Part shown: piece after piece, positions 1 through 54,571 of the stretch
Numbering within the stretch: the stretch's first letter is position 1
How the letters are laid out: every line of letters begins with the position of its first letter
From: Anaerotignum sp.
GTDB taxonomy: Bacteria > Bacillota > Clostridia > Lachnospirales > Anaerotignaceae
Length of the DNA: 54,571 nucleotides
Reading direction: 5' to 3'
Assembly: GCF_030625865.1 (NCBI RefSeq)
Contig: NZ_DAOUQB010000020.1
Location: forward strand, 1 to 54,571
Position numbers and translations under genes: made by a program
The notes under the pieces: model-generated
The model's input: the letters and a program-made list of their open reading frames with translations, nothing else
Databases searched by the model: none
What the model was told of the DNA's origin: nothing

Positions 1-1
1 G

Positions 2-475
2 GTAACGATTTCAACGACTTCCCAAGAAACACGGCTATCAGCCATTACTCCAAGATCTTATTATGAATATTGGGACTTTGATGAAGATACGCCTTTTGCA
101 CCGGGTCCTTACCGTTCAAATAAAAGAACAGAAAAAACTACAGTGCGTTTAGGGCAAAAAATAACACAAGTATCTTTAACAGGAGTCGCTTTCATTGTTT
201 GCACTGGCTTATTCGGTCCAGGCGCTGGGGCATGTTGTGGTGCATTTACTTACAAGGGAATAGATGAAATCTATGATTGGCTAAATGCTTTTAATCCAGA
301 AGCAAGTTGTTTGTATGTGAAAAAAACTACATGGACGAACGGAAACCCAGATTTAAATTCTAGTACTATGAAATATTATTTTAAAATAAGAACACAATAT
401 TACAAGGATTCCAAATTTAAAGAATACCACTCAGGCGGCACTTTATACGGTGTTCAGTCTATTGTAAATCATTAA
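2..475 (+). CDS. Partial hypothetical protein (5' end outside window)
   Basis: The frame is open from base 2 to the TAA at 473-475, giving 157 codons without a credible start, so the gene very probably begins upstream of the window. A GTG at 143 could be read as a start but has no Shine-Dalgarno sequence and the frame continues upstream of it. The visible part has a polar N-side with several aromatic and acidic residues (YYEYWDFDED), then a hydrophobic Gly/Cys-rich stretch around residues 56-82 ending in GACCGAF, then a Lys/Tyr-rich tail. The hydrophobic stretch could be one membrane segment. I do not recognise a family. It is followed 24 bp later by a small membrane protein gene and then a terminator, so the two probably form the end of one operon. 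Confidence 0.6.
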   Translation, partial: VTISTTSQETRLSAITPRSYYEYWDFDEDTPFAPGPYRSNKRTEKTTVRLGQKITQVSLTGVAFIVCTGLFGPGAGACCGAFTYKGIDEIYDWLNAFNPEASCLYVKKTTWTNGNPDLNSSTMKYYFKIRTQYYKDSKFKEYHSGGTLYGVQSIVNH

Positions 476-499
476 GTAAATTAAAGGGAGAGATACTGT

Positions 500-688
500 A
501 TGATTTTATTTTGGGGACTGATTATGTTTTTAGGATATCTTATAGATAAATACTTAATCCGCCCAAGATTAGGGAGGAAAATTCCTGACACCTTTATAGA
601 TTGGCTTAAAGAAGGATTTGACAATGAGCGTCGCCAAGCAAAAGAACTCTTAGAAAACATACGAGAATCTTTTCAAAAAAGCAAATGA
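500..688 (+). CDS. Small membrane protein, unknown function
   Basis: A 62-residue protein with a clear ribosome binding site (AAGGGAGAG, about 7 nt before the ATG). Residues 2-17 are hydrophobic (ILFWGLIMFLGYLI) and fit one N-terminal membrane anchor. The rest is basic and helical, ending in a charged segment (residues 39-62) that looks like a short coiled coil on the cytoplasmic side. It lies 24 bp after the partial gene and just before a terminator hairpin, so it is the last gene of that unit. No family is recognised; a role as accessory subunit to the upstream product is only a guess. Confidence 0.6.
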   Translation: MILFWGLIMFLGYLIDKYLIRPRLGRKIPDTFIDWLKEGFDNERRQAKELLENIRESFQKSK

Positions 689-703
689 TTACAGAATGAA
701 TAA

Positions 704-742
704 GGGTGTCATAAACAATAAGTTTGTGCCACCCTCTTTTAA
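704..742 (+). terminator. Intrinsic terminator after the small membrane protein
   Basis: Stem GGGTG-CATAAAC against GTTTGTG-CACCC with one mismatch and a 5-nt loop, followed by TCTTTT. It closes the two-gene unit at the window start. Confidence 0.65.
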
Positions 743-763
743 TAGATTTTATTTTTTGTTCCC

Positions 764-792
764 TTTACCCCAATTTATAAATATGGTATAAT
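764..792 (+). promoter_or_regulatory. Promoter for the DUF4321 gene
   Basis: TATAAT at 787-792 with an extended -10 (TGG directly before it) and TTTACC 17 bp upstream at 764-769. The transcript would start about 80 nt before the TTG start of the next gene. Confidence 0.65.
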
Positions 793-877
793 AGTTTGGA
801 TTGAGCGGCGGAATACTTTTTCTATGCCGCTCTCAATATGTTTTATCAGTACAGCGCTATGAAGGAGGCCGGCAATT

Positions 878-1135
878 TTGAAGGGACAAACACGAAATGT
901 ATGGGTTTTGATTTTATTTCTTTTAGCCGGTGTTGTTTTAGGCGGTTTTATTGGAAGTCTCTTTTCCGATGTTCCAGCTTTAAGTTGGCTAGCCTATGGC
1001 AATAAGTTTGGTCTTTCTTCCCCACTTGTATTGGATATTGGCGTACTTACCTTACAATTTGCGTTCACTATCCGATTTACCATTGCGGGAATTATCGGCA
1101 TTGTCATTGCACTTTTGATGTATCGCAAACTGTAA
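878..1135 (+). CDS. DUF4321 family membrane protein
   Basis: An 85-residue protein starting at TTG with a strong AAGGAGG 9 nt upstream. Two hydrophobic segments are visible, about residues 8-28 (VWVLILFLLAGVVLGGFIGS) and 62-81, separated by a short loop with a conserved-looking YGNKFGL motif. Size, topology and position directly before mreB match the clostridial DUF4321 family, for which I know of no defined biochemical role. It has its own promoter and terminator, so it is probably transcribed separately from mreBCD. Confidence 0.75.
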   Translation: MKGQTRNVWVLILFLLAGVVLGGFIGSLFSDVPALSWLAYGNKFGLSSPLVLDIGVLTLQFAFTIRFTIAGIIGIVIALLMYRKL

Positions 1136-1142
1136 TCCTCAT

Positions 1143-1164
1143 AGCCGCTTGGCGGCTTTTTTTT
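1143..1164 (+). terminator. Intrinsic terminator
   Basis: AGCCGC-TTG-GCGGCT followed by eight T residues, directly after the DUF4321 gene. Confidence 0.85.
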
Positions 1165-1218
1165 GTCGTTTTTCCAAATATAAAAACGATGCTTTTAGAA
1201 AAAGGAATCCGTTTCTTA

Positions 1219-1247
1219 TTGAAAAGAATGTTAAAAAGATGTATGAT
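1219..1247 (+). promoter_or_regulatory. Promoter for the mreBCD operon
   Basis: TTGAAA at 1219-1224, a 17-bp spacer, and TATGAT at 1242-1247, a good sigma-A match 92 bp before the mreB start. Confidence 0.65.
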
Positions 1248-1339
1248 AAAATATAAGGCTTTTATAGAAACATTGCTAATATAAGCAATTAAAATCTGTA
1301 TATTACACAGAGTTTTCCTATAAAGAAAGGGGCATAAAA

Positions 1340-2368
1340 ATGTTTTCGAAAGACATGGGTATCGACCTTGGTACCGCTAACACATTGGTGTATATGAAAG
1401 AAAAAGGTATCATCGTAAACGAGCCTTCCGTTGTAGCCATAAATACACAAACCAAAGAGGTTCTTGCCGTTGGAAATGAGGCAAAGGAAATGATCGGTCG
1501 TACTCCAGGCAACATTGTGGCAATTCGTCCCATGAAAGATGGTGTCATTGCCGATTTTGATGTAACACAGGCAATGTTGCGTTATTTTATCAATAAAGCC
1601 TATGTTCGATCTATGTTTGGTCCAAAGCCTCGCATTGTTATTTGTGTACCCTCCGGCGTCACAGAAGTAGAGAAAAGAGCCGTTTTAGAGGCTGCTATTG
1701 CTGCCGGTTCAAAGGATAAAGATACTTACCTGATCGAAGAACCAATGGCTGCATCCATTGGCGCAGGCCTCCCCATTGCTGAGCCTTCGGGTAGCATGGT
1801 TGTTGATATTGGCGGCGGTACCAGTGAAGTTGCCGTTATCTCCCTTGGGGGTATCGTAACCAGCACATCCCTCCGGGTTGCAGGTGATGCCTTGGATAAT
1901 GCCATCGTAAACTTTATTAAAAAAGAATTTAACCTTGCCATTGGTGATCGTACAGCCGAAGAAATCAAAATTACCATTGGTTCAACCTTTTCTTTGGAAC
2001 AAGAAGAGTCCATGGAAATACGAGGACGAGATTTAATCAATGGGTTGCCCAAAACCATTGCCGTTACCTCCATCCAAATTCGAGAAGCACTCTCTGAACC
2101 TGTGAACTCAATTATTGAAACAATTAAGCAAACCTTGGAAGCAACACCTCCTGAACTGGCTGCTGATATTATGGAATTTGGGATAACCCTTACCGGTGGC
2201 GGTGCTTTACTCAGAGGCCTAGATAAATTGATTTATTCAGAAACAGGTATGCCCGTACATGTGGCAAACGAGCCCTTAAACTGCGTTGCCATGGGAACCG
2301 GCCTTGTTTTGGAGCACATTGATACATTAAAATCCGTGCTGATCTCTCCCAGAAAGGCACTCTTTTAA
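1340..2368 (+). CDS. mreB: Rod shape-determining protein MreB
   Basis: Bacterial actin homologue that polymerises on the inner face of the membrane and guides the elongasome during rod growth. The 342-residue length is normal. Visible actin-fold motifs are phosphate-1 DLGTANT (residues 9-15), the phosphate-2 type [11 protein letters not shown] near residue 155, and the adenosine motif TGGGALLRG near residue 285. The N-terminus ([11 protein letters not shown]) resembles other Gram-positive MreB proteins. The ATG has AAAGAAAGGGG upstream. mreC and mreD follow, then a PBP2-type transpeptidase, which is the usual elongation set. The C-terminal tail SPRKALF is normal for MreB rather than Mbl. Confidence 0.97.
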
Positions 2369-2416
2369 CTTTAAAAATATTAGGGTATATCTTTAACCTT
2401 GAAGGAGCGTTATACT

Positions 2417-3262
2417 TTGATTCAATTTTGGGAAGAACATAAAAAGAAAATTATTGCTGTGATTGCAATCGCTATTACCGCCATTGCATTATTTGCGGGT
2501 GGAAAAAATTTAAATGCCTCTGCACTGGAAAGTGTCATAGGCTTTGTTGTTACGCCCTTTCAAGATTTAACAACGGGTATCGGAAGCTGGGTGGAAAATA
2601 CCGCCGCATCTGCCAAGGATAAGTCTACCCTTTTAGAGGAAAATGCAAAACTCAAGGAAGAAGTTGCGAAGTTACAGGATGAAAATAAACGTCTTGAGGA
2701 ATATGAAAAAGAAAATGAAACCCTATCTTCTTTACTGAAAATTTCTCAAAAATACCCTGAATACAAAAGCACAGGAACAAAGATTATCGCCAAAAATCCT
2801 GGCGTTTGGTACAATACCTTCACAATTAATAAAGGAACCGGAGATAATGTGTCTGCAAATATGATTTTAATTGCATCAGGAGGCGTTGTAGGAAAAATTC
2901 TTGAAAGCGGTAACAATTACTCTAAAGCCCAGTCCATCCTGGATAGCAGAAGCGCCGTGCCCGCAATGAGCCTGCGCACAGGAGATTTAGGCGTTGTAAA
3001 GGGAGATTATACCCTTATGAATGATGGCCTGTGCAAAATGGAATACATCGATGGCGAAGCCCAGATTGCGGTAGGTGATGAAATTGTAACCTCTTTCCTT
3101 TCTGACGTTTATCCCGAAGGTCTTTCCATCGGGAAAGTTGTAAAAATAGAAACTGATACCAATGGTCTAACAAAATATGCTGTTATTGAGCCTTTTGTTG
3201 ATTTGAAACATTTGGATACCCTTTTGGTTATTGATAAAAATACACTGGAGGAAGCCCCTTGA
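2417..3262 (+). CDS. mreC: Rod shape-determining protein MreC
   Basis: Membrane-anchored scaffold that links MreB to cell-wall synthases outside the membrane. I place the start at TTG 2417 because GAAGGAG at 2401-2407 is 9 nt before it; the longer reading from TTG 2399 would include that ribosome binding site within the coding region. The protein of about 281 residues has a cytoplasmic basic start (EEHKKK), one membrane helix near residues 13-29, a coiled coil near residues 65-105 (EENAKLKEEVAKLQDENKRL), and the beta-rich MreC domain with GVVGKI and DGLCKMEYI motifs. It overlaps mreD by 4 nt, indicating translational coupling. Confidence 0.95.
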   Translation: MIQFWEEHKKKIIAVIAIAITAIALFAGGKNLNASALESVIGFVVTPFQDLTTGIGSWVENTAASAKDKSTLLEENAKLKEEVAKLQDENKRLEEYEKENETLSSLLKISQKYPEYKSTGTKIIAKNPGVWYNTFTINKGTGDNVSANMILIASGGVVGKILESGNNYSKAQSILDSRSAVPAMSLRTGDLGVVKGDYTLMNDGLCKMEYIDGEAQIAVGDEIVTSFLSDVYPEGLSIGKVVKIETDTNGLTKYAVIEPFVDLKHLDTLLVIDKNTLEEAP

Positions 3263-3771
3263 GAATCATCATTGCCACCGTTATTGTGTTGATTAATTTC
3301 ATATTGCAAACAACCCTATTTCAGCACCTTGCAATTCAAGGTGTTTTCCCTAATACAGCTTTAATTATCGTGGTTTCTTATGCCCTTTTGCGTGGCAGTA
3401 AAGAAGGCTGTATTATAGGTATCTGCTCGGGCTTGTTATTTGATATTTTTTTCGGCACCACAACGGGGTATTACGGGCTGTTGTTTTTTATAATTTGTTT
3501 TTTTACAGGAAAGAGTCAAAAAAATTTTTATCGAGAAAATTACCTCCTTCCCATTATATTTTGTACAATGGCAGCAGGGACCTATGAAACTTTCCAATTT
3601 GTTTCAGAATTGATATTGCGTAAAAACGGAAATATTCTTTTTTTTATAATAAAAATTTTACTTCCTACCATCGTGTATACAGCAATCGTTACAGTGCCTA
3701 TATACCGAATATTATTTGGTGTAAACGAATGGTTAGAGCTGAAAGAAAAGTATAAATACCGTTTGTTTTAA
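3259..3771 (+). CDS. mreD: Rod shape-determining protein MreD
   Basis: Integral membrane partner of MreC in the elongation complex. The 170-residue protein starts at TTG inside the mreC stop (TTGA overlap) with GGAGG 8 nt upstream. It has about five hydrophobic helices and the family hallmark GLLFDIFFGTTTGYYGL near residue 56-72. Low sequence conservation is normal for this family; the assignment rests on topology, the hallmark and gene order. Confidence 0.92.
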   Translation: MRIIIATVIVLINFILQTTLFQHLAIQGVFPNTALIIVVSYALLRGSKEGCIIGICSGLLFDIFFGTTTGYYGLLFFIICFFTGKSQKNFYRENYLLPIIFCTMAAGTYETFQFVSELILRKNGNILFFIIKILLPTIVYTAIVTVPIYRILFGVNEWLELKEKYKYRLF

Positions 3772-3790
3772 AATTTCAACTTGATCAATG

Positions 3791-3818
3791 AAAGCATTTC
3801 ACTGAAAAAATGCTTTTT
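3791..3818 (+). terminator. Hairpin between mreD and the PBP gene
   Basis: AAAGCATTT and AAATGCTTT arms with a loop of about 8 nt, then a short T run. It may stop part of the mreBCD transcripts, which would make transpeptidase expression lower or separately driven. Confidence 0.6.
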
Positions 3819-3881
3819 GGGATACTATTACGATAACCATAAAAATTTTGACATACCGTCTGTTTCCAATAGGAGGAACCG

Positions 3882-6719
3882 ATGAGATATTATTTCGACC
3901 ATTTTTTTGAATTATGTAAAAGCCGAATTTTCGTAATGCTTTGCGGAATTTTTTTGCTTTTCTTCATTTTGATATTGCGTCTGTTTTCCTTGCAAATTAT
4001 TCATGGCGAAGACTATGATGAATCTATTACTGCCAGTGTTTCCAAAACCGTTAACGTCCCTGCCCCTCGCGGCAATATTTATGATCGTAACGGCATTCCA
4101 TTGGCAACCAATACCGTAGCATATTCTGTCCAAATTGACGATAGCATTACCCTTGATTTAACGAATTACAAGGAGAGCCTTCTTTTACAATTAACAGAAT
4201 TTTTATGGGAACAAGGGGCAACCCCCATGGATACCCTGCCAATATCCGCCTCCGCTCCATACACTTTTTCTTTTGAAGGTTCCGGAAAGGAACAAAAAAA
4301 AGCAGAGAAAGACTGGAAAGAATCCTTGGATTTTCCCAATGAAATGCTGGGAGCTTCCCCCGCAGAAAGTCTCAATTACTTATTTGAAAAATATCATGCG
4401 CCCGCCTCTTATACACAGGCACAAAAAAGAGCTTATGTTTCTTATTCAATTTCTTTAAGTGATAAAAACATAATGGCGTTAACCTTGGTTCAAAAATTAG
4501 TAGAATACGGCGAAACACTGTCGGATGAACTTCCCTTGGCAAGAACATACCCTTATACCTTGCAGTTTAATGAAAGCAAAACCAGAGAGGAAAGCTGGAA
4601 ATCAAGTGTTGGTATGGAAGACGACGAACTCAGCTATGACTCCCTGCAAACATTGGATTATTTAAGGGATTATTTCGGCCTTCCAGAGGGTTTGCCAACA
4701 GATGTGTTAAGAAACGCCGTGGGGATTCGTTATTCCCTGTATTTGCAACGGTATCAGCAATATAAATCCGTTACGGTTGCTACAGATATCAGTGAAAAAA
4801 CATTGGCTTATGTTGAAGAAAATCAAGATATCTTTCCTAATGTTCTTGTGGATACTGTTTCCCTGAGAGAATATCCCCAAGGCCAATATTTCTCTCATAT
4901 TCTTGGTTATATTCGCCAAATGACCGAAGCCGATTATGCATTATATAAAGATGATATGGATTCAGAAGGAAACCCTATTTATTCCCAAACAGATATTGTG
5001 GGACAAACGGGCATGGAAAAGCTTTACGAGCGTCAGCTCAATGGCACGGATGGCAAGGTCTCCATAGAGGTAGATAACCAGGGTCGCCGTATGAGTGTAA
5101 TTGATTCAACGGAACCGATTTCAGGAAAAGATATTTTTCTGACACTAGACAGTAAGCTGCAAAAAGTTGCTTATGATACCCTGGAAGCCGAACTTCGCAA
5201 AGCCATTATCAGAAATCTAACTTTTTCGGGCAAAAAATCTGTGTCTATTATAGATATGTTCACCGCTATGATTAAAGCAAATCATATTTCTGCATCCAAA
5301 ATTATGAAATCGACGGAAGGCGTTCAAAAACAGATTTATGACCGCTTTTTAGCAGCAAATCCGGATTTTTCAAAGGATGACGAGGATGCTGTTTCAAGGG
5401 TACAATCTTATCTGCTTGATAGTTTGTCACGGGGCTCCTTTACCACAAGAGAAGCACTTTTGGTAAGCATGGAACAAGGTACTTTGACTGCCACCGAGGA
5501 AGAGAAGGCAAGCGTGCAAAACGGAATTGTCTCTCCCTTGACAATGGTGTTAAATAAGCTAAACAGTGGTGAATTCAGCCCTGCAGCCACAGCCTTAGAT
5601 CCTTGCACAGGCTCTGTGTTTGTTACAAAAGTAGGAACGGGTGAGGTGTTAGCCAGTGTTTCTTATCCCTCCTATGATAATAATGAACTTGTGAATAACT
5701 TTAATAATAGTTATTATAACGGCCTTTTGCAAGATGGAAATACACCCTTGGTAAATCGACCTTTAAAACAGAAAAAGGCGCCAGGTTCCACGTTTAAAAT
5801 GGTTACGGCACTGGCCGGTTTAGAAACGGGCGCTATTACAACAAATACTTATATTCGAGACATGGGGATTTTCAAAGACGCAGGCAAGCCTTATGCTCGC
5901 TGTTGGCTTTACAGTAATAATGGAGGAAGCCATGGCATTTTGGATGTAGCGGCCGCATTAGAGGTATCCTGTAACTACTTTTTCTATGAAGTGGCCTATC
6001 GCATGGGTAATGCCAAAGATGGTACCACGGAACAAGGCATTACTACTTTAAATGAATATATGGCTGCCTTTGGCCTAAATACTTTGACAGGCTTAGAATT
6101 GGATGAATACGCACCGACAATGGCTTCCCCTTACTATAAGGAACGTACTGTAAAAACCTTTAATCCCGATGCAACAACGAGCCAAACCCGCTGGACAGAC
6201 GGTGATACCATTCGTGCTGCCATCGGACAATCGGTAAATAGTTATACACCTGCACAAATAACAAAATATGTCTCAACTCTTGCAAACGGAGGAACATTAT
6301 ACCGCTTGCATATGGTTAGTCATTTGCAAAATCCCGATGGCTCCCTATATTATCGTGCGGATGAAACCATCGAAAATGTAACAGAATTTCAAGAAGCAAA
6401 CCTGCAAAAAGTATATCAAGGTATGTATCAGGTTACATCAGGCCCTCGTGGTACCCTGCGCAATTCCTTTGCGAATTTCCCCGTAATGGTTGCCGCAAAA
6501 TCAGGTACTGCCGAGGAGGATAAAAGCAGAAGCTCTCATACATGGCTTGTTTGTTTTGCACCTTATAAAGATCCTCAAATTGCAATTACTGTTATGATTC
6601 CTTTTGGTGAAGGCAGCGGTACCCCCGCACCGGAAGTTGCAAAGGCTATCATTACCGAATATCTTGGGTTGGATTACACACCTGAAAATACCAATTTACA
6701 AACTGTCTTGACACAATGA
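3882..6719 (+). CDS. mrdA: Class B penicillin-binding protein, PBP2/MrdA-like transpeptidase
   Basis: Monofunctional DD-transpeptidase that cross-links peptidoglycan during elongation, working with RodA (encoded 2 kb downstream) and MreBCD. One membrane anchor lies near residues 15-38. The PBP dimerisation domain follows (APRGNIYDRNGIPLA near residue 60, GQTGMEKLYERQLNG near residue 370). The transpeptidase domain shows all three motifs: S636-T-F-K, S696-C-N and K873-S-G-T. At 945 residues it is much longer than E. coli PBP2 (about 630). Extra segments are inserted in the pedestal and between the dimerisation domain and the catalytic domain (about residues 440-570, helical and charged), as in other clostridial PBP2 proteins I know of. 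AGGAGG precedes the ATG. The TGA overlaps a downstream ATG, but minC most likely starts at 6734. Confidence 0.93.
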   Translation: MRYYFDHFFELCKSRIFVMLCGIFLLFFILILRLFSLQIIHGEDYDESITASVSKTVNVPAPRGNIYDRNGIPLATNTVAYSVQIDDSITLDLTNYKESLLLQLTEFLWEQGATPMDTLPISASAPYTFSFEGSGKEQKKAEKDWKESLDFPNEMLGASPAESLNYLFEKYHAPASYTQAQKRAYVSYSISLSDKNIMALTLVQKLVEYGETLSDELPLARTYPYTLQFNESKTREESWKSSVGMEDDELSYDSLQTLDYLRDYFGLPEGLPTDVLRNAVGIRYSLYLQRYQQYKSVTVATDISEKTLAYVEENQDIFPNVLVDTVSLREYPQGQYFSHILGYIRQMTEADYALYKDDMDSEGNPIYSQTDIVGQTGMEKLYERQLNGTDGKVSIEVDNQGRRMSVIDSTEPISGKDIFLTLDSKLQKVAYDTLEAELRKAIIRNLTFSGKKSVSIIDMFTAMIKANHISASKIMKSTEGVQKQIYDRFLAANPDFSKDDEDAVSRVQSYLLDSLSRGSFTTREALLVSMEQGTLTATEEEKASVQNGIVSPLTMVLNKLNSGEFSPAATALDPCTGSVFVTKVGTGEVLASVSYPSYDNNELVNNFNNSYYNGLLQDGNTPLVNRPLKQKKAPGSTFKMVTALAGLETGAITTNTYIRDMGIFKDAGKPYARCWLYSNNGGSHGILDVAAALEVSCNYFFYEVAYRMGNAKDGTTEQGITTLNEYMAAFGLNTLTGLELDEYAPTMASPYYKERTVKTFNPDATTSQTRWTDGDTIRAAIGQSVNSYTPAQITKYVSTLANGGTLYRLHMVSHLQNPDGSLYYRADETIENVTEFQEANLQKVYQGMYQVTSGPRGTLRNSFANFPVMVAAKSGTAEEDKSRSSHTWLVCFAPYKDPQIAITVMIPFGEGSGTPAPEVAKAIITEYLGLDYTPENTNLQTVLTQ

Positions 6720-6733
6720 TACAGGAGGGTATT

Positions 6734-7366
6734 ATGAATTTAGAAAACTATGTTATTTTCAAAGGAACAAAGGACGGTGTTACCGTACTTTTTGAAGAAG
6801 ATGCACCTTTTAATGTTCTTTGCGAACAATTGGAAAAGAAAGTACAGGAAGCAGGGAAATTTTTCGATAATGTAAAAACTTCTTTGGCATTTAAAGGTCA
6901 TACATTTTCTGATGAAGAAGAGCAGGAATTGCTCCGTATTATCACTGAGCATACCACCATGGAAATCACTTTCCTTAAAACAGAAAATAATGAGTTGCTT
7001 CAATTGACAAATTTATTGGAAAAAGAAATGGCTCCCCATAACCTTACAAAATTTCATAAAGGCTCTCTGCGAAATGGGCAAAAAATTGAATTTGATGGCA
7101 GTGTTGTAGTGATTGGCGATGTAAACCCCGGTGCGGAACTTAAGGCAACAGGAAATATCATTGTTCTGGGTCAGCTAAAAGGTATGGCTCATGCAGGATG
7201 TCAAGGAATGACTGATGCTTTTATTGCGGCTGTTTATATGGCACCCGTTCAATTGAGAATTGGTGACATAATTACCCGCTTCCCGGAAGAAAATAAACGA
7301 GGTCCAAAGCCACCAGAATACGCTTTTGTACAAAAAGGGCAAATTTTCGTCATGGCATTGTCGTAA
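6734..7366 (+). CDS. minC: Septum site-determining protein MinC
   Basis: Inhibitor of FtsZ polymerisation, carried to the cell poles by MinD. I choose ATG 6734, which has AGGAGG at 6722-6727; the ATG at 6716 overlaps the PBP stop and would place that site within the gene. The protein is about 210 residues. The N-terminal alpha/beta domain (1-100) is poorly conserved. The C-terminal beta-helix domain is clear: SLRNGQKIEFDGSVVVIGDVNPGAEL near residues 110-136, then GNIIVLGQLKGMAHAG, the MinD-binding surface. It precedes minD and minE in the standard order. Confidence 0.95.
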   Translation: MNLENYVIFKGTKDGVTVLFEEDAPFNVLCEQLEKKVQEAGKFFDNVKTSLAFKGHTFSDEEEQELLRIITEHTTMEITFLKTENNELLQLTNLLEKEMAPHNLTKFHKGSLRNGQKIEFDGSVVVIGDVNPGAELKATGNIIVLGQLKGMAHAGCQGMTDAFIAAVYMAPVQLRIGDIITRFPEENKRGPKPPEYAFVQKGQIFVMALS

Positions 7367-7510
7367 TATAGTATTATTTTTCTGTTTTAACTAAAAAAAA
7401 TGGATGCAAATCTTGCTGGTTTTTGTTAATATAGTAGTATATACGAAGCACCCTACATGATTTATCTTAGGGAAAGAGAAAAATTGACTTCTGGATTAGG
7501 AGGAACATAA

Positions 7511-8308
7511 ATGAGTGAAGTAATCGTAATCACCAGTGGAAAAGGCGGTGTAGGAAAAACAACTACAAGCGCTAACCTTGGCTGCGGTTTAGCGGTATTA
7601 GGTAAAAAAGTTGCATTAGTAGATGCCGATATTGGTCTGCGCAACCTTGACGTTGTTATGGGCTTGGAAAATAGAATTGTTTATGACCTTGTTGATGTTG
7701 TTGAAGGCAACTGTCGTTTAAAACAAGCATTGATTAAGGACAAGCGTTATGACGGGCTTTTTCTTTTGCCCGCAGCCCAAACAAGAGATAAGGATGCCGT
7801 TTCTCCCGAACAGATGCAAAAGCTTTGTGATAGCTTAAAGGAGGAAGGTTTCGATTTTATCTTAATTGACTGCCCAGCAGGTATTGAACAGGGTTTTAAA
7901 AATGCAATTGCCGGCGCCGACAGAGCTGTTGTTGTAACAACCCCTGAGGTCTCCGCCGTACGTGATGCAGATCGTATTATTGGTCTTCTGGAGGCAAACG
8001 GCTTAAACAACCCTATGCTGATTCTCAATCGTCTGCGTATCGATTTGGTACAAAGAGGCGATATGATGAATATCGAAGACGTTACAGAAATTTTAGCCGT
8101 TGATATACTGGGTGTTGTACCCGATGACGAAGCAATTGTAATTGCAACAAACAAGGGGGAACCTGCCGTAAACAATCAGGAATCTCGGGCAGGACAGGCC
8201 TATAGAAATATTGTGCAGCGTATTATGGGACAAGAAGTACCAATTATGTCCTTTGAAGAAGAGCCCGTAAGCTTTTTTGAAAAGCTAAAAGGCCTTTTCC
8301 GTCATTAA
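7511..8308 (+). CDS. minD: Septum site-determining ATPase MinD
   Basis: Membrane-associated ParA-type ATPase that recruits MinC and is released by MinE, producing pole-to-pole oscillation. The deviant Walker A GKGGVGKTT lies at residues 10-18, DADIGLRNLD at about 40-49, and DCPAGIEQGF near 119. The C-terminal amphipathic membrane-targeting helix (FFEKLKGLFRH) is intact. Length 265 is normal. TAGGAGG is 8 nt before the ATG. A 144-bp gap from minC may hold a separate promoter, but no clean -35/-10 pair was seen. Confidence 0.97.
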   Translation: MSEVIVITSGKGGVGKTTTSANLGCGLAVLGKKVALVDADIGLRNLDVVMGLENRIVYDLVDVVEGNCRLKQALIKDKRYDGLFLLPAAQTRDKDAVSPEQMQKLCDSLKEEGFDFILIDCPAGIEQGFKNAIAGADRAVVVTTPEVSAVRDADRIIGLLEANGLNNPMLILNRLRIDLVQRGDMMNIEDVTEILAVDILGVVPDDEAIVIATNKGEPAVNNQESRAGQAYRNIVQRIMGQEVPIMSFEEEPVSFFEKLKGLFRH

Positions 8309-8340
8309 ATTTCACAACCCAGACGAAAGGATGTGTCCCG

Positions 8341-8625
8341 ATGGATTTCTTTAGCTTCTTTAAAAAGAAAAATACTCCGGCTTCCGGAAGTTTAGCAAAA
8401 GACAGATTAAAACTTGTTTTGGTTCATGATAGAGTAAATTGTTCCTCCCAGGTTCTTGAAATGTTGAAAACAGACATTATTAAAGTTATTTCCAACTATA
8501 TGGAAATAGACGAAGAAGAACTGGATATCCAAATTACACAAACACAGTCCGAAGAAAATAACGGAACAGTTCCTGTATTATATGCAAATATTCCCATTAA
8601 AAGCATGCGTAAAGTACAAGATTAA
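8341..8625 (+). CDS. minE: Cell division topological specificity factor MinE
   Basis: A 94-residue MinE that activates the MinD ATPase and confines MinCD to the poles. The N-terminal membrane-targeting segment (MDFFSFFKKK) is followed by the anti-MinCD helix region AKDRLKLVLVHDR (about residues 20-32) and the C-terminal dimer domain with ISNYMEIDEEELDIQI. It starts 32 bp after minD and ends at a terminator. Presence of MinE rather than DivIVA/MinJ alone points to an oscillating Min system, as in many clostridia. Confidence 0.95.
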   Translation: MDFFSFFKKKNTPASGSLAKDRLKLVLVHDRVNCSSQVLEMLKTDIIKVISNYMEIDEEELDIQITQTQSEENNGTVPVLYANIPIKSMRKVQD

Positions 8626-8638
8626 AAATACAAAAACG

Positions 8639-8683
8639 AGCCGAGAACAGAGTGCCAATTTTGTCACCCTCTCGGCTTTCCTT
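8639..8683 (+). terminator. Intrinsic terminator after minCDE
   Basis: Arms AGCCGAGA (8639-8646) and TCTCGGCT (8670-8677) with a long loop and a T-rich tail. Confidence 0.75.
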
Positions 8684-8731
8684 GTTTTAGCAATACGGGT
8701 AATTAGAATCCCGGGCGGAGGAATTTGACCT

Positions 8732-9880
8732 ATGGAGTGGAAAAAATATATACAAAATTTTGATTTAATGCTTTTGGGTGCCGTTGCAATCCTTACTTTA
8801 TTCGGACTTGTTGCAATTGCCAGTGCAACCCATGTTAACCTTGGGGAAAGCACCACCTTTGTGGTAAAACAAAGTGCTTTTTTTATTGTAGGCATAATTC
8901 TGATGTTGATTGCGGCAAATATAGATTATGAGTACTTTTCTCAGTTTCATATTCCTATTTACTTCATCAACCTTGCAATGCTGCTTGCCGTACTTTTAAT
9001 CGGCACAGGTGCCAAGGGCGCTGTGCGTTGGATTGCCATTGGCCCATTAACCATACAACCATCAGAATTTTCCAAAATAATTATGATTTTTTGTATGGCA
9101 CAAATTATAAAATTGCATTACAATAAAGTAAATAGTTTACCTTTTCTTGCCTTCCTTGGCGTATATGTTATGGTTCCTATTGTCTTGATACAAAAGCAAC
9201 CTGCCCTTTCCGCCAGCATGGTATTGATTGCAATTTTTTGTATCCAGCTTTTCGTATCTGGGCTAAGCTATACATTTATACGAAATGTATTCATTATTAC
9301 GGTACCTTTTATTGTTTTCGTCCTATGGGATGTGGCAAGAGAAAACCCTTTAATTATGGATAAGATATTAGAAACCCATCAGTTTAATCGTGTTCTCTCA
9401 TTTGTGGATCCAAAAAGGGATGCCAGCCTTTATTACCAAACAGAAAAATCCATTAGTGCCATAGGTTCGGGGCAGCTAACAGGACAAGGACTTTTTAGTG
9501 GTACATTGAACCAATTAAGTTACCTTCCGGAACCCCATAACGATTTTATCTTCTCCGTAATCGGCGAAGAATTTGGTTTTATTGGTTGTTTATTTGTTTT
9601 GGGAGTCTTGCTTTTTATCGTATTTCGTTGTATAGTAATAGCAATATCATCCAGAAATATTTTTAGTCAGTTAGTAGTTACAGGAATCGCCGGTATGTTT
9701 GCCTTTCAAACCTTTGTAAACGCCGGCGTTGCCTTGGGAATCTTGCCAAATACGGGCATGTCCCTGCCATTTGTCAGTTACGGCGGTAGTTCCATGTGGA
9801 CCAATATGGTTGCTATTGGCCTTGTATTAAACATAAGAAAAAAAGAAACAAAATCATTGTTTGAGGGAGGATTGTTATGA
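8732..9880 (+). CDS. rodA: SEDS-family peptidoglycan polymerase RodA
   Basis: Membrane glycosyltransferase that polymerises lipid II during elongation with a class B PBP (here probably the product of 3882-6719). The 382-residue protein has about ten membrane helices. SEDS hallmarks are GAKGAVRWIAIGPLTIQPSE near residues 93-112, the extracellular loop with LPEPHNDFIFSVIGEEFG near residues 265-282 containing the catalytic-type Asp, and the C-terminal GILPNTGMSLPFVSYGGSS. GGAGG lies 10 nt before the ATG. Its TGA overlaps the next gene's ATG by 4 nt, so translation is coupled. FtsW is the alternative, but the association with mre/min genes favours RodA. Confidence 0.92.
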   Translation: MEWKKYIQNFDLMLLGAVAILTLFGLVAIASATHVNLGESTTFVVKQSAFFIVGIILMLIAANIDYEYFSQFHIPIYFINLAMLLAVLLIGTGAKGAVRWIAIGPLTIQPSEFSKIIMIFCMAQIIKLHYNKVNSLPFLAFLGVYVMVPIVLIQKQPALSASMVLIAIFCIQLFVSGLSYTFIRNVFIITVPFIVFVLWDVARENPLIMDKILETHQFNRVLSFVDPKRDASLYYQTEKSISAIGSGQLTGQGLFSGTLNQLSYLPEPHNDFIFSVIGEEFGFIGCLFVLGVLLFIVFRCIVIAISSRNIFSQLVVTGIAGMFAFQTFVNAGVALGILPNTGMSLPFVSYGGSSMWTNMVAIGLVLNIRKKETKSLFEGGLL

Positions 9881-10272
9881 ATATCGGTTTAATCGCCCAT
9901 GATAATAAAAAGAAATTGATGGAAAACTTATGCATTGCTTACAGACATATTCTATGTAAACACGATATTTATGCAACAAGCACTACCGGTCGTCTCATTG
10001 AGGAGGCTGCAAATTTGGTTGTTCATAAATATCTCTCCAGCCGTTTAGGCGGGCAACAACAGATGGGGGCGCAAATCGTGAATAACGATATTGATTTGAT
10101 GATCTTTTTGAGAGATCCCGTATCACCCCAAGATTATGAATCTGAGGTTACCTCTATATTCCGCCTTTGCGATATGCATAATATTCCCCTTGCCACAAAT
10201 TTGGCTACTGCCGAAGCGCTTCTGCTTGCATTGGATAGAGGAGATTTAGACTGGAGAAATGTGGTGAGGTAG
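9877..10272 (+). CDS. Methylglyoxal synthase homologue with altered active site
   Basis: The fold and length (131 residues) match methylglyoxal synthase, which converts dihydroxyacetone phosphate to methylglyoxal and phosphate. The match to known MgsA is close along the whole length: IGLIAHDNKKK at the start, YATSTTG, LMIFLRDP, then RLCDMHNIPLATNLATAEALL. However, the segment that is normally SGPLGGDQQIGA reads SSRLGGQQQMGA. The Asp equivalent to the E. coli catalytic base D71 is therefore Gln, and the preceding Gly-Pro is Ser-Arg. The H98...D101 region is also changed (QDYESEV instead of a QPHEPDV-type sequence). The DNA (GGC GGG CAA CAA CAG) confirms the reading. It may lack classic MgsA activity or do something else. 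It is coupled to rodA by a 4-nt overlap. Confidence 0.8.
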   Translation: MNIGLIAHDNKKKLMENLCIAYRHILCKHDIYATSTTGRLIEEAANLVVHKYLSSRLGGQQQMGAQIVNNDIDLMIFLRDPVSPQDYESEVTSIFRLCDMHNIPLATNLATAEALLLALDRGDLDWRNVVR

Positions 10273-10276
10273 TTTT

Positions 10277-10588
10277 ATGACGCAAATGCATTTTAATGGT
10301 ATCGCTTTTGCAATTCTTATGGGCTATTACCTTTTGATTAATCTAATTAATTATGGTACTATGGCCTTTGATAAGAAAGCTGCAATCAATCATAAAAGAC
10401 GAATTCCCGAAAAAAATTTTTATCTAATGGCTATTTTAGGCGGTGGTTTAGGCGGTTTGCTTGGACAGATATTGAAGCGGCATAAAACACGCCATATAGA
10501 TTTTATTTTTGTTTTTACCATAACCGCAATATTGCATATCCTTGTTATCTATATCATTATGGGGAAATTTGTTATTACCTTTAGTTAA
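10277..10588 (+). CDS. DUF1294 family membrane protein
   Basis: A 103-residue protein with three hydrophobic helices (about 8-26, 47-65, 74-98). The family signature is visible: YYLLINLINYGTMAFDKKAA, then RRIPEKNFYLMAILGGGLGGLLG and a KRHKTRH basic loop. DUF1294 proteins have no established function that I can name. It begins 4 bp after the MgsA homologue with GAGG at the stop codon of that gene, and is followed by a terminator, so it ends the rodA operon. Confidence 0.85.
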   Translation: MTQMHFNGIAFAILMGYYLLINLINYGTMAFDKKAAINHKRRIPEKNFYLMAILGGGLGGLLGQILKRHKTRHIDFIFVFTITAILHILVIYIIMGKFVITFS

Positions 10589-10616
10589 AATTTGTATTAT
10601 AAAACATGAAAAATAT

Positions 10617-10659
10617 AGCGGATATACTCGATTTTTAAATCAGTATATCCGCTTTTTTT
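10617..10659. terminator. Terminator between convergent operons
   Basis: Perfect 12-bp arms AGCGGATATACT and AGTATATCCGCT around a 13-nt loop, with TTTTTT on the + side and an A-rich stretch on the other side, so it could serve the rodA operon and, more weakly, the opposing ger/spoIIR operon. Confidence 0.85.
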
Positions 10660-10749
10660 AATCTCTTCCTGCCAATGCCTTATAAATATTTCTTCTTTTC
10701 TACACAATATTTTGCAAAGAAAAAAACTTTTTTTGCGTCTCTGGTCATC

Positions 10750-11433
10750 CTAATTTCGCTCCTGCCACCATTCAACAACCTTAAACTTTACTTTCGGCGT
10801 AATTTTATCCTGCTCCATTGCAGTAACAACCAAAAATTCTTCATCCGTTAGTGTATTTTCCAACCTATGGTAGCTCTCTTCTGTGGTAAATCCCCAAGAG
10901 GCATCTACATAACACATTTGAGGATATAATACACACCACCAATTATGCCCCTCGGCCTCTCCTATTTCGATACGCAATGCGTCGTATATTCCAGCCGGAA
11001 AAATTAAATCATCATAACGTTTAAAAGGAAACTCCTCCCGTGCCAGAGAAACCCTTACCGAATAATCGTACCCCTGGGCAATGACTTCCCTTTGTGCCGT
11101 TTCACAGATCTCCTTTTTCACCTGATCTAAAGCCGCTAAGGTTTCTTCCTTACTCTTACAAGCAGAAATTAATTCTCCATACTCTTGTAAAACCTTGTCC
11201 CTAACTTTTAACTTCAGGTCCTGATCCTCCTGAGAATCGCTGTTAGCCAGTACATGAAAGCGCACAACCTTTGCAGAAATTCCCCCCTGAATCATTTGCG
11301 AATATCCCTTGGTCCAATGGGCACCAAACGCTGCACTAAAAGCAACTCCAATTACAACAGCTGCACACCAATACCATTTTTCTTTTTTCCAAAGTTCTTT
11401 CAACATATTCTGAAATTGACCTAATCTACTCAT
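10750..11433 (-). CDS. spoIIR: Stage II sporulation protein R
   Basis: Forespore-made signal protein that triggers SpoIIGA processing of pro-sigma-E across the septum. The 227-residue protein has an N-terminal membrane/signal segment (about residues 19-40) and the SpoIIR domain: RFHVLANSDSQEDQDLKLKVRDKVL near residues 58-82, a central VSLAREEFPFKRY, and the C-terminal NWWCVLYPQMCYVDAS with the conserved Trp-Cys. AGGGTGAGGG precedes the ATG. It lies 57 bp downstream of gerAC, same strand, which suggests co-transcription with germination genes, an unusual but plausible forespore-expressed set. Confidence 0.93.
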   Translation of the reverse strand: MSRLGQFQNMLKELWKKEKWYWCAAVVIGVAFSAAFGAHWTKGYSQMIQGGISAKVVRFHVLANSDSQEDQDLKLKVRDKVLQEYGELISACKSKEETLAALDQVKKEICETAQREVIAQGYDYSVRVSLAREEFPFKRYDDLIFPAGIYDALRIEIGEAEGHNWWCVLYPQMCYVDASWGFTTEESYHRLENTLTDEEFLVVTAMEQDKITPKVKFKVVEWWQERN

Positions 11434-11490
11434 ACCCTCACCCTTTTTTTCTTTGTTAAAGGGAGGATTTCCTTTTTTTTCAAATTTTAA

Positions 11491-12558
11491 TCATCGAATT
11501 CTTCCTGTATCACGAATTTTTAAATCAGGTTCAATTGAAATTTCTACTTCGTTCCAAAAATCTCCTGAAAAATCCGGGTTTTTACGTCTCAACCGTTCTG
11601 CCAAACCAAGAAATTCTGCTGTTTCTTGTTCCTTTGCTATTTTCATTGTGTTTTCGACTTCTGTTATTACGATTTTAGAAAAAAGTTCCTCCAATTTTTT
11701 AGATCCCGCTTCTGTAAAAGCATCTGTATTGGTATTACCCACAAGATCACCATGTAATCGCAAACGAATACGACAAATTATCTTTCCATCATCCTGGGTG
11801 ATAAAATCATAATTCGCTTGACTGCGTACAATTCGTAACGGGATTTCTTTTTCACCCTCCTGTGCCTCCAATATTGCGCCCTCGGCCTCTCCCAGCAAAA
11901 ATAAATATCCTTGCTCTTGTTTATCATCCAAGAAAGCTGCCAATTTCACATTGGCTAAAGCAACACCGCCTCCTAAATACAGCCCCTTCTCCACCGGTTC
12001 AATTCGTGGTAAAATGCAGGAACCTTTCTGCTCCTTCAATTCCGTAAAAAAGGTATCCATATCCAATCCCTTTGTAACGCCAACCTCTTTTGCCGTATTT
12101 TTATAAAACTCCCATAAATAGAGCCCTGTACCGTCATCCTCCTCCAGCATTGCCTCTATACACTCTCCTGCCGTTGCTTCCGTCCCCAAAACCGTCACCT
12201 TTTTGGATATTTCCTGACTACGCTTCAGCTCTTCCAGAAGGGATTGCAGCTCACGCTGATCCTCCAAAATACTTTTTCCCAAAACAATCATCTTTAATTG
12301 TCCCAGTTCTGTTTTGCGGGAATTTTGGCTATCATTACAAGCTATGGCATCGGCCAAGGTCCTACCCTCACATTCCATTTTTTCCGGATCCTTTTCATCT
12401 ATCTTTGCCGGTGCAAAAGAAATGAGGTATCCATCTTTGCCCTTGTCAACGCCCATTGTTATCATATATTCCCTATCCTCAGGGTCCCTTTTGTCCCAAC
12501 ATCCTGTTGTAATAAAAAGGGGCAGTACCATTACTATGATCCATTTCCAATTATTCAT
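11491..12558 (-). CDS. gerAC: Ger(x)C family spore germination lipoprotein (GerAC)
   Basis: Lipoprotein subunit of a nutrient germinant receptor in the spore inner membrane. The start at 12558 is set by GGGAGGGG 4-5 nt upstream; the longer frame to 12582 would run through this site. The signal peptide ends at a lipobox (ITTGC, Cys about residue 20) followed by WDKRDPEDREYMITMGVDKG, the typical Ger(x)C beginning. About 355 residues, normal length. The C-terminal domain carries LHGDLVGNTN and LRRKNPDFSGDFWNE. It overlaps gerAB by 8 nt. Confidence 0.92.
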   Translation of the reverse strand: MNNWKWIIVMVLPLFITTGCWDKRDPEDREYMITMGVDKGKDGYLISFAPAKIDEKDPEKMECEGRTLADAIACNDSQNSRKTELGQLKMIVLGKSILEDQRELQSLLEELKRSQEISKKVTVLGTEATAGECIEAMLEEDDGTGLYLWEFYKNTAKEVGVTKGLDMDTFFTELKEQKGSCILPRIEPVEKGLYLGGGVALANVKLAAFLDDKQEQGYLFLLGEAEGAILEAQEGEKEIPLRIVRSQANYDFITQDDGKIICRIRLRLHGDLVGNTNTDAFTEAGSKKLEELFSKIVITEVENTMKIAKEQETAEFLGLAERLRRKNPDFSGDFWNEVEISIEPDLKIRDTGRIR

Positions 12559-13654
12559 GCTTGCCCCTCCCTTTGATTCCATCTATGCAAAGCGTAATTA
12601 ATGGCAGAAGAATGAAAAATACCCCATTCAGCCATGGTGCAACGCGTAGTCTTACCCAATAAACTGTCGCCATATCTTTCGGTAACAAAGCCACAATAAA
12701 GATTAACGGGCACCATAAAATAAGCCATCGATTGCGCTGTTGTTTCTTGCTTTTGAAAACTCTGGTACAAAGATCTCCTCCAAAAAAGATTAGAATTGCT
12801 ACAAAAAGAAAGGTTGTAACCATCCAAAACCAAAGTAGAAACAAATCCTGTCTTCCCAAAAAAATACCGGAAAAACTAACTCTTTCCATCATTTGTAGCG
12901 TAGGCAGCATTTTTTCCGATAATACATCCGCGCCATAAACAGCCAATGATAAAAATACTAAAATACCAAGGGCAGCAGTTGCCAGCAAGCATGTAAGCCA
13001 AATACGTCTGCCCAAATGTTGCCTTTTTTTCAAATAAGGAAACATAAAAAGAAATATGCCTAGACCTTGAAACAATTGTCCAAAGAAAGGCACACCCTCC
13101 TTTAGTTCATGCAAATTAGGCATCTCTATGGGCAAAACACGATGATATTCCGCTGAAATCGCCACAAAGATTAACACCAATATAAGAGGTACAAACACGA
13201 CAAAGAAAAGTACTTCTGCAGCTCTTGCACTACACTCTGCGCCATGGGCAGCAGTGATGCTGCATAATATCAGCGTAAGCAAAATTAACAGCCACAGTGG
13301 TGTTCTGGGCAGCATAGACGATGAAATAATATCGCAAAACAAACGAAGCTCCATAGCACCGTCAAATACAAGCTTACCTGCCAATCCAAAGGCTAAAACC
13401 GTGCCTAGTCCCCTGCCAAAAGAATATTCATACCACTCTACCGCCGTATAGGACGGATGTCTTCCCCCTAAATATACTAAAAAGACGGCTAAAAGCGAGG
13501 AAGCAACACCCCATAATATCGTTACAATCCAACAGCTATTCCCTGCGGAATTTGCCGCTTCACTTGGCAAAAATAAAACTGCTGTACTGAAATAATACAG
13601 CAAAAGCATGGATTCCAGCTGGCGTACTGAAATCTTATGATTTTCGGCAAACAT
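12551..13654 (-). CDS. gerAB: Spore germination permease-like protein GerAB
   Basis: Ten-helix amino acid-permease-like subunit of the GerA-type receptor, thought to bind the germinant. The 367-residue protein starts with a cytoplasmic segment (KISVRQLESMLLLYYFSTAVLF) and shows evenly spaced hydrophobic segments, with SYTAVEWYEYSFGRGLG in the loop after helix 2. GGGAGG precedes the ATG and lies at the gerAA stop codon, so translation is likely coupled. Ligand identity cannot be read from sequence. Confidence 0.92.
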   Translation of the reverse strand: MFAENHKISVRQLESMLLLYYFSTAVLFLPSEAANSAGNSCWIVTILWGVASSLLAVFLVYLGGRHPSYTAVEWYEYSFGRGLGTVLAFGLAGKLVFDGAMELRLFCDIISSSMLPRTPLWLLILLTLILCSITAAHGAECSARAAEVLFFVVFVPLILVLIFVAISAEYHRVLPIEMPNLHELKEGVPFFGQLFQGLGIFLFMFPYLKKRQHLGRRIWLTCLLATAALGILVFLSLAVYGADVLSEKMLPTLQMMERVSFSGIFLGRQDLFLLWFWMVTTFLFVAILIFFGGDLCTRVFKSKKQQRNRWLILWCPLIFIVALLPKDMATVYWVRLRVAPWLNGVFFILLPLITLCIDGIKGRGKHE

Positions 13655-13656
13655 AT

Positions 13657-15138
13657 TTAATTTCCTCCCTTTCTTCCTCTTGCTGATGGTTTTGTAAAGA
13701 TTGGACGCCGTTTCATCTTACGCAGGGGAAGGCGAAAAACGGTATCCTCCCAGTCTACATCATCGTTTACGGATGCAGAACAAAACGGGTACATAAAAGG
13801 AATTCCATAAGAAGTAAGGCTGCATAAATGGGCCAGAACGAATAGCAATGCAATCCAAAGGCCAAATAGACCGAATATTGCTGATAAAAAAACAGCTAAA
13901 TATTTACTGAGCCTTAAACCTGAAACCAAAGATATATTTGGAATGACAAAGGAACAAATTCCCGTAAGTGCAGAAACAATGACAACCGCAGGGCTAACGA
14001 TTCCAGCTTCAACCGCTGCTGATCCAATAATAATTCCTCCTACAATACCTATGGTAGAACTTACCGGAGACGGTAACCGTATTCCTGCTTCCCGCAGCAA
14101 CTCAAAAGCCAGCTCCATGATAATTACTTCACCCACCACAGAAAAAGGAATATTTTGCCTTGTGGATGCAATTTTTATGGCCAGGGCCGTCGGTATTAAT
14201 TCCGGATGATATACGGATAAAGCAATATAAAGTCCAGGCAGGGCAATAGCTACAACCGCAGCCACATAGCGTATGGCACGAATAAAGCTCATTATTTCCC
14301 ATCGGTCATAATAATCCTCTGCCGCCTGGAAAAATACGTTGAGCGTTACCGGCAGCATTATAACGACAGGAGTATTGTCAATCACCAGCACAATCCTGCC
14401 TTCCAGCAAAGCCGAGGCGGCTTTATCCGGCCGTTCTGTCATTTGTAATTGTGGAAACGGTGATGTCCAGCGTTTTTCCAAAAGCTGTTCCAAATATCCG
14501 CTGTCCAAAACACCATCCAAATTTATGTTATCCAGCTGTTTTTCAATCATTTTTAAAGTTTCCGGTCTCACTAAGTCCTCTATATACATCAAAGCAACAT
14601 CGGTTTTACTTCTGGTACCGCTTTTCTTTCGCTTCAACTTAAGATTGGTATCTCGAATGCGTCGACGAATTAAGACAATATTCGTGGCCATAACCTCCAA
14701 AAAAGCGTCCTTTGGCCCTTGTACTACCACTTCTGTTTGGGTTTGACTTACTCCACGAGAAGGAAACCCCTTTGTGGATGCTTGCAATGCAAATGCATTC
14801 CCATCCATTAGAAGCGCCGTATCACCCAATAAAACCGCATCATATATCTGCTCAAGCTCTGTAATTTTGCTTACTTCGCCTATGGCGATAATATCCTCCA
14901 TTAAATCCTCTAATATGCCACTTTCATTGCATTCTTTGTGATGGCTCATTAAGTTTGTCATAATAAAATCGCTTATTGTATTGCCATCAACGATATTATC
15001 CGTATAAATCATAAATAGTCTTGATTTGCCACTTCCCACAACAAACTCTCGCATGATTACGTCACCACAATCGCGAAAAGCCTCTTTTATGGCAATTATA
15101 TTTTCTGACAGATTTTTTGAAATCTGCATATAGTCCAC
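13657..15138 (-). CDS. gerAA: Spore germination protein GerAA
   Basis: Largest subunit of the GerA-type germinant receptor. The 493-residue protein has a soluble N-terminal region (1-240) with GDTALLMDG and FPSRGVSQTQTEVVVQGPKDAF-type motifs, followed by the conserved IDNTPVVIMLPVTLNVFFQ block and about five membrane segments with RQNIPFSVVGEVIIMELAFELLREAG. The listed start is a GTG at 15138; an ATG three codons later (15129), with GGCGGTGG 5 nt upstream, is an equally good choice. It is first in the gerAA-AB-AC-spoIIR run. Timing under sigma-G would be expected from the family, but no clear sigma-G promoter was identified. Confidence 0.93.
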   Translation of the reverse strand: MDYMQISKNLSENIIAIKEAFRDCGDVIMREFVVGSGKSRLFMIYTDNIVDGNTISDFIMTNLMSHHKECNESGILEDLMEDIIAIGEVSKITELEQIYDAVLLGDTALLMDGNAFALQASTKGFPSRGVSQTQTEVVVQGPKDAFLEVMATNIVLIRRRIRDTNLKLKRKKSGTRSKTDVALMYIEDLVRPETLKMIEKQLDNINLDGVLDSGYLEQLLEKRWTSPFPQLQMTERPDKAASALLEGRIVLVIDNTPVVIMLPVTLNVFFQAAEDYYDRWEIMSFIRAIRYVAAVVAIALPGLYIALSVYHPELIPTALAIKIASTRQNIPFSVVGEVIIMELAFELLREAGIRLPSPVSSTIGIVGGIIIGSAAVEAGIVSPAVVIVSALTGICSFVIPNISLVSGLRLSKYLAVFLSAIFGLFGLWIALLFVLAHLCSLTSYGIPFMYPFCSASVNDDVDWEDTVFRLPLRKMKRRPIFTKPSARGRKGGN

Positions 15139-15241
15139 CGCCTTTCCTTTTGCTTATTTTTCCATAAAAGGATAAAACTATACCTAAGGATGACATGTCT
15201 TTAAAATTCCTTTATTCCGCTCTTCAAACAATTTTTTGCAA

Positions 15242-15274
15242 TAAAAAAACGCCCACATTTATTTATGGACGTTT
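15242..15274 (-). terminator. Terminator of the TolC-like gene
   Basis: Reading the minus strand, AACGTCCAT and GTGGGCGTT arms (one G-T pair) with a short A/T loop, followed by seven T residues. Confidence 0.75.
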
Positions 15275-15291
15275 CGTTATTTCATTTTTAT

Positions 15292-16497
15292 TTATTCTTC
15301 ACTGGAAGAACTGGAAGAACTGGAAGAACTAGAAGAACCGGAAGATACGCTGCCAATCAAACTGGTATTTTTAAAAGCAAACACCTGCATATCATAAGCA
15401 TCTGCCAATTTCTGAAGGGCAATCTCATTTTTCGTTACCGCTAATTGTGCCTGTTCCAATTTAAGCTCTGTAACATTGCCTACCTGATAGTTTACTTCTG
15501 CCGTTTTTAAATCAGCCTGTGCCTGAGCTAAATCAGATTCTGCCTGTTTGTAATTTGCTTCTGACTGTTGTAGCTGTACATACGCATTACGGATGGCAAT
15601 ATCCTTATCTTCCTTTGCCGCTTTTAAGGCCCTCTGGGCAGTGCCATAGGAAAGCTTATTGCTTTTATTGGTGGAATTATTAATAGATTCGGCTACATAG
15701 TTTTGTTTAAACTTCGCATCCTCAGCAGCTTGTTCTTTTAGCAAAATAGAATAATCACTATTCATCGCTGCATTGATATATGCTTCAATGGTACCTGATA
15801 ATTCATAAGGTTCAAATTCCACATTATATTCCACTTCATAAACTTTATCTACGGATTCACCCATTAAATCATTTAAGTTGGCATACTTTTGTTCCAAAGT
15901 CTTTTCAAGCTGATAAACATTTACTTTACTTTCATCATAGTCCGCTTTCAATTGATCTAGTTTGTACTGGCTAAGCATACCCAAAGAAAGCTTGGTTTGA
16001 CCCTGTTCATATAAAGTTTTTTGTATTTCACAATTTTTTTTCAACAATTCGAGATCCGCTTCATTTTCAACAATAGAGGAAAACGTGCTTTTTAAAGTTG
16101 CTTCTAACATTAAATTTGTAATTTGTGTTGTGTACTTATTTTTTGTCATACCGCTATCTGTATTATATATACCGGAAGTATAACTATAAACCGCATCATT
16201 TACCCATTTTTGATAGTCATAGGTTGGAATTGAAAAAGAACCAACCGCATCCCATAAATCTTCCTTTGACTCTTGTAAATAATCATTGGTTTTCTGTAAA
16301 TCAATTAAATCCACACTATGTTTTTTTGCTTTTTCCAAAGCTTCCTCATAGGTTAAAACAGGCGTTGCTTGTTCCAATTGAGCCTCTACCGTCTCTGTTG
16401 TGGAGGGTGTTTCTGCTGCATATGCAGTTGTGCCAAAAAGAGTCACCGTAAGTGCTAAAGCAACCGCACCTTTCGTACCCCCTATTATTTTCTTCAT
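15292..16497 (-). CDS. TolC-family-like exported coiled-coil protein
   Basis: A 401-residue protein with a signal peptide (residues 1-28, cut after AYA). The body resembles the outer membrane efflux protein (TolC/OEP) family: LTYEEALEKAKKHSVDLIDLQKT near residues 48-70, and two long alpha-helical hairpin regions, the second containing AYVQLQQSEANYKQAESDLAQAQADLKTAEVNYQVGNVTEL near residues 300-340. It ends in an extreme low-complexity serine run and EE. TolC proteins normally span an outer membrane, which a Gram-positive sporeformer lacks, so the role is unclear; a cell-wall or surface-layer structural role is a guess. No permease or adaptor gene is adjacent. GAGGAGG precedes the ATG. Confidence 0.75.
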   Translation of the reverse strand: MKKIIGGTKGAVALALTVTLFGTTAYAAETPSTTETVEAQLEQATPVLTYEEALEKAKKHSVDLIDLQKTNDYLQESKEDLWDAVGSFSIPTYDYQKWVNDAVYSYTSGIYNTDSGMTKNKYTTQITNLMLEATLKSTFSSIVENEADLELLKKNCEIQKTLYEQGQTKLSLGMLSQYKLDQLKADYDESKVNVYQLEKTLEQKYANLNDLMGESVDKVYEVEYNVEFEPYELSGTIEAYINAAMNSDYSILLKEQAAEDAKFKQNYVAESINNSTNKSNKLSYGTAQRALKAAKEDKDIAIRNAYVQLQQSEANYKQAESDLAQAQADLKTAEVNYQVGNVTELKLEQAQLAVTKNEIALQKLADAYDMQVFAFKNTSLIGSVSSGSSSSSSSSSSSSEE

Positions 16498-16541
16498 GGT
16501 ATTTCCTCCTCAGTATTACGTTTGATTTTATAATAAAACTA

Positions 16542-16550
16542 ATTATACCA
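16542..16550 (-). promoter_or_regulatory. Extended -10 promoter of the TolC-like gene
   Basis: On the minus strand TGGTATAAT, an extended -10, 45 bp before the start. Just upstream at 16573-16591 is an inverted repeat GATTAAG-GATTT-CTTAATC that overlaps or adjoins the -35 area and could be an operator. Confidence 0.5.
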
Positions 16551-16782
16551 TACTTTTAAGAAAATTCCAGTAGATTAAGGATTTCTTAATCATTTCTTAT
16601 AGGATTTTATTATTTTTTTCAATGATGTGATAAAAAGAATAATAGAATCAATTTTTAACTTCATTTGCTACCACGAGTTTTCAATATCGTTGAAACGTCT
16701 ATGGTAATATTTTACCCATCTAATTTTCACCAAAGATTCGGACTTCTCTTTCATGCAAAAAACCTGTCTCTTTGCCAAATAG

Positions 16783-16813
16783 ATAAAAAAGGGGCAGACG
16801 ATGTCTGCCCCTT
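16783..16813 (-). terminator. Strong terminator of the 937-residue surface protein gene
   Basis: Arms AAGGGGCAGAC and GTCTGCCCCTT with a 3-nt loop, and a run of T residues on the minus strand. The same GGGGCAGAC/GTCTGCCCC hairpin recurs at 20323 and 30362. A second, weaker hairpin (CTTGAAGG against CCCTCAAG) sits at 16821-16841 between this and the stop codon. Confidence 0.85.
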
Positions 16814-16863
16814 CTGGGTACTTGAAGGCAAAACCCTCAAGCTTATTTTTCAGTTAGCATTGA

Positions 16864-19677
16864 TTAGTTCAATGTAGCTGTCTTTGTTGAAGCATCCCAA
16901 GATACGTTTGTTACGCCCAAAGCTGTACCTAAATCTCTCAAAGGCAAGTATGTTCTGCCGTTTGTGATTTCAGGAGCTGCGGATGTAGGGATAGAAGAAC
17001 CATTTACATAAACTGTCTTCTGACCAACTGTCATGGAGATGATTCTCTGTGCGTACATAATTGTTACTGTTCTTGTTTCAGCGTTCCACAATACGTTGTT
17101 TGTGTCTACGCCAAGAGCCTTGGATACTGCTCTTACAGGAAGCATTGTGTAACCAGCTGCGCTGATGTATGCAGGTGCATCCAATTCAACTTTTGCTTCG
17201 CCAGCAACCAAGTAAGATTCGCCAACAGGTACTACAACCTTTGTTGTGAACATGTTGTTCTTATCAACACCAGCTGTTACTACGTTGATGAATGCTTCTT
17301 TAACAACATCGCTGTAATCGCAAACGTCATCAATGTAGCTGTCTTCCTTAACATCACCAGTCTTAGGACGGTCATCGCCTAAATCCCAATCATCTGCATT
17401 ACCTTTATTTGTCAATGTATCTGCATCAGGTGCGTAAAGAACCTGTCTGTCATATGCATCGCTCATAACTGTGGAGATTTCCAAATCATAAGCACCTGCA
17501 GGGATGTTTCTCTGCATAAACAATGCCATATCGGAGATTGTTACTGTTGCAGCTTTGTCATCAGATTCATCATCTACTGTGAATACCAATGTACCCTTGT
17601 CAGTGTCTTCATCTTTCAACTTCATATCGGAATCGCTGTCTACTGTAAATGTAGCATCATCTTCGAACTCAAGAAGATCATCTTCAATGTTCAATTTGAA
17701 CAAATCATCAACATCTTTTTCCCACAAGCCAGCTTCTGCTTCTGTGATAACGATAGGAGTCTTAACTTCTGTGTTTCTGTAATCGATAATTACATCGTTC
17801 TGTTCTGCCTTAACTGTGTAAGGTTTTGTAAATTTAGCGATTGTTACTTCCTGTTCGTCAACTAAATCGCCTTCGAATTTCAATACAACATCGCCTTCGA
17901 AAGTAGGATCAGCTACCAACTGCAGTTTGAATGTTACAGTTGCAGGATCTTCTTCCAATTCTGTGTTTACATCATTGAATACTCTCTTTTCGAATTCGAA
18001 ATTCGTGTGATCGCCATCCTGGTATGCTGTGAAGAATGCATCCTGCCAATCATCAGCATCGACAGCTTCATCAGCGGAACCCTGAACAAAGTTTTCTGTA
18101 TCTGTAACATCAACATCTGTTACATAAACGCCTTCAGGCAAGTTGAAGTTGAAACCTTTTCTCATGGACCAAGCGCCAGGGAAAGTTTCTTCAGCTGTTA
18201 CTTCCAAAGACCAGTGATCGGAATCATCTGTCAAACCTTTGTTATCAACGTTAGTACCGCTGTAGATTACAGGAAGATCTTCATCTTCATCAACAGTAAG
18301 GTCTACTTTGTAATCGCAAACTTTAGCTACTTCTACTTTTTCTGTATCACTGAAAGTACCAGCAACATCACTATCTTTTAATGCTTTAACTGTCAAAGTA
18401 GCAACAGAACCAGATTTAGCGGATGTAGCTTCGATTTCGATATCATCGCCATCGATTGTAAATTCATCAGTGCCAGCACCAATATATTTTACTGTTACTT
18501 CGTTGTCATCAATAGTACCAAAAGTATACTCTGTAGTATCTTTTACTTCACTGAATTCAAAACCATTAGACAGTTTCAATTCAAATTCTTGATTCTTTAC
18601 AAAATCGCCAACTGCGGATTCGATTTTCAAACCGTTGCTGTACAGAGTTTGTTTTTCATCTTCAGCAATATCAACTGTCTTCTTGATAGAAACTTTAATT
18701 CCATCGCCAAGGATAGAAGCAAAAACTAAATCGTCAACAGTAACAGCCTTAGAATCAACGGAAACGGAAGCCTTTGTGCCTTCAGAAGTTTTTGTCAACT
18801 TTGTATCAAGATCGATAACGATTTTATCGTCTTCATCAAATTGACCATAGAATTTAAATGTAACACTGTTTTCAGTAACATCTTTAACTTCTAAGCCAAT
18901 TTCGCCATGTTCAGTATCGATGTCAGAGCCAGAACCAACTTCATCTTCCTTTACATAAACATAATCTCCAGCTAAAGCATCTGCAATTACAGCTGCCTTA
19001 GATTTTACTGTAATACCTTCTGCAATTTCAGATGTTGTATACAATGCCTGATCTGCTGTAGCTTCAAAGGTAATGTCACCATATCCACTAACAGTAACAG
19101 TCTTTGGCAGACTAAGTATATCAATGGTGTAATCACCACTAGCATTTGCAGCATAACCTGCTGAAATCAATGCCTCTTTTAAATCATCGCCTGCTAAAAC
19201 TACTGCTGAGAAGTCAGACACAAATGTGTCCTGATCAATTTCACCATCGACTTTCTTTGCGAAACCTTCAGCATCAGCTTCAGTTGTTTCTACATATTCA
19301 GTTGTAGAAGTACCAGGATGGTATACACCAGCACGCAGATTAGAATCTTCATCCTTTACTAATCCTACCAAAGCGCGCAAAGCCGCTTCATTTTCTGCAT
19401 CGGTTTTATCTTCATCATAGCCAACAAACTCTGCATTGTCTAAATCAAGATCAAACTCCAAGCTAGGTGTAGCATCACTTGTGTAATCAGCTGAGTCAAT
19501 TTTGATTTGTAATTCTGGACCATCGTTGTCTTCAAAAACAAGTTTTTCGCCTTTTTCCATGTCTTTGGCGTCAACGATTTTAGCTGTTGCTGAAACATCG
19601 CCTTTTGCAAATGCAGTTGCAGGTACAAGGGAAGCTACCATAGCGCCAGCCATAACGAAAGAAATAAACTTCTTCAT
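16864..19677 (-). CDS. Large surface protein with C-terminal stalk (CuAO-N) domain, paralogue A
   Basis: A 937-residue acidic, beta-rich, cysteine-poor exported protein. The signal peptide is residues 1-25 (MKKFISFVMAGAMVASLVPA, cut after TAFA). The last 120 residues are a copper amine oxidase N-terminal-like (stalk) domain: GYTMLPVRAVSKALGV near residue 845 and GRTYLPLRDLGTALGV near residue 910, which usually mediates surface attachment or assembly. The middle is repetitive beta-sandwich-like sequence, very similar to the next gene (for example DEDEDLPVIYSGT, TFPGAWSMRKGF, LPEGVYVTDVDV). Size, acidity, tandem paralogue, optimised-looking codons, long leader and strong promoter suggest an abundant surface-layer-like protein; that role is inference. 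AAGGAGG precedes the ATG. Confidence 0.8.
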   Translation of the reverse strand: MKKFISFVMAGAMVASLVPATAFAKGDVSATAKIVDAKDMEKGEKLVFEDNDGPELQIKIDSADYTSDATPSLEFDLDLDNAEFVGYDEDKTDAENEAALRALVGLVKDEDSNLRAGVYHPGTSTTEYVETTEADAEGFAKKVDGEIDQDTFVSDFSAVVLAGDDLKEALISAGYAANASGDYTIDILSLPKTVTVSGYGDITFEATADQALYTTSEIAEGITVKSKAAVIADALAGDYVYVKEDEVGSGSDIDTEHGEIGLEVKDVTENSVTFKFYGQFDEDDKIVIDLDTKLTKTSEGTKASVSVDSKAVTVDDLVFASILGDGIKVSIKKTVDIAEDEKQTLYSNGLKIESAVGDFVKNQEFELKLSNGFEFSEVKDTTEYTFGTIDDNEVTVKYIGAGTDEFTIDGDDIEIEATSAKSGSVATLTVKALKDSDVAGTFSDTEKVEVAKVCDYKVDLTVDEDEDLPVIYSGTNVDNKGLTDDSDHWSLEVTAEETFPGAWSMRKGFNFNLPEGVYVTDVDVTDTENFVQGSADEAVDADDWQDAFFTAYQDGDHTNFEFEKRVFNDVNTELEEDPATVTFKLQLVADPTFEGDVVLKFEGDLVDEQEVTIAKFTKPYTVKAEQNDVIIDYRNTEVKTPIVITEAEAGLWEKDVDDLFKLNIEDDLLEFEDDATFTVDSDSDMKLKDEDTDKGTLVFTVDDESDDKAATVTISDMALFMQRNIPAGAYDLEISTVMSDAYDRQVLYAPDADTLTNKGNADDWDLGDDRPKTGDVKEDSYIDDVCDYSDVVKEAFINVVTAGVDKNNMFTTKVVVPVGESYLVAGEAKVELDAPAYISAAGYTMLPVRAVSKALGVDTNNVLWNAETRTVTIMYAQRIISMTVGQKTVYVNGSSIPTSAAPEITNGRTYLPLRDLGTALGVTNVSWDASTKTATLN

Positions 19678-19921
19678 CGTTAAATTCCTCCTTCTTAAAA
19701 TTAAGTATTTGTTTTGTGTTTCGTTTTATAATTATACAACGAACGCAGTTCAATCGTTCCGCTTTGCTATCAACATCCCTTCCCGTTTCGTTTGCCAACG
19801 CTCCGTTTCGTTGTTCTCCCCTCACACCCATTTACGAGAGTTAAACGCCGTCCCGTTGCCTTGCCGCCCGTCCTGTTCCGTTCCCTCAATAGGAAAGCTT
19901 TACCATTTACTATGCAAGGTT

Positions 19922-19950
19922 ATTATACGCACGGTTTTTTCAAATGGCAA
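19922..19950 (-). promoter_or_regulatory. Promoter of surface protein gene A
   Basis: On the minus strand TTGCCA (19945-19950), 17-bp spacer, TATAAT (19922-19927). Transcription would start near 19915, giving a leader of about 238 nt. A block at 19716-19754 near the end of the leader (TTGAACTGCGTTCGTT then TATAATTAT) is nearly the same as in paralogue B. Confidence 0.7.
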
Positions 19951-19976
19951 TAGGTATTGGTAAAATGTAACATAAC

Positions 19977-19996
19977 TGTAATATAGGTGAAATATT
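19977..19996 (-). promoter_or_regulatory. Conserved upstream box, copy A
   Basis: TGTAATATAGGTGAAATATT (+ strand reading) matches the copy upstream of paralogue B at 18 of 20 positions and sits exactly 26 bp from the -35 element in both cases. Probably a regulator binding site. Confidence 0.55.
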
Positions 19997-20047
19997 GTAA
20001 TACTACCCCTGTAATATATAAGAATTCCTGTAAAATAAGGGGTTTGT

Positions 20048-20070
20048 GGGTGTCGACAAAGTCGACACCC
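20048..20070. repeat. Perfect 23-bp hairpin, GTCGAC type
   Basis: GGGTGTCGAC and GTCGACACCC arms around AAA. A second palindrome follows at 20072-20106 (ATGAAAAAA against TTTTTTCAT). Neither has a T tail, so they are not typical terminators. They open a 360-bp hairpin-rich patch between the two surface protein genes. Confidence 0.7.
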
Positions 20071-20152
20071 TATGAAAAAATCTCACTTCGTTCAAGCTTT
20101 TTTCATGTTGGAATGAGGTTATTTCTTTTCCCCCTGCGAAAAGACCGCTAAT

Positions 20153-20220
20153 ACTGCCCTATATTCCACCTCTCTTTACACCTGCGGTGTCTGGTCGAGG
20201 TTTTATTTTCATAGGGCAGT
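20153..20220. mobile_element. MITE-like 68-bp element with TIRs and 8-bp flanking repeats
   Basis: Perfect 10-bp terminal inverted repeats ACTGCCCTAT and ATAGGGCAGT bound a 68-bp segment, and CCGCTAAT occurs directly on both sides (20145-20152 and 20221-20228). This is the expected footprint of a small non-autonomous transposable element with an 8-bp target duplication. It has no coding capacity. An internal ACACC-TGC-GGTGT hairpin lies at 20178-20190. Confidence 0.5.
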
Positions 20221-20313
20221 CCGCTAATGAGGTTAAACAGATAAGTTCCCTCGACCCAAAGGTCTTGAAACTCGTTATATCCCAAACCCTTCCGTTGCTT
20301 TCGTTTCGTTACA

Positions 20314-20344
20314 ATAAAAAAAGGGGCAGACTAATGTCTGCCCC
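20314..20344 (-). terminator. Strong terminator of surface protein gene B
   Basis: GGGGCAGAC-TAAT-GTCTGCCCC with a T run on the minus strand. Two further hairpins precede it in the transcript: AAGGGTT-GA-AACCCTT (20356-20371) and TTGGGGC-GGC-GCCCCAA (20379-20395). Confidence 0.8.
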
Positions 20345-20355
20345 CATAAAGGGTC

Positions 20356-20395
20356 AAGGGTTGAAACCCTTGCAGGGTTTGGGGCGGCGCCCCAA
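20356..20395. repeat. Paired GC-rich hairpins next to the gene B terminator
   Basis: Two adjacent short palindromes, AAGGGTT/AACCCTT and TTGGGGC/GCCCCAA, in an otherwise AT-rich neighbourhood. They look like modules of a dispersed intergenic repeat that travels with the GGGGCAGAC terminator hairpin. Confidence 0.55.
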
Positions 20396-20421
20396 GGTCT
20401 TGCACTTTCTCTTGCTTTTAA

Positions 20422-22653
20422 TTAGTTGCTGCCGTTTAATGTTGCTGTTCTTGTAGCTGCATCCCATGTGATATCAGTTACGCCCAAAGCTACTGCCAAA
20501 TCTCTCATAGGAAGGAAAGCTCTGCTGCTTGTGATTTCAGGTGCTGCGGATGCAGGGATTGCAGAACCGTTTACATAGATTGTTTTCTGTCCAACTGTCA
20601 TGGAAATAATTCTCTGACCGTACAGAATTGTGATTGTTTTGTTTTCTGCGTTCCACAATACGTTGTTTGTGTTTACGCCAAGAGCCTTGGATACCGCTCT
20701 TACAGGAAGCATTGTGTAGCCAGCTTCACAGATGTAAGCAGGTACATCCAATTCAACTTTTTCTTCACCTGCAACTAAGTAAGATTCACCAATGGGTACT
20801 ACTACTTTTGTTGTGAACAGGTTGTCCTGATCTCTACCGCTTGTTACAACGTTGATGAATGCTTCTTTTACTGTGCTGCTGTAATCGCAAACATCTTCAA
20901 CAATCTGGTCGTCGCCGTCTGCTGCATAGATAGCCTGTGCATTGTAAGCAATGTCCATAGTTGTTTCCAAGTTCAAGTCATAAGCGCCTGCAGGTACGTT
21001 TCTCTGCATGAACAATTCGATATCTTTAATTTCTACGGTTGCTGCTTCATCAGATTCGCTCTTTACAGTAAATGCAAGCTCACCGTCTTCTGTTTTTTCA
21101 TCTTTCAATTCCATATCGGAATCTTCATTTGCTTCGAAAGTTGCGTCATCTTCAAACTGAATCATGTCGCCTCTGTCTACTGTGAATGTGAATACAGAGT
21201 CTGTATCCCACAAACCAGCTTCAGCTTCTGTGATAGTGATAGGTGTTTTTACTTCTGTGTTTCTGTAGTCGATTACTACGTCGTTCTGTTCTGCCTTAAC
21301 TGTGTAAGGTTTTACAAATTTTGCTACAGTTACTTCCTGGCTGTCAACCAAAGCGCCTTCAAAGCCCAATACTACGTCGCCTTCGAAAGTAGGATCAGCT
21401 ACCAACTCTAACTGGAATGTAACACTTGCAGGATCAGTTTCCAATGTTGTGTTTACATCGTCAAATGTTCTCTTTGCAAATTCAAAGCCTGTGTAATCGC
21501 CTTTGTTGTAAGCTGCATCAAAAGCTGTTTCCCATTCAGCTGTGCCAACTGCTGCACCATTCTGAACGAAGTTTTCTGCTTCGATAACGTCTACATCTGT
21601 AACGTATACGCCTTCAGGCAATGTGAAGTCGAAGCCCTGTCTCATGGACCAAGCGCCGGGGAAGGATTCTTCTGCTGTTACTTCCAAAGTCATATGATCG
21701 GAATCATCTGTCAAGCCTGTGTTGTTTACGTCTGTACCGCTGTAAATTACGGGGATATCTTCGTCTTCATCAACGGAAAGAGTTACTTTGTAATCAACAA
21801 CTTTTGCTACTTCTACGGAAGCTGTACCAACGTTTTTCGCTGTTACTTTGATTGTTGCAACATCGCCAACATTTGCTGTTGTAGCTTCTACTTTGATACC
21901 TGTCAAAGTAAATTCATCAGCGGAAGGTGCTGTAAATGTAGCTTCATTGTCATCAATTGCCCAGTCAGCAATACCAGCTACAGTTGTGTTTGTGAATTCG
22001 AAACCTTTGGAAAGCTTCAATGTGAATTCTGTACCAACTGCATAGGAATCATCTACTGTGGGTTCAATTTTCAAACCTTTGCTGTCAAGCTCAGCTACTT
22101 CGTCTACTGCTACGTTCACTGTTTTCTTAACGGAAACTTCGATGCCGTTGTCTAATACAGAAGCATAAACCAAGTCATCCGCTGTTACCATATCGGAATC
22201 TACAGATACGGTTGCAGTTTTACCAACATTAACACTTGTCATTTCGGAAGCCAGGTCAATTGCTACAATATCGTCTTCTGCAAGTGCACCTTCTAAAGTA
22301 TAAGTTACTTCATCTTCTGAAAAATCTGTTGCTGTTACTGTAATTCCTACAGGTGCATCAACCAACGCTTCAAATGCTGCTGCATCTGCTGCTGTGAACT
22401 CTGCATTGTCCAAAGATACTGTTACATCAGCTGTAGGTGTAGCACCACCTGTTACCTGATAATCAGCATTTGTGACTTTTAACTGCAATTCAGGTGCATC
22501 GACAGCAGCGATCACGCCGTCAAAACCTTCGCCTTTTTCCAAAGCGTCGACTACTTTAGCTGTAGCGGTAACATCTCCTGCTGCAAACGCAGTTGCAGGA
22601 ACAAGAGAAGTAACCATAGCCGCAGCCATTACGAAAGAAACTACTTTCTTCAT
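20422..22653 (-). CDS. Large surface protein with C-terminal stalk (CuAO-N) domain, paralogue B
   Basis: A 743-residue exported acidic protein, paralogue of the product of 16864-19677. The signal peptide (MKKVVSFVMAAAMVTSLVPA, cut after TAFA), the central beta-rich block (DEDEDIPVIYSGT, SFPGAWSMRQGF, LPEGVYVTDVDV, NDVVIDYRNTEVKTPI) and the C-terminal stalk domain (GYTMLPVRAVSKALGV, SRAFLPMRDLAVALGV) align. It lacks about 190 residues, mostly in the N-terminal third. The long near-identical stretches point to tandem duplication followed by divergence. It has its own promoter with the same architecture, and its own terminator. No cysteine-based or catalytic motif was seen; a structural role on the cell surface is inferred. 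Confidence 0.8.
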   Translation of the reverse strand: MKKVVSFVMAAAMVTSLVPATAFAAGDVTATAKVVDALEKGEGFDGVIAAVDAPELQLKVTNADYQVTGGATPTADVTVSLDNAEFTAADAAAFEALVDAPVGITVTATDFSEDEVTYTLEGALAEDDIVAIDLASEMTSVNVGKTATVSVDSDMVTADDLVYASVLDNGIEVSVKKTVNVAVDEVAELDSKGLKIEPTVDDSYAVGTEFTLKLSKGFEFTNTTVAGIADWAIDDNEATFTAPSADEFTLTGIKVEATTANVGDVATIKVTAKNVGTASVEVAKVVDYKVTLSVDEDEDIPVIYSGTDVNNTGLTDDSDHMTLEVTAEESFPGAWSMRQGFDFTLPEGVYVTDVDVIEAENFVQNGAAVGTAEWETAFDAAYNKGDYTGFEFAKRTFDDVNTTLETDPASVTFQLELVADPTFEGDVVLGFEGALVDSQEVTVAKFVKPYTVKAEQNDVVIDYRNTEVKTPITITEAEAGLWDTDSVFTFTVDRGDMIQFEDDATFEANEDSDMELKDEKTEDGELAFTVKSESDEAATVEIKDIELFMQRNVPAGAYDLNLETTMDIAYNAQAIYAADGDDQIVEDVCDYSSTVKEAFINVVTSGRDQDNLFTTKVVVPIGESYLVAGEEKVELDVPAYICEAGYTMLPVRAVSKALGVNTNNVLWNAENKTITILYGQRIISMTVGQKTIYVNGSAIPASAAPEITSSRAFLPMRDLAVALGVTDITWDAATRTATLNGSN

Positions 22654-22888
22654 CGTTACATTCCTCCTTAGATACTATGTACTTTTGTTCGTTGTTCGTT
22701 TTTCGTTGCATAATTATAAAACGAATGCATTTCAACACCTTTTAAAATGTTTCGCCGAAACCCTCTGTTAGACAATCTTTGCTACGCCGCTTCCTTATCA
22801 CCCATTGAATAAAAAAACTTTGTCTCGCCAATCATCTCCCAGAACATTGCTTTGAAGCACCTAAAAGCGTTATTTACTTTGCCTGCTC

Positions 22889-22917
22889 ATTATACGAAGC
22901 ATCCAAGGAATTTACAA
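22889..22917 (-). promoter_or_regulatory. Promoter of surface protein gene B
   Basis: On the minus strand TTGTAA (22912-22917), 17-bp spacer, TATAAT (22889-22894). The leader would be about 229 nt. A second conserved promoter-like block, TTGAAATGCATTCGTT then TATAATTAT, lies at 22706-22735 close to the start codon. Confidence 0.7.
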
Positions 22918-22943
22918 TACATTATGTTAATCTGTAATGCAAA

Positions 22944-22963
22944 TGTAATATTAGTGAAATATT
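22944..22963 (-). promoter_or_regulatory. Conserved upstream box, copy B
   Basis: TGTAATATTAGTGAAATATT (+ strand reading), 26 bp from the -35 element, same spacing as copy A. It forms part of a TGTAATA...TATTAC imperfect inverted repeat. Confidence 0.55.
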
Positions 22964-23329
22964 ACTATTGAAATTGTAATATTGAATTCAAATATATGGT
23001 TTTGATATAAAATATTTCCATTTTTAACGTTTATTATATGGAAATATTTTCATATAATGTCTAAATTATGATTTATTTAAAATTCAAACTACATTTTCTA
23101 TAATAATGAATTTATAGAATATTATGGTAACCAATCGCCGTTTTTGCAGTTATTTTTCATCTGTAAAAACAGTAACCAATACTCATCTTAGAAAAATGCG
23201 TTTGTATTTTTATTCATTCATAAAAAAAACAAGATCATTCATGATTTTTAGATTGAAAAAAAGACGCTTTACAAGCAATAGCATAAATCTCTTCCTATTT
23301 TTTTGCACTTGACTTGACAATTCAAGCAC
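22964..23329. other. AT-rich intergenic region without a supported gene
   Basis: No ORF here has a ribosome binding site. The one recognisable structure is a 26-bp near-perfect palindrome at 23033-23058, arms ATTATATG and CATATAAT around a further AAATATTT core. It has no T tail and could be a protein binding site or a cruciform-prone sequence. Confidence 0.5.
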
Positions 23330-23366
23330 AAAAAAAGCCCTGATGGGAAAAATCCAATCAGAACTC
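23330..23366 (-). terminator. Terminator of the SDR-yihY operon
   Basis: Minus-strand hairpin with CTGAT-GG and CC-ATCAG arms followed by a T run. It overlaps the yihY stop codon. Confidence 0.65.
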
Positions 23367-24206
23367 TTTTTCTTGATACTCGTTTCGCAGTGCCTGATTA
23401 AAAACCGCACCCATAAGCATAGCAACTACACTGGCATTTAACCAAACTAGAAAGGCAATAATGGCACTGATAGAACCATAAATCACTGAATACTTTCCAA
23501 CATGATCAACATAATGGGCAAACCCAGCCGAAAAGAGCACCCATGCCGCTGTAGATAAAAATGCACCGGGAAAAACATATCGTTTTGGTGGGCGAGTATT
23601 GGGCGAAAGAAAATAAACACCACAAATTAAACAAAGTACCCCCAAAGCAATGGGTAAAAAACGTATTCTCGTCCATAAATCAATAAATTTTTCTGCCATA
23701 GGTACAAAAATACTCATAAACTCCAGTACCTCTTGACTAATAAGCAAAATCATCAACAATACAGGTATAAACAAAATAATCAAAATGGTAAGGAATACGA
23801 TGCGCATGGTATGTTTCTGCATTTTTTCATCACCATAGATCCTATTAATTGCTGCTACCAAGCTACTCACTGCACGCAGAGGAAACCAAACGGTAAAAAC
23901 CAAACCAAAAGTAAGCCATGCACCACTGCTGGTTTCTGTCATATGGGCAATGGTCAAATTAATGAGGGTAACCACATCCGCAGGTAACAATACAGATGCA
24001 TCTCCCTCCACTGTGATCATGGGCAAATTTAAAAAACCTAAAAGGGAGCTAATAAAAATCAAAAAAGGAAAAATGGCAAAAATCAAATAATAGGTTAGAG
24101 ATGCAGCTGTTTTTCCTATTTCATTGGCAAAATAGCCTTTCAGCGTCTCAATAAACACCCGATTCCAGGATCGGTTTCCTCCGGCTATCAAGTCCCTATC
24201 CTTCAT
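23358..24206 (-). CDS. YihY/BrkB family membrane protein
   Basis: A polytopic membrane protein of the YihY/UPF0761 family, once mislabelled RNase BN. The family is of uncertain function. About 282 residues with six hydrophobic helices. Conserved features include SLTYYLIFAIFPFLIFISSLLGF near residue 37-59, the WFPLRAVSSLVAAINRIYG block near 105-123, and the C-terminal FPGAFLSTAAWVLFSAGFAHYV. I prefer ATG 24206, with AGAAGGG 9 nt upstream, over TTG 24215, which would sit directly on that site. The gene starts within a few bases of the SDR stop, so the two are an operon. Confidence 0.88.
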   Translation of the reverse strand: MKDRDLIAGGNRSWNRVFIETLKGYFANEIGKTAASLTYYLIFAIFPFLIFISSLLGFLNLPMITVEGDASVLLPADVVTLINLTIAHMTETSSGAWLTFGLVFTVWFPLRAVSSLVAAINRIYGDEKMQKHTMRIVFLTILIILFIPVLLMILLISQEVLEFMSIFVPMAEKFIDLWTRIRFLPIALGVLCLICGVYFLSPNTRPPKRYVFPGAFLSTAAWVLFSAGFAHYVDHVGKYSVIYGSISAIIAFLVWLNASVVAMLMGAVFNQALRNEYQEKEF

Positions 24207-24211
24207 AGCCT

Positions 24212-24964
24212 TCAACCCTTCTTTTTATGCTGAAAGTAGTATGCCGCTTTCAACAAAGTTTCTTCCCTCAAAAATTTTTCCCCAAAACGAGCCAGCTTCA
24301 TGGCTACCCCCGGTATTATAACTACTTTCTTTGCAAACATGCCATCAATGGCGTACTTCGCCACTTCAATGGAGCGCATACCGGGAAGGGCAAACCTTAC
24401 TCCCGCCCTATCGTTAAACCCTGTGTCCACAGGGCCTGGACAAAGGACAGAAATATGCACATTACTGCCATCCCTGCGCAACTCCTCATAAATTGCTTCT
24501 GAAAGCCGCAGCACATAATTTTTTGTTGCATAATATGTTGCCATCAGTGGCCCTGGCAAAAAACCTGCCGAGGAAGCTACGTTTAAAATATACCCTTTAT
24601 CTTTCTTTCGAAACTCCTCCAAAAACAGCTTCGTGAGAATGTGTACCGCCCGTACATTCAAATTCAGCATATTTAACTCCCGCTCCAGAGGTACCTCCCA
24701 AAAATGCCCAAAGGCACCAAAGCCTGCATTGTTCACCAATATATCAATATCTTGCTCTCTTACTGCCTCATAAAGGGCAATGCACTCTTCTTTCACGGAT
24801 AAATCTGCCGAAATAATTTGAACCTCTGTTTTTAAATGCCGTTTCACCAATTCCAGCTTGTTTGCGTCCCGACTTACCAAAATCAAATCATATCCCATAC
24901 GGCTTAAAATGAGGGCAATATCTCTTCCGATGCCGCCGGATGCCCCTGTAACCAACGCCTTCAT
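24212..24964 (-). CDS. Short-chain dehydrogenase/reductase (SDR)
   Basis: NAD(P)-dependent oxidoreductase of the classical SDR type. The start at 24964 (MKALVTGASGGIG) is set by AGGATG upstream; the longer frame adds 50 residues with no support. The cofactor motif TGASGGIG lies at residues 6-13, NNAG near 80, the catalytic Ser in VASSAGFLPG near 130, and YATKN (Tyr and Lys) near 146-150. About 250 residues. Basic residues after beta-2 (SRDANKL) favour NADPH. The substrate cannot be told; similarity is to the DltE/YqjQ-like group of SDRs. Confidence 0.9.
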   Translation of the reverse strand: MKALVTGASGGIGRDIALILSRMGYDLILVSRDANKLELVKRHLKTEVQIISADLSVKEECIALYEAVREQDIDILVNNAGFGAFGHFWEVPLERELNMLNLNVRAVHILTKLFLEEFRKKDKGYILNVASSAGFLPGPLMATYYATKNYVLRLSEAIYEELRRDGSNVHISVLCPGPVDTGFNDRAGVRFALPGMRSIEVAKYAIDGMFAKKVVIIPGVAMKLARFGEKFLREETLLKAAYYFQHKKKG

Positions 24965-25142
24965 CCCATCACATCCTATTCCTATTATGATATCAAATTT
25001 CCAAATCATTTTGATTAAGCTACCTACGCTTTTATATTGTATTATACTGGTAATCAAAAAAAATATCAATTTTTTACCAAAATAAGCATATCCATTCCCA
25101 ATACAAATAAACACTTTCTATTGAATAATTTATATTTCTCTA

Positions 25143-25203
25143 AAAAACCGCCCATAGGCGCTTTTACGAAAAGAGTCATTTCGTAAAGTTTACCCACAGG
25201 CGG
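25143..25203 (-). terminator. Terminator of the tenA-thi transporter operon
   Basis: Large minus-strand hairpin, outer arms CCGCC and GGCGG, inner TTTACGAAA-type arms, followed by TTTTTT. Confidence 0.7.
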
Positions 25204-25210
25204 CATCAAA

Positions 25211-26239
25211 TTAATCAACCAAATTTACAACCAACGGAGTAACGTCCGTCTTTTCGGAAAGAATCCCTCTTTCATAGAGCCAATCCGCATTCTCCTGCCA
25301 TACACTGACTTCTTGATGCAAGAAAGGTGCATCCGCAGTTTCCATTACCGGCAAAAGCGTTTCCATACTTTTTTCTTCCACAGTCTTAGACAAGGGGAAG
25401 TTTTCTTCATTTTGGTTATCTAACAAAATTTGCAGGCTTTCTTCAGGGTTCCCCTTCATATCTGCAAAACTTTTCTGGCATGCCCGCAAAAACTTCTGAA
25501 TCTTCTCGGGATTATTCTCCACTGCATCCTTCCCCGCTAAAAGTACCAGCTCATACTGCTGAGGAACACCAAAATCAGTAGGGTAGAAGTAGTTGATTTC
25601 AAAACCATTTTCTTCAAGCTGTGGCACCTCATGGTTTACCATATTTCCGATTGTTGCATCCACCTGACCTGTGGTTAATGCAGTCATTAGGTCAAAGCCA
25701 ACATCAATAAATTGGCAATCATCTGCGGAAAGACCAACATTCTCTAACATGGATTTTATCTGTTCTTCGGAAAGCACCGTTCCGGAATAGCCTATTTTCT
25801 TACCTTTCAAATCATCTGCACCGTCAATCCCGCTGTCTTTTAAAGCAACAACAACGTTTAAAGAGCTTTGTGTCAATGCACCAACGGAAACAATGGGTAC
25901 GTTTTCCTCTGTGGCTGTTAAAATTGCATCCTGCAAATAATAGATGCCTAAATCCGCCTTGCCAGCAGCAGGAAGGGAAATCCCGTCATTGGGATTGGAA
26001 GGGAAATGAATAATCAAATTTAAGCCTTCCTCTGCAAAATACCCTTTTTCGATTCCTGTGTACAAAAAGCTGTGAATGGCATTGGGATACCAGTCCAAGA
26101 CAATGGAAAAGTCCTCAAGCTTCGTACCATCCTCAGCTGTATCCGTTGTTGTACTGTCGTTGCTGCCGCCACAGCCGGAAACGCCCACTGCCATCACTGC
26201 CGTCATTAAAAACGCAAATAATCTTTTTTTCATTTTCAT
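25211..26239 (-). CDS. thiY: ABC transporter substrate-binding lipoprotein, ThiY-like
   Basis: Periplasmic-type binding lipoprotein of the NMT1/THI5-like family, which binds pyrimidine precursors of thiamine such as formylaminopyrimidine. The signal peptide ends in a lipobox (VSGC) followed by GGSNDST. The hallmark FSIVLDWYPNAIHSFLYTGIEKGYFAEEGL lies at about residues 45-75 after cleavage numbering, then PAAGKADLGIYYLQ. I place the start at 26239 (MKMKKRLFAF) with GGAG upstream; it overlaps the permease gene by 4 nt. Gene context (TPP riboswitch, TenA) strongly supports the thiamine-pyrimidine role. Confidence 0.88.
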   Translation of the reverse strand: MKMKKRLFAFLMTAVMAVGVSGCGGSNDSTTTDTAEDGTKLEDFSIVLDWYPNAIHSFLYTGIEKGYFAEEGLNLIIHFPSNPNDGISLPAAGKADLGIYYLQDAILTATEENVPIVSVGALTQSSLNVVVALKDSGIDGADDLKGKKIGYSGTVLSEEQIKSMLENVGLSADDCQFIDVGFDLMTALTTGQVDATIGNMVNHEVPQLEENGFEINYFYPTDFGVPQQYELVLLAGKDAVENNPEKIQKFLRACQKSFADMKGNPEESLQILLDNQNEENFPLSKTVEEKSMETLLPVMETADAPFLHQEVSVWQENADWLYERGILSEKTDVTPLVVNLVD

Positions 26240-26979
26240 AATTCCTTTCTCCATTTAATTGTTTTATTTTCTATAATAGTAATTACCCAAACTGTCAGCA
26301 TTGCAACAATGGAGAGCAATACCACCGGCGCAAACACCCCGGCACCATCCAGCTGGGTCATCATTCTTTTGCTGAAATAGCCCAAGCCCTTTTGTGCCCC
26401 CAGCCACTCTGCAATGGCCGCACCAATTACGCTGAGGGGAATGGCCATTTTTATGGCTGAAAAAAAATGAGGCAATGCCGTGGGCAATTTTAACTTTAAA
26501 AAAACATCTTTCGAGGTAGCACCATAGGTAAACAGTAACTCCTCCATTTCCCGTTTTGTAGACTTAAATCCATCAAATACCGTAATGGCAATGGGGAAAA
26601 ATGTCATCAAAATGGTTACCAAAACCTTGCTCCAAATAGAATATCCAAACCAAAGGATAAATAAAGGTGCAATGGCAGTGGTGGGAATTGTCTGGGAGGC
26701 TACGATGATGGGATATAGTGCCTTTTCCAACTTTGGATTCCAATCCATGGAAATGGCTAATAATAATCCCAAGCCTACGGAAATGAAAAGCCCAAGGGCA
26801 GTTACACCCATGGTTGCGGGAAGATGTACCGTAAACAAGGGCACCCTCAATTCCCAAAGCCGCACCAAAATACCCGTAGGAGAGGGCAGTATATATGCCG
26901 CATCAATGCCCATGGCAACCCCTTGCCAAATCATCAATAAAATCAGCACCAATATAGCAGAAGGCAAGTTTTTTTTCAT
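26236..26979 (-). CDS. thiX: ABC transporter permease, ThiX-like
   Basis: Membrane subunit of the thiamine-precursor importer. The 247-residue protein has about six helices, the SsuC/TauC/ThiX-type start (LVLILLMIWQGVAM), and the cytoplasmic coupling loop MEELLFTYGATSKDVFLKLKLPTALPHFFSAIK near residues 139-171. It overlaps the ATPase gene upstream and the binding-protein gene downstream by 4 nt each, so all three are translationally coupled. Confidence 0.88.
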   Translation of the reverse strand: MKKNLPSAILVLILLMIWQGVAMGIDAAYILPSPTGILVRLWELRVPLFTVHLPATMGVTALGLFISVGLGLLLAISMDWNPKLEKALYPIIVASQTIPTTAIAPLFILWFGYSIWSKVLVTILMTFFPIAITVFDGFKSTKREMEELLFTYGATSKDVFLKLKLPTALPHFFSAIKMAIPLSVIGAAIAEWLGAQKGLGYFSKRMMTQLDGAGVFAPVVLLSIVAMLTVWVITIIENKTIKWRKEL

Positions 26980-27731
26980 AGACTCACACTCCTTCTAAGC
27001 TTTCCAATCAAACTTTCCTTTAATTCAACAATTTCCCCCTGTTTCAAATCTCCACGATTTCTGGGATAGCCTAAGGGTACTTCAATGGACTCCATTTGGG
27101 TAAATGGTCTTGCATCCTGAATAATATAAATCTTTTTTGCCAGAAAAATGGCCTCCTCCACATCATGAGTAATAAACAATATGGTTTTGTGATAATGCAC
27201 CCACTGCTGTAACAGCCATTCCTGCATATCTACCCTTGTGAGATAGTCCAAGGCACTGAAGGGTTCATCTAATAAAAGCATATCTGCGCCGGAAAGCAAT
27301 GTTCTGGCAAAAGCCGCCCTTTGCTTCATCCCCCCCGATAAATCCTTAGGGTATTTTTGGGCATAATCAGATAGACCAACCTGCTCTAACACCTGAGATG
27401 CCCGCTTTCCTTGCTCCCCAAGGGGTATCTTTGCCAGCTCCATGGGGAGACAGACATTTTTCTCAATACTGCGCCACGGAAAAAGCAAGTCCTTTTGGGG
27501 CATAAAGGCACTATAATTTTTTATAGTTTCAATGGGCTTTTCGTCCACCAAAATTTTTCCTCTATCAGGCCGCTCCAAACCGTTAATCAGGCGAAAAATT
27601 GTACTTTTTCCGCAGCCACTGGCACCGATAATGGCCACCAGCTCCCCATCTTCCACCTGAAAAGACAAATCCTCCATCATCCCCTGCACGTCCCCAGGGT
27701 AACGGAAGGATACTCCTTCAAATCGTAGCAT
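26976..27731 (-). CDS. thiZ: ABC transporter ATP-binding protein, ThiZ-like
   Basis: ATPase subunit of the thiamine-precursor importer. The start at 27731 has AAGGAGTG upstream; the longer frame to 27797 overlaps tenA and is not supported. Walker A GASGCGKST at residues 36-44, Q-loop near 79 (FMPQKD), signature LSGGMKQR at 131-138, Walker B MLLLDEP at 151-157, and ITHDVEEA with the switch His. About 251 residues. The sequence belongs to the nitrate/sulfonate/taurine ATPase group; the thiamine role comes from context. Confidence 0.9.
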   Translation of the reverse strand: MLRFEGVSFRYPGDVQGMMEDLSFQVEDGELVAIIGASGCGKSTIFRLINGLERPDRGKILVDEKPIETIKNYSAFMPQKDLLFPWRSIEKNVCLPMELAKIPLGEQGKRASQVLEQVGLSDYAQKYPKDLSGGMKQRAAFARTLLSGADMLLLDEPFSALDYLTRVDMQEWLLQQWVHYHKTILFITHDVEEAIFLAKKIYIIQDARPFTQMESIEVPLGYPRNRGDLKQGEIVELKESLIGKLRRSVSL

Positions 27732-27747
27732 TACGCCACACTCCTTT

Positions 27748-28413
27748 TTAGTCCCCCATATCCATATGGTAGGCCATCTCCCAAAAATCTTTTTCATATC
27801 GGCAGCAATTTAAGAATACCTCTTTTAAATAATCTTCCTTTTTCACGGAAATATCCACACCAAGTTCATTTACCGCATCCATAATTTCGTCAACACTCCT
27901 GATGTATTCCGCAGAGGCATAGCCTGCCACCCATTCCCCGTAGAGGGGATGCTCCAAGGCTCCGGGAATCTTTTCAAGATTTTGCCCAATCATTTGATAG
28001 CTCCAAGCACAAGATAATACCGCCACCAATACATCCAAAACATCGCCTTTGTAGGCAACATCCAGCATATACGAAGTATAGGATTGATTTGCCAGAGCTG
28101 TTTTTGTAGTAGCAATTTCCTGATTGGTGATTCCCAAACGCTTCATATAAATTTTATGTACATCCATCTCTCCATCCAGCGTATCATGCACCATGCAAGC
28201 AAAACGCCGCATTAAAACCTCATCTTCCGCCTTTAGAATACCCAAAGCAAACACCTTTGCATACTGTAATAAATAGCGGTAGTCTTGTACCATGTAAAAA
28301 CGAAAGCTGTCCTCCCTTAAGGTGCCCTCTCCCAATTCCTTCACAAAGGGCTGATTCAAATAGCCCTCCCAAATATCCTTTACTTCTTCATACAACCGAT
28401 CTGTTAAACTCAT
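27748..28413 (-). CDS. tenA: TenA family thiaminase II / aminopyrimidine aminohydrolase
   Basis: Hydrolyses aminomethyl-pyrimidine breakdown products of thiamine to hydroxymethylpyrimidine for salvage. The start at 28413 (MSLTDRLYEE) is set by AAAGGTGG. Residues match the Bacillus subtilis active site: D44, Y47, Y112, C135 in LSCAWSY, Y139, and the Glu in RYEKDFWEMAY (207). About 221 residues, normal length, so the enzyme looks intact. It is first in the operon behind a TPP riboswitch, followed by the ThiZ-ThiX-ThiY transporter. Together they form a salvage pathway for degraded thiamine taken from outside. Confidence 0.95.
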   Translation of the reverse strand: MSLTDRLYEEVKDIWEGYLNQPFVKELGEGTLREDSFRFYMVQDYRYLLQYAKVFALGILKAEDEVLMRRFACMVHDTLDGEMDVHKIYMKRLGITNQEIATTKTALANQSYTSYMLDVAYKGDVLDVLVAVLSCAWSYQMIGQNLEKIPGALEHPLYGEWVAGYASAEYIRSVDEIMDAVNELGVDISVKKEDYLKEVFLNCCRYEKDFWEMAYHMDMGD

Positions 28414-28606
28414 TTTTTTCCACCTTTCTTTCATTTCTTATAGGCAGGGATTTGCAGAATCAAAAGGCATATTAATCGCCCTGTAAGCATTGCAAAATTA
28501 TTTTAAGTTCTTTAAAATAAAAGTAATTGCTCCAACTGGGACAAGACGTACAGTATAAAATGAAATAACTGGGTTAATCCTGTCCTTGACAACTTGAAGA
28601 ATCCGC

Positions 28607-28638
28607 TAAAAAAAAGCCTTTCCCCAAATAGGGAAAGA
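28607..28638 (-). terminator. Attenuator terminator of the TPP riboswitch
   Basis: Minus-strand hairpin CTTTCCC-TATTTG-GGGAAAG followed by GC and eight T residues, directly after the aptamer. This fits transcriptional control, with termination when TPP is bound. Confidence 0.85.
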
Positions 28639-28660
28639 CCTTATGCTTTCAAATTAAAAT

Positions 28661-28751
28661 TGCTTCCCTCCGTTGGTGCTAACCACATCAAGTTCAAAGG
28701 GTTGGAAAACGAATTCCTCTCAGCTTTGATAAATCAAAGCACCCCCAGCCT
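28661..28751 (-). promoter_or_regulatory. TPP riboswitch (thi box)
   Basis: Reading the minus strand, the aptamer has the GGGGGTGC start, the CTGAGAGGA motif, then ACCCTTTGAACTTGAT and GTTAGCACCAACGGAGGGA. These are the two conserved pyrophosphate and pyrimidine sensor segments of the thi box. It controls tenA and the thi transporter. Confidence 0.95.
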
Positions 28752-28774
28752 TTTTATTAAGTTGTATTGATTTC

Positions 28775-28803
28775 ATTATAGTATAAATCATTCACCTTGT
28801 AAA
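28775..28803 (-). promoter_or_regulatory. Promoter of the tenA operon
   Basis: On the minus strand TTTACA (28798-28803), 17-bp spacer, TATAAT (28775-28780), about 25 bp before the riboswitch. Confidence 0.8.
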
Positions 28804-28845
28804 CAAAATTATGGGTTTAAATAAACAATCTTACGAAAATTTTCC

Positions 28846-28873
28846 TTGCATTTTTTGAAAAAGAATTTAAACT
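28846..28873 (+). promoter_or_regulatory. Probable promoter of the ThrE-like pair
   Basis: TTGCAT (28846-28851), 16-bp spacer, TAAACT (28868-28873), 50 bp before the start of the next gene. Confidence 0.4.
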
Positions 28874-28922
28874 GTAGGTTACACACTTTACAAAAAAATC
28901 CTTTTCAAGGGGGTATTGATAA

Positions 28923-29675
28923 ATGGATGATAACATTCTTTTAAAATTTGCTTTAGATGCAGGTGAGATTATGCTCACCAGCGGTGCCGAAACACATCGA
29001 GTTCAAGACACCATGCATCGCATTCTATCAGTCAGCCATTCCAGCAATGTAGAAGCTATGGCAATGAGTACGTTTTTGATTGTCAGCATTCCCAGCGAAA
29101 AATCGGGTTCTCTAACCTTGACCCGTGGTATATATAACCGCTCGGTAAACTTTGGAAAGATCTGCGCCGTAAACGAGATTTCCAGAGCTTTTGTTTCGGG
29201 GCAAATTTCCTTGGAGGAGGGGTCAAAACGTCTGGAAGAAATCAGACATACCACCGCCAATTCTTCCATATCCCGTATTCTCTGCTCCGGTATTGCCTGT
29301 AGTGGCTTTACCCTGGTTTTGCATGGCTCTTGGAGTGATGCCATAGCAGCCTTTATTTTCGGTCTGATGATCGGTGTCGTTTTAAAATACAGCAGAAAAT
29401 CAAAACTACCCTATTTTTTCACCTGTCTGATTGGTGGATTTATTGCAGGATCCGGTTCTGTAATTTTCCAAAGACTCGTTCCGACAGCAGGTGCTGATAT
29501 GATTATTATTGGTAGTATTATGCCCCTGCTGCCGGGTATGACCATGACCAACAGCATTCGTGATATTATGGAAGGGCACTTAATCAGCGGCACCACAAAA
29601 ATGGTAGAGGCTTTACTGATTGCCTTTTCCATTGCCGGCGGTGTAGGCTTTGGAATTACAATTTTTGGAATGTAA
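28923..29675 (+). CDS. Threonine/serine exporter-like protein, large (ThrE N-domain) subunit
   Basis: A 250-residue membrane protein of the DUF1212/ThrE family. The cytoplasmic N-terminal part carries LDAGEIMLTSGAETHRVQDTMHRI (residues 10-33) and MAMSTFLIVSIPSE, both typical of the family. The C-terminal half has about five helices with MPLLPGMTMTNSIRDIMEGHLISG near 203-226. In corynebacterial ThrE the two halves are fused; here the second half is the next gene. AAGGGGG precedes the ATG. Export of amino acids or other small acids (YjjP acts in succinate export) are both possible. Confidence 0.88.
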   Translation: MDDNILLKFALDAGEIMLTSGAETHRVQDTMHRILSVSHSSNVEAMAMSTFLIVSIPSEKSGSLTLTRGIYNRSVNFGKICAVNEISRAFVSGQISLEEGSKRLEEIRHTTANSSISRILCSGIACSGFTLVLHGSWSDAIAAFIFGLMIGVVLKYSRKSKLPYFFTCLIGGFIAGSGSVIFQRLVPTAGADMIIIGSIMPLLPGMTMTNSIRDIMEGHLISGTTKMVEALLIAFSIAGGVGFGITIFGM

Positions 29676-29689
29676 GGAGGAAATCGAAA

Positions 29690-30193
29690 ATGACTTTTAT
29701 TATTATATTATTTGAATCTTTTATGTCTTTTTGCGCCTGCATCGCATTTTCCATTTTATTTGATGCACCAAAAAAAGAATTGATTTTCTGCGGCATTTCC
29801 GGGGGCATCAGCTGGTTTTTATACGCATCGTTGGCACTGTACCTAACCCCCACCATGGCAACGCTGATTTCCACTGTATTTGTCACCGCATTTTCCAGGT
29901 TTGCTTCTTACCATAGGCAAGCCCCTTCCACCGTCTATCATATTCCCGGCATTATGCCTTTAGTCCCTGGTACCGCCATATACAATACCATGGCTTCAGC
30001 CCTAAATGGCACAGTTTTAGAAACCTATACCAATATATTATTGGGATTAAAGCTGGCGGGAGCAATCGGTGCTGGCTCAATCCTGATTTTAGCCCTGCCA
30101 TATTCTTTTTTTGAGATTATTCCGAGGCGGCAAAAAAAGCAGAAAAAAATTTCTGCTTTTAACAACTTCAAGAAAAAAAAGAAAAGACCTTGA
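29690..30193 (+). CDS. Threonine/serine exporter-like protein, small subunit
   Basis: A 167-residue DUF3815/YjjB-type membrane protein, the partner of the gene 14 bp upstream. It has about five helices and the PGIMPLVPGTAIYNTM motif near residues 86-101 that mirrors the PLLPGMTMTNS motif of the large subunit. The C-terminus is strongly basic (RRQKKQKK and a KKKKRP end). AAGGAGG precedes the ATG. No T-rich terminator follows; the stop runs directly into an array of palindromes. Confidence 0.85.
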   Translation: MTFIIILFESFMSFCACIAFSILFDAPKKELIFCGISGGISWFLYASLALYLTPTMATLISTVFVTAFSRFASYHRQAPSTVYHIPGIMPLVPGTAIYNTMASALNGTVLETYTNILLGLKLAGAIGAGSILILALPYSFFEIIPRRQKKQKKISAFNNFKKKKKRP

Positions 30194-30388
30194 GGGCTTT
30201 GCCCTCAAACTCCCACAAGGGTTTCTGGTCATCACTTTTGCTTCGCAAAAGCCGACTTCGCCGTCTGCCCTATCTTGGGCAGTGAGTGGTCATCACTTTG
30301 CTTCGCAAAGCTGTCCTACGGACAGATGGCATATCTTTGCCATTGCCACCTTGACCGATAAAGAGGGGCAGACAATGTCTGCCCCTCT
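30190..30388. repeat. Array of short palindromes
   Basis: In 200 bp there are at least seven small inverted repeats: TTGAGGGC/GCCCTCAA (30190-30208), CTTTTGC/GCAAAAG (30235-30251), CTGCCC/GGGCAG (30265-30282), CTTTGC/GCAAAG (30296-30310), CTGTCC/GGACAG (30311-30325), ATGGCA/TGCCAT (30326-30343) and AGAGGGGCAGAC/GTCTGCCCCTCT (30362-30388). The last serves as minus-strand terminator for recR. GTCATCACTTT-GCTTCGCAAA is repeated twice, with one base of difference in the spacing. Confidence 0.75.
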
Positions 30389-30435
30389 AAGAAATGAAAA
30401 GGTCTCCCCTTTACATTTTCCATTCTAATTTTTAT

Positions 30436-31032
30436 CTACAATTCCCTTCTGCCTTCTAAAGCACGGGAAAGGGTTATTTCATCAACATATTCCAAATCTC
30501 CGCCTACAGGTACACCATTTGCAATTCTTGTCACCTTTACTCCAAAAGGCTTCAAAAGCTTACTGATATACATAGCCGTAGCCTCCCCCTCTACATTGGG
30601 GTTTGTGGCAAGAATGACCTCCTTTACGGTGTCATCCATACGGCTCACCAATTCTTTTAAGCGAATATCCTGGGGAGTCACCCCCAACATGGGAGAAATG
30701 GCACCATGTAATACATGATATACTCCATGGAACTCTTTGGTTCGCTCGTATGCCGCCATATCCCTTGGATCCTCCACCACCATAATCACACTGTGGTCTC
30801 TCTTTAAATTTGCACAAACGGGACAAATTTCTTCCTCCGTCAAATTACAGCAAACAGAACAATAACGAACCTTATCCCGTGCTTCCAAAATTGCTTGGGA
30901 TAGCGTAGCAACTTCATCCCTTGGCATATGGATAATGTGAAATGCAAGCCTTTGGGCTGATTTCCCGCCAATGCCCGGTAAAGCCGCCAATTCCTCAATC
31001 AATCGTGTAACGGGATTTCCGTAATAATTCAT
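30436..31032 (-). CDS. recR: Recombination mediator protein RecR
   Basis: Ring-forming DNA-binding protein that helps load RecA in RecFOR gap repair. The 198-residue protein has the helix-hairpin-helix [18 protein letters not shown] (residues 11-28), the zinc finger [16 protein letters not shown] near 57-72, and the Toprim domain with [12 protein letters not shown] and [20 protein letters not shown] precedes the ATG. It follows ybaB by 15 bp, in the conserved dnaX-ybaB-recR order. Confidence 0.97.
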
Positions 31033-31047
31033 AATATCCCTCTTTTA

Positions 31048-31383
31048 TCAGAAGCCCATGCCCATACCGCCGGTCATTCTGCCCATTTCGTTATTATACA
31101 TTTCTTCTACCTGACGAATTGCTTCGTTTACGGCAGAAATAATTAAATCTTCCAGCATTTCTACATCATCGGGGTCTACCACATCAGGGTTTAATTTTAA
31201 TTCTTTGATTTCTTTCTTTCCTGTGATAACCACCTTAACTGCACCGCCGCCACTGGTCATTTCCAGTGTTCTATCTGCCAGCTCCTCCTGCTTTTCCTGC
31301 ATTTGCTTTTGCATTTTCTGTGCCTGCTTCATTAAATTATTCATATTCATGCCGCCCATACCGGGAAAACCGCCTTTTGCCAT
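31048..31383 (-). CDS. ybaB: YbaB/EbfC family nucleoid-associated protein
   Basis: Small dimeric DNA-binding protein. The 111-residue product has a Gly/Met-rich start, the helix [27 protein letters not shown] (residues 15-41), and [33 protein letters not shown], the family core, with a Met/Gly-rich tail. TAGGAGG precedes the ATG. It lies between dnaX and recR as in most Firmicutes. Confidence 0.95.
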
Positions 31384-31456
31384 ATTGTATTCCTCCTAAG
31401 TTATATACATTAATTTATACTATTTTATAATAAAACACCTGCTTCACGCAAGCTTT

Positions 31457-33049
31457 TTACTCCTCAAAATCCGCCTCCGGGAAATAACTGCCGATGAGAC
31501 TTTCAAATTCTGCATCTTCTGCCACATCCTCCGCCTTACCATAGGCTGACTCATACCACTGGTCGTATTCTTCTTTCGTAATTGTTCGCAGTTGAAAAGC
31601 CTTACCCACTGCCTTTTCCAGCAAAGTCTCAATTTGCTCCATATTTTTATGCAGCATATCCGTTAGTGCCGCATAGGCACAAATTAAATAGACACACTCA
31701 TCGTCTTTAAAGCCAATTTCAACCTGCATCAATTGACTTTTCAGAATCACGTCGCCAACCTCACTACGCAACAGCGGCCATTCTTCTTTCAGCTTCTTTC
31801 GATCCTCCGGAAGGGCAGGTGGTTTTTTCTTAGGTTTTGGCGGTTCCTTCTTCTGTGCCTTATCTCCCACCACCTGTGTCTGCACCGTTACCCCCTGGGC
31901 AACTTGCCGTTCCAAGCCTGCAATTCTTGCAGCCAAGGCAGTTACATCCATTTGCGTCCATGGGGCACATAGGCGCAAGAGCTCAACCTCCAATAAAATT
32001 CTCTCGTTAGCACTGTAACGCATATCACTTTGCAAAAAAGAAAAACGCTCAATCAAAAAGATGGCTTCTTGAGGAGATAAAAATGCACTGCACCCTTTCA
32101 GGCGTTCCAAGTTCTCCCCAGAAATATCCAATATTCCTGTAGCATCGCCAATGGTAGTAACCATCAAAAAATTACGAAGGTGCTGTAAATATTCCGATAC
32201 AAACTGCTTGATATCTCTGCCAGAATGCATCATCTCCTCTACCAGCTCCATCACACGATGGCTATCCTTTTTACCCAATGCCTTTGTCATCTCAAAAAGT
32301 ACCGTTTGATCCACAGCACCCATAACGTCCAAAACCATTTCCAACGTTACCTTTTCGCCGCTGTAAAAAGCCAGACACTGATCCAAAATACTTAAAGAAT
32401 CACGCATAGAGCCATCACCAAGCTGTGCAACGTATCGAACAGCTTCCAGTGTAATCTCCTGCCCTTCCTCCGCCAAATAGCCCCTAAGGGTTTCAGCAAT
32501 ATCATCTGTGGTAATTCTACGAAAATCAAAGCGCTGACATCGAGAAAGAATGGTAGCAGGCACCTTTTGAGGGTCCGTTGTAGCCAAAATAAAAATAACA
32601 TGGGCCGGGGGCTCCTCTAAGGTTTTTAACAATGCATTAAACGCACTGTTGGACAGCATATGCACCTCGTCAATAATATAGACCTTATAATACCCCTCAG
32701 TCGGTGGATACTTTACTTCCTCTCGAATTTCTCTTATATTATCCACGCTGTTATTTGATGCTGCATCGATTTCTATAACATTCATACTTCTGCCCTGTAA
32801 AATTTCCTTACAAAGGGCACATTCATTGCAAGGTTCTCCATCTTCTGTGGGAGAAAGACAATTTATGACCCGAGCAAATATTTTTGCAGTAGAGGTTTTT
32901 CCCGTTCCTCTTGTGCCGCAAAACAAATAGGCATGGGAAACCCTCCCTGTTTTTATCTGATTTTTCAGGGTTTTTACAATATGCTCTTGTCCAATCACTC
33001 CGGCAAAGGTATTGGGCCTGTATTTTCTGTATAATGCCGTATAGGACAT
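31457..33049 (-). CDS. dnaX: DNA polymerase III subunit gamma/tau
   Basis: Clamp-loader ATPase of the replicative polymerase. The 530-residue protein has Walker A GTRGTGKTST (about residues 45-54), four Zn-binding Cys in CLSPTEDGEPCNECALC (64-80), Walker B DEVHML near 125, and sensor-1 ATTDPQKVP with the SRCQRFDF segment. The C-terminal tau-like region is short with a Lys/Pro linker (KKEPPKPKKKPP). I see no A-run frameshift signal needed for a gamma form. AAGGAGGG precedes the ATG. Upstream is the SRP RNA gene, with one + strand orphan gene in between. Confidence 0.97.
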   Translation of the reverse strand: MSYTALYRKYRPNTFAGVIGQEHIVKTLKNQIKTGRVSHAYLFCGTRGTGKTSTAKIFARVINCLSPTEDGEPCNECALCKEILQGRSMNVIEIDAASNNSVDNIREIREEVKYPPTEGYYKVYIIDEVHMLSNSAFNALLKTLEEPPAHVIFILATTDPQKVPATILSRCQRFDFRRITTDDIAETLRGYLAEEGQEITLEAVRYVAQLGDGSMRDSLSILDQCLAFYSGEKVTLEMVLDVMGAVDQTVLFEMTKALGKKDSHRVMELVEEMMHSGRDIKQFVSEYLQHLRNFLMVTTIGDATGILDISGENLERLKGCSAFLSPQEAIFLIERFSFLQSDMRYSANERILLEVELLRLCAPWTQMDVTALAARIAGLERQVAQGVTVQTQVVGDKAQKKEPPKPKKKPPALPEDRKKLKEEWPLLRSEVGDVILKSQLMQVEIGFKDDECVYLICAYAALTDMLHKNMEQIETLLEKAVGKAFQLRTITKEEYDQWYESAYGKAEDVAEDAEFESLIGSYFPEADFEE

Positions 33050-33190
33050 GGTCTCCCTCCTTTTTTATTCTCACGTCAGTATACCATATGGCAGAAAAAA
33101 TGGAAAGCTTACCTAATCCCTGTACACTGCCACTATACTACGTATTTATTTAACAAAAGTCCTAAAATGTATTTTTTTGTAGAATTACTT

Positions 33191-33221
33191 TTGATGTAAT
33201 TTTTTTCACAAATGCTATAAT
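33191..33221 (+). promoter_or_regulatory. Promoter of the orphan gene at 33386
   Basis: TATAAT at 33216-33221 with TGC before it (extended -10) and TTGATG upstream at a long 19-bp spacing. The leader would be about 155 nt. Confidence 0.5.
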
Positions 33222-33385
33222 AAAAATAAAAGAGTTGTGTTTAAACTACATTTTACGATTGTTTTCCAGATTTATTCTTTTACTGATACAAATAGCGGGA
33301 AATGTGTTTTCACAACTGTGCTTTAGAATGATACGCAATGCTGCAACGGAAAATAACAATTCTATTTTCAAAAGGAGCATATTCT

Positions 33386-33727
33386 ATGAGAAGTCAATGG
33401 GAGAATTACAATGAAGATCTTTTAGAGTATTTAACAACCCTAACAAAAAACAACTATATTTCAAATTTATTCTATAATACACCCTTTATTGTCATTAGCC
33501 ACGCAATTTCCTCCATTCCCGCCGATGTATATTCATTAACACAATGGGAGGAAGCAACCTTTTATTTAATCAGAAAGAAAAAGTCCTTTGACTCCAGTGA
33601 AGAAGCAATTCATTTCCTTGCTGACCTCGGACAAACCATAACGGAATCTCCTTATGAATTTTTGGTACACAGCAATCTTAAAAATAAATCTATCCAAAAA
33701 GCCAAACATACAAATCTCATCCAATAA
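33386..33727 (+). CDS. Hypothetical protein, 113 residues
   Basis: I choose the ATG at 33386 because AAAAGGAG lies 10 nt upstream; an in-frame ATG at 33338 lacks a site. The product is soluble, with aromatic-rich helices (QWENYNEDLLEYLTTL, then FYNTPFIVISHAISSIPADVY) and a basic tail. No family is recognised. It has its own promoter and shares a bidirectional terminator with the SRP RNA gene. It is the only + strand gene in the otherwise conserved tadA-SRP-dnaX-ybaB-recR block, so it is an insertion relative to the usual order. Confidence 0.65.
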   Translation: MRSQWENYNEDLLEYLTTLTKNNYISNLFYNTPFIVISHAISSIPADVYSLTQWEEATFYLIRKKKSFDSSEEAIHFLADLGQTITESPYEFLVHSNLKNKSIQKAKHTNLIQ

Positions 33728-33766
33728 AAAAGGCAGTTATCAGTAAAAACCAATTTCTGCCTTTTC
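33726..33766. terminator. Bidirectional terminator
   Basis: AAAAAAGGCAG and CTGCCTTTT arms around a 20-nt loop. It can end the orphan gene on the + strand and the SRP RNA on the minus strand. Confidence 0.75.
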
Positions 33767-33812
33767 ATATTCTTTGGACAAAGTCCAATATCATTTAGAA
33801 TTATTATAGAAA

Positions 33813-34079
33813 TCCGTGCATCTGTTTTTGTTACAACGCCCGACACGTTACCGTGTTCCACGACTCCTCTCCAGCACCCTTACAACACACAGAAGTAGAC
33901 TGCTTAGTGCTGCTGCCTTCCGACCCTGACACGATTCACAGGCTCCTATTGCGTAAGACCAAAGCATCAACGCCACTTTCCACGGGCAGGCTGTCAAGCG
34001 CTGTACCGAGAACAGACATCACCCTCACTATAGCGGATTGTGAGTACAGGGCACCGCTACCTCCCCGGCTAGCACGGAA
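33813..34079 (-). ncRNA. ffs: Signal recognition particle RNA, large Gram-positive type
   Basis: About 267 nt. The minus strand carries the universally conserved SRP domain IV segment GTCAGGGTCGGAAGGCAGCA followed by GCACTAAG, with the tetraloop GGAA. Near the 5' end it has GCTAGCCGGGGAGGTAGCGG and GCCCTGTA, typical of the Alu domain of Bacillus/Clostridium scRNA. The ends pair (CCGTGC at the 5' end, GCACGG at the 3' end). Position between tadA and dnaX matches Bacillus subtilis scr. Exact ends are set by this pairing and could shift by a few bases. Confidence 0.95.
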
Positions 34080-34168
34080 ATATTACCGTTATTTATACAT
34101 TGCAATTTATGTTCAAAAGAAACACTTCTGCAATGATGCTAAAATAGCCTTATCAGTATAACCGTTTT

Positions 34169-34648
34169 TTATTCCTCTGTCAACATAGGCCCACTGTTTT
34201 TCCGAAACCTTCTAAAAAATAACCGCATTAATGCACTACAATCTTCCTGCAATATGCCTTCTTCCACAACCACCTGATGGTTAAATTTCGGCTCATTTAA
34301 GATATTCAAGATAGATCCGGCACATCCGGCTTTGCTGTTTCTTGTGCCAAAAACTACCTTTGGTATTCTAGCTTGTACAATAGCTCCGGCACACATAGGA
34401 CATGGCTCAACAGTAACAAAAAGAGTACAATCCTCTAACCGCCAATCCCCAACAACTGCCGCCGCTTCATTGATCACATCAATTTCCGCATGGCGCAAAG
34501 GATTTTTTGCAGTATTTCGTAAATTATACCCTCTGGCAATGATTTCACCATTTTGTACCATTACCGCACCGATGGGCACTTCCCCTGCATCAAATGCCTT
34601 TTTTGCTTCTTTTAATGCTTCTTGCATATATTTTTCAGAATCTGTCAT
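34169..34648 (-). CDS. tadA: tRNA(Arg) adenosine-34 deaminase TadA
   Basis: Converts A34 to inosine in tRNA-Arg(ACG). The 159-residue protein has the zinc-site motifs H53-A-E55 (catalytic Glu) and P82-C83-P-M-C86, plus GAVMVQNGEIIARGYNLRN and KAGCAGSILNIL. Length is normal. GGAAAGGAAG precedes the ATG. The 3' end is close to the SRP RNA gene. It follows a lipoprotein gene by 18 bp on the same strand. Confidence 0.95.
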   Translation of the reverse strand: MTDSEKYMQEALKEAKKAFDAGEVPIGAVMVQNGEIIARGYNLRNTAKNPLRHAEIDVINEAAAVVGDWRLEDCTLFVTVEPCPMCAGAIVQARIPKVVFGTRNSKAGCAGSILNILNEPKFNHQVVVEEGILQEDCSALMRLFFRRFRKNSGPMLTEE

Positions 34649-34666
34649 TTTGCTTCCTTTCCAATC

Positions 34667-35992
34667 TTAAGAGGCAGGCTTTGAAAGAAATAAACTGCTT
34701 TCTCCATCTTCCCCTTCTGTGATATTCCAATAATCATCAATCCCGTCGCCATTCCAATCGCTGGGATAAATCGCTTGTCCATATTGAATGTCTTCATTTG
34801 AGGAACGAAGTCCCCGTTCCGTTAAGATATACCGAATGGCGGTTCCTGTAGCATCACAAATATAAACCTCTTTTACGCCATCTCCGTTTAAATCGCCGCT
34901 ATATAAGGCGCCATACAAGCTTTCCACACCCAAATGGGTACTCCAAAGTTTTAATAATCCTGTTTCCAAATTATGATATAGATATAAGTCCATGCCATCA
35001 GTTAAAAGATATTCCATTTTTCCATTTCCATCCAAATCCGCAATATGGCACTGGGTCACTCTATGGCGCAAGGATTGCCGTTTGATTCTTTGCCAGCCAT
35101 CTTCGCCCCATTCATAGGTTTCCATAGCCTGATCTGCAAACAAAAAAAGTTTTCCCGCTTCAGAGCCTAACGCTGTACAATCTTCGCTCTCCAGTGAAAT
35201 TTCTTCCCGGGGCTGAAATCCGGAGTCATAAAAAACAACCTTTTCAGACCGCTTCACTTCGGCATCCTCTTCATCAGAATCCGTCTTATCTGCCAATAGC
35301 ACCGCCAACAAATCATCCTCGCCATTTTCCACATAAACAGCGGAAACTGCCTCCAATCCCCTTTGGGGTGTTAAAGTACGCATCTTGCTAATCACACTGC
35401 CAGAAAGATGATATAATACAATTTTGCCGTTTTGAATGGATGCAGCAACACCCTTTCCATCTTCTGCCACAAAACCGTCCACAGGCAAACGCTCGCTTAT
35501 TTGACGATACTGGGTATTTATGCCCGTCCAATTCTCATAAGCCTTAAAATTTCCATTTGCCAAAAAAGGGTTCCTCTCCCGTAAACTATAGGCTTTATCA
35601 TCATAACCGCCAATATAATATACCCCTGAAAGCTTATCATTTAAAAAAACAAAATTCACTTCCCCTGCAGCATCTCCGTTGTAATGCAGCAGTTCTGCCG
35701 TTGCAGTGATACTCTGACTGCCCGAAGCAGATTTCAACGAATATCCCGCATCCTCAGAAGCACTGAATAAACGTGCATTCTCATCATCATCCTGAGGGAT
35801 TTCAGCACTGCGAAACGTTAGACTGTCCTTATCATAGTTCCAATAAAATTCATCCATCACACCATCAATTTGTGCCATATATGCTTCCTGTTCTCCTGCA
35901 GATAAGCTTATGCTATCATCCGTTCCTTCTGCGCTGCAGCCCGCCATGCAAAATAAACACACACCAAGCAGCAGCAAAATCATTTTTTTCAT
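34667..35992 (-). CDS. Lipoprotein with FG-GAP/VCBS-like Ca-binding repeats
   Basis: A 441-residue exported lipoprotein (lipobox CMAGC, Cys19). The C-terminal third has three repeats with calcium-loop-like motifs DLDGNGKMEYL, DLNGDGVKEVYI and DWNGDGIDDYW, the style of integrin-like FG-GAP/VCBS propeller blades. The N-terminal part (FYWNYDKDSLTFRS, YYIGGYDDKAYSLRERN) could be further blades. Such proteins are usually extracellular and of unknown ligand. GAGAGGAATGAG precedes the ATG. It is co-directional with tadA, 18 bp apart, and so likely drives or shares its transcript. The function is not known. Confidence 0.75.
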   Translation of the reverse strand: MKKMILLLLGVCLFCMAGCSAEGTDDSISLSAGEQEAYMAQIDGVMDEFYWNYDKDSLTFRSAEIPQDDDENARLFSASEDAGYSLKSASGSQSITATAELLHYNGDAAGEVNFVFLNDKLSGVYYIGGYDDKAYSLRERNPFLANGNFKAYENWTGINTQYRQISERLPVDGFVAEDGKGVAASIQNGKIVLYHLSGSVISKMRTLTPQRGLEAVSAVYVENGEDDLLAVLLADKTDSDEEDAEVKRSEKVVFYDSGFQPREEISLESEDCTALGSEAGKLFLFADQAMETYEWGEDGWQRIKRQSLRHRVTQCHIADLDGNGKMEYLLTDGMDLYLYHNLETGLLKLWSTHLGVESLYGALYSGDLNGDGVKEVYICDATGTAIRYILTERGLRSSNEDIQYGQAIYPSDWNGDGIDDYWNITEGEDGESSLFLSKPAS

Positions 35993-36157
35993 GGTCTCAT
36001 TCCTCTCAAAGGCTTATTAAGACTTCATTCCTATCATAAATAAAATGGATTTCCATTAAAAAAACGCATTTTAATTTCTAAAAATTTTTAGTGATTTCCA
36101 CATTTTTTTGCGTCCTTTTACCCTTTATTATATAATAAGCCTTCTCATTTTTCAATT

Positions 36158-36691
36158 TCATTTTCCAAAGACCATTTCTACCAAGGCAACTGCCGCAATT
36201 ACCCCGGCAAAATTAGCAATCAAAGCACAAGGTAATGTATATCGCGTTTTTCTTACTCCAACGGAAAGGAAATAAAGACTCATGGTATAAAACACCGTTT
36301 CCGTACAGCTCATCATAACCGAGGAAACTCTGCCTAAAAAAGAATCGGGGCCGAAATTTCTAAAAATATCCAGCAAGAGTCCCGTGGCAGCAGAGGAAGA
36401 AACCAGACGTATCAGGCTAAGGGGTGCCAATTCCGCAGGAAACCCTACCTGTTCTACTAAAGGCCGAATGAAATTTGTCATAATATCCAAAAGTCCACCG
36501 GCTCGAAAAACTTCCACCGCAACAATTAAACCGATCAAGGTGGGTAAAATATCAACCACCGTCTTTAAGCCCTCTTTGGCTCCCTCTAAAAAAGTTTCAT
36601 ATAGCTTTACCTTTTTTAGGCATCCAAAACATACGATAAATAAAACTGTAACAGGAATGATAAAATCAGAAATTATTAATAATGCTCGCAT
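36158..36691 (-). CDS. spmB: Spore maturation protein B
   Basis: Membrane protein needed for spore core dehydration, partner of SpmA. About 177 residues with the nucleoside recognition (Gate) domain: GAKEGLKTVVDILPTLIGLIVAVEVFRAGG near residues 35-64, then PLSLIRLVSSSAATGLLLDIF. I place the start at ATG 36691 (MRALLIISD) with GGGTGAG upstream; a TTG at 36703 overlaps spmA but lacks a site. It begins 4 bp after the spmA stop. Confidence 0.9.
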   Translation of the reverse strand: MRALLIISDFIIPVTVLFIVCFGCLKKVKLYETFLEGAKEGLKTVVDILPTLIGLIVAVEVFRAGGLLDIMTNFIRPLVEQVGFPAELAPLSLIRLVSSSAATGLLLDIFRNFGPDSFLGRVSSVMMSCTETVFYTMSLYFLSVGVRKTRYTLPCALIANFAGVIAAVALVEMVFGK

Positions 36692-36695
36692 TTTC

Positions 36696-37271
36696 TCACC
36701 CAACTTTATCCATTATTTTTGCCATGACAATTCCAATAAGGGTAGTAATAAAAGTAGCCGCAATTCCTACCCCTACAATTTCTGCCGGTGCTGAAGATCC
36801 AAATTCCGTACGATATGCCAAAATATTCACCGTTACCAGCTGTAAGGATGACATATTAATGGTCAGAAACATACACATGGCCCCGGTGGCACATTCCTTT
36901 TCTTTATTTAGCTTTTGCAATTCCTTCATTGCCATCAGCCCGGCAGGTGTAGCCGCCCAACCCAAACCCAAGAAGTTTGCCACAAAATTAGTGGCTATGT
37001 ATTGTCTGGCTTTATGATACCTTGGTACATTGGGGAATAAAAAATTCATAGCGGGTGTTAACTTCTCCGATAAAGCATCAATCATTCCCCCTTTTTCCGC
37101 TATTTTTAATACCCCTGACCACATGGCAACAACCCCGCCCATAGTGATTGCTAATTCTACGGCGCTTTTTCCCCCACTTATTACTGCTGCTGTAACCATA
37201 TCCATGCGCCCTAAGGCCGCCCCGGTTAAAATTCCTCCTATAATAAAAAAACCCCATATCGCATCCAGCAA
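36696..37271 (-). CDS. spmA: Spore maturation protein A
   Basis: Membrane protein of the SpmAB pair for spore core dehydration. The best start is TTG 37271 (LLDAIWGFFIIGGILTGAALG), with AAGGAGG at 37281-37287, 9 nt upstream. This gives 191 residues, the normal size; the open frame to 37409 adds a very basic stretch that is not part of the family. The Gate-domain sequence KSAVELAITMGGVVAMWSGVLKIAEKGG and NFLGLGWAATPAGLMAMKEL are typical. Confidence 0.9.
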   Translation of the reverse strand: MLDAIWGFFIIGGILTGAALGRMDMVTAAVISGGKSAVELAITMGGVVAMWSGVLKIAEKGGMIDALSEKLTPAMNFLFPNVPRYHKARQYIATNFVANFLGLGWAATPAGLMAMKELQKLNKEKECATGAMCMFLTINMSSLQLVTVNILAYRTEFGSSAPAEIVGVGIAATFITTLIGIVMAKIMDKVG

Positions 37272-37472
37272 TGTTTTCCGCCTCCTTCGGTTTCTATTTT
37301 TTAGTTTATGCTTGTACCCCATGTATTCATGCTTGGAGCCTTTGATAAATTCATCTTTTCGCTTTTGCAAACAAAAAGTCATCAATTTGCATAAGGAAAC
37401 CCTAGACAACCCTTATTTCTGCATGATAAAATGAGAAATAGACAATTTTTCACACTTATTTTTTGATTTTGT

Positions 37473-37500
37473 TTGACATGCTCATATTTTAAAATAATAA
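37473..37500 (+). promoter_or_regulatory. Candidate promoter of abrB
   Basis: TTGACA (37473-37478), 16-bp spacer, TAATAA (37495-37500). A second candidate, TTGTAT then TAAACT with 17 bp, lies closer to the gene and overlaps the Spo0A-like box. Confidence 0.45.
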
Positions 37501-37542
37501 AAGGTAATAAATTCCTTTTGTTACCAATAATTTTTTGTTGTA

Positions 37543-37553
37543 TTTTGTCGAAT
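37543..37553 (+). promoter_or_regulatory. Spo0A box (0A box) candidate in the abrB promoter region
   Basis: TTTTGTCGAAT contains the 0A-box core TGTCGAA, 76 bp before the abrB start. In Bacillus, Spo0A-P represses abrB through such boxes, so the placement is meaningful. Confidence 0.6.
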
Positions 37554-37628
37554 TTCGTGATAAACTCTTTTTTAAGTTATAAATTTTTCGAGGGCTACGA
37601 TAGAAAATACAATCCAGAGGTGAAACAG

Positions 37629-37889
37629 ATGAAATCTACAGGAATCGTTCGTAAAGTTGATGAGTTGGGCAGAGTCGTATTGCCAATTGAATTGCGCAGA
37701 AATATGGGAATCGAAATTAAGGACTCTTTAGAAATCTTTGTGGAAGAGGATTCCATCGTTCTAAAGAAATACGAGCCTGCCGATATTTTTTCCGGAAGCA
37801 TGGAAGAATTAGTCGACTATAAAGGCAAAAAAGTTTCTAAAGCAACGATCTTAGAACTGGCAAAATTAGCAGGCTTTGAACTGAAATAA
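37629..37889 (+). CDS. abrB: AbrB family transition-state regulator
   Basis: DNA-binding swapped-hairpin dimer. The start at 37629 (MKSTGIVRKVDELGRVVLPIELRRNMGI) has AGAGGTG 6 nt upstream; the open frame before it is non-coding. 86 residues. The SpoVT/AbrB domain is residues 1-47, followed by a C-terminal dimerisation part with ILELAKLAGFELK. Sequence and size are as for AbrB/Abh of sporeformers. A 0A box upstream suggests repression by Spo0A at sporulation onset. The gene has its own terminator. Confidence 0.93.
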   Translation: MKSTGIVRKVDELGRVVLPIELRRNMGIEIKDSLEIFVEEDSIVLKKYEPADIFSGSMEELVDYKGKKVSKATILELAKLAGFELK

Positions 37890-37904
37890 ACCCCAAAAAT
37901 ACCT

Positions 37905-37941
37905 AAAATACCGCTTTTCTTTCAGGAAAAGCGGTATTTTT
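37905..37941 (+). terminator. Terminator of abrB
   Basis: Long stem AAATACCGCTTTTC against GAAAAGCGGTATTT, then T residues. Confidence 0.9.
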
Positions 37942-37942
37942 A

Positions 37943-37972
37943 TTGACAAGTGTATACTGTTTCTCATAAAAT
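37943..37972 (+). promoter_or_regulatory. Promoter of the moxR-VWA operon
   Basis: TTGACA (37943-37948), 18-bp spacer, TAAAAT (37967-37972), about 48 bp before the ATG. Confidence 0.65.
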
Positions 37973-38019
37973 AAAGTTGTTATACTTAATTTGCATACGA
38001 ATGAAGGGTGGATATCATA

Positions 38020-38832
38020 ATGAATACAACATTTCAAGGCAGCAAGGATTATGTAGCAAGCGAAGAGTTAATGCGTTCCGTTAATATTGCCATTGCCCTT
38101 CAAAAACCCTTGCTTATTAAGGGTGAACCGGGTACCGGCAAAACAATGCTTGCGGAAGCAATTTCAGCTGCATTAGGAAAAAAACTAATTATTTGGAACA
38201 TTAAATCCACAACAAAAGCACAGGACGGGCTTTATGTTTATGATGTGGTACAGCGTCTGTATGACAGCCAGTTTGGCAACGAAGGCGTAGATGATATTGA
38301 AAAATATGTAAAACTGGGAAAATTAGGTGAAGCTTTTTCTGCTGATGAACAAGTGATTCTGCTCATCGATGAAATTGATAAGGCTGATTTGGAATTCCCC
38401 AATGACTTACTTTGGGAACTGGATAAAATGGAATTTTATATTCCCGAAACAAAACAAACCGTGAAAGCAAAGCAGCGTCCCATCGTTATTATTACCTCGA
38501 ATGCGGAAAAAGAGCTCCCTGATGCCTTCTTACGCCGCTGCATTTTCCATTATATCGAATTCCCTGATGAGCAACAAATGAAGGAAATCATCCATGTTCA
38601 TCACAAAGATGTTGAGGAAAACTTGTTGGATCAAGTTTTGGAAACTTTTTATTGGATTAGGGATTTGTATAATATTCAGAAAAAACCCAGCACCTCTGAG
38701 GTAATTGATTGGATTCAAGCCCTGGTTCTTGGCGGAATTGACCCCGATAGAATCAAAGCAAAGGTGCCTTTTGCCGGAGTTTTGCTGAAAAAAAATGAAG
38801 ATATTGATACCATGAGAAGATATTTAAAGTAA
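38020..38832 (+). CDS. MoxR-type AAA+ ATPase
   Basis: Chaperone-like AAA+ ATPase that usually acts with a VWA protein to insert cofactors or remodel a partner complex. I choose ATG 38020 (GAAGGGTGG upstream) over GTG 38008. Walker A GEPGTGKT at residues 35-42, Walker B VILLIDEIDKAD near 110-121, sensor-1 VIITSNAEKELPDAFLRRC with the Arg finger. About 270 residues. The VWA gene follows 16 bp later. The client is unknown; no CO dehydrogenase or other obvious partner is adjacent. Confidence 0.92.
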   Translation: MNTTFQGSKDYVASEELMRSVNIAIALQKPLLIKGEPGTGKTMLAEAISAALGKKLIIWNIKSTTKAQDGLYVYDVVQRLYDSQFGNEGVDDIEKYVKLGKLGEAFSADEQVILLIDEIDKADLEFPNDLLWELDKMEFYIPETKQTVKAKQRPIVIITSNAEKELPDAFLRRCIFHYIEFPDEQQMKEIIHVHHKDVEENLLDQVLETFYWIRDLYNIQKKPSTSEVIDWIQALVLGGIDPDRIKAKVPFAGVLLKKNEDIDTMRRYLK

Positions 38833-38848
38833 AAGCAGGTGATCCTAT

Positions 38849-40048
38849 ATGTTTACTTCATTTTTCTATCTGCTTCGCGCCAGAGGACTTAACGTTTCTT
38901 TAAACGAATGGATGTCCCTGATTGAAGCATTGGACATGGGGCTTCATGCCTCCAGCTTTACGGGCTTTTACTATCTTTGCCGCAGCGTTCTTGTGAAAAG
39001 CGAGGCGGATTTTGATAAATTTGATGGTGCCTTCCTTGAATTTTTTAAGGATATGGAATTTGCCACCGATGAATTGCCCCAAGAGCTTTTGGACTGGCTT
39101 GAAAACCCGAAAGATTTACCCGGCACAGAGTTTGATATGGAACGTGCCATGCAAAATGAGCGCTTATCCCAGTCAGAAATTCAGAAAATGTTCTTAGAAC
39201 GGCTGGAAGAACAAAAAGATGAGCATAACGGCGGCAGTTACTGGGTTGGCACAGGTGGTGTTTCCGTGTTTGGTAACAGTGGCTTCAGCCCCCGTGGAAT
39301 CCGTGTTGGCGGTCAAGGCGGAAAACGTCGTGCTTTTCAGGTTGCAGGAGAACGAAAATTTCGGGACTTCCGTGAGGATAACACCTTGGATACCCGTCAA
39401 TTTCAAATGGCATTTCGTAAACTCCGCCAGTTTTCCTCTCGTACAGAGGAAGCAAGAACAGAATTTGATATTGACGAAACCATCCGTGAAACCTGTGACA
39501 ACGCAGGCAATTTAAAGGTGGTTTACGAAAAACCCAGAAAAAATATGGTAAAGCTTTTGTTGCTTATGGACAGCGGCGGTTCTATGGAATATTACAGTCG
39601 GCTTTGCAGCTCTCTGTTCCAAGCCGTAAGCAAATCCAATCATTTCAAAGATTTGCAAGTATTCTATTTCCACAATTGTATTTACTCTAAAATCTATAAA
39701 GAGGCAGATTTACGCCCCCGCTCCATAATTACTACGGATTGGATTTTAAATAACCTCAGCAGTGAATACAAGGTTATCATTGTTGGCGATGCCCAAATGG
39801 AGCCCTCAGAACTGTTGGATCCCAGTTATTACTCCTACGGAGTAAGGGATGAAATTACAGGATTAGAATGGCTAAAGCGTTTTAAAGAAAAATACCCCCA
39901 TATTGTTTGGTTAAACCCCTCGGAGCGACCGACTTGGGGCGGCTGGTGGACAAAAACCTATGATATCATTCATAAGGATTTTGACATGTACCGTTTAACG
40001 CTGGATGATCTGAATACTGCATTAAAAAAACTTATGGTTTCCAGATAA
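38849..40048 (+). CDS. VWA domain protein, CoxE-like
   Basis: Partner of the MoxR ATPase. The 399-residue protein has an N-terminal helical region (GLNVSLNEWMSLIEALDMGLH), a Gly-rich linker with GTGGVSVFGNSGFSPRGIRVGG near residues 132-155, and a C-terminal VWA domain. The metal site reads MDSGGSM (near residue 239), so the middle Ser of the DxSxS MIDAS motif is Gly, while the downstream TTDW and VGDAQMEPSE are present. AGGTGAT precedes the ATG. A two-gene operon closed by a terminator. Confidence 0.88.
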   Translation: MFTSFFYLLRARGLNVSLNEWMSLIEALDMGLHASSFTGFYYLCRSVLVKSEADFDKFDGAFLEFFKDMEFATDELPQELLDWLENPKDLPGTEFDMERAMQNERLSQSEIQKMFLERLEEQKDEHNGGSYWVGTGGVSVFGNSGFSPRGIRVGGQGGKRRAFQVAGERKFRDFREDNTLDTRQFQMAFRKLRQFSSRTEEARTEFDIDETIRETCDNAGNLKVVYEKPRKNMVKLLLLMDSGGSMEYYSRLCSSLFQAVSKSNHFKDLQVFYFHNCIYSKIYKEADLRPRSIITTDWILNNLSSEYKVIIVGDAQMEPSELLDPSYYSYGVRDEITGLEWLKRFKEKYPHIVWLNPSERPTWGGWWTKTYDIIHKDFDMYRLTLDDLNTALKKLMVSR

Positions 40049-40052
40049 CTTT

Positions 40053-40095
40053 AAAAAAAGCTGTACCAGCAATACTTGCTGATGCAGCTTTTTTT
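40053..40095. terminator. Bidirectional terminator after the VWA gene
   Basis: AAAAAAAGCTG and CAGCTTTTTTT outer arms with an inner CCAGCAA/TTGCTG stem. A/T runs on both sides allow function in either direction. Confidence 0.85.
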
Positions 40096-40096
40096 A

Positions 40097-40822
40097 TTTC
40101 TAAAAGAAAATAACAAAATAAGGGCATATATCAACTTCTCGATATACAACCCTTATCTCTGCCCTTAAAAAAGGCTTATTCTCCAAATCAACTTTATTTC
40201 CCCACAGTTCTTCTCTTTCTGATATTCAATGTTGAACTCTTTTTATTTGTGAATTTCTTTTTGTCTTGTTTCAGCGTTTTTTAAGCAGTACTTTATGATT
40301 CCGAATAAAACCACAATACAATACCTTACAATAAAGAAGGGACAAATTGTGTCGAATCTCCAATATTACAGCGCACTGGCATTTCTCAGTACCGTATTTA
40401 TTTTTATCGACACGATTCAGCTACCATAATCAAATCAAAAGCGGGAGGTCTTTCAATTTGAATTTTGCCCTTCTCTTCTTCTTTTGTACTATATCCGAAT
40501 TTCCATAAGACATCTCACCCTTTTTGATAAGCTACAGTCAAAAGCAACAAAAGGAAAATTTTGTAGAGGGAGGTACCATAAAGGTAGGAAATCTCCCTTT
40601 TATTGCATCAACATAGCTTGCAATCGTGGCAAAAGTCTTTAAAATAACGAATTATCATTTATTATTGCAAAACAAACAAGAAGATTTTCCAACAGAATTC
40701 TTACAAAGAAAATTTTTGGCTAAATACAGTTGATGGAATATACCACTGCAAAAAAAGTGCTTCATCTGAGATTTAGATGTAACCATCTTCTTTTGCAGGG
40801 ATTAACAGAGCAATAAAATCTT
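40097..40822. other. Intergenic region with no supported gene
   Basis: Holds a 47-nt hairpin (AAGGGCA/TGCCCTT, 40120-40166, with an inner TATATC/GATATA), two tiny + strand ORFs with good ribosome binding sites (40349-40429, GTG start, 26 codons, hydrophobic; 40458-40508, TTG start, 16 codons), and a + strand terminator at 40566-40603. A TGTCGAA 0A-like core lies at 40350-40356. The last 200 bp hold the probable 3' end of the ldh transcript. No family could be assigned to either small ORF. Confidence 0.45.
40566..40603 (+). terminator. + strand terminator without an assigned gene
   Basis: GGGAG/CTCCC outer arms with TACC/GGTA inside, then TTT-A-TT. It implies a + strand transcript between 40100 and 40600. 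Confidence 0.55.
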
Positions 40823-41764
40823 TTATGCTTCCTCATTGATATAACCGATATTTGTACGGATTACATCACATGAATGATGGAAATCTTTGAGTTCTTCCTC
40901 AGTAAGGTTCATTTCATACACTTCCTCAACTCCATTCTTGCCAATGACACAAGGTGTGCTGATAAAGATATCATTCTGACCATATTCCCCGTTGAGCTGT
41001 GTGCTACAGGGCATAACAGCCTTTTCATCGTGAAAAATCGTATGAACCAGACGTGCAAGGGTAGAAGCAATGCCATATTCTGTACAGCCTTTGCCCGCAA
41101 AGGTTACCCAGCCGCCTCTGATTGCTTCCGTCAAAACTGCCGCTTGATCTACTTCATACTTCTTATCTTTTGCAACAAGCTCAGCAAGGGGCTTACCATT
41201 TACTGTAACATGAGACCATGGAGCCATCTGAGAATCTCCATGCTCACCCATGGTATAAGCCACTAAGGATTTATGGTCAATGCCCATTTCTCGTGCTAAA
41301 ACAGCTTTAAAACGAGAACTATCCAAGCCTGTTCCTGTACCCAATACACGGGATTTGTCAAAACCGGAAAGCTTATGCACCTGTCTTGCAATGATATCAC
41401 AAGGATTTGTAATGTTAACAAAAATACCATTAAAGCCTGCGTCCACCACTTGCTTTACAAAGCTATTTACCATACCAATGGATACATTCAATTCATCCAA
41501 ACGGTTATTGCTCTTTGTGATTACGCCAACGCTAATTACAACTATGTCGCAATCCTTTACATCTGCATAGCCGCCTGTACGAACTTCTACTCTATGGGGC
41601 AAATATGCCACACTATCTCTTAAATCCTGACACTCACTGATTGCTTTTTGTTCATTTGTATCTACTAAAACCAATTCATCAACAATGCCCTGTACCGCTA
41701 AGCTATAGGCACAATGTGCACCAACATGACCAACGCCGATAATACCAACACTTCTTGTCTTCAT
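40823..41764 (-). CDS. ldh: L-lactate dehydrogenase / L-2-hydroxyacid dehydrogenase
   Basis: NAD-dependent interconversion of pyruvate (or a related 2-oxo acid) and the L-hydroxy acid. The 313-residue protein has the GVGHVG nucleotide motif (residues 10-15), the NAD-selecting Asp in LVLVDTNEQ, the active-site Arg in NNRLDELN, NITNPCD, Asp/Arg in LDSSRF, and the catalytic His in GEHGDS. The mobile loop reads SVGVITKSNNR, one residue shorter than in most LDHs, and has no Gln at the position (102) that selects lactate. Other L-2-hydroxyacids are therefore possible. AGGAGG precedes the ATG. It follows lactate permease by about 50 bp, which favours lactate. Confidence 0.88.
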   Translation of the reverse strand: MKTRSVGIIGVGHVGAHCAYSLAVQGIVDELVLVDTNEQKAISECQDLRDSVAYLPHRVEVRTGGYADVKDCDIVVISVGVITKSNNRLDELNVSIGMVNSFVKQVVDAGFNGIFVNITNPCDIIARQVHKLSGFDKSRVLGTGTGLDSSRFKAVLAREMGIDHKSLVAYTMGEHGDSQMAPWSHVTVNGKPLAELVAKDKKYEVDQAAVLTEAIRGGWVTFAGKGCTEYGIASTLARLVHTIFHDEKAVMPCSTQLNGEYGQNDIFISTPCVIGKNGVEEVYEMNLTEEELKDFHHSCDVIRTNIGYINEEA

Positions 41765-41816
41765 TTAAAAAACCTCCTAGTAAGAAATTATATTTAATGC
41801 TATTCCATAGAAATCA

Positions 41817-43352
41817 TTATAAGCCAAAACCTGAGAAAATCATATGGGTATAAACCATACTTAGTACCATATAAATCGTCAATATTACCGCAAATGCCGC
41901 CAAGGTACGTTTTAATACCTCGCCTTCTTTGCCAATGACACCAACGGTTGCACACGCCGCAACAACATTGTTGGGGCAAATTAAGTTCCCTAAGGATGCC
42001 CCCGCATTCTGCCCTGCAAAAACAGTAATGGGGTTCAGACCCAACATATTTGTAGCATTCAAATGCATTGGTGCAAACATAATATTTGAGCCAAGGCCTG
42101 TTCCGGTAATAAAAGAACCCGCTGCACCAATGGCAACCGCAGCCGCAGGATAAAATTGTCCGGCAGTATCTGCAATGGTGGAAGCAATAATTTGAATCAT
42201 ACCCGTCTGACTATTCTGCATAATATAGGAAACCGTCAATAAAGAACCCATGGTAACCAAAACAGGAATAACACGCTTTAACGTTTGCCCCATGGTATCC
42301 AGGAAACCTTCCAGACTAACACCCAAAATAACACATCCTATGCAAGCACAGAGAAAAACAACGACGTCTACCCAAACAATATATCCAAAGGTAATCAGGA
42401 TAGAAAAAGGTACTGTATAACGAACAACGGGAAGGGCAATAACCAACACCAAATAGGGTGATAATGCATGGAAAGAAGAAAAACGACGACCTTCTGATTC
42501 TTTCTCGGTTAATTTACTATCACTTTTATATCTAAATTCTTCAGGTGTTTTGATTTTTACCGCTTTCAAAAAAATAATGGAACACACAATGGACAATAAC
42601 CCCGTGCCAAGGCTGGTGATTTCAGGCCCTACAAAGTTTGAAAGTGCAAACATAATCAAACCTGTACTGATTCCCGAAAACAGCAAATAAGGAACAATTC
42701 CCTTAAACCCTTTTCTACCAAAAGCAATCATTACAATCAAAAATGGAATTACAAACACACCAAACATATGAATTCTGCCGACCATAGCTGAATTTAAAGC
42801 CGCCGTACTTACGCCTTGGTCAACCAAATATTGGCCGCCTGTAATGGTAGTAAGCCCCGCACCGCCCCAAGAACAAGGCGTTGCATCTCCCAAAAGAGCA
42901 ACCACTATGGCAACAATGGGATCAAATCCCAATCCCACCAAAAACGGAGCCGCTATGGCAGCCGGAGAACCTGCACCCGCAGCGCCCTCCAAAAAAATAG
43001 GTACCATAAGCCCAACAATAATCAACTGGGCTCTACGGTCATCGGTGACACCGGCCAATGTATTTTGTACTTGCTTCATAGCCCCTGATCTTTGCATCAG
43101 ATTTAACAGCAGGAAAGAAGAAAAAACCAACATAACGATTTTTGAACCTTCTTTAATGCCTTTCCATAATAAGCCGTCTATCATGGTAACGGTATCCTTA
43201 AAGACTACATCTCCGGGGCTAAAATATGTAAAAGCCAAAATAATAATATACAATAACCCAATAGGTGCGACCTTCATCGCAGGCTTTTTTAAGACAATGA
43301 TTCCTACTAAAATCAATACTAAGGGGCTAAGTGCCATTACAAAATCCATCAT
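41817..43352 (-). CDS. lldP: L-lactate permease (LctP/LldP family)
   Basis: Proton-coupled lactate transporter. About 511 residues and 12-14 helices. Family motifs include FLEGAAGAGSPAAIAAPFLVGLGFDP near residues 120-145, LGDATPCSWGGAGLTT, and the C-terminal GTGLGSNIMFAPMHLNATNMLGL plus GQNAGASLGNLICPNNVVAACATVG. I choose ATG 43352, with GAGGAG 6 nt upstream; a longer frame begins at 43379. The gene lies behind a leader with a small ORF and a terminator-like hairpin, and before the dehydrogenase gene. The pair is suited to lactate use. Confidence 0.93.
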   Translation of the reverse strand: MMDFVMALSPLVLILVGIIVLKKPAMKVAPIGLLYIIILAFTYFSPGDVVFKDTVTMIDGLLWKGIKEGSKIVMLVFSSFLLLNLMQRSGAMKQVQNTLAGVTDDRRAQLIIVGLMVPIFLEGAAGAGSPAAIAAPFLVGLGFDPIVAIVVALLGDATPCSWGGAGLTTITGGQYLVDQGVSTAALNSAMVGRIHMFGVFVIPFLIVMIAFGRKGFKGIVPYLLFSGISTGLIMFALSNFVGPEITSLGTGLLSIVCSIIFLKAVKIKTPEEFRYKSDSKLTEKESEGRRFSSFHALSPYLVLVIALPVVRYTVPFSILITFGYIVWVDVVVFLCACIGCVILGVSLEGFLDTMGQTLKRVIPVLVTMGSLLTVSYIMQNSQTGMIQIIASTIADTAGQFYPAAAVAIGAAGSFITGTGLGSNIMFAPMHLNATNMLGLNPITVFAGQNAGASLGNLICPNNVVAACATVGVIGKEGEVLKRTLAAFAVILTIYMVLSMVYTHMIFSGFGL

Positions 43353-43410
43353 AACCATCTCCTCTTTCACTGTTTTCATCAGTTTGTTTGTAATAAATCA
43401 TCCATTTTTA

Positions 43411-43450
43411 AAAAACAAAAGGACTTACGGCGATCGCCATAAGTCCTTTT
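43411..43450 (-). terminator. Terminator-like hairpin in the lldP leader
   Basis: A 34-bp near-perfect palindrome (AAAAGGACTTA and TAAGTCCTTTT arms around GGCGATCGCC) followed on the minus strand by TTTTGTTTTTT. It lies between the leader ORF and lldP, about 65 bp before the lldP start, so it must be read through, or processed, to express lldP. Confidence 0.8.
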
Positions 43451-43486
43451 CCTCTTCTAACTAAGAGCCTAATTCTCTCTTGTTTC

Positions 43487-43627
43487 TTATATTTCAGAGG
43501 TACTTATCACATGACAATCAGCACTATTCTTCTCAATGTCCAAAATAATCACTAGGAGGACCAGGAGGATAGCGCTAATAATCAACACAAAACCATATTG
43601 AGTTGTATAAAACGCAACACAATTCAT
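43487..43627 (-). CDS. Small membrane peptide in the lldP leader, 46 residues
   Basis: An ATG ORF with GTGAGG 8 nt upstream and a good promoter just before it. The peptide has a polar start (MNCVAFYTTQYG), one strongly hydrophobic helix (about residues 13-31), then a charged tail with a second Cys. Stop is TAA. It precedes a terminator hairpin and lldP. It may be a real small membrane protein associated with lactate transport, or a leader peptide in an attenuation device. No family is recognised. Confidence 0.55.
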   Translation of the reverse strand: MNCVAFYTTQYGFVLIISAILLVLLVIILDIEKNSADCHVISTSEI

Positions 43628-43670
43628 AGGAAATTACCTCACTTTATTTTTCTTAAAATGGAATAGAGAA

Positions 43671-43699
43671 ACGATACCATTTTATTGTATAAGTGTCAA
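43671..43699 (-). promoter_or_regulatory. Promoter of the lldP-ldh operon
   Basis: On the minus strand TTGACA (43694-43699), 17-bp spacer, TATCGT (43671-43676) preceded by TGG (extended -10). Transcription would start near 43664. Confidence 0.65.
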
Positions 43700-43729
43700 T
43701 GCATCATTTTTTTGCATATTTCCTCTGAA

Positions 43730-43749
43730 TTGTATATATTTTTATACAA
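43730..43749. promoter_or_regulatory. Inverted repeat upstream of the lldP promoter
   Basis: TTGTATATATTTTTATACAA, 7-bp perfect arms, 30 bp upstream of the -35. Related inverted repeats follow at 43793-43808 and 43875-43898. Confidence 0.5.
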
Positions 43750-43792
43750 AAATATTTTTCTACTGACAAAAACACCAATGTTTTATACTAAA

Positions 43793-43808
43793 ATGTATTT
43801 AAATACAT
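43793..43808. promoter_or_regulatory. Perfect 16-bp palindrome upstream of lldP
   Basis: ATGTATTTAAATACAT. It shares the GTAT/ATAC core with the neighbouring repeats and may be a second operator. Confidence 0.4.
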
Positions 43809-43874
43809 ACAAAATTTTATTTTTATTCTTGTTTGTGTATACTATATACTACTTTAGTCTTTTTTTTTCTACCA

Positions 43875-43898
43875 TTTTGTATTCTTATAAATACAAAA
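43875..43898. promoter_or_regulatory. Third TTGTAT-type inverted repeat
   Basis: TTTTGTAT and ATACAAAA arms with an 8-bp spacer. It touches the trxA terminator, so either function or both is possible. Confidence 0.35.
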
Positions 43899-43926
43899 CA
43901 CCCCGGGTAAATTTTCCCGGGGTGTT
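43891..43926 (-). terminator. Terminator of trxA
   Basis: Minus-strand AACACCCCGGG and CCCGGGGTGTT arms around an 8-nt loop, then TTTTGTATTT. Confidence 0.8.
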
Positions 43927-43964
43927 CAAAAACAAATACCTATGAGGAGATATATTGCTGGCGT

Positions 43965-44282
43965 TTATCCAATGATTTTATCAAGCTTCTGCTTCAGAAC
44001 TGTAGGAGGAGTTACACCAATCACAGCATCCACAGGCTTTCCATCCTTGAAAATTAACATATTCGGTACACTCATAATTTGATATTTCTGTGCTAAATCC
44101 ATGGATTCATCAATATCAACTTTAAATACTTTTGCCTTTCCTTCATACTCAGCGGAAAGCTGTTCCAAAACAGGGCCCATCATTTTACAAGGTCCACACC
44201 AAGTAGCTGAAAAATCAACCAAAACAGGTACACCGCTCTCAATTACTTCTTTTTGAAATTTATCCGATTTAATCTGCAACAT
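43965..44282 (-). CDS. trxA: Thioredoxin
   Basis: General disulfide reductase. The 105-residue protein has the active site W28-C29-G-P-C32 in FSATWCGPCKMMGPV and the cis-Pro loop IMSVPNMLIF. Length and fold are normal. TAGGAGG precedes the ATG. The gene has its own promoter and terminator. No thioredoxin reductase is in the window. Confidence 0.96.
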   Translation of the reverse strand: MLQIKSDKFQKEVIESGVPVLVDFSATWCGPCKMMGPVLEQLSAEYEGKAKVFKVDIDESMDLAQKYQIMSVPNMLIFKDGKPVDAVIGVTPPTVLKQKLDKIIG

Positions 44283-44344
44283 TTTACATTCCTCCTATTT
44301 CTGATTATAACCAAAATTGTTATCCTTATTCTTTATTTTTTTTG

Positions 44345-44373
44345 AGTATAGCATACGTTCAAAAATAAATCAA
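44345..44373 (-). promoter_or_regulatory. Promoter of trxA
   Basis: On the minus strand TTGATT (44368-44373), 17-bp spacer, TATACT (44345-44350) preceded by TGC, an extended -10. Confidence 0.65.
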
Positions 44374-44464
44374 TAGTTTTTCCTAAATAATAATAATTAT
44401 TATTTGTCCTTTATTTTTTTATTTTTGTATACTTCTTTCCAAAAAAGGTAATAATGACTATCGA

Positions 44465-44578
44465 GAATGTTATTTTCCCCCATACAATAACATTCTTTCT
44501 ACTTCTTCCCCTTAAATAGGACAGGATTATATCCTGTCCAAGACAATGACAAACCCGCCAAATACAGGCGGGTTTTTT
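44465..44578 (+). ncRNA. Candidate structured small RNA
   Basis: Three consecutive hairpins in 114 nt of geneless sequence: GAATGTTATT/AATAACATTC (44465-44495), GGACAGGAT/ATCCTGTCC (44519-44539), and AACCCGCC/GGCGGGTT with TTTTTT (44552-44578). The last is a clean + strand terminator, yet no + strand gene lies upstream. TTGTAT then TAATAA with about 18 bp spacing just before could be a promoter. This is a structural inference without homology. Confidence 0.3.
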
Positions 44579-44621
44579 ACATGTTATAAGGCAAATAAAA
44601 CCTTTTATATTCATATTTTTC

Positions 44622-44661
44622 ATAAAAATAGACCACTGATTTCATTTCATCAGCGGTCTAT
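44622..44661 (-). terminator. Terminator of the stalk-domain gene
   Basis: Minus-strand hairpin ATAGACCGCTGAT against ATCAGTGGTCTAT with an 8-nt loop, then TTTTTAT. A small AAGGGG/CCCCTT palindrome overlaps the end of the gene at 44667-44682. Confidence 0.8.
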
Positions 44662-44678
44662 ACTTAAGGGGTATCCCC

Positions 44679-45719
44679 TTATAGCTCAAATTTCATAGTA
44701 AACGAAACAACTCCCGTTTCATTGGGTGCAATGGTCTCCGGCGGTAAATAGAACCCAATCCCATCCTCCGTTAAATAATATCCAACTTCATCCATACATT
44801 TCTCTAAGCGTTTTTTTGCATCTGCATAAAAACTTTCTGGCTTTTCATCAATGAGTGTGCCAAAAGAAGTGTTCCAAAATTCTTGCATCTCTTCTTCGCT
44901 ATCTGCAATCAAGTTAAAAAGTTCTATTTCCGCCCCGCTTCTGGCATTAAAAGTGTGAGAAAAACAATTTTTTATATTATCACTTTTCCCGATATCTTGT
45001 GTACTTGTCCCATAAAAGGACACCATCTCGCTGTTATCCCTTGTCATTTCATAGGAACCAATATAAGAATAAGGTGTAAAGGAATTACCCCCGTCTTTTT
45101 TCTGTTCATACTCTTTTTTGGCTTTTTCGCCGTAATCATCTATAAAATCCTTTGCAGATTCTTTGGCTTCATCCTCCAGTATTTTCTGGATTTTATCTGC
45201 GGCATTACTGCTGCTTCTTGGAAAATCCATTTTGAAAGATAACACTGTGGTACCATCTTCCGCCTCTACCGTAGTTTCATAGCCATTCTCTTCTCCCTCT
45301 TCCGGAGAAAAAATGGTAATTACATAACCAACAGGATCCCAATCCACCTCAGCATCAAAAGCCTCCGCAATGGCGCGGATAGGTACCATTGTTCTGTCGC
45401 TCATGATACAGGCAGGCACAGGCATGGTATAAATAAGCTGTCCGTTTTTATAAAGGCCCGTTTCTCCAATGGTTAATACAAGGGTATCTCCATCTTTTGT
45501 TGAAGTAATGGTTTTTGTGGGTTCAGACCAAGAAACCTCACTGCCCAAGGCTTGAAAAATTGCCCGCATGGGCACCAGCGTACGATCGTTTACAATAACA
45601 GGCGCCTGATCAAAGGAAACTGCCTGACCATCTACATATACTTGTATGGGCGGATAAGCAAATGCCACCGTTGCAAACAGCAAAGTGCCCGCTACCGCTG
45701 CCAAGATACTCTTTTTCAT
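44679..45719 (-). CDS. Exported stalk-domain protein with DUF4163/DUF3298 C-terminus
   Basis: The start at 45719 has AGGTGG 7 nt upstream. A 346-residue protein with signal peptide (MKKSILAAVAGTLLFATVAFA). The N-terminal half is a complete copper amine oxidase N-like domain: VNDRTLVPMRAIFQALGSEVSW and SDRTMVPIRAIAEAFDAEVDW. The C-terminal half matches the RsiV/PdaC-type DUF4163-DUF3298 domain (ESAKDFIDDYGEKAKKEYEQ, ELFNLIADSEEE, YYLTEDGIGFYLPPETIAPNETG). Probably surface or wall associated, maybe lysozyme- or peptidoglycan-sensing; not proven. It follows the C_GCAxxG gene by 17 bp, so the two are an operon. Confidence 0.82.
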   Translation of the reverse strand: MKKSILAAVAGTLLFATVAFAYPPIQVYVDGQAVSFDQAPVIVNDRTLVPMRAIFQALGSEVSWSEPTKTITSTKDGDTLVLTIGETGLYKNGQLIYTMPVPACIMSDRTMVPIRAIAEAFDAEVDWDPVGYVITIFSPEEGEENGYETTVEAEDGTTVLSFKMDFPRSSSNAADKIQKILEDEAKESAKDFIDDYGEKAKKEYEQKKDGGNSFTPYSYIGSYEMTRDNSEMVSFYGTSTQDIGKSDNIKNCFSHTFNARSGAEIELFNLIADSEEEMQEFWNTSFGTLIDEKPESFYADAKKRLEKCMDEVGYYLTEDGIGFYLPPETIAPNETGVVSFTMKFEL

Positions 45720-45736
45720 TGTTAAACCACCTTTTT

Positions 45737-46255
45737 TTAGTTTTCCTTTGCTACTGCATCGTTTTCCTTTGCCATTTCTTCTGCCTTTAAGGCATATTTC
45801 ATGGCCAAACCACCGCAATACCCAATAATTTCCATGCAGTTTTTCTTTCTTGCCTTTCCTTCAAACTCACCCAAGGGAGAGGAAAGTTCTTTGCAAATTA
45901 AGGTTCCATAGTGATCCTCAATTTCTTGAATCATTTCCCCTACCAGGGAATAAACCCCTTTTAACTCGAAAATTCTTTCTCTGACTGTTTCTTTTGCAAA
46001 AGGGTCTTTTCTGCCAATGGCACTGCTCAATGCCATAACCGCACCTGTAATTGCACCACAGGTATTTTTTGTTTCTCCCATGCCAGAACCAAAGCCCGTT
46101 GCCAGCGCCATACATTCTTTGGGCATGTCTTTATTGTAAATATCTAAAAAAGTACACATAATACATTCCGTACAATTCAAACCTTGGCGAAAATAATTGC
46201 TGCTGTTTTGCTCCGCCTGTTCCACCAGTGTTAATTCCTTGTTTTCTTCGTTCAT
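45737..46255 (-). CDS. C_GCAxxG_C_C family redox protein
   Basis: Member of the C_GCAxxG_C_C (putative redox) family, small proteins of unknown activity often near redox genes. The start at 46255 has AGGAGG 8 nt upstream. 172 residues. Cysteine pattern: LNCTECIMCTF near residue 24-34, NTCGAITGAVMAL (the CGAxxGA core) near 61-73, then ICKEL and KNCMEIIGYCGGLAMKYAL. The family-typical Cys set appears complete. It is divergent from the ferredoxin operon across a promoter region with two palindromes. Confidence 0.88.
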   Translation of the reverse strand: MNEENKELTLVEQAEQNSSNYFRQGLNCTECIMCTFLDIYNKDMPKECMALATGFGSGMGETKNTCGAITGAVMALSSAIGRKDPFAKETVRERIFELKGVYSLVGEMIQEIEDHYGTLICKELSSPLGEFEGKARKKNCMEIIGYCGGLAMKYALKAEEMAKENDAVAKEN

Positions 46256-46284
46256 GATAAATCCTCCTGTCCTTATTTGCATTG

Positions 46285-46299
46285 CGTAACAAAGTTACG
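46285..46299. promoter_or_regulatory. Palindromic operator candidate, CGTAAC-AAA-GTTACG
   Basis: A perfect 6-bp-arm inverted repeat between two divergent redox operons. The GTAACnnnGTTAC form is reminiscent of Crp/Fnr-family sites; a Crp/Fnr gene is 1.1 kb away. Confidence 0.5.
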
Positions 46300-46303
46300 G
46301 AAC

Positions 46304-46324
46304 ATAGCAAAAGTCTTATGCTAT
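46304..46324. promoter_or_regulatory. Second inverted repeat, ATAGCA...TGCTAT
   Basis: 6-bp arms with a 9-bp spacer, 4 bp after the first palindrome. It could be a second operator or overlap a -10 element (TATGCT at 46317). Confidence 0.4.
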
Positions 46325-46377
46325 CATCATACCATAAAATTATAAAACTTTCTCTAAAATTCGAAAGGATGAACACA

Positions 46378-46578
46378 ATGAAAAAATTAGTAAAAATAAA
46401 TTTAAATAAATGTCCCCAAAACCATCGCTGTCCCTCCGTATGGGTTTGCCCTGTAGGTGCCTTAACCCAGGAAAATAAATTTTCTGCGCCGAAAATTCAT
46501 GAAGATCTTTGCATCGGATGCGGAAAATGCGCTCGGGTTTGTCCGAAAAAAGCGCTCTATATGGATGAGGGGGTCTGA
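46378..46578 (+). CDS. Ferredoxin-like 4Fe-4S protein, first
   Basis: A 66-residue protein. The start at 46378 has GAAAGGATG upstream. The C-terminal cluster motif CIGCGKCARVCP is standard. The N-terminal motif is odd: CPQNHRCPSVWVCPVGAL, a spread cysteine set that differs from CxxCxxC, with three rather than four obvious ligands before the later Cys. It may hold one normal and one atypical 4Fe-4S cluster. It ends 1 bp before the second ferredoxin gene. Confidence 0.85.
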   Translation: MKKLVKINLNKCPQNHRCPSVWVCPVGALTQENKFSAPKIHEDLCIGCGKCARVCPKKALYMDEGV

Positions 46579-46579
46579 A

Positions 46580-46780
46580 ATGAAAAAAATTGCAACATTA
46601 TCAAGAAACGCCTGTGTATCCTGCGGGTGCTGTGAAACAGCTTGCCCTAAAAATGCCATTGAAATCTATAATGGCATATATGCCAAGGTGGATCAAGACC
46701 GTTGTATTGGCTGCGGTCTATGCAAGAAAGCCTGTCCCGCTGATATTATTTCTATAAAGGAGGTTGATTCCATTGGCTAA
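46580..46780 (+). CDS. 2[4Fe-4S] ferredoxin, second
   Basis: A 66-residue protein that starts at ATG 46580, directly after the TGA of the first ferredoxin. Two standard cluster motifs are seen: CVSCGCCETACP (residues 12-23) and CIGCGLCKKACP (43-54). It overlaps the next gene. A separate ribosome binding site is weak (GGGGTC), so translation is probably coupled to the upstream gene. Likely electron carrier to the membrane Fe-S protein. Confidence 0.9.
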   Translation: MKKIATLSRNACVSCGCCETACPKNAIEIYNGIYAKVDQDRCIGCGLCKKACPADIISIKEVDSIG

Positions 46781-47345
46781 GAAAAAAAATTGGTACGACT
46801 ACCTCTGGATTGTCTCTACACTTTATATTATCCTAGGATTTTTTAATATATTATTTGCTTGGCTTGGGCTATTATGTTTTTTAATCCCTTTGGTGATGTC
46901 CTTGACGGGTGGAAAAAAAGGCTATTGCAACCGTTATTGCGGCAGAGGACAGCTTCTTACCCTTTTAGGAAAGAAGTTCTCAAAAAACTTACCCATTCCG
47001 AAATGGATTTCCAGTAAATGGTTTCGTTATGGCTTTTTAGCCTTCTTTTTGACCATGTTTTTTAATATGACATTTTCCACCTATTTGGTTTTTGCAGGCA
47101 CAAATAGTCTAAAAGAAGTTGTTACCCTGCTTTGGAGTTTTTCCCTGCCTTGGCACTTTGCTTCTTCTTCGGCACCTGTGGCCCACTGGGTCAAACAATT
47201 TGCTTTTGGCTTTTACAGCCTTATGCTTACTTCAACTTTGCTGGGACTGGTCACCATGGTATTATTCCGTCCCCGTACCTGGTGTGTCTATTGCCCCATG
47301 GGTACCATGACACAGCTTGTATGTAAGGCAAAATATAAAGAATAA
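46773..47345 (+). CDS. Membrane 4Fe-4S protein, NapH/NosR-like
   Basis: I choose TTG 46773 with AAGGAGG 9 nt upstream; a TTG at 46764 sits directly on that site. About 190 residues, with four to five helices. Two cytoplasmic Cys motifs are visible, CNRYCGRGQLL near residue 51-61 and CVYCPMGTMTQL near 171-182, as in the polyferredoxin-like membrane domain of NapH/NosR. It is a short version without the extra ferredoxin domain, which seems to be supplied by the two upstream genes. A quinone- or membrane-linked redox relay is inferred. Confidence 0.8.
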   Translation: MAKKKNWYDYLWIVSTLYIILGFFNILFAWLGLLCFLIPLVMSLTGGKKGYCNRYCGRGQLLTLLGKKFSKNLPIPKWISSKWFRYGFLAFFLTMFFNMTFSTYLVFAGTNSLKEVVTLLWSFSLPWHFASSSAPVAHWVKQFAFGFYSLMLTSTLLGLVTMVLFRPRTWCVYCPMGTMTQLVCKAKYKE

Positions 47346-47361
47346 TTTTTACTCTTTCTTG

Positions 47362-47391
47362 GGTATCATTGACATCAATGGTGCCTTTTTT
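47362..47391 (+). terminator. Terminator of the ferredoxin operon
   Basis: GGTATCATTG and CAATGGTGCC arms (with G-T pairs), 4-nt loop, then six T residues. It touches the end of the convergent crp gene. Confidence 0.7.
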
Positions 47392-48049
47392 AAAGCAATG
47401 CATAGAGCTCTTTTTTATCCAACAAGTGAATGCAGCCACGGCCTACGGAAATCAGTTTCTTCTCCTTCATCCGCTTTAAGGTACGGCTGACTGCCTCCCT
47501 GGCACTGCCAATATTCTCCGCAATCTGTTCTTGCGTTAAATATAAGGTATCATTTTTGCGCTGACTGCTTTCATCCAAAAGATAGGATGCCAAGCGCTGC
47601 TCCAAATTCAAAAACATCATTTGTTGTACCGCTTCCACTAAAGATGACATCCGCTCCATCATTAATTCCAGCGAAAAATTTTTCACATAAATATTTTCCT
47701 GCTCCACACTGGAAAATAATTCTGTGGGTAAAAGCAACAAACGACAATCCTCACAAGCCTCCACCTCTACATCAAAGGTAATCTGTGACATGGCGCAGGA
47801 CATGGTTAACATACAAAATTCGCCCTCATGCAGGCGAAAAATGGTAGCTTTTTTTCCCTCTTCGGAAATTAAATAAGCCCGTACTGCCCCCTTTAATACC
47901 TGAACCATTCCCAAAGATCCTTTTGCAGGGGAATAAATCAAATCACCCTCTTGAAATTCCAGAATTTTTATATTGTTTTGCAGTAAATCTTTTTCTTCCT
48001 TTGTAAGATTTGAAAAAAAGGGTAGCCCCTCTATTTTATTGGGAATCAT
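47390..48049 (-). CDS. Crp/Fnr family transcription regulator
   Basis: A 219-residue regulator with an N-terminal cyclic-nucleotide-binding-like domain (residues 10-125, containing LKGAVRAYLISEEGKKATIFRLHEGEFCMLT) and a C-terminal winged helix (about 145-212, LTQEQIAENIGSAREAVSRTLKRMKEKKLI). The sensor domain resembles the clostridial group that has a Cys-containing CMLTMSCAMSQ segment, so a redox, Fe-S or metabolite signal is possible rather than cAMP. AAAAGGAGG precedes the ATG. It faces the ferredoxin operon and is divergent from an HTH-less relative. Confidence 0.92.
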   Translation of the reverse strand: MIPNKIEGLPFFSNLTKEEKDLLQNNIKILEFQEGDLIYSPAKGSLGMVQVLKGAVRAYLISEEGKKATIFRLHEGEFCMLTMSCAMSQITFDVEVEACEDCRLLLLPTELFSSVEQENIYVKNFSLELMMERMSSLVEAVQQMMFLNLEQRLASYLLDESSQRKNDTLYLTQEQIAENIGSAREAVSRTLKRMKEKKLISVGRGCIHLLDKKELYALL

Positions 48050-48087
48050 ATAACTCCTCCTTTTTAGCGAAACACTGACTTGATTTG

Positions 48088-48116
48088 ATTTTATGATGTT
48101 GTTTAATAATTGTCAA
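48088..48116 (-). promoter_or_regulatory. Promoter of the crp/fnr gene
   Basis: On the minus strand TTGACA (48111-48116), 17-bp spacer, TAAAAT (48088-48093). Confidence 0.75.
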
Positions 48117-48132
48117 GGATTCCTTGCTTGAC
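48112..48132. promoter_or_regulatory. Palindrome between the divergent crp-like promoters
   Basis: CAAGG-ATT-CCTTG at the centre with outer GTCAA and TTGAC. It overlaps both -35 elements, so a bound regulator could repress both genes. Confidence 0.5.
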
Positions 48133-48156
48133 GCAAACTTTGGTTCATGCTAAAAT
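48128..48156 (+). promoter_or_regulatory. Promoter of the HTH-less Crp-like gene
   Basis: TTGACG (48128-48133), 17-bp spacer, TAAAAT (48151-48156) preceded by TGC. Confidence 0.75.
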
Positions 48157-48185
48157 CCACCCATATCTATACGGAGGTACAAAAG

Positions 48186-48554
48186 ATGAATACGCATTTA
48201 GAATTATTACAAGCACTCCCCGTTTTTCGAAAGATATCTCCTCAAGGACTGCAAACCATGATGGATTGCTTTTGCGGAGAATTTCTTACTCTGAAAAAGG
48301 GAGATTTTTTTTGGAAAGAACAAAAAAAGGCTGTGTGCTTAATCAACGGAGCAATATCCAACCTACAAAAAGGCACCTTTGCCCCCATACCCACAAAAGC
48401 TAACCCCTCTTCTGTTACGGAGGATAGCCTTATTTTAATCATGGATAGCCATATGCTTCTTTATCCCTGTTATGGTTGCTGCTTCTTTCATGCACAATTA
48501 TTGGAAAATATGCGGGAGGATGGCATAGATTTCAAAGCTTTGGGAACCCAATAA
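48186..48554 (+). CDS. Crp-like sensor domain protein without a DNA-binding domain
   Basis: The start at 48186 has GGAGG 8 nt upstream. 122 residues. The N-terminus (LELLQALPVFRKISPQGLQTMMDC) and the KKGDFFWKEQKKAVCLINGAI segment resemble the Crp/Fnr sensor domain. LILIMDSHMLLYPCYGCCFFHAQLLENM matches the end of that domain, where clostridial Crp-family proteins carry a C...C.FH..L..N pattern. It stops there, with no winged helix. Five Cys (CFC, CYGCC) could bind a metal or an Fe-S cluster. It lies divergent from a full Crp/Fnr gene and has its own promoter, so it looks maintained and not just a decaying fragment. Confidence 0.7.
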   Translation: MNTHLELLQALPVFRKISPQGLQTMMDCFCGEFLTLKKGDFFWKEQKKAVCLINGAISNLQKGTFAPIPTKANPSSVTEDSLILIMDSHMLLYPCYGCCFFHAQLLENMREDGIDFKALGTQ

Positions 48555-48647
48555 ACATCCCTCAAAATTGAAAAATCATATGTTTTTCCCAAATGATATT
48601 CCGTAGTTGGATATGCCATGACGAAACTTCAAAGTTTTTTAGGAAAT

Positions 48648-48694
48648 AAAAAAGCACCCTTATGTTGTGAATCACAACCAAAGGGGCTTTTTTA
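48648..48694. terminator. Bidirectional terminator
   Basis: AAAAAAGCACCCTT and AAGGGGCTTTTTT arms with an inner GTTGTGA/TCACAAC stem; A/T runs on both sides serve the Crp-like gene and the histidine kinase gene. Confidence 0.85.
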
Positions 48695-48696
48695 AT

Positions 48697-49977
48697 TTAT
48701 CGCAGTGTAACGGTTATTTCCAAGGTATCCTCATTTAAAGCCACAATAGAGATCTTTCCTTTGTGTTGTTCTACAATCGCATTTGCAATGGAAAGACCTA
48801 AGCCATATCCTCCCGTCTGCCTACTTCTGGAAGCATCGGTACGGTAAAACCGCTCCAGCAGAATATTCATATTTCCTGTGCTCTCTAAATAAGCCTTATT
48901 CCTTAAAGTTAACTTCCCACTACTACTTAATGACACCTCAATAGGTGAACCCTCTTTTGAATGCTTCACCGCATTATCCAAAAGGATATAAATCAATTGA
49001 CGTAACTGATCCTCATTCCCATTTATTGACACATTGGGAGATATTGCAGCTTGAATGGTCTTTCCTTTCCCTTGGGCAAATGCCTCCATTTCGTCACAAA
49101 CCTCTGTAATAATATCTGAGAGATTCAGGTTTCTCATAGAAATTTGTTCCTGCCCTTCCTCCATTTTTGCAAGGGTAGTCAATTGATTGGTCAAACGGGT
49201 GAGCCGTTCTACCTGATGCTTTATGCTTTGGGTCCACTGGCTTTCTCCATTTTCCATTTCAATGACCTCGGTATTTGCATCAATAATAGAGAGAGGTGTT
49301 TTCAATTCATGGCCCGCATTGGTAATAAAAGTTTTTTGCTTTTCATAGCTCTCCGCCATTGGGCGTACAGCAGTTTTTGAAAAGATAACAATCAGAAGAC
49401 AAACCGCAAAAAAACCTGCCCCGCCTACATAAATACTGTTTAGCAAAAAATTATTCATAAAAAATAAATCCTTGGTACAGTCCAAAAAAACAATCATGGT
49501 GCCACTGTCTGTTTTTGTAATACGATAGCGATAGGAACCCAAAAAACCTTTGTTTTTCCCTTTATCCATCACAGAATTCGTCATTTCCGCTGCTTCTTCT
49601 ATGGTAACGGCTGCAATGTTATTTAGATTTACTGCGTCTTGCAAACCTTCTGCATTTAACGTTACAGAAAAATATCGAGTTGAAAAAGGGTCCTCGGGAG
49701 AAAAGTCCCCTGAGTTTAACGGTCCAGACTGGTTATCAGTAGCCGATTGATTCTCTGCTATAGGCTCACTTTGTGGTACTGGCTGATTTTTGGGCTTGTC
49801 CTTATGTATCTTGGGAAAAACACCGTTATTCTCTGAAATGGCAAATAATGTCTTGTCCGCATTATCTGTCATATTGTTGTAATTCCAAACATTGATACAC
49901 ACAAGAAAGGAGAAAAGGACAATAAAGACACTTAAAGATGCGATTATTATAAAACGAAGCCTTAACTTTTCGCTCAT
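48697..49977 (-). CDS. Sensor histidine kinase
   Basis: Membrane sensor kinase of a two-component system. The start at 49977 has GGAGG 6 nt upstream and overlaps the regulator gene by 4 nt (ATGA). 426 residues: helix 1 near 9-29, an extracytoplasmic domain of about 145 residues with a Gln/Asn/Pro-rich stretch (QPVPQSEPIAENQSATDNQ), helix 2 near 180-200, then HisKA with H223 in FITNAGHELKTPL, the N-box LIYILLDNAVKHS and G-box GGYGLGLSIANAIVEQHKG. No HAMP domain is obvious. Signal unknown. Confidence 0.93.
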   Translation of the reverse strand: MSEKLRLRFIIIASLSVFIVLFSFLVCINVWNYNNMTDNADKTLFAISENNGVFPKIHKDKPKNQPVPQSEPIAENQSATDNQSGPLNSGDFSPEDPFSTRYFSVTLNAEGLQDAVNLNNIAAVTIEEAAEMTNSVMDKGKNKGFLGSYRYRITKTDSGTMIVFLDCTKDLFFMNNFLLNSIYVGGAGFFAVCLLIVIFSKTAVRPMAESYEKQKTFITNAGHELKTPLSIIDANTEVIEMENGESQWTQSIKHQVERLTRLTNQLTTLAKMEEGQEQISMRNLNLSDIITEVCDEMEAFAQGKGKTIQAAISPNVSINGNEDQLRQLIYILLDNAVKHSKEGSPIEVSLSSSGKLTLRNKAYLESTGNMNILLERFYRTDASRSRQTGGYGLGLSIANAIVEQHKGKISIVALNEDTLEITVTLR

Positions 49978-50648
49978 GTCTTTACCTCCAGTGTATATCC
50001 CAAATTTCTGGCGGACTTTATCTGCACGTTTGCCCCTACCTTGGTTAAACGGCGGCGTAGATATGAAATATAAACCCAAACCACACTAAGCTCCGCCTGG
50101 GTATCATAGCCCCAGATACGCTCCAAAAATCGTTCGGCGGAAATCAATTGATTAGGATTAATCATCATGAGCTCCATCATCTGAAATTCTTTGCCCATTA
50201 AACGAAGCTGTGCTGTTTCCGTAGAAAGGATAAATGTATTCCGATCCAGTGTGATATTGCCAAACACCAAAAGATTATCCCCGCCAACTTCTGTTTTCCT
50301 GGTCATAGCACGAATTCTGGCGATAAGCTCTTTCATTGCAAAGGGCTTTGTTAAATAATCATTGGCTCCGCTATCCAAACCTAAAACCCGATCATCCACC
50401 TCAGACTTGGCTGTCAACATTAATACTGGAATGGTATTTTTTTTCTCCCGAAGTTTTTTTAATACGGTCAGCCCATCCACCTTAGGCATCATAATATCCA
50501 AAATTACGCCATCATAATTATCTGCTTCTAAATAGTCTAAAGCATCCCCACCATTATAAACGGCATCCACTGAGAAGCCATTTCTTTGCAATATGGTAAC
50601 CAAAGCATTGGAAAGCTCTTTTTCATCCTCAGCCAATAAAATTCGCAT
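49974..50648 (-). CDS. Two-component response regulator, OmpR/PhoB family
   Basis: A 224-residue regulator. The receiver domain (1-117) has the acidic pair AEDE at 6-9, the phosphoacceptor D51 in VILDIMMPKVDG, LTAKS and KPF. The C-terminal winged helix (about 127-222) has LRLMGKEFQMMELMMINPNQLISAERFLERIWGYD and the VWVYISYLRRRL recognition helix region. TGGAGGTGAG precedes the ATG. It is upstream of and coupled to the kinase gene. A weak extended -10 promoter (TGTTACAAT, minus strand) lies at 50688-50696. Confidence 0.95.
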   Translation of the reverse strand: MRILLAEDEKELSNALVTILQRNGFSVDAVYNGGDALDYLEADNYDGVILDIMMPKVDGLTVLKKLREKKNTIPVLMLTAKSEVDDRVLGLDSGANDYLTKPFAMKELIARIRAMTRKTEVGGDNLLVFGNITLDRNTFILSTETAQLRLMGKEFQMMELMMINPNQLISAERFLERIWGYDTQAELSVVWVYISYLRRRLTKVGANVQIKSARNLGYTLEVKT

Positions 50649-51010
50649 GGTTTCTCACCTCCAGTTAATAAAATAATTCTTTTATATATTGTAACATATT
50701 TGATGCAATTGTGATTTGTTTTTTAAAAAAAGACCTAATTGCCTTAGCAATAGGTCTTTTTTCAATCAATATTTTGAATAAGAGTAAAATATTGAATAGG
50801 GGTCAAATACTTTCCTTTTTCATAATAACATGCAAAACTTAAATATAGCTTAAATTTTTCTAACGTTTATTGGAAATTTTTTCTATTTTGTGTTTTATAA
50901 AATATTTTTTCACCTAAGATTAATGAAATCCCCCTCCACCTTGGCTCATAATCCATGGCAGCCTACAAAGCACTGCTGTACCAAGGGGAAGGAAATTCAA
51001 TTTTTCTTCA
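50649..51010. other. Intergenic region, promoter of the two-component system and terminator
   Basis: Holds the promoter candidate for the regulator gene near 50690, the terminator at 50725-50762, and about 240 bp of AT-rich sequence before the end of the beta-helix lipoprotein gene. No gene or RNA motif was seen. Confidence 0.5.
50725..50762. terminator. Bidirectional terminator
   Basis: AAAAGACCTAATTGC and GCAATAGGTCTTTT arms (one mismatch), 4-nt loop, A and T runs. On the minus strand it would end the VTC operon. Confidence 0.8.
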
Positions 51011-53011
51011 TTAAGAGGTTTGTGTCGTTGTTTCTGTACTGTTTTGTGTCATTGTCCTATCTGGTCTGGTTCCATTCATTTGTCCTCTGCCACCCATATT
51101 ATCATCGCTTGCTGTGCCATAGGTATAGCTTAATCCATCCATCGTAAAGGTTTGTGTTTCGTCACCCATGGTTAAGGTATAAGAAGAACCATCCTTTAAT
51201 TTATCACCGGAAACCAAAACCGCCGTGTATTCCCTTGTTGGTGTATAGCTGAGAATTGTTGTACTTTCATTCTTCAGTGTAACATTGCCGCTCTGTGCTT
51301 CTGTCAAATTAATCAGTGCCCAGCCCTGTGTAGAATCTGTACTAAAACCATGGAACATACTGCTGGAACCACAGGCAACTAATGTTCCACCGGTAATGAT
51401 CGCATCGCCATCGCTGTCTACACAAGAGTTTCCATTGTTTTCAGGCCCTGTAATATAGATTACTCCACCGGTAATATTGATACTGCCGTTAGAATCAATA
51501 CTGTCACCTTTTGTATCAAGGGTTAATGTTCCACCGCTAATGGTAATATTACAGTTTTCATTTGCGCCGAAACCACCGCCATTACCCATATGACCTGCCG
51601 GCATCTCGCCATCATTGCCTTGTGATGCTGTGCCTGTTGTGGTTGCACTGGTGGTTACATCAGCAGATGGTTTTTCTGGTGGGGTACTTGTGGAATCAAA
51701 TGCAGGTCTTTCCTCATCAGTTGGCGGTGTATTTTCGCCATCAAAGGCAGGTCTTTCGCCGTCTGCCATTGGATTTTGCTGTCCATCCATTCCGGCATCA
51801 TCTGTATCTTCGCCACTTTCTGCCGCATTAATACCATCATCGGAAGAAACAATATTCACAGTTCCTGAAGAAACAAGGACCGTTTCTCCTTCGATACCTT
51901 CATAGCATTTTGTAATATTAATTGTACCATCTTCAATTACAGCCGCTGCATCGGCGTGAAAACCATCATCTCCTGTGGCAATGGTATAGGTACCGTCCTT
52001 GACTGTCAAATTCAAATTACTATGAAATGCATCGTCTGCACAGTCTAACGTAAAGGTACCCTTTGTAAGCAGTAAGTTGCCGCCGGCTTTAATGCCCTTT
52101 GCACTTGCATCCTCTTCTGTAAGTGTAGCATCACTTCCATCACCTGTTTTGATTTGGAATGTACCGTCATCCACTTGCAATATAGCCGCGGCATCAAAGC
52201 CATCGCCTTGGGCTGTTATGGTATAAGTACCGTCACCGATGTATACAAAGCCCTTTGTTGTATCATCGCTATTTTCACTATGGAAACCATTCTTTCCTGC
52301 ATTTACCCGGAAAGTACCATCTGCAATACAAATACTGTCTTTTGCATCAAAGCCATGCTCTGCCGCAGTTACCTTATATGTACCATCTGTTACTACAAGA
52401 TCATCCTTGGCAACAACGCCGCTGCCATATGCTGCATTTATAGTTAATGTACCACCGCCGTTGAATGTAATATCATCCTTGGCAAAAATAACACCATCAA
52501 TATTGTTATCATCAATGGCAACAAATTCATTTTTATTGGAAAGGGTATTTGTTGTATTATCAGCCAATGTTACGAATACTTTATCAGCCTGACGTACATA
52601 AATGGCTGCACTTGTATCGCAGTTGATGGTTACACCCTTTAAAACAAGCTGCACTTTATCCGTATCCTCTGCATCAATGATAATCTGCCCATCGGTAAGC
52701 TTGCCGCTTAATACATAAACACCTTCATCCTGAATGGTTACCGTTGAACCGCTGATACTAACTTTACTGCTATTGGAACTGGTTGCTTTCGTAGAACTTA
52801 ACTGAATGGAAACAGCCTCACTTTCATCATAGGTTGCCTTTTTATCCCTATCGCTGAATAAATCCGTAGGATCTAGGGCAGTAATTTGTGAAGTTGTATC
52901 CGTAGCTGTTGTTGTATCCGTTGTTTCACCCTTTGCTGTGGCCTGACTACAGCTGCAAAGTAAGCAAGCCATTGTAACTATAGCCAAAGCAGTTCTCTTC
53001 TTCCCTTTCAT
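51011..53011 (-). CDS. Large lipoprotein with DUF4353-type beta-helix repeats
   Basis: A 666-residue secreted lipoprotein. The start at 53011 has GAGGAGG 6 nt upstream. The lipobox is near residue 18-21 (LCSC), followed by a Thr-rich linker. The body is made of 20-odd-residue repeats around DGTYTI/GGTLTI motifs with DDGFHADAAAV and ENNGNSCVDSDGDAIITGG, the carbohydrate-binding DUF4353 style of a right-handed beta-helix. A Pro/Thr/Ser-rich and GNGGGFG insertion divides it near residues 400-490. It is the last gene of an operon with DUF4956 and VTC proteins. The ligand is unknown; anionic polymer or glycan binding is inferred. Confidence 0.82.
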   Translation of the reverse strand: MKGKKRTALAIVTMACLLCSCSQATAKGETTDTTTATDTTSQITALDPTDLFSDRDKKATYDESEAVSIQLSSTKATSSNSSKVSISGSTVTIQDEGVYVLSGKLTDGQIIIDAEDTDKVQLVLKGVTINCDTSAAIYVRQADKVFVTLADNTTNTLSNKNEFVAIDDNNIDGVIFAKDDITFNGGGTLTINAAYGSGVVAKDDLVVTDGTYKVTAAEHGFDAKDSICIADGTFRVNAGKNGFHSENSDDTTKGFVYIGDGTYTITAQGDGFDAAAILQVDDGTFQIKTGDGSDATLTEEDASAKGIKAGGNLLLTKGTFTLDCADDAFHSNLNLTVKDGTYTIATGDDGFHADAAAVIEDGTINITKCYEGIEGETVLVSSGTVNIVSSDDGINAAESGEDTDDAGMDGQQNPMADGERPAFDGENTPPTDEERPAFDSTSTPPEKPSADVTTSATTTGTASQGNDGEMPAGHMGNGGGFGANENCNITISGGTLTLDTKGDSIDSNGSINITGGVIYITGPENNGNSCVDSDGDAIITGGTLVACGSSSMFHGFSTDSTQGWALINLTEAQSGNVTLKNESTTILSYTPTREYTAVLVSGDKLKDGSSYTLTMGDETQTFTMDGLSYTYGTASDDNMGGRGQMNGTRPDRTMTQNSTETTTQTS

Positions 53012-53025
53012 ACCATACCTCCTCA

Positions 53026-53721
53026 TTATAATTCATTACGATTTAATGGTCTGGATAAACTGATTTCCAGATTTCCGTTTCGACAACGAATTTCATCCAT
53101 CATTTTCTTTTCAGCAATTGCCTCCTTTAAAGTTACGTGGTAGGTTAATTTAAATAAGCTGCCCATATTTGTAGTTTTCACTTCTGTAAGTTCAAAAGTT
53201 TTAAAGCACTTTTCAAAAATATCATCAAAAACATCAGTATAATCCATGTCTTCAGGAATAGTGATACGAAGCTGACGTTCTTGGGCATTTCCATAAAAGC
53301 GCTTCATCTTATTTGTATCATAAAGCATTTCTGCTATACTAAGAATAACTGTAAATAAAACTGCCAAAACCAAATATCCCATACCAACGGCAAGCCCTGC
53401 TGCCATGGCAATAAAAATTGCACATATTTCCTTTGCCGTTCCAGGGACAGAACGGAATCGAACCAAACTAAAAGCCCCCGCAACCGCAACGCCCGCACCA
53501 ATATTTCCATTTACCATAAGAATTACCATTCCAACTACCGCCGGTAAAATAGCCAGAGTAACCAAAAATCCCGGTGAACTTTTACTTTGTTTTTTATATG
53601 TCAGAGAAAGCAAAAACCCGATCACCAACGCTGTGGCAATACAAAGGATAAAAGGCAGTATTGTAATTCCTGTCTCTGTAGATGTTGAACTTAAAACATT
53701 ACTTGTTATAAAATTAGGCAC
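53026..53721 (-). CDS. DUF4956 membrane protein
   Basis: A 231-residue protein with a GTG start and AAGGAG 8 nt upstream, overlapping the VTC gene by 8 nt. Three to four helices (about 20-38, 50-70, 95-125) come first, containing GNIGAGVAVAGAFSLVRFRSVPGTAKEICAIF, the family signature. A cytoplasmic domain follows (RQLRITIPEDMDYTDVFDDIFEKC). DUF4956 is regularly found next to VTC-domain genes; it probably forms a membrane partner or channel for the polymer. No biochemical function is established to my knowledge. Confidence 0.88.
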   Translation of the reverse strand: MPNFITSNVLSSTSTETGITILPFILCIATALVIGFLLSLTYKKQSKSSPGFLVTLAILPAVVGMVILMVNGNIGAGVAVAGAFSLVRFRSVPGTAKEICAIFIAMAAGLAVGMGYLVLAVLFTVILSIAEMLYDTNKMKRFYGNAQERQLRITIPEDMDYTDVFDDIFEKCFKTFELTEVKTTNMGSLFKLTYHVTLKEAIAEKKMMDEIRCRNGNLEISLSRPLNRNEL

Positions 53722-54433
53722 TGTACCTGCTCCTTCCTTCCAGCTCTTTTTGGATCATAGCAGTATATGCATTCCCATATTTTGAATAGCTGGTCTTAAA
53801 AATATTATTTTCACTAAAAAATCTTGTTAGCCACATAGGCATTCCCATTGCTGCTTTCACTTCCAAAAGCTGCATTCCATTGGGTAAAAGCCCCTTTCCA
53901 TAGGCACCCTTGCATAGACAAATATCATAATCACGCCATAAAATGGCGTCATCAAAGGTCATTCTAAATTCAGAATCCTCTTTCCCAAAAAACGCCTCTC
54001 TTTGGTAAGAAAGCATTACCGATGGCTTTAATGGATGAGTATGGGTAAAATAATCAATTTCCCGAATAATTTGCGTATCCTTTGGCGGCAATTCATTCTG
54101 CTCCAGCCAAAGCTTTGCATCCTGCTGGCTCATAGATACCCTTCTTTTATAAACAATCCCTTTGTATTTTTTCTTCAGCTCCACAAAAACTGTAGATTCC
54201 GGCGTGGCTGTACCATAACTGCGCACTCTCAGTTTTTCCTTGTAAACTGGTTTTTCCATAGAATGACGGATTAATTCCTTATTATCCGTATCATAGTAAA
54301 TATTCATAATCGTAGATTTTCCAAAGCTGTCAGGGGACATATGCGTCTCCATTAAATCCTCCAGCATGGCTCTTTGTTGATACGTAAGAAGATATTTTAC
54401 TTCCTTTCGTTTAAACGTCGTGGGTGTTCCCAT
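53714..54433 (-). CDS. VTC domain protein, polyphosphate polymerase-like
   Basis: A 239-residue VTC-domain protein of the triphosphate-tunnel fold. In yeast Vtc4 this domain makes polyphosphate from ATP. Tunnel-type residues are present: RKEVKYLL near residues 9-16, IYYDTDN, KLRVRSYG near 67-74, VFVELKKKYKG near 82-92, KRRVSM, and the final LLEVKAAMGMP Glu-x-Lys. The C-terminus has TSYSKYGNAY. GTAAGGAGG precedes the ATG. A small hairpin (ACCTGC/GCAGGT, 54449-54466) sits right before the ribosome binding site and could modulate initiation. First gene of the operon. Confidence 0.9.
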   Translation of the reverse strand: MGTPTTFKRKEVKYLLTYQQRAMLEDLMETHMSPDSFGKSTIMNIYYDTDNKELIRHSMEKPVYKEKLRVRSYGTATPESTVFVELKKKYKGIVYKRRVSMSQQDAKLWLEQNELPPKDTQIIREIDYFTHTHPLKPSVMLSYQREAFFGKEDSEFRMTFDDAILWRDYDICLCKGAYGKGLLPNGMQLLEVKAAMGMPMWLTRFFSENNIFKTSYSKYGNAYTAMIQKELEGRSRYSA

Positions 54434-54571
54434 GTCCTTCGCCTCCTTACCTGCTGTTTTGCAGGTGCAACTCCTTTTTCCAAGACCAAGTATATTGGAG
54501 AAACCTAAAATTTACTTTAAATTTAAAAAAGATTTTACAAAAATTTCTTAAACCGTCTAAAACGTAAAAAA

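Follow-up and report, generated by a model that had tools for sequence, protein, structure and literature searches.

Six neighbouring redox-type genes of Anaerotignum sp. raise two questions: do they act as one unit, and what would such a unit do? They lie at positions 45737-48554 of the window, i.e. the whole analysed stretch of 54,571 nucleotides (contig NZ_DAOUQB010000020.1), and the initial annotation took them for a possible self-contained membrane electron relay with its own redox sensor pair. Open reading frames and profile matches agree with all six genes at this place; together with their candidate control elements, they are:

45737-46255, minus strand: C_GCAxxG_C_C protein, a divergent neighbour (open reading frame, PF09719)
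46285-46299, no strand assigned: palindromic operator CGTAACAAAGTTACG, the proposed CrpA site (genus alignment, exact-match scan)
46319-46327, plus strand: predicted extended -10 element (TGcTATcAT) for Fd1-Fd2-NapH (conserved across the genus alignment)
46326-46334, minus strand: possible back-to-back extended -10 element (TGgTATgAT) for the C_GCAxxG gene (conserved block, by eye)
46378-46578, plus strand: ferredoxin Fd1 with an odd first motif (open reading frame, motifs, profile)
46580-46780, plus strand: Fd2, a 2[4Fe-4S]-type ferredoxin (open reading frame, profile)
46773-47345, plus strand: short NapH-like membrane protein (open reading frame, Fer4_5, alignment, AlphaFold2 model)
47390-48049, minus strand: CrpA, a Crp/Fnr-family regulator convergent to the operon (Pfam HTH_Crp_2 and cNMP_binding)
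48088-48116, minus strand: canonical TTGACA-17-TAAAAT promoter of CrpA (conserved block, by eye)
48128-48156, plus strand: canonical TTGACG-17-TAAAAT promoter of CrpB (conserved block, by eye)
48186-48554, plus strand: CrpB, a sensor-only Crp derivative with an invariant YPCYGCCFFHAQLL motif (open reading frame, motif, predicted fold)

The ferredoxin and membrane protein genes touch or overlap, as first described, with a gap of 1 nt between Fd1 and Fd2 and an overlap of 8 nt between Fd2 and the NapH-like gene. Because five other genus genomes share the window's order of all six genes, with purifying selection (pN/pS 0.09-0.14 for CrpA, 0.14-0.16 for NapH, 0.09-0.20 for the C_GCAxxG gene and 0.23-0.42 for CrpB), the block is more than a chance arrangement. 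It holds no thiol or sulfur gene, the nearest thioredoxin gene (43965-44282) being five genes off on the other strand. The two matches of an Rfam scan of the window, an SRP RNA and a TPP riboswitch, both lie far from the block, and a look by eye through the window's open reading frames of at least 120 aa revealed no nitrate, nitrous oxide or hydrogenase gene, in line with the initial annotation. Among the papers listed in searches of the open-licence PMC literature, we saw none on this gene combination.

The six genes do not, however, form one obligate unit. We rejected this part of the earlier reading because the C_GCAxxG gene and CrpB outlive the operon in the sister genome G001, where a NapH search gave no match, CrpA is broken and the operator is degenerate as judged by eye. 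Outside the genus, the block reduces to the Fd-NapH core. Our survey set of NapH-like loci comprised 144, reduced to 139 at 97% identity. A batch of 80 loci, the best of at least 521, is biased towards the query. L001-L030 were left out of the counts (all except L010 and L027-L030 re-entered or were duplicated with longer flanks), as was L076, in which no NapH open reading frame was called. Genes were called with a custom hexamer scorer into which NapH and ferredoxin reading frames were forced, and neighbour families are BLAST/Louvain clusters, each named from one representative. A ferredoxin lies within six genes of the NapH-like gene in 129 of the 139 loci, nearly always directly before it: 124 loci have it directly upstream on the same strand, with a gap of at most 20 nt in 121 of these, so that the pairing of Fd2 with the membrane protein holds well beyond Anaerotignum. 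Fd2 has two normal cluster motifs. The unusual first motif of Fd1 (CPQNHRCPSVWVCP, C-x5-C-x5-CP, followed by a normal second motif) is genuine and recurs in the genus members and four other loci (L016, L018, L145 and L151). Judging from sequence, and with moderate confidence that applies to our preferred explanation as a whole, Fd1-Fd2-NapH would form a single operon encoding a minimal membrane redox module.

For the NapH-like gene, the most probable start is the TTG at 46773 (or 46764); its end is at 47345. Its product matches Fer4_5 (28.4 bits, cut-off 22), and its AlphaFold2 model (pLDDT 92.1, pTM 0.85) contains four long helices that we interpret as membrane-spanning, in keeping with a Fer4_5-type module of four membrane helices. 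Four cysteines, C55, C59, C174 and C177 (numbered from TTG 46764), are invariant in all 136 aligned proteins, three of the 139 having been dropped because their match was too low or too short. Since each pair follows an even-numbered helix, both pairs are predicted to lie on one side, provided that the helices are membrane helices. NapH of the periplasmic nitrate reductase, which works with NapG and NapF, likewise has four helices, two cysteine motifs (Fer4_5) and small Fe-S partners. The protein is nevertheless not NapH proper, an assignment that we rejected on its score against TIGR02163 (13 bits, curated cut-off 213). It has C55-x3-C59 without a proline and C174-x2-C177-P instead of two CX3CP motifs, and it ends 16 residues past C177, with one further cysteine (C187) and without the C-terminal 2[4Fe-4S] domain; no nap genes were seen by eye in the window. 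We found no solved structure that matches the model: a PDB sequence search with the NapH alignment gave no convincing relative, a fold search with the model gave nothing under E 3.6, and a second structural comparison (VIA) against 38 chains gave no row above Z 2.3, a result limited to the families listed there. In Wolinella NapH, interaction with NapF depends on the first cysteine motif (as cited in PMC5928378), and the same paper describes the cysteine motifs of the NapH/NosR membrane domain as having no assigned function.

A Crp/Fnr gene lies within six genes of the NapH-like gene in 60 of the 139 loci, and its density drops from 8.9% of genes at rank 1-2 to 0.2% at rank 7 and beyond. CrpA itself combines a cNMP-type sensor domain with a Crp helix-turn-helix. 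Its cysteines occur only at positions 79, 85, 99, 102 and 206, and the N-terminal cysteine cluster with which the Fnr subgroup holds its [4Fe-4S] is absent. The C79-x5-C85 pair is widely shared by the CrpA-type neighbours (C79 in 58 and C85 in 59 of 60 aligned); the third cysteine of the class, present in 51 of 60, is S45 in CrpA.

The upstream palindrome reads CGTAAC-N3-GTTACG in the genus and resembles TGTGAY-N3-RTCACA elsewhere. Its arms are identical across the aligned genus members that retain the operon, and the exact genus operator occurs solely at the Fd1-Fd2-NapH promoter in six of eight genus genomes and nowhere in the other two. Single-mismatch sites do occur elsewhere (one each in G000 and G003, three in G005 and four in G006), and in G000 the one-mismatch form turns up less often than its backwards control (2 versus 16). 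Across the survey, the operator was found in 30 of 60 Crp-linked loci, none of 13 with ArsR only and 17 of 66 with neither within six genes, the pattern having been generalised from palindromes of the same loci before it was counted there; mononucleotide shuffles of the Crp-linked set gave a mean of 0.06 and a maximum of 1, and the whole 794 kb of the 60 Crp-linked loci hold 42 sites. In the window, 30 nt separate the operator centre from the start of the operon's -10 element. Of 47 loci, 37 have a distance of 29-30 nt, where a control with displaced centres gave a mean of 0.5 and a maximum of 3; the same spacing holds in 32 of 41 without the genus and in 23 of the 30 Crp-linked ones. For the genus member L171, the best -10 lies elsewhere by the scoring used. 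Judged by the predicted -10 position, the operator would have class II activator geometry, centred near -41.5. Since each locus copy carries one exact operator in this placement, the convergent CrpA is very probably the operon's own regulator, a sequence-based reading that agrees with the dedicated redox regulator first suspected beside the unit. The possible minus-strand -10 (46326-46334), by contrast, would put the operator downstream of the C_GCAxxG gene start.

CrpB, the other half of the presumed sensor pair, is a Crp-like protein without a DNA-binding domain, as initially described: it has 122 aa (119-135 aa in the genus, 148 aa in L182) and no Pfam match at E 0.1, and its predicted fold (pLDDT 86.7) resembles cyclic-nucleotide-binding and Crp sensor domains (Foldseek best E 1.2e-4, probability 1.00, query-length TM-scores mostly 0.4-0.6). 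We rejected the idea that it is a decaying relic on its pN/pS and its invariant YPCYGCCFFHAQLL motif. The pair as such is rare outside the genus, where only L109 and L121 have a second Crp, a CrpA-type gene plus a full-length CrpB relative; CrpB is probably a gene separate from the operon.

The neighbourhoods in other anaerobes suggest what the core may serve. Thiol or sulfur genes lie within six genes of NapH in 49 of the 139 loci and in 11 of the 38 of an even class sample; in the full set these comprise thioredoxin (35 loci), CoA-disulfide reductase type (20), rhodanese (13), CcdA (11) and the FTR catalytic subunit (6). A Pfam tally of the even sample, made on 142 of 162 neighbour proteins (8 short ones and 12 others left out), gave Rhodanese 9, Thioredoxin 8 and Pyr_redox_2 7. 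As distance grows, thioredoxin declines only weakly in the even sample (4.1, 2.3, 1.8, 1.7%), and in the full set CcdA does not drop steadily (0.9, 0.2, 1.2, 0%); HxlR regulators and GGDEF and acetyltransferase families also occur near NapH loci. A link to sulfur compounds, which the initial annotation had envisaged, fits part of the neighbourhoods elsewhere but has no counterpart inside the window block. The same holds for BigR/SqrR regulons and CoA-disulfide reductase-rhodanese/CcdA operons, whose genes adjoin Fd-NapH in some other genomes. Among the ArsR proteins at +1, 11 of 12 carry one cysteine around the second helix and another close to the C-terminus, as in BigR/SqrR; the ArsR of L147 lacks the second cysteine, and three further members of the ArsR cluster lack the pair. 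One ArsR protein that was searched had BigR as its best NCBIfam match (below cut-off) and PDB matches that include HlyU, YgaV and a BigR entry. These alternative regulators thus appear to resemble BigR.

We consider a dedicated module linking ferredoxin to thiol or sulfane-sulfur redox chemistry at the membrane to have about an even chance of being right. Fd2, and Fd1, would dock onto the bare NapH-type membrane domain, whose cysteine pairs, presumably on the cytoplasmic side, would connect the ferredoxin pool to a thiol/sulfane-sulfur redox system by relaying electrons, in a direction that we can only infer. CrpA would bind the single palindrome near -41.5 and activate the operon on sensing oxidised or persulfidated thiols. 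The electron relay proposed at the outset thereby survives as a recurring Fd-NapH core with a predicted electron transfer role, not as a self-contained set of six genes. A more specific version, which we put forward only tentatively, is that the bare NapH domain is a ferredoxin-powered membrane thiol/persulfide reductase, with its cysteine pairs as a DsbD/CcdA-type relay and its induction through a cysteine-switch Crp or a BigR-like ArsR upon build-up of sulfane sulfur or disulfides.

The best surviving alternative, though an unlikely one, is a nitrosative or oxygen stress module, in which ferredoxins induced by the Crp/Fnr sensor supply a detoxifying reductase located elsewhere in the cell. 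Clostridioides difficile offers the precedent: HcpR, a Crp/Fnr protein encoded next to its ferredoxin-like target, activates frdX about 220-fold under NO in the HcpR-frdX-hcp system (PMC12915319). Here, however, the partner is a membrane protein and the regulators carry a C-x5-C pair, no hcp-like cluster was seen by eye among the clusters of at least three loci near NapH, and the ArsR alternatives resemble BigR. Desulfoferrodoxin-like and rubrerythrin-like clusters (the latter named by eye) do occur, each near 3 of the 139 loci, but are far rarer than thioredoxin.

Somewhat less likely still, the membrane domain could act on quinones as a ferredoxin:quinone (or quinol) oxidoreductase in which the ferredoxins replace NapG and NapF. 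In favour of such a role is the homology with NapH, whose membrane module has been proposed to oxidise quinol (PMC5928378 and PMC8238504). Flavinylated NapH-like systems (PceC/RdhC, NosR and those surveyed in PMC8238504) share this membrane module, which several oxidoreductases use. Their defining feature is an FMN-binding domain encoded in the gene cluster (PMC8238504); no such domain was matched in the six window proteins or in the 25 of 187 neighbour families shown. Nor do these 25 families include a respiratory reductase, and the second motif is CX2CP while the first lacks the proline. In addition, many carriers of the NapH-like gene are fermenters thought to have no quinones.

It seems improbable to us that the operon, partnered by the C_GCAxxG protein, provides electrons to mature or repair an Fe-S, selenium or metal enzyme. 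The C_GCAxxG protein is a clear family member (PF09719 84 bits, cut-off 27; NCBIfam 76.5, cut-off 47.4) without a convincing relative in a PDB sequence search, and although a longer start at 46282 is possible, the ribosome site belongs to 46255. Its gene is divergent from the operon in the genus and stands at NapH +1 in four loci, and the genome of G315 has just two exact TGTGAYNNNRTCACA sites, one before Fd-NapH and one before a C_GCAxxG gene, both spaced 29 nt. This G315 locus is, however, the only one with an operator among 30 C_GCAxxG loci examined (of 47 matches). C_GCAxxG is found near 13 of the 139 NapH loci, six of them from the Anaerotignum-type genus, and the association outside the genus is weak. 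Nor was there significant co-occurrence across genomes: 26 of 40 genomes with NapH (35 from the class sample and 5 relatives) have C_GCAxxG, as against 18 of 40 without (the first class-sample genomes lacking a match at 1e-20), which is not significant (Fisher p 0.12) in sets unmatched by family. With the gene also kept without the operon in G001, we rejected C_GCAxxG as a general partner.

A chance neighbourhood of unrelated redox genes is very improbable as an overall account: neighbours beyond Fd-NapH do vary, with 66 of the 139 loci having neither Crp nor ArsR within six genes, and C_GCAxxG and CrpB are still compatible with chance, but for Fd-NapH-CrpA it is already unlikely given the order kept in six genus genomes, the ferredoxin near 129 of 139 loci, the fall in Crp density and the conserved operator spacing.

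Ferredoxin underlies much of the metabolism of strict anaerobes, and little is known about the ways in which the ferredoxin pool connects, at the membrane, to thiol and sulfur homeostasis. The NapH-like protein would also be a naturally occurring NapH/NosR membrane domain of very small size. As a small unit that recurs and for which a regulator, an operator and a start site are proposed, the operon lends itself to direct testing.

The six genes that the initial annotation had placed in this block are all present, in the order it gave, in a genome of 2.75 Mb. The features of the window that concern us are as follows:

16864-19677 and 20422-22653, tandem pair of long similar proteins, by eye secreted and S-layer-like
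28648-28756, TPP riboswitch
33814-34077, large SRP RNA
44679-45719, minus strand, protein adjoining the C_GCAxxG gene, with a copper amine oxidase N-terminal domain and a PdaC domain; members of its cluster occupy one and the same rank at six loci
45737-46255, minus strand, C_GCAxxG gene, divergent from the first ferredoxin gene
46285-46299, putative operator palindrome
46378-46578, first ferredoxin (Fd1)
46773, probable start of the NapH-like gene, downstream of the second ferredoxin (Fd2)
47390-48049, minus strand, CrpA, Crp/Fnr-family regulator
48186-48554, plus strand, CrpB, Crp-like protein without a DNA-binding domain

The Fd1 and Fd2 genes are one base apart, and Fd2 overlaps the NapH-like gene by 8 bases if 46773 is the latter's start. 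The convergent CrpA gene and the divergent CrpB gene share a 136-base gap, in which one canonical promoter can be read by eye in each direction. The proposal that the six genes form a unit holds for Fd1-Fd2-NapH with CrpA, a narrower set than was claimed. The unusual first motif of Fd1, CPQNHxCPxxxxCP, which has only three cysteines, recurs in ferredoxins near NapH loci at L016, L018, L145, and L151.

Within the genus, five genomes besides that of the window keep the whole block. Of the named relatives, Anaerotignum neopropionicum is the nearest: its NapH-like protein shows 87% identity (among the best 80 of at least 521 matches). A contig of this species carries two identical stretches of 14,573 bases about 154 kb apart, each with the whole locus (L035 and L169); this reflects either recent duplication on a large scale or an artefact of assembly. 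Another genus member, G006, has a different NapH copy, 64% identical and with an ArsR gene downstream. The sister genome G001 keeps the C_GCAxxG gene and CrpB; no NapH match was found in it, Fd1 and Fd2 are absent at the locus, and its CrpA match covers only residues 4-77 of 219. By eye, its palindrome is degenerate, decayed in place beside the lost genes, and a genome search returned no site at one mismatch or fewer. A single deletion may have caused the gene loss.

The intact palindrome, CGTAACaAAGTTACG, is strictly conserved in the promoter within the genus members that keep the operon. Without mismatch it occurs at one place each in G000, G002, G003, G004, and G005 and at two places in G007, whose locus is duplicated, and genome searches found no exact copy in G001 or G006. 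Related palindromes are present in other Crp-linked loci. Counted as YGTRAY-N3-RTYACR with at least five of six arm pairs, the operator precedes the operon in 30 of 60 Crp-linked loci, in none of the 13 ArsR-only loci, and in 17 of 66 with neither regulator (Fisher p 0.0005 and 0.006); when the Crp-linked set was shuffled, the mean was 0.06. Since the pattern itself derives from these loci, spacing is a stronger test than counting. The best -10 hexamer begins 29 or 30 bases past the operator centre in 37 of the 47 loci with a site (32/41 without the genus; 23/30 for Crp-linked loci); displaced centres gave 0.5 on average and at most 3 of 47. With such spacing the putative operator would be centred near -41.5, the position of class II Crp-type activator sites. 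Of eight genomes, five contain the strict form TGTGAYNNNRTCACA at one to three sites each and three lack it; the additional sites in G027 and G339 fall inside called ORFs. In G315 the only two sites precede Fd-NapH and a C_GCAxxG gene, with 29-base spacing at both. The latter gene stands alone (L239:815-1201, minus strand; operator at 1501-1515), with class II spacing and a leader of about 280 bases.

CrpA-type proteins carry C79 in 58 and C85 in 59 of 60 aligned sequences; a third cysteine, present in 51 of the 60, is serine in the window's CrpA. CrpB, at 122 residues, has a predicted Crp-type sensor fold, is under purifying selection, and bears a motif, YPCYGCCFFHAQLL, that is invariant in seven genus sequences. 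It shares CYGCCFFHAQLLxN with another short protein (L182:1492-1845, minus strand), and its full-length relatives, including a paralogue in its own genome (L186:1396-2076, plus strand), bear CxxxCxFHxxLxxN. Outside the genus, a full-length CrpB-class gene lies near NapH and CrpA-type genes at L109 and at L121.

The predicted structure of the NapH-like protein has four long helices at high confidence (pLDDT 92.1, pTM 0.85), and C55, C59, C174, and C177, together with K52 and R61, are invariant in all 136 sequences. Each cysteine pair follows an even-numbered helix, so both would lie on one side if these are membrane helices; the surrounding basic residues suggest the cytoplasmic side. The protein resembles NapH, NosR, and PceC in its membrane module but differs in having no attached ferredoxin or flavin domains. 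According to PMC5928378, quinol handling is proposed for the NapH module, and contact of NapH with NapF requires the first cysteine motif.

The NapH-like family occurs in 32 of 60 relatives' genomes (E up to 1e-3) and in 41 of 293 genomes drawn evenly across the class (E up to 1e-20), its own genome included in both; the best 80 of at least 521 matches also include records from Treponema, Spirochaetaceae, and Synergistaceae. Neighbours within six genes of NapH at 139 non-redundant loci are tabulated below.

Loci (of 139) with each gene type within six genes of NapH
Ferredoxin, 129
Crp/Fnr, 60
Thioredoxin, 35
CoA-disulfide reductase type, 20
ArsR, 14
Rhodanese, 13
C_GCAxxG, 13
CcdA, 11
Ferredoxin-thioredoxin reductase catalytic subunit, 6
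Thioredoxin reductase, 5

Over ranks 1-2, 3-4, 5-6, and 7+, the share of genes falls from 8.9 through 2.0 and 0.5 to 0.2% for Crp and from 4.8 through 1.6 and 1.4 to 0.7% for thioredoxin; CcdA shows no steady fall over these bins (0.9, 0.2, 1.2, and 0%). Numbers were lower in the even class sample, with a thiol or sulfane gene in 11 and Crp or ArsR in 23 of 38 loci. A Pfam tally of 142 neighbour proteins from that sample, made independently, gave HTH_Crp_2 11, Rhodanese 9, ArsR (HTH_5) 9, Thioredoxin 8, Pyr_redox_2 7, and C_GCAxxG 3. HxlR-type regulators, at 10, almost equal Crp in this tally.

ArsR occupies position +1 at 12 NapH loci (L113, L119, L125, L126, L132, L134, L136, L140, L145, L147, L157, and L161). 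All of these proteins except that of L147 have two cysteines, in a placement that we take to resemble BigR/SqrR, proteins that sense sulfane sulfur. For one ArsR searched, the best NCBIfam match was BigR, at 69 bits and below the cut-off of 155, and PDB matches included HlyU, YgaV, a BigR entry, and 6o8l, presumably SqrR.

The main rival reading is nitric oxide defence: HcpR of C. difficile, a Crp/Fnr protein whose target is ferredoxin-like, shows that such a pair can serve this purpose (PMC12915319). Part of the neighbours elsewhere point instead to thiol and sulfane-sulfur chemistry. For a 564-residue reductase among the proteins searched, the closest entries are CoA-disulfide reductases of similar length, and a CoA-persulfide reductase was matched as well. 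The window block itself contains none of the thiol/sulfur or ArsR genes, so a role in thiol and sulfane-sulfur chemistry would be assigned to it by analogy. Fd1-Fd2-NapH with CrpA is a candidate module whose regulatory result came out stronger than anticipated.
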